NCBI GenBank assembly: GCA_002479245.1 | Contig: DLMG01000008.1 | Location: 9,202-21,812 of the forward strand | Direction of reading: 5' to 3' | DNA: 12,611 nucleotides | DNA from: Verrucomicrobia subdivision 3 bacterium UBA7542 | Lineage (GTDB): Bacteria; Verrucomicrobiota; Verrucomicrobiia; Limisphaerales; UBA11358 | In this document: piece after piece, positions 1-12,611 of the stretch | Layout of the letters: the number at the start of each line of letters is the position of its first letter | How positions within the stretch are numbered: position 1 is the first letter of the stretch | Translations under genes and position numbers: made by a program | The notes under the pieces: generated by a model | Seen by the model: only the letters and a program-made list of their open reading frames with translations | Databases searched by the model: none | What the model was told of the DNA's origin: nothing

Positions 1-6
1 CCCCAG

Positions 7-34
7 CCCTCTCCCCGCTCGGGCGGGGAGAGGG
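7..34. repeat. Perfect 12-bp hairpin (REP-like palindrome)
   Basis: Arms 7-18 (CCCTCTCCCCGC) and 23-34 (GCGGGGAGAGGG) are perfectly complementary around a TCGG loop. There is no T-run after it, so it is not a classical terminator. It sits directly before the ketosynthase-like gene. GC-only palindromes of this kind are common dispersed intergenic elements in GC-rich genomes; whether this one is repeated cannot be judged from one copy. Confidence 0.75.
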
Positions 35-45
35 AGTCGGCGACA

Positions 46-1197
46 GTGTTAAGTTGCGCCCAATCTCAAATCTCAGATTCCAGTCAGAGCCTCCTTGCGT
101 CGGCTGCTACAGTTGAAAACACTGAACCCATTTACATCACCGCGTGCGGCGTCGTTTCCGCAGCGGGCATTGGCGTGGAGGCTTTGGACCGCGTGCAGCG
201 AAACGGTAAATCGGTCCTGCGCCCCGTTGCCATTCCCGGACTTCCACCCATGCTGGCAGGGATGGTGGATGAGAAAGGAGTCGAAACATTTGACCGCCGG
301 CTGGACCTCCGGCACATGGATCGTTCGAGCCGCTGGGCGACAGTGGCGGCGCGTCTGGCAATCCGGGAAGCGGGATTTTCCGAGAGGCCGTCCGCACTGG
401 CGAAGCTGGGTCTGTTTCTGAATCTGTCCGCCGGGCCGTCTTGGGCGGAGTCGGAGTATCTGACTTCGTTCCTGTCGAACAACCGCCAGGTGACACAACT
501 GACGGCATTTCCCTACATCGTCCCCGGTTCCGTGGCGGGCAATGTGTGCCGCGCGCTTGGACTGGCAGGCCACAATCTCACTTTGAGTGTCGGGCCGGGT
601 GCGGGCCTGCTCGGCTTGGGACCGGCCATTGCCGCGCTGCGAACCGGTCATGCCGAGGCGCTTCTCAGCGGAGCAGTGGACGAATTATCCGAACGCATCT
701 TAACGGACCAGTTCATGGCCGGTCTGTCATCCGGTAAAGACGCTTTGCCGCCGGGCGAGGGAGCAGCAGTGCTGCTGCTGGAAACGGCGCGGCATGCCGC
801 TGCGCGCGGAGTGCGGCCCCTGGCGGAAGTGTGCGGCATGGCGTATGCGACGGAAGCGGACCGCTGCTGTCGCCCAAACCCGGATGAGCAAGGGTTGGTA
901 GAAATCGTGCGGGACGCGCTGAACCAGGCAGGTTTCGAACCGGCTGAGATCGGCGCGCTGTGCTTTCACGGACCGCGGCGGCGACTGGAGCAACTGCAGG
1001 CGCAGATGCATCCGACGTGGGCGGCGCGCGTGCTGACCGCATCACGACTCACCGGTTGCCTGGAAGGAACCCAACCTTTGCTGGATCTGGCCGTGGCATT
1101 GCGGTCACAGCCGGCTGGTTCGGGTAACCCGCCCGTGCTGGCGGTCGTTGCCTCGCCGCAGGGAACCGACTGTGCATTAGTGTTTAGAATGTATTGA
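46..1197 (+). CDS. Ketosynthase-fold protein lacking catalytic residues (FabF / chain-length-factor-like)
   Basis: A 383-residue protein with the thiolase fold of beta-ketoacyl-ACP synthases. The KS N-terminus is at about residue 28 (EPIYITACGVVSAAG), and PPGEGAAVLLLE (235-246) matches the conserved KS stretch. In condensing enzymes a Cys and two His attack and decarboxylate the acyl units. Here the Cys position aligns with Pro184 (SVGPGAG), the first His survives as His308 (FHGPRRR, not HGTGT), and the second aligns with Cys338 (RLTGCLEG). It is therefore probably not a condensing enzyme. It may act like a chain-length factor, pairing with an active KS that is not in this window, or as a scaffold. 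The start is GTG at 46; there is no clear ribosome-binding site and the frame stays open to base 1, so the true start could lie upstream. The ACP, FabG and FabD genes downstream support a role in acyl-chain synthesis. Confidence 0.82.
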   Translation: MLSCAQSQISDSSQSLLASAATVENTEPIYITACGVVSAAGIGVEALDRVQRNGKSVLRPVAIPGLPPMLAGMVDEKGVETFDRRLDLRHMDRSSRWATVAARLAIREAGFSERPSALAKLGLFLNLSAGPSWAESEYLTSFLSNNRQVTQLTAFPYIVPGSVAGNVCRALGLAGHNLTLSVGPGAGLLGLGPAIAALRTGHAEALLSGAVDELSERILTDQFMAGLSSGKDALPPGEGAAVLLLETARHAAARGVRPLAEVCGMAYATEADRCCRPNPDEQGLVEIVRDALNQAGFEPAEIGALCFHGPRRRLEQLQAQMHPTWAARVLTASRLTGCLEGTQPLLDLAVALRSQPAGSGNPPVLAVVASPQGTDCALVFRMY

Positions 1198-1239
1198 CGC
1201 GGAAACGACAATTTATTAGAAAAGCTCAAATCGGTTGCG

Positions 1240-1266
1240 ATGGCAGTCTCCCGGTGAGATTGCCGT
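1240..1266 (+). other. Intergenic hairpin after the KS-like gene
   Basis: GGCAGTCTC (1242-1250) pairs with GAGATTGCC (1256-1264) around CCGGT, with one G-U pair, and the stem extends to 1240/1266 through one more wobble. No T-run follows. It could be a 3'-end-stabilising or factor-dependent termination structure for the KS-like gene, or part of the leader of the next gene. Nothing else is visible in 1198-1359. Confidence 0.35.
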
Positions 1267-1359
1267 GGAAACTTAGAAGCATCAAACGAAGAGAATGGTA
1301 TGAATGGGCTGTTTCAAACCGCCTGAACCAAACAAACTGATCGGAATAGAAAGAAAACA

Positions 1360-2079
1360 ATGAAAACGATCCGTCTCGCATCTTGTGCAATCGCAGTCAT
1401 CGCCGGCATGGGCCTGTCATCGTCGGCCCGTGCCGAAGACGTGACGATTGCGGCGAATACCAACACTGTCGCCGGCATGGGCCCGTCATCGTCGGCCCAT
1501 GTCGAAGGCCGGTTTTATTTTCCGGTAGGCATTGCCTATTCCTCGGGCATTCACACTGCGACCGATAAACTATTTGATTTATACAAACAGGATGGTTTTG
1601 ACGTAACCAGGGTTGATATCCCGGTGGGACTGATCCTGAATCCCTATTACGAGTGGCAAACTTCCATTGGTGGCATTGGCGCGGGTGTGACTGTTGGTCC
1701 CACCATGTTTATTGTCGTGGACGAAAAAACGGACTACGGTTACGGATCCTCTGATAATGTGAAGTTTTCCTATGTGGTGCCGGTGGGTGCTTTTGTCCGT
1801 TACACCCCCTGGCCCAAGGCCACATTTGCGCCTTATGTGCGTGGCGGAGTTAAATATCCGTTTGCCGGTGGCGACAATCTTGAATCTTCTTCAGTCGGAG
1901 GTTTCGGGGCCGTGGGGGTTGAACTCTGGCGCACCAAGAAGGTGGGCATAAGCCTTGAGGTGGGGTACGATTCGTCTCAAATCAAAGTCAAATACACCGG
2001 GCAACACGATTTAAGCGGAACCTATTCAGACAAAGTGACCTGCCCGGGCTTCACCGTCGGCTTGTCGGTTGTTTTCTGA
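1360..2079 (+). CDS. Outer-membrane beta-barrel protein (OmpW/OMP_b-brl-like)
   Basis: A 239-residue protein with a Sec signal peptide (MKTIRLASCAIAVIAGMG, cleavage probably after SSARA near residue 25). Alternating hydrophobic/aromatic strands follow (for example FSYVVPVGAFVRYTPW and VGISLEVGYDS), and the last residue is Phe (GLSVVF), the usual outer-membrane barrel C-terminus. Size and layout fit a small eight-stranded barrel; the passenger or ligand is unknown. The signal-cleavage region is duplicated with a 69-bp period: GMGLSSSARAED recurs as GMGPSSSAHVEG, leaving a second copy of the cleavage-site motif 23 residues on. The start ATG at 1360 has only a weak AGAAAG-like upstream sequence. 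It is flanked by a 162-bp gap upstream and a strong terminator downstream, so it is probably its own transcription unit and not necessarily part of the acyl gene set. Confidence 0.8.
   Translation: MKTIRLASCAIAVIAGMGLSSSARAEDVTIAANTNTVAGMGPSSSAHVEGRFYFPVGIAYSSGIHTATDKLFDLYKQDGFDVTRVDIPVGLILNPYYEWQTSIGGIGAGVTVGPTMFIVVDEKTDYGYGSSDNVKFSYVVPVGAFVRYTPWPKATFAPYVRGGVKYPFAGGDNLESSSVGGFGAVGVELWRTKKVGISLEVGYDSSQIKVKYTGQHDLSGTYSDKVTCPGFTVGLSVVF
1401..1507 (+). repeat. In-gene direct duplication, 38-bp copies at 69-bp offset
   Basis: Bases 1401-1438 (CGCCGGCATGGGCC...) recur at 1470-1507 with three differences, at an offset of 69 bp (23 codons), so the frame is kept. The copies cover the end of the signal peptide and its cleavage site. 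The sequence between them encodes DVTIAANTNT. Confidence 0.9.
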
Positions 2080-2115
2080 TCCGGCCGGTTTTCATTTGCA
2101 GATACGGTTCCTATT

Positions 2116-2152
2116 CCCCGCCGCGAGTTCCTCCGTCGCGGCGGGGGTTTTT
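2116..2152 (+). terminator. Rho-independent terminator of the barrel gene
   Basis: Perfect 11-bp stem: CCCCGCCGCGA (2116-2126) with TCGCGGCGGGG (2136-2146), loop GTTCCTCCG, followed by G and five T. It lies 37 bp after the stop of the outer-membrane barrel gene and separates that gene from the ACP operon. Confidence 0.88.
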
Positions 2153-2183
2153 GTTGCCGGACACGGAGTTTCCCTCAAAATTG

Positions 2184-2212
2184 TTGTCACACCGGGCGAA
2201 CCCGGCAATAAT
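2184..2212 (+). promoter_or_regulatory. Candidate sigma70-type promoter of the ACP operon with palindrome in its spacer
   Basis: TTGTCA (2184-2189), 17-bp spacer, AATAAT (2207-2212): five of six consensus bases in each box. The expected transcript start is near 2219, about 30 nt before the ACP ATG. The spacer holds an inverted repeat CCGGG-cgaa-CCCGG (2192-2205), which could be an operator. This is a motif match only. Confidence 0.45.
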
Positions 2213-2250
2213 TCACCCGCTTTGAATTCAGAGCACTGTTCAACTTTTTT

Positions 2251-2571
2251 ATGTTATTGAAGCATGGCGTCACGGCGCCGGAACCGATAAGTCAGAGTAT
2301 CGCGCGGCGGGCGCCGGTGATCACGACCTTCAAGGAGGAGTTGATCCGAAGGTTGAACCTGCCTTTCACACCCGAAGATTTGCACGAGGACATTTCGCTG
2401 CTCGGCTCCGGGCTGGGGCTGGACTCGCTCGACGCGCTCGAAATCATCCTGTGCATCGAAAGCTGTTTCAAAATCAAAATCCCGGACGAGAATGTCGCCG
2501 TCTTGCGCTCCATCAACACCGTGGTGGACTTTGTCATTGAGCAGCAGGAGCGGAAAGGAGTGACCGCATGA
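2251..2571 (+). CDS. Acyl carrier protein
   Basis: 106 residues. The four-helix ACP core runs from about residue 24 (TFKEELIRRL) to the C-terminus. Ser59 in GLDSLDALEI is the phosphopantetheine attachment site, so this is a functional holo-ACP candidate that tethers acyl chains as thioesters in the cytoplasm. Typical ACPs have about 80 residues. The extra N-terminal 22 residues are either real or reflect a wrong start: GTG at 2317 would give a standard-length protein, and neither start has a good ribosome-binding site. The stop overlaps the next gene's start (ATGA at 2568-2571), indicating translational coupling with the GcvT-like protein. It differs in style from a housekeeping AcpP (LGLDSLDALEIILCIE instead of the usual DSLDTVEL-type helix), which suggests a specialised pathway ACP. 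Confidence 0.9.
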   Translation: MLLKHGVTAPEPISQSIARRAPVITTFKEELIRRLNLPFTPEDLHEDISLLGSGLGLDSLDALEIILCIESCFKIKIPDENVAVLRSINTVVDFVIEQQERKGVTA

Positions 2572-3677
2572 GGACTTCGCCACTGAAAGACAGGTTCGCC
2601 GACAAGGGCGCGATTTCGCGCGAACGCTACGGCGTGGAAGTCGTGGCGCGAGTGGCTGACAAACAAACCGAATGCCGTGCCGTGCGCGATGCCGTGGGGT
2701 TGACCGATTTTTCCTTCACCCGCAAATACCGCATCCTCGCGGAACAGGGACTGGATTTTCTCGACGGCTTGCTGGCTGGAAATGTCCCGAAAATTCGTTT
2801 TGGCCGCGTCCTCCACACGTTTCTGGCTGATGACGACGGCTTGTTGGTGGGGGACTGTTACGTGGCCAACAACGACGAGGAATTCATTCTGCTTTGCGAA
2901 AGCATCGTGCCGGACGGGGAGATTGACCGCGTGATGCAGGCCCACGGCGCTGCGGTGGCCGGCGTGGAAGACCTCACCACCAGCCACGTGTTGTTGAGCC
3001 TGGACGGTTTCAAAGCGTGGGAAATCGCAAAAGAGATTTTTGGGGCGGATGTTCTCGGACTGCCGTATCTGTCCATCGAAGTGTATCCGTTTCAGGACCA
3101 GTCCGTGCGCCTCTTTCGCGCGGGCAAGACTTCCGAATTCGGCTATCTGCTGCTCGTGCCGCAGGCGGTCGCGCCGGCCTTGTTCGACACGCTCGCCTCC
3201 GCCGTGGAAAAACACGGCGGCCAACTGTGCGGCGTGGACGCGCACGACGACCTGCGGCTGGAGGGACGCTTTTTCAATATTCACGCCGAGGGATTGCGCG
3301 TGCGCGACCCGCTGGTGCTGGGCCTGCAATGGATGATTGATTTCGACAAGGACAATTTTCGCGGCGGCGAGGCAATCAAGCGCCGCCGGGCCCAGGGGAT
3401 TCGGAGGAAGATTGTCGGCGTGGCCGCCGAGCACGGGTGCGACCAGCTCGTCACCGGCGCGCAAATCTTCCACGAGGGCCGGACCGTGGCCGAGGTGGTG
3501 GCGAATTGTCATTCGTTCGTTCTCGAGCAGCCGCTGGGGCTGGCCGTGTTTCCGGTGGAACTGGCTTATTCGGGTCTGTCGTTTCGTCTGGCGGCAGCCG
3601 ATGGCCCGACCGTGCGCACGATTTCCATGCCGCCCATCATGCCCAAAAGCCTGACGGTGAAACTCGACGAAATGTAA
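2568..3677 (+). CDS. GcvT-like folate-binding protein (aminomethyltransferase family)
   Basis: 369 residues, the normal length of a glycine-cleavage T-protein. Matches along the family pattern: VGLTDFSFTRKYRILAEQG (43-61, family DxSxxGK...), FLDGLLAGNVPKIRFGR (64-80), an acidic Asp96 in LLVGDCYVAN where the T-protein folate-contacting Asp sits, FGYLLLVP, DDLRLEGRFF, and the C-terminal barrel RRKIVGVAA to the end. T-proteins take the methylene group from a protein-bound aminomethyl unit onto tetrahydrofolate. None of the other glycine-cleavage genes is nearby, so glycine catabolism is unlikely. The start overlaps the ACP stop (ATGA) and follows a strong GGAAAGGAG site at 2552-2560, so it is made together with the ACP. 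A one-carbon or demethylation/aminomethyl reaction on an ACP-bound substrate is an inference. Confidence 0.85.
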   Translation: MRTSPLKDRFADKGAISRERYGVEVVARVADKQTECRAVRDAVGLTDFSFTRKYRILAEQGLDFLDGLLAGNVPKIRFGRVLHTFLADDDGLLVGDCYVANNDEEFILLCESIVPDGEIDRVMQAHGAAVAGVEDLTTSHVLLSLDGFKAWEIAKEIFGADVLGLPYLSIEVYPFQDQSVRLFRAGKTSEFGYLLLVPQAVAPALFDTLASAVEKHGGQLCGVDAHDDLRLEGRFFNIHAEGLRVRDPLVLGLQWMIDFDKDNFRGGEAIKRRRAQGIRRKIVGVAAEHGCDQLVTGAQIFHEGRTVAEVVANCHSFVLEQPLGLAVFPVELAYSGLSFRLAAADGPTVRTISMPPIMPKSLTVKLDEM

Positions 3678-3691
3678 GCCCGACCCGGCCT

Positions 3692-4138
3692 GTGTTGAAG
3701 TCATTGCCCCAATCCAAAGGCCGCCTGATCAAGCGCCGGCTGCCCATTCAGCCCGCTTTTCACGAGACGGACATGATGGGCGTCATTCACAATTCGGTTT
3801 ACTTCCTGTGGTTTGAGCAGGGGCGGTTGCAGATCATGCTCGAAGTGCTGCCCGTCGAGGAAGCCCTGGCACTCGGCGTGTTCATGCCGGTGGTGGAGAA
3901 CGTCTGCCATTACCGCAAGCCGGCGAAGTTCGGCCAGCCGCTGCTGCTTTACACGACGCATCACATTCAACCCGCCTACGAAGGCCGGCTGGTGTTCAGC
4001 CATTATCTGATTCACGAGAAACAGCGAACCGCGATGGCTTTCGGCCAGACCGCCATGACGATGGTGGACGCGCGGACCAATCGCTTGATCAAGGAATGGC
4101 CCGCGGCGGTGTGGAAAAAATATCAGGCGTTGAAATGA
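3692..4138 (+). CDS. Acyl-CoA/ACP thioesterase, hotdog fold (4HBT/YbgC-like)
   Basis: 148 residues from a GTG start 14 bp after the GcvT-like gene. The frame extends further upstream, but that part overlaps the previous gene and is not protein-like. The hallmark FHETDMMGVIHNSVYFLWFEQGR region (23-45) gives the YbgC-type catalytic Asp27, the GVIHN turn and the long hotdog helix; the strands around YTTHHIQPAYEG and AFGQTAMTMVD complete the fold. Such enzymes hydrolyse acyl-CoA or acyl-ACP thioesters in the cytoplasm and would release the chain built on the ACP. It is very likely co-transcribed with the ACP and GcvT-like genes. The exact start is uncertain: TTG at 3695 or 3704 is also possible. 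Confidence 0.85.
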   Translation: MLKSLPQSKGRLIKRRLPIQPAFHETDMMGVIHNSVYFLWFEQGRLQIMLEVLPVEEALALGVFMPVVENVCHYRKPAKFGQPLLLYTTHHIQPAYEGRLVFSHYLIHEKQRTAMAFGQTAMTMVDARTNRLIKEWPAAVWKKYQALK

Positions 4139-4162
4139 ATCAAACCCGGCTTCCGAAGTTGA

Positions 4163-4315
4163 AACCGCGGATGACGCGGATGACGCGGATAAACCAGAAC
4201 TTGGAGGCGAAACCGGCCGGATGAGTCCGAAGCCCTCGCCATAAATGGAACCCATTATCATCCGTGAAATCCGTGAAATCCGCGGTTCTTATTCCGGTTT
4301 TCGGGCTTAATTCTA
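4163..4315. repeat. Palindromic 9-bp-periodic repeat, copy A (degenerate)
   Basis: The left end 4163-4190 is AACCGCGGAT followed by two copies of GACGCGGAT. The right end is two copies of ATCCGTGAA and then ATCCGCGGTT (to 4287). Downstream sequence (TTCTTATTCCGG, TTTTCGGG) is shared with copy B. It fills most of the 225-bp gap between the thioesterase and ketoreductase genes. Confidence 0.85.
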
Positions 4316-4363
4316 AATTTGAGCCTCGTCACCTCGGCTCCTACGAAATAGACTTTCAAAATT

Positions 4364-5107
4364 ATGAGCCGCGAATTTGAAGGCCGCGTGGTGGTTGTCA
4401 CGGGAGGTTCCCGCGGGATTGGCCGCGCCATCGTCGAACGGTTCGCCGCACAGGGCGCGCGCGTTTTCTTCACCTACCACCAGAACGAGAAAGCCGCGGC
4501 GGAGGTGACGGCCGCCTGCCAGGCCGAAGCCATCCAGTGTTCGCAAACGGACGCCGCTGCCATTGACGCCGCCGTGGCCCGCGTACTGGCCGCCGCCGGC
4601 AAAATTGACGTGCTCGTCAACAACGCCGGCATCACCTGTGACACCTTCCTCATGCTCATGCCGCCGGAGGATTGGAACCGCGTGATCGACACCAACCTCA
4701 ACGGCGCCTTCCGTTGGTGCAAGGCAGTGACCCGTCCGATGCTCGGCGCCCGGCGCGGTGTTATCATCAACATCGCGTCCATTGCCGGCCTCGTCGGCGT
4801 AATGGGACAGACAAATTACGCCGCGTCAAAAGGCGCCCTGCTGGCGTTCACCCGCGCGCTGGCGGCAGAACTCGGCACCAAAGGCATCCGCGTCAACTCC
4901 GTCGTGCCCGGCTTTATCGAAACCGACATGTCGGCCCGTGTGCCACGCCAGATCAAGCAGAAAAACCTCGAGCACATCGTGCTCAAACGCTTCGGCCAGC
5001 CGGCGGAAATTGCGTCGGTCGTCACCTTCCTCGCCTCCGACGCCGCCTCTTACATCATGGGCCAGTCCATCGTCGTGGACGGCGGTTTGACCGCGACCGC
5101 CGCCTGA
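4364..5107 (+). CDS. fabG: 3-oxoacyl-ACP reductase (FabG-type SDR)
   Basis: 247 residues, the usual FabG length. Rossmann SDR with TGGSRGIG (13-20) for NADP(H) binding, NNAG (86-89), and the catalytic tetrad Asn111, Ser139 (NIASIAG), Tyr152 and Lys156 (YAASK). The C-terminal SDR motif is GQSIVVDGG (233-241). It would reduce the 3-keto group of an ACP-bound acyl chain. The start is ATG at 4364; no strong ribosome-binding site is seen. The gene lies between an ACP/thioesterase group and a FabD, 225 bp after the former across a repeat and 13 bp before the latter. FabG symbols are often shared by paralogues with other substrates; in this setting a pathway-specific ketoreductase is as likely as the housekeeping one. 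Confidence 0.9.
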
Positions 5108-5120
5108 GTTTGGTTTACCG

Positions 5121-6086
5121 ATGAATGTCTTTCTCTTTCCCGGCCAAGGCTCGCAGGAAGTCGGCATGGGCGCGGACCTGTTCAAATCCGACCCGGCCTT
5201 TCGCGCACTCGTCGAGCACGCGAGCCAGTGTGTGGGTGAAAACCTCGAACCCATCTGCCTGCGCGGCCCTGAGAAAACACTCGTGCGGACAAAGTTTCTC
5301 CAACCGCTGCTGGTCGCCGTGTCCCTGGGCTACTGCCGGCGACTCATCGAACGTGGCGTCAAGCCGGACGTGGTGTTGGGTCATTCCCTCGGCGAGATAA
5401 CCGCCCTTGCGGCTGCGGGCGTCGTGACATTTGAAGACGCCATTGAGATTGCAACCCAGCGGGGCAAACTCATGGAACAAGCGTCCACTCAAGTGCAAGG
5501 CGGCATGATGGCGGTCATCACCCCGGATCGGGAACGGATTCTCGGTTGGCTCGCGAAAGAAGTTCCCGACCACGGCGCAATCCTCGCCAATGACAATGCC
5601 CCAACCCAAATTGTGTTGTCGGGCGACCGCGCCTGCCTGGAACAATGTGCAACTTTTATCACCCACGAACAACTTGGCCGATGTCGTTCGCTGACGGTTG
5701 TCGGGCCGTGGCACAGTCCGGCGATGGCAGAGGCGCGGCGGGAATTTGAAGCCTGGCTCGGCCCGGTGGAATTCCGCGCCCCGCAGGTGCCGCTGCTGTT
5801 CAACGTCACCGCCACTGCTGAAACCGATCCCGGAAAAGTCCGGCAGTTGGTCGCGCGGAACCTGGTCGAGCCTGTCCGCTGGCGCTCGTGCATGGAGCAA
5901 TTGCGGGCCGCCGGGGCCACCACGCTTTTTGAGATCGGTCCCGGACGGGTGTTGTCCGGCCTGGCGCGGGCAAACGGTTTCGGCGACGAAACCCGCATCG
6001 GCAACGTCAACAACCTGCGCGGGGTTGAGTTGGCCGCCGGAAAAAATTTAACCGCGGATGACGCGGATAACACGGATAAGAAATGA
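5121..6086 (+). CDS. fabD: Malonyl-CoA:ACP acyltransferase (FabD-type)
   Basis: 321 residues. FPGQGSQ (6-12), GHSLGE (87-92) with nucleophile Ser89, Arg114 in QRGKLM (carboxylate contact of malonyl units), and His198 in VGPWHSPAM give the complete acyltransferase active site. It would load malonyl units from CoA onto the ACP. The usual AFHS-type specificity motif reads PWHS here, so the unit transferred may differ from plain malonyl; this is inference. The start is 13 bp after fabG and the two are probably co-transcribed. The natural protein seems to end near residue 308: the last 11 residues (TADDADNTDKK) and the stop codon are written by repeat copy B, so the C-terminus has been replaced or extended by an insertion. 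Confidence 0.92.
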   Translation: MNVFLFPGQGSQEVGMGADLFKSDPAFRALVEHASQCVGENLEPICLRGPEKTLVRTKFLQPLLVAVSLGYCRRLIERGVKPDVVLGHSLGEITALAAAGVVTFEDAIEIATQRGKLMEQASTQVQGGMMAVITPDRERILGWLAKEVPDHGAILANDNAPTQIVLSGDRACLEQCATFITHEQLGRCRSLTVVGPWHSPAMAEARREFEAWLGPVEFRAPQVPLLFNVTATAETDPGKVRQLVARNLVEPVRWRSCMEQLRAAGATTLFEIGPGRVLSGLARANGFGDETRIGNVNNLRGVELAAGKNLTADDADNTDKK

Positions 6087-6150
6087 ATCTTAAAATTTTC
6101 TCTCCCACTCCGCGTCATCCGCGGTTCTTATTTCAGTTTTCGGGTTCAAT
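6050..6150. repeat. Palindromic 9-bp-periodic repeat, copy B
   Basis: Core 6050-6126: the left end AACCGCGGATGACGCGGAT is an inverted copy of the right end, with 18 bp perfectly matching (TCCGCGTCATCCGCGGTT). The core differs from copy D by a single base over about 77 bp. Sequence to about 6150 is shared with copy A. The left end codes for the last residues of the FabD protein. Confidence 0.92.
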
Positions 6151-6272
6151 GCAGAGACGCAGGCCGTAAGCGCGGGGGCGTTCCCGCCGGCCGCGTTTCA
6201 GCAACCCGCCGCCAAAAATTCCCGACAATTCCCATCTTTGCAACCGCCGTGTTCGCCGTTATTCTCGCCCCC
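6151..6272. other. Intergenic stretch without a recognised gene
   Basis: Part of the 339-bp gap between the FabD-type gene and the GxxExxY gene. Apart from repeat copies B and C and the small frame at 6273, it contains GC-rich sequence (GCGGGGGCGTTCCCGCC) and no recognisable gene, RNA or convincing promoter. Confidence 0.5.
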
Positions 6273-6383
6273 ATGCCGACGCTGGAAAGCAACGCAACGC
6301 AACCCTGGCTCATTTTGAACAAGGTGCGCACCGGAAAACTTTTGACCGCGGATTACGCGGATAACACGGATGGGAAAAGATGA
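6273..6383 (+). pseudogene. Short frame truncated by repeat copy C (probable gene remnant)
   Basis: A 36-codon frame from ATG at 6273. The first 24 residues (MPTLESNATQPWLILNKVRT and on) look like a normal protein N-terminus. The rest, TADYADNTDGKR, is encoded by repeat copy C, which also supplies the stop. This suggests the 5' end of a gene cut off by the repeat. The family is not recognised, and it could also be chance. Confidence 0.35.
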
Positions 6384-6413
6384 ATATCAGCGCCATCCGC
6401 GTAATCCGCGGTT
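6345..6413. repeat. Palindromic 9-bp-periodic repeat, copy C
   Basis: ACCGCGGATTACGCGGATAA at the left and ATCCGCGTAATCCGCGGTT at the right are inverted copies. Both ends carry the same T/A change from the GACGCGGAT unit (TACGCGGAT and its complement), so the two arms co-vary and the palindrome is maintained. Confidence 0.92.
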
Positions 6414-6425
6414 GATCTCTTTTTT

Positions 6426-6836
6426 ATGCTCCACGAAGAAATATCCAGGGACATCATCGGTGCGGCGATGGCAGTGTTGAACGAACTCAAGCCGGGTTTG
6501 GATGAGAAGCTTTACGAAAACGCGCTGGTCATTGAGTTGCGGGCGCGCGGGCACACGGTCGAACAACAGCGTGAGTATCCGGTTCACTATCGCGGCCAGT
6601 TCATCGGCAAGCTGATTCCCGACCTGATCGTGGACGGTAAAGTCATCACCGATTCCAAAGTGGTGACCGCTTTCAACGACACCCATGTCGCGCAGATGAT
6701 CGGTTACCTGAACATCACCGGCCTGCAAGTGGCGCTGCTCCTGAACTTCAAAGAATTCAAGCTCGATTGGAAACGGGTGGTGAACGAACGCAGAAATAGA
6801 ACCGCGGATGACGCGGATAACACGGATAAGAAATGA
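6426..6836 (+). CDS. GxxExxY protein (PD-(D/E)XK nuclease-like)
   Basis: 136 residues. The name-giving GLDEKLY (Gly24, Glu27, Tyr30) follows an N-terminal helix that begins with the family's EISRDIIGAAMAVLNEL pattern. The core has IPDLIVDGKVITDSK, giving Asp66 and Asp76-x-Lys78 in the place of the D...(D/E)xK nuclease motif, and the closing YLNITGLQVALLLNF strand is typical. The family is small, frequent in Verrucomicrobiota and Bacteroidota, and of unproven function; a nuclease role is inferred from the fold. The C-terminal tail TADDADNTDKK and the stop lie in repeat copy D. It is convergent with the VapC gene. A near-identical copy of its last 118 bp is found at 7840-7957. Confidence 0.88.
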   Translation: MLHEEISRDIIGAAMAVLNELKPGLDEKLYENALVIELRARGHTVEQQREYPVHYRGQFIGKLIPDLIVDGKVITDSKVVTAFNDTHVAQMIGYLNITGLQVALLLNFKEFKLDWKRVVNERRNRTADDADNTDKK

Positions 6837-6876
6837 ATCTTAAAATTTTCTCTCCCCCTCCGCGTCATCCGCGGTT
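6800..6876. repeat. Palindromic 9-bp-periodic repeat, copy D
   Basis: Inverted ends AACCGCGGATGACGCGGAT and TCCGCGTCATCCGCGGTT. It is one base different from copy B. It separates the convergent GxxExxY and VapC genes: the former stops inside it and the latter stops at its right edge (6876-6878). A long hairpin could form in RNA of either strand and may block read-through, but there is no T-run. Confidence 0.92.
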
Positions 6877-7337
6877 CAACTCCGGCCTGACTTAAACAAC
6901 CGGGTTTTTAGTCCGGCATCGCGCGCAAGTTTTGCCTGCGCCGCGTCACAAGTCCAGAATTCATCAATCCCGGAAAGCAGATTCAACCGCCGCGCCGCCG
7001 CCACGTGCAGATAATCACCGCTTCCGCAAACAATGCCTCTGGCCTTTTCCGTGCTTAACTCCTCCGCCGCGTCCAACATTTTGTCCGCCGTCAGTTCGTC
7101 CTGCCAGCGCAGCCGGGCCGCCGTCTTTTCCGACGCCCGCAATGCCTGCCATGCCACTTCTCCATCGGCGTCGGTTCTGGCCATCCGAAGGTTGTGTCTT
7201 AGTTCGTAACGCAACCACGGCCAATACACAAAATCCGGCAAGTCTTTTTGAACCGCCGCGTCCACCACGACGGAAAATTCATCGTTCGGGTGAAGATAAG
7301 CAAACAGCGCCGAACTATCGGCGTAAACGAGCGGCAT
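6876..7337 (-). CDS. vapC: PIN-domain toxin (VapC-type)
   Basis: 153 residues from ATG at 7337. PIN-domain acidic residues are visible: Asp7 (YADSSALFAYL), Glu45 (RYEL), Asp108 (GSGDYLHVAAA) and Asp131 (TCDAAQ). VapC toxins are Mg-dependent RNases that cut tRNA or rRNA and are held inactive by their antitoxin. The AAAGGAG site 12-18 bp upstream and the 23-bp overlap with the antitoxin's 3' end settle the start and imply coupled translation; a longer frame to 7442 lies inside the antitoxin gene and is less likely. The stop is at the border of repeat copy D. Confidence 0.88.
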   Translation of the reverse strand: MPLVYADSSALFAYLHPNDEFSVVVDAAVQKDLPDFVYWPWLRYELRHNLRMARTDADGEVAWQALRASEKTAARLRWQDELTADKMLDAAEELSTEKARGIVCGSGDYLHVAAARRLNLLSGIDEFWTCDAAQAKLARDAGLKTRLFKSGRS

Positions 7338-7575
7338 AATTTCGTTTTCTCCTTTCGGCCAGGATCGGATTCGGACGTGTCGGGCCGCCCTTCGCCCGCG
7401 CTTTTCTGACGTCGGCCATGATTTCATCCCAGGACGGATCAATCTCCTCGTTGGCGGGCACCAACAAGGCGTCCGCCGTGCCGTTCCGCAACACCCGGAA
7501 CCGTTGCCCCCGCTTCACCGAGTCCAATACCGATCCGGTTTGCTCATGCAGTTCCTTGGAAGTAATCTCAGTCAT
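7315..7575 (-). CDS. Phd/YefM-type antitoxin
   Basis: 86 residues from ATG at 7575. The N-terminus MTEITSKELHEQTGSVLDSV followed by KRGQRFRVLRNG and ALLVP is the DNA-binding Phd/YefM fold. The C-terminal half (DPSWDEIMADVRKARAKGG and a basic tail) would wrap the toxin. It precedes and overlaps vapC on the minus strand, the usual antitoxin-first order. No ribosome-binding site is seen before the ATG. A palindrome 10 bp upstream is a likely autoregulatory operator. A longer frame to 7683 exists, but its extra residues are not family-like. Confidence 0.87.
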   Translation of the reverse strand: MTEITSKELHEQTGSVLDSVKRGQRFRVLRNGTADALLVPANEEIDPSWDEIMADVRKARAKGGPTRPNPILAERRKRNYAARLRR

Positions 7576-7579
7576 AAAG

Positions 7580-7610
7580 CGAATAGACACCAAAACGGTG
7601 TCGCCGTCAA
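7580..7610 (-). promoter_or_regulatory. Candidate promoter/operator of the toxin-antitoxin pair
   Basis: The inverted repeat GACACC-AAAAC-GGTGTC (7586-7602) lies 10 bp from the antitoxin ATG. On the minus strand it sits between TTGACG (7610-7605) and TATTCG (7585-7580), with a long 19-bp spacer. If this is the promoter, transcription would start at about the ATG, which would suit the absent ribosome-binding site. Palindrome seen; function inferred. Confidence 0.45.
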
Positions 7611-7710
7611 GCCGTGTCTGGACGTTTGGTCGGACGGAAGTTTGAACAGAATTTGTTGGCAACTTACCCGGACGACTCCCCAAAACCCCGTTTTTTGGGC
7701 GTGTTCCGTG

Positions 7711-7836
7711 TCATTTCTTGAGTGGTGGATTGGAGTCGGTCACCGGATTTCTCCGGGTCTCCGGACCATAGGACTCGACCTTGCCATCGACGAGGCGAAC
7801 AAAATAATAGCTGTATCGAACCTGAAAAAACCGCAT
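7711..7836 (-). pseudogene. 41-residue protein-like fragment, unrecognised
   Basis: The minus-strand frame from ATG 7836 to TGA 7711 encodes MRFFQVRYSYYFVRLVDGKV and on to ETRRNPVTDSNPPLKK. Composition and hydrophobic pattern look like genuine coding sequence, but the family is not recognised. Immediately upstream (from 7840) is the duplicated GxxExxY fragment, whose junction lies four bases from this ATG, so the frame may be the 3' remnant of a longer gene whose 5' part was replaced. No ribosome-binding site is seen. It could also be an intact small protein. Confidence 0.4.
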
Positions 7837-7839
7837 CCA

Positions 7840-7955
7840 GCCTGCAAGTGGCGCTGCTCCTGAACTTCAAAGAATTCAAGCTTGATTGGAAACGAGTGGT
7901 GAACGAACGCAGAAATAGAACCGCGGATGACGCGGATAACACGGATAAGAAATGA
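7840..7955 (+). pseudogene. Duplicated 3' fragment of the GxxExxY gene
   Basis: Bases 7840-7957 repeat 6721-6838 at a constant offset of 1119 bp with two differences (7882 C to T, and one G to A in the codon for Arg/Val region). The copy encodes residues 100-136 of the GxxExxY protein, including the TADDADNTDKK tail and stop. It has no start of its own; upstream sequence is unrelated. This is a truncated second copy rather than a functional gene. Confidence 0.92.
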
Positions 7956-8004
7956 ATTCCAGAATATCTTTCCCCCCATCCGCGCCATCCGCGTCACCCG
8001 CGGT
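7919..8004. repeat. Palindromic 9-bp-periodic repeat, copy E
   Basis: The left end AACCGCGGATGACGCGGAT is identical to copies B and D. The right end is more diverged (ATCCGCGCCATCCGCGTCAC then CCGCGGT), with an extra 9-bp unit. The centre differs from B and D after base 7957. Confidence 0.88.
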
Positions 8005-8061
8005 CCAACCCAATCCGGTGTGCCTTTTCCCCGCAGCCCACATGTGCCCAAGCGGACGGTT

Positions 8062-8077
8062 TGTGATTCACATCACG
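8062..8077 (+). promoter_or_regulatory. CRP/FNR-like palindrome upstream of the fusion gene
   Basis: TGTGAT-TCAC-ATCACG (8062-8077) matches the bacterial CRP half-site pattern TGTGAT-N4-ATCACA at all but the last base. It is centred 35 bp before the ATG at 8105. It is a single site without a clear -10/-35, so this is a motif-only call. It falls at the end of the 529-bp stretch 7576-8104, which otherwise holds the antitoxin operator, two gene fragments and repeat copy E. Confidence 0.38.
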
Positions 8078-8104
8078 GGGTGAAACCGGGTACAGTCTCG
8101 GGAC

Positions 8105-9928
8105 ATGAAACCGGAAGCCGCCGGCAAACAACGCGGAACCAAGTCGGGGCGCGCCCCCAAAATTGCGCGCCTGGCGCCGGTGGTTTGCGCCGGACCGGAG
8201 GCCAACGGAAGCGGGCCGGCCGGTAATGGCAACGGCAGCGGCCGGCTGGTCATGCGAATGGCCACTGAGCGCGACCGCGAAACCATTTACCGCCTGCGGC
8301 ACGAGGTTTACGCGCACGAACTGGGGCAGTATTCCCCCAATACCACGGGGCGGCTCACCGATTCGCTCGATGCCTTCAACCATTACATCGTCGCCGCCGA
8401 CGGCGACCGGATCGTGGGATTTGTTTCCATCACGCCGCCGGGCGGGCCGGGCTATTCCGTGGACAAATATTTCAAGCGCGAGGAACTGCCGTTTCCCGTG
8501 GACGACAAACTCTACGAGATCCGCCTGCTCACGGTGCCGCAGGCCTCCCGGCGCAGTCTGCTGGCCTCGGCGCTCATGTATGCCGCATTTCGCTGGATCG
8601 AGGCGCGCGGCGGCACACGCATCGTGGCCATCGGCCGCAAGGAAATCCGCAACATCCATCTCCGGGTCGGACTCAAGCCCACCGGCCAGGATGTGCAGTC
8701 CGGCGCCGTCACCTATGGCCTGCTCCATGGAACCATGGCCGACATCCATGCCGCCCTGCCCGGCGTCCGCCCGATCCTCGACCGGGTTTGCACGGAAATG
8801 TCGTGGCAGATTGGCGTGGCGTATGACACCCCCGGCGCTTGCTACCATGGCGGAAAATTTTTTGAAGCCGTCGGCGATGAATTTCAAACGCTCGAACGGC
8901 TGGATTCAGTCATCAATGCCGACGTGCTGGACGCGTGGTTCCCGCCATCGCCCAGGGCCGTCGCGGCGATTGAGCAACACCTGCCGCAAATCCTGCGCAC
9001 CTCGCCGCCGACGGGCTGCGAAGGATTGATCCGGACCATCGCGCGCGTGCGCGGCGTGCGACCGGAGTGCATTCTGCCCGGCGCCGGTTCCTCCGACCTG
9101 ATCTTCATGGCGTTGCGCCACTGGCTGACGGCGTCGTCGCGGGTGTTGATTCTCGATCCGAGTTACGGGGAATATGCGCATGTGCTGGAGCACGTGGTTG
9201 GCTGCCGCGTCGAACGGCTGCCGCTGCCGCGCGGCGAGCAATACCGCCTCGATCCGGGCCGCCTGGAGTTGAGCCTGGCCGGCGAATACGATCTCGTCGT
9301 GGTGGTCAATCCGAACAGTCCGACGGGCCAGCATGTGCCGCGTGAAGAACTGGAGGAAGTTTTGCGCAAGGCGCCTCCGGCCACGCGCGTATGGGTGGAT
9401 GAAACCTACGTGGACTACGCCGGCACGGGCCAGTCGCTCGAACCGTTCGCCGCGCGGTCGGAAAACGTGGTTGTTTGCAAATCCATGTCCAAGGTTTATG
9501 CGTTGAGCGGCGCGCGGGTGGCGTATCTGTGCGCCGGGCCGCATCAACTGGAATCGTTGCGTCCGCTCACCCCGCCGTGGGCCGTGAGCCTGCCGGCCCA
9601 GATCGCGGCGGTGAAAGCGCTCGAAGATCCCGGTTACTACGCCGCGAAATACGAGGAGACGCACGCCTTGCGGCGGCAACTGATTGAGGCGCTCAAGCCG
9701 TTGAACTGGGAGATCATTCCCGGCGTCACGAATTTTGTCCTGTGCCACCTGCCGGAGAACGGCCCGGATGCCGACACCGTGATTGCCCGCTGCCGCGAGC
9801 GCGGCTTGTTCCTGCGCAACGTGGCCACGATGGGAACGAGCTTTGGCAACCGCGCGCTCCGGATTGCGGTGAAGGATGCCGTGACCAACCGGCGGATGGT
9901 GGAGATCCTGCGGGAAGTAGCAGGCTGA
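8105..9928 (+). CDS. LuxI/FeeM-like acyltransferase fused to PLP-dependent aminotransferase-like enzyme
   Basis: 607 residues in three parts. Residues 1-48 are a Gly/Ala-rich linker-like start (the ATG at 8105 is kept because the frame is coding-like from there; ATG 8252 is an alternative). Residues 49-236 are a GNAT-fold domain resembling N-acyl-amino-acid synthase/autoinducer synthase (YRLRHEVYAHELGQY, 62-76; YEIRLLTVPQASRRS, 137-151), a group that takes acyl chains from acyl-ACP. Residues about 270-607 are a fold-type I PLP enzyme close to histidinol-phosphate aminotransferase/threonine-phosphate decarboxylase: PGAGSSD, NPNSPTG (402-408), Asp432 (WVDETY), Schiff-base Lys463 (KSMSKVYALSGAR) and Arg471. 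The joint ACYHGGKFFEAVGDEF (245-260) is unusual. It may couple making or modifying an amine or amino acid with N-acylation; substrate unknown. The ACP/FabD/FabG set 2 kb upstream could supply the acyl donor. Confidence 0.82.
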   Translation: MKPEAAGKQRGTKSGRAPKIARLAPVVCAGPEANGSGPAGNGNGSGRLVMRMATERDRETIYRLRHEVYAHELGQYSPNTTGRLTDSLDAFNHYIVAADGDRIVGFVSITPPGGPGYSVDKYFKREELPFPVDDKLYEIRLLTVPQASRRSLLASALMYAAFRWIEARGGTRIVAIGRKEIRNIHLRVGLKPTGQDVQSGAVTYGLLHGTMADIHAALPGVRPILDRVCTEMSWQIGVAYDTPGACYHGGKFFEAVGDEFQTLERLDSVINADVLDAWFPPSPRAVAAIEQHLPQILRTSPPTGCEGLIRTIARVRGVRPECILPGAGSSDLIFMALRHWLTASSRVLILDPSYGEYAHVLEHVVGCRVERLPLPRGEQYRLDPGRLELSLAGEYDLVVVVNPNSPTGQHVPREELEEVLRKAPPATRVWVDETYVDYAGTGQSLEPFAARSENVVVCKSMSKVYALSGARVAYLCAGPHQLESLRPLTPPWAVSLPAQIAAVKALEDPGYYAAKYEETHALRRQLIEALKPLNWEIIPGVTNFVLCHLPENGPDADTVIARCRERGLFLRNVATMGTSFGNRALRIAVKDAVTNRRMVEILREVAG

Positions 9929-9955
9929 AGCGCCGCATCAATCAAGCCAACGGCG

Positions 9956-9970
9956 GAGGATGCCGTCCTC
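9956..9970. terminator. Weak hairpin between convergent genes
   Basis: GAGGA (9956-9960) and TCCTC (9966-9970) flank TGCCG in the 60-bp gap between the fusion gene and the lipoprotein gene, followed by ATTT on the plus strand. The stem is only five pairs and the T-run is poor, so a bidirectional terminator is possible but not convincing. Confidence 0.22.
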
Positions 9971-9988
9971 ATTTCAGCGGAAGGGCTG

Positions 9989-10411
9989 CTACTGGTTCAC
10001 GTTAACGTCGTAGCGTTTAACTGGCTCCACGGTTTGCAGATTGAGATCGAAAAAGAGGCGTTGGGGAATAATATCGACCGGGGTAAAAGGAGCTCCACCC
10101 GTGCGAAATATCTTTGTCTGAACGCTCTGGCCTGCTTGGACTGGATAGGCTTTGATGACGATGTGGCCACCTCCCAAGCTGCGGAAACGGCGTTTTTTGT
10201 CGCCCCAGACTTTCAATGTGAGTGGGGCTTTGCCCAAGTAATCGTCGTTGACTTCGATACGAGCGCCCGGTTCGCTGGTTTCCACAGAAACCATGTATGC
10301 AATGGCACCTTTAGGTTGGCCAGGCTCCAAGGGCGGTGCGCTGGCGCACCCAAAAAACAAGAATAATAAGCCAACAGCCCAGAACGAAGACTTTGATGTT
10401 GCCCAACTCAT
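9989..10411 (-). CDS. PEGA-domain lipoprotein
   Basis: 140 residues from ATG 10411. A hydrophobic signal (SFWAVGLLFLFFG) ends in a lipobox with Cys22 (FFGCAS), so the mature protein should be lipid-anchored. Ala at +2 does not suggest retention at the inner membrane. Residues about 41-70 (SVETSEPGARIEVNDDYLG, then KAPLTLKVWG) form a PEGA domain, a small beta fold often found on cell-surface or peptidoglycan-associated proteins. The remainder (71-140) is beta-rich and not assigned. A longer frame starting at TTG 10447 would put a charged stretch before the signal and is less likely. It ends 60 bp from the end of the convergent fusion gene. Function unknown beyond envelope location. Confidence 0.8.
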   Translation of the reverse strand: MSWATSKSSFWAVGLLFLFFGCASAPPLEPGQPKGAIAYMVSVETSEPGARIEVNDDYLGKAPLTLKVWGDKKRRFRSLGGGHIVIKAYPVQAGQSVQTKIFRTGGAPFTPVDIIPQRLFFDLNLQTVEPVKRYDVNVNQ

Positions 10412-10565
10412 ACAATCGAGATTGCCTCGGCTCAGACTATGCGTCAAGAATCAAGGTGAAAGGATCGTACCCCTTCATGCCGCCAACCGGCGAACTGTGA
10501 CGGGAATTTTTTTCCTGAATTCAGTTTGGGATGGACGATTCGGGTTATTGGTATTTGGATTTTTG

Positions 10566-10582
10566 TCGCGCGAAGGGCGCGA
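10566..10582. repeat. Small GC hairpin TCGCGC/GCGCGA
   Basis: TCGCGC (10566-10571) and GCGCGA (10577-10582) around GAAGG, inside the 214-bp gap 10412-10625 between two minus-strand genes. It resembles fragments of dispersed CGCGAAG-type repeats; no T-run in the direction of the upstream gene. The rest of the gap shows nothing recognisable. Confidence 0.4.
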
Positions 10583-10625
10583 AGGTGGCTAACCCCAAGA
10601 TATGGCATTGTTATAGATCTCGCCT

Positions 10626-10931
10626 CTACCGTTTCCGCCAACGAACGCGCATGCTCATTTTCTCCAATTCTACTGACTTGGATTCATCGGCATCATCCAC
10701 AACGATTACTTGTCCGGTCGGGTATTTCTTCACCGTAACAGAGTGCCACTTCGCTTGCGACCTATCTTCTAAATATTCCCATCGTCCCGGCTGCGTTGGG
10801 AAAGGGCGGTTCTGGCCGCAGATTATGCAGGGTTGCATGTCTTCTATAATCTGTGCGGCGGAGGTTCCATCTGGATTTTTAAGCAGTTGAATCTGCCCGC
10901 ATAGATCGCAAAGTTTAGACGTAGTTTCCAT
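10626..10931 (-). CDS. Small protein with two CxxC motifs (putative zinc ribbon), unknown function
   Basis: 101 residues from ATG 10931. Cys8-x-x-Cys11 (CDLC) and Cys35-x-x-Cys38 (CIIC), both followed by Gly-Gln, form a likely four-Cys zinc site in the first 40 residues. The second half (KWHSVTVKKYPTGQVIVVDD) looks like a small beta domain, followed by a basic tail (MRVRWRKR). No signal peptide, so probably cytoplasmic. The family is not recognised. The gene is divergent from the Sel1/protease gene across 106 AT-rich bases; on the minus strand TTGAGA with TACTGT 16 bp on is a weak promoter candidate. Base composition is AT-richer than in the left half of the window. Confidence 0.65.
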   Translation of the reverse strand: METTSKLCDLCGQIQLLKNPDGTSAAQIIEDMQPCIICGQNRPFPTQPGRWEYLEDRSQAKWHSVTVKKYPTGQVIVVDDADESKSVELEKMSMRVRWRKR

Positions 10932-12312
10932 ACTAGGAATTTTAACTTAAATACAGTAGTTCATTGAAATAATTTCTCAATAACTAATTGACCTATCCCA
11001 TGCTTGCCACCAAACACAAATCAATTAACCTGACGACATGAAAGCAAATCCGTTGGCGTGTGCGCTATTGGTGCTGCTGGCAGTCGTTGTTCAATTGCCC
11101 GCTCAACAGCCGATTTCTTCAAGCGGCACAAACGCACCTAGCCTTCCAGATTTTGCCACCGATGCGGAACGCAAATTATTTGAGGATACCAAAGCCAAAG
11201 CAGAAAAAGGTGATGCCGTAGCACAATTCCTGCTTGGCTGGCGGTATAATAATGGCGAAGGCATAGCAACAAATTATACGGAAGCAGCCAAGTGGTATCG
11301 CAAAGCCGCTAACCAGAATTTCGCCCCAGCTCAATCCGATCTGGGCGTCTGTTACCTCGATGGCCGAGGGGTGGCGCAAGATTACGCAGAAGCGGTGAAG
11401 TGGTTTCACAAAGCTGCCGACAAGGGACTTGCAAATGCGCAATTCAATCTTGGCTGGATGTATGACAAAGGCGAAGGCGTGCCGAAAAATCACGAGGAAG
11501 CTGCCAAGTGGTATCGTAAGGCGGCAGAGCAAGGAGATGCTTCCGCTCAGAGCAGACTTGGAATGATGTATCTGACGGCTGATGGGATTGAACGCAACTA
11601 TTCCGAAGCGTTTAGATTTTTTAGCATGGCTGCCAAGCAAGGCGACAGAATGGGATTCACAGGTTTGTCTATGTGTTACGATGGTGGATATGGTGTTCCG
11701 GTTGATTATGCGAAAGCGGTGGAAATTACGCGGAGATTTGCGGACGCGGGCGATATAAGTGAGCAGAGGAATTTGGGTGCGGATTACGAACAGGGGCATG
11801 GAGTGAGACAGGATTATGTAGAGGCGTACAAATGGTATAATCTTGCGGCTGCTAACGAAGATGTTTCTCAAGGCGGGGCTTTAGAAAAACTGGGGTTTGA
11901 ACCAGCCTCAAAGATGCGAGACCATTTGGCTCAACTAATGACGTCGGAACAAATTGCCGAAGCACAACAATTGGCACGTGAATTTAAGCCCCATAAAGAA
12001 TCGAACTCTGGCAATTCTCATTCACACGAAAATCCATTCGCCAGCGGCACTGGCTTTTTCATCACGGACGATGGTTATTTGATTTCAAATTATCATGTCG
12101 TCAAGGATGCGACGAAAGTTCGTTTACTCACGAGCGCAGGTTTGATTGACGCCAAAGTGGTTCAGGTGGATGCGGCTAATGATCTGGCTTTGTTGAAGGC
12201 GGCCGGGCGGTTTGCGCCGCTGCCCATTACCGCCAGTCGCACGGTGAATCTGGGCGGCACAGTGGCGACGGTCGGTTTTCCCAACATCGGCATGCAGGGG
12301 TTCGCGCCCAAG

Positions 12313-12382
12313 CTGGCCCCGTGAGATAGCTTCTCTCTGGCTGCCGCGAATCTGTGCGCTGAATTATCTCACGGGGCTGGCC
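12313..12382. mobile_element. 64-bp palindrome-ended insertion in the protease gene
   Basis: Terminal inverted repeats CCCCGTGAGATA (12317-12328) and TATCTCACGGGG (12365-12376) are perfect. The 6-bp CTGGCC occurs on both sides (12313-12318 and 12377-12382) as a target-site duplication, partly overlapping the inverted repeat. Deleting 64 bp restores the coding frame. It is too short to code for anything, so it is a MITE/REP-like non-autonomous element. Confidence 0.8.
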
Positions 12383-12404
12383 AAGGGGGAAATCGCGTCG
12401 CTGT

Positions 12405-12510
12405 CGGGCCTTCGCCGCGCCGTAGTGTTTTGATTTTCCCGAATTCCACACCAGTCCGAGGTAATCAGTTTTCATCGCCATGTCAAATGCTTCGGCCACG
12501 CAGGCCGGGC
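12405..12510. mobile_element. 101-bp insertion in the protease gene with 5-bp duplication
   Basis: CGGGC at 12405-12409 recurs at 12506-12510; deleting 101 bp joins TCG-GGC to GCG-GCG-GAT and restores protease coding sequence. The ends show only short inverted similarity (GGCCT / AGGCC). On the minus strand the insert is open for about 30 codons (MAMKTDYLGLVWNSGKSKHY), which looks protein-like. It is not recognised as a known element. Confidence 0.7.
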
Positions 12511-12611
12511 GCGGCGGATGATCCGCGCTATTTTCAAATCAGCGTGCCGGTGCAGCCGGGCAATTCGGGCGGGGCGCTGGTGGATGAGCGGGGCAACGTC
12601 ATCGGCATCGT

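Follow-up and report, generated by a model that had tools for sequence, protein, structure and literature searches.

What does a homologue of the glycine cleavage T-protein (GcvT) do beside an acyl carrier protein (ACP)? The question is raised by a 12,611-nucleotide stretch of DNA from Verrucomicrobia subdivision 3 bacterium UBA7542 (bases 9202-21812 of contig C38), which we call the window and which comes from a 4.4 Mb assembly of 428 contigs that is 69.8% complete. An initial annotation had named six genes here, encoding a ketosynthase (KS)-fold protein without its catalytic Cys, an ACP, a GcvT-like protein, a hotdog thioesterase, FabG and FabD, and had taken the set to lack a competent condensing enzyme and a dehydratase. 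The genes appear to direct the synthesis of an acyl chain on a carrier protein of their own. Our best reading is a type II fatty-acid/polyketide cluster of sparse distribution, with an ACP in place of the lipoyl H-protein as partner of a T-protein-like enzyme.

Window open reading frames (ORFs) and profile scores bear out all six named genes, in the order given and on the + strand; the inventory itself was incomplete, omitting an outer-membrane protein gene between the KS-like gene and the ACP gene and leaving a GNAT-aminotransferase gene unnamed. The first gene encodes a catalytically dead, CLF-type ketosynthase domain (1..1197, +); it had been placed at 46-1197 (+), and since its frame is open to base 1 translation need not begin at the GTG at 46. 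An outer-membrane beta-barrel-like protein follows (1360..2079, +; OMP_b-brl_2, 20.7 bits, below the cut-off of 27), perhaps a genome-specific insertion because relatives such as L054 have the ACP directly after the CLF. Near the 5' end of this gene lies a 39-base near-duplication (92%; window 1400-1507). The dedicated ACP (2251..2571, +) carries a GLGLDSLDALE motif that places the phosphopantetheine Ser at residue 59, and the GcvT-like enzyme (2568..3677, +) has the T-protein fold and belongs to a separate, ACP-coupled subfamily. Downstream are a YbgC/FadM-like hotdog thioesterase (3692..4138, +; 4HBT_2, 46.0 bits against a cut-off of 25.5), a FabG-type 3-ketoacyl-ACP reductase (4364..5107, +; profile matches) and a FabD-type malonyl-ACP transacylase (5121..6086, +; TIGR00128, 259.3 bits, just under the cut-off of 260.9).

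The previously unnamed gene (8105..9928, +), a FeeM-like GNAT N-acyltransferase fused to a PLP aminotransferase/CobD-like domain, belongs to the gene set. This fusion occurs on the window's contig and in 4 of the 57 other loci, and in four relatives (L043, L044, L050 and L051) the gene directly follows FabD. Its GNAT domain resembles the N-acyl amino acid synthase FeeM, passing PF21926 with 29 against 27 bits, but differs from FeeM in being fused to an aminotransferase-like domain. Between FabD and this gene in the window, on the - strand at 6426-7977, sit a weakly matching Phd/YefM-like antitoxin (18.4 bits against a cut-off of 29.8) and a neighbor without a Pfam match that we take to be PIN-like. 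A 141-base direct repeat (6718-6858 and 7837-7977, 91%) flanks this pair and covers the 3' end of a GxxExxY gene. A dispersed palindromic repeat, CCGCGGATGACGCGGATNACACGGAT, overlaps the final codons of both FabD and the GxxExxY gene; it has six matches at up to three mismatches in window 4165-8003 (mean of 0.00 in shuffled sequence), and its exact core has three copies in the genome assembly, all on the window's contig.

The KS-like protein reads P-H-C by comparison with FabF: it has Pro at the catalytic Cys position, as the initial annotation had recognized, keeps the first His and carries Cys at the second. Judged from these residues, the "dead ketosynthase" is a CLF-type partner of an active KS upstream of the window. 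Extending the contig beyond base 1, which had been suggested as a check, reaches that KS: from C38:7789, and separated from the window CLF by an unread stretch, there is a C-H-H triad with VTACSASTA around the Cys. Further upstream on C38 is a 1251-residue protein made of B12-binding/radical-SAM (RSAM), active KS and CLF-like parts. The contig thus has two active KS domains, and the condensing enzyme, contrary to the original description, was cut off by the window edge rather than missing; an active C-H-H KS paired with a KS-fold partner without Cys is the arrangement of a KS-CLF type II synthase. On the same contig, upstream of the gene set, an ISL3-family transposase gene is found at L010:566-1819.

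Relatives often have KS and CLF in one ORF: we count 19 RSAM-fused pairs, in which both KS-type domains reach at least 250 residues, and 19 further ORFs whose second KS-type stretch is at least 250 residues long. All 19 fused pairs have C-H-H in the first domain, and all 19 lack the Cys in the second. Among ORFs without RSAM, C-H-H stands in the first of two KS-type domains in 23 of 24 cases, and for their CLF partners none of the 8 triads listed, out of 19, shows the Cys; two of these 8 (e.g., L042) look misaligned. These triad counts leave out KS matches shorter than 250 residues, among them the RSAM-fused KS of L077, and the 35 ORFs with at least two KS-type stretches and no RSAM include some that are one broken-up domain. 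Of the 42 loci with 6 kb or more of upstream sequence, 6 gave no KS; among the 36 matches counted in the others, that in L050 is doubtful.

The dehydratase is likewise present in the genome. On contig C181, genes for a C45/AAT-type and an LPLAT acyltransferase, a FabZ-like dehydratase and an FMN-reductase-like/SCP2 protein follow one another, and this module adjoins the cluster in several relatives. The apparent absence of both KS and dehydratase is therefore an artifact of the window edge and of contig breaks, and we reject a "dead" or incomplete pathway, given the active KS upstream and the dehydratase on C181. In the 41 loci with at least 4.5 kb downstream, with module genes counted anywhere in the locus, a dehydratase is found near ACP/GcvT in 23, LPLAT in 17 and the reductase in 13; in the relatives' layouts the module genes lie mostly on the strand opposite ACP/GcvT. 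One Omnitrophota locus (L053) holds RSAM-KS-CLF, ACP, GcvT, 4HBT, FabG, FabD, SCP2-reductase and dehydratase within ~9 kb. Where downstream sequence suffices (51 loci, the window's included in the 4HBT count), FabG is present in 39, FabD in 29 and the hotdog 4HBT gene in 21, and the many loci without 4HBT or FabD count against our best explanation.

Could these simply be the genome's ordinary fatty-acid synthesis genes? FabD, FabG and ACP are shared with that pathway, and the window FabD and FabG score near fatty-acid synthase models. Against this, a separate housekeeping acpP-fabF pair is on C296 of the same genome, a second FabD fragment is on C407 and another FabA/FabZ-family gene is on C370; moreover, among 387 sampled genomes of the Verrucomicrobiota, counting the window's, the set is found in only 4, which belong to four families. 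The separate acpP-fabF pair and the rarity in the phylum refute a housekeeping identity, which we regard as next to impossible, and so the proposal that the set is distinct from the housekeeping fab genes withstands a check that could have overturned it. Other KS (open frame of 1042 residues) and carrier-protein (open frame of 1094 residues) genes are found on C155 and C209 of this same genome (G000) and perhaps belong to other biosynthetic sets.

Separate searches with the RSAM-KS-CLF protein and with the GcvT-like family retrieve the same four genomes, in two of which the former query matches by its KS-CLF part only. Among 59 closer relatives, counting the window's genome, the family is confined to that genome and G017, of the same genus (826.9 and 526.4 bits; next best score, 70.5). 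More widely, the ACP/GcvT pair spans nine named phyla: the 56 GcvT-like rows of our tree come from Myxococcota (20), Verrucomicrobiota (13), Fibrobacterota (12), Lentisphaerota, Omnitrophota and Planctomycetota (2 each) and Kiritimatiellota, Acidobacteriota and Pseudomonadota (1 each), with 2 from no assigned phylum. In a quick tree these rows form one group, set off from 29 control rows by a single branch (SH-aLRT 100); the program warned that long branches meet between the GcvT-like and control groups. The gene set is scattered and accessory, and has probably been transferred from one phylum to another.

The ACP and the T-protein homologue are conserved together as a unit. In the window the stop codon of the ACP gene and the start codon of the GcvT-like gene share the bases ATGA, in agreement with the translational coupling first proposed. 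We compared the window with 57 public loci, fetched by the patterns GKT[SG]EFGY or L[VP]LGLQWM and possibly overlapping three extra genomes; the resulting 58-locus counts drop L013 (L013 and L111 being the same contig as L044) and do not count L011, the other half of the window's contig, as a locus. Counting the window's, 55 of 58 loci have the ACP gene immediately before the GcvT-like gene, and the remaining three (L080, L085 and L088) begin inside the latter; put differently, all 54 loci with 400 bases or more of upstream sequence show this order, as does the shortened L071. A 4-base overlap recurs in 37 of the 55, and in L096 the two are fused in one open frame of 443 codons. No ACP is found beside other GcvT-type genes in 29 control loci (flanks of ~1.4 kb, one locus shorter), so the pair, whose loss in relatives would have spoken against the original idea, is conserved. 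The G[LM]xLDSxD motif is kept by all 55 GcvT-coupled ACPs, and 39 of them have a longer HED..LG.GLGLDSLD signature in common.

What, then, can the GcvT-like protein do? It has the T-protein fold over its whole length and resembles GcvT in its catalytic Asp, RxGxTxE Glu and DxLRxE motif, and probably in working, as GcvT does, with a carrier-bound substrate. It differs from GcvT in that its partner is an ACP instead of a lipoyl H-protein, that the Tyr/Asn/Tyr pocket is His/Glu/Lys, and that it scores far below the GcvT family cut-offs (NCBIfam models, 118.5 against 300 and 95.5 against 235.85); the model for the DMSP demethylase DmdA gives 39.9 against 410. The KGCYxGQ signature, which we take to be that of YgfZ/IBA57, is missing from the window sequence, and we consider it very improbable that the protein is a YgfZ/IBA57-like Fe-S helper of the cluster's radical-SAM domain.

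Residue conservation was counted over 121 members, from the closest 120 of 634 protein matches, a sample free of the motif-pattern bias that affects the invariance of GKT[SG]EFGY and L[VP]LGLQWM in the 56-member set, since those loci were fetched by these very patterns. The exchanges Tyr83 to His, Asn112 to Glu and Tyr188 to Lys (T. maritima numbering, read from the alignment) occur in 120-121 of the 121, at positions that we assume to have a role in folate binding, and may mean that folate chemistry is altered or lost. Glu at the 112 position also occurs in seven other GcvT-fold paralogues and so is not family-specific; these are the control rows left when 22 "true GcvT" rows were sorted by Asn at column 111, Asn in the 22 being thus true by definition. 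All 22 have Tyr at both 83 and 187. A folate-free reading, possible though doubtful, is that the protein acts on the ACP-bound chain with Lys187, Glu111 and His83 as a new site, for instance as an isomerase, hydrolase, decarboxylase or chain-gating scaffold. Consistent with it, among these closest matches K187 is kept in 120 of 121 members and E111 and H83 in 121 of 121, and two further Cys residues are near-invariant (C97, 120/121; C110, 119/121). The retained T-protein framework argues the other way: in the same sample Asp96, Glu190 and Arg230 are kept in all 121 members and Glu232 in 115, and the fold of the whole protein is T-protein-like. Across the 56 wider members the catalytic Asp96 is present in 49, replaced by Glu in six and Ala in one, and the motif Glu of RxGxTxE is retained. 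Given that fold, Asp and motif Glu are retained while three residues of the pocket differ, folate use and one-carbon chemistry, as the initial annotation had suggested, are plausible for this family.

The radical-SAM part invites a different comparison. Searching with it gives 230 proteins at E <= 1e-20; among the best 120 of these, 117 are 1244-1302 residues long and all have a KS domain, although candidates were restricted to 0.55-1.75x the query length, so that stand-alone radical-SAM relatives could not appear. The three-part radical-SAM/KS/CLF protein has generic names only, among the database matches listed. Counting the window's contig, 20 of 58 loci have RSAM fused to KS; of the 42 loci whose upstream sequence reaches at least 6 kb, 21 have no RSAM, which is therefore an inconstant partner. 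Near the cluster at L058:18114-19571 there is a second B12-binding radical-SAM gene, which stands alone, and stand-alone matches also occur in L049 and L066.

A ladderane/polyunsaturated-hydrocarbon (PUHC) type pathway, as proposed for Kuenenia and Desulfotalea, with GcvT as an accessory, would account for some of this: as far as they are described in the available part of PMC2649909, the published clusters combine several altered-site FabF paralogues, ACPs and a B12 radical-SAM protein, and the RSAM domain matches TIGR04072 "rSAM_ladder_B12" with 49.7 bits. However, that score is far below the cut-off of 360 and TIGR04013 scores higher, making our domain a distant relative at best and, unlike theirs, fused to KS-CLF; half of the loci in the count above have no RSAM; and neither "glycine" nor "aminomethyl" appears in the available main text of PMC2649909. 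We consider such a pathway unlikely. Fold relatives of the radical-SAM domain also include the B12 enzymes CysS and TokK, whose PDB entries contain pantetheinylated substrates; fusion to KS-CLF sets our domain apart from these too.

In gene content the set also recalls known type II clusters. Like aryl polyene/flexirubin clusters, it has a KS-CLF pair, ACP, FabG-like reductase, FabA-like dehydratase, hotdog protein, acyltransferases and, in 9 of 41 loci, MMPL; unlike them, it includes a GcvT-like protein and a radical-SAM fusion, and the neighboring ORFs scanned, which are some of those present, show no aromatic-starter enzyme. The ApeI model scores 16.9 against 28.5 with one dehydratase (L043), the window genome's own dehydratase having been scanned against NCBIfam only, and the flexirubin reductase FlxB model scores 229.9 against 340 with the window FabG. 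The sponge swf cluster, where "aminomethyltransferase" ORFs and a B12 radical-SAM gene lie nearby, was rejected as the same system because it is a type I PKS and its aminomethyltransferase ORFs stand outside the operon, going by the available part of PMC3908369. Celluxanthenes were set aside as products of an iterative type I PKS (PMC12144888, in its available part). We found no description of such a cluster in the open-access literature, which leaves most subscription papers outside, the closest being the 2009 ladderane paper (PMC2649909); within that scope the combination is indeed little described.

We return to our preferred reading, a type II KS-CLF cluster whose ACP-docked GcvT-like enzyme would probably move a folate one-carbon unit to or from an ACP-bound substrate, and to which, taken whole, we assign a little under an even chance. 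It builds on the observed gene content, fusions, intact KS triads, ACP/GcvT co-conservation, fold and retained residues. Against it stand the exchanged pocket residues and the Asp96 replacements, the loci without KS, RSAM, 4HBT or FabD, and the long-branch warning on the tree. The window holds the second half of the cluster. Chain extension on the dedicated ACP would fall to two KS-CLF pairs, one of which is fused to a preceding B12-type radical-SAM domain; FabD would supply this ACP-bound chain, FabG reduce it and a FabA/FabZ-like enzyme dehydrate it. No enoyl reductase was seen among the genes scanned, in a general rather than a dedicated search, so the product is likely to be a polyene or some other unsaturated chain. 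The GcvT-like protein, made in translational coupling with the ACP, would dock on that carrier as T-protein does on H-protein and probably transfer a one-carbon unit from tetrahydrofolate to the substrate on the ACP, or the other way, candidate sites being the starter, the alpha-carbon or a pantetheine-linked intermediate. The radical-SAM domain would modify this chain on its carrier as well. Hotdog thioesterase and acyltransferases would free it or link it to a lipid or an amine, in an order of steps that we infer.

As far as searched, this is a real and widespread variant of type II fatty-acid/polyketide clusters that is undescribed in the open-access literature. A broader proposal, which we offer tentatively, is that the ACP serves as swinging arm instead of the H-protein, that the GcvT family may insert or remove a folate one-carbon unit on a pantetheine-bound acyl group, and that together with RSAM-KS-CLF this would constitute an undescribed class of lipid or polyene synthesis that is widespread. 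The gene set provides a short list of genes to express and, if the proposal is true, would link folate one-carbon chemistry to carrier-bound chain building.
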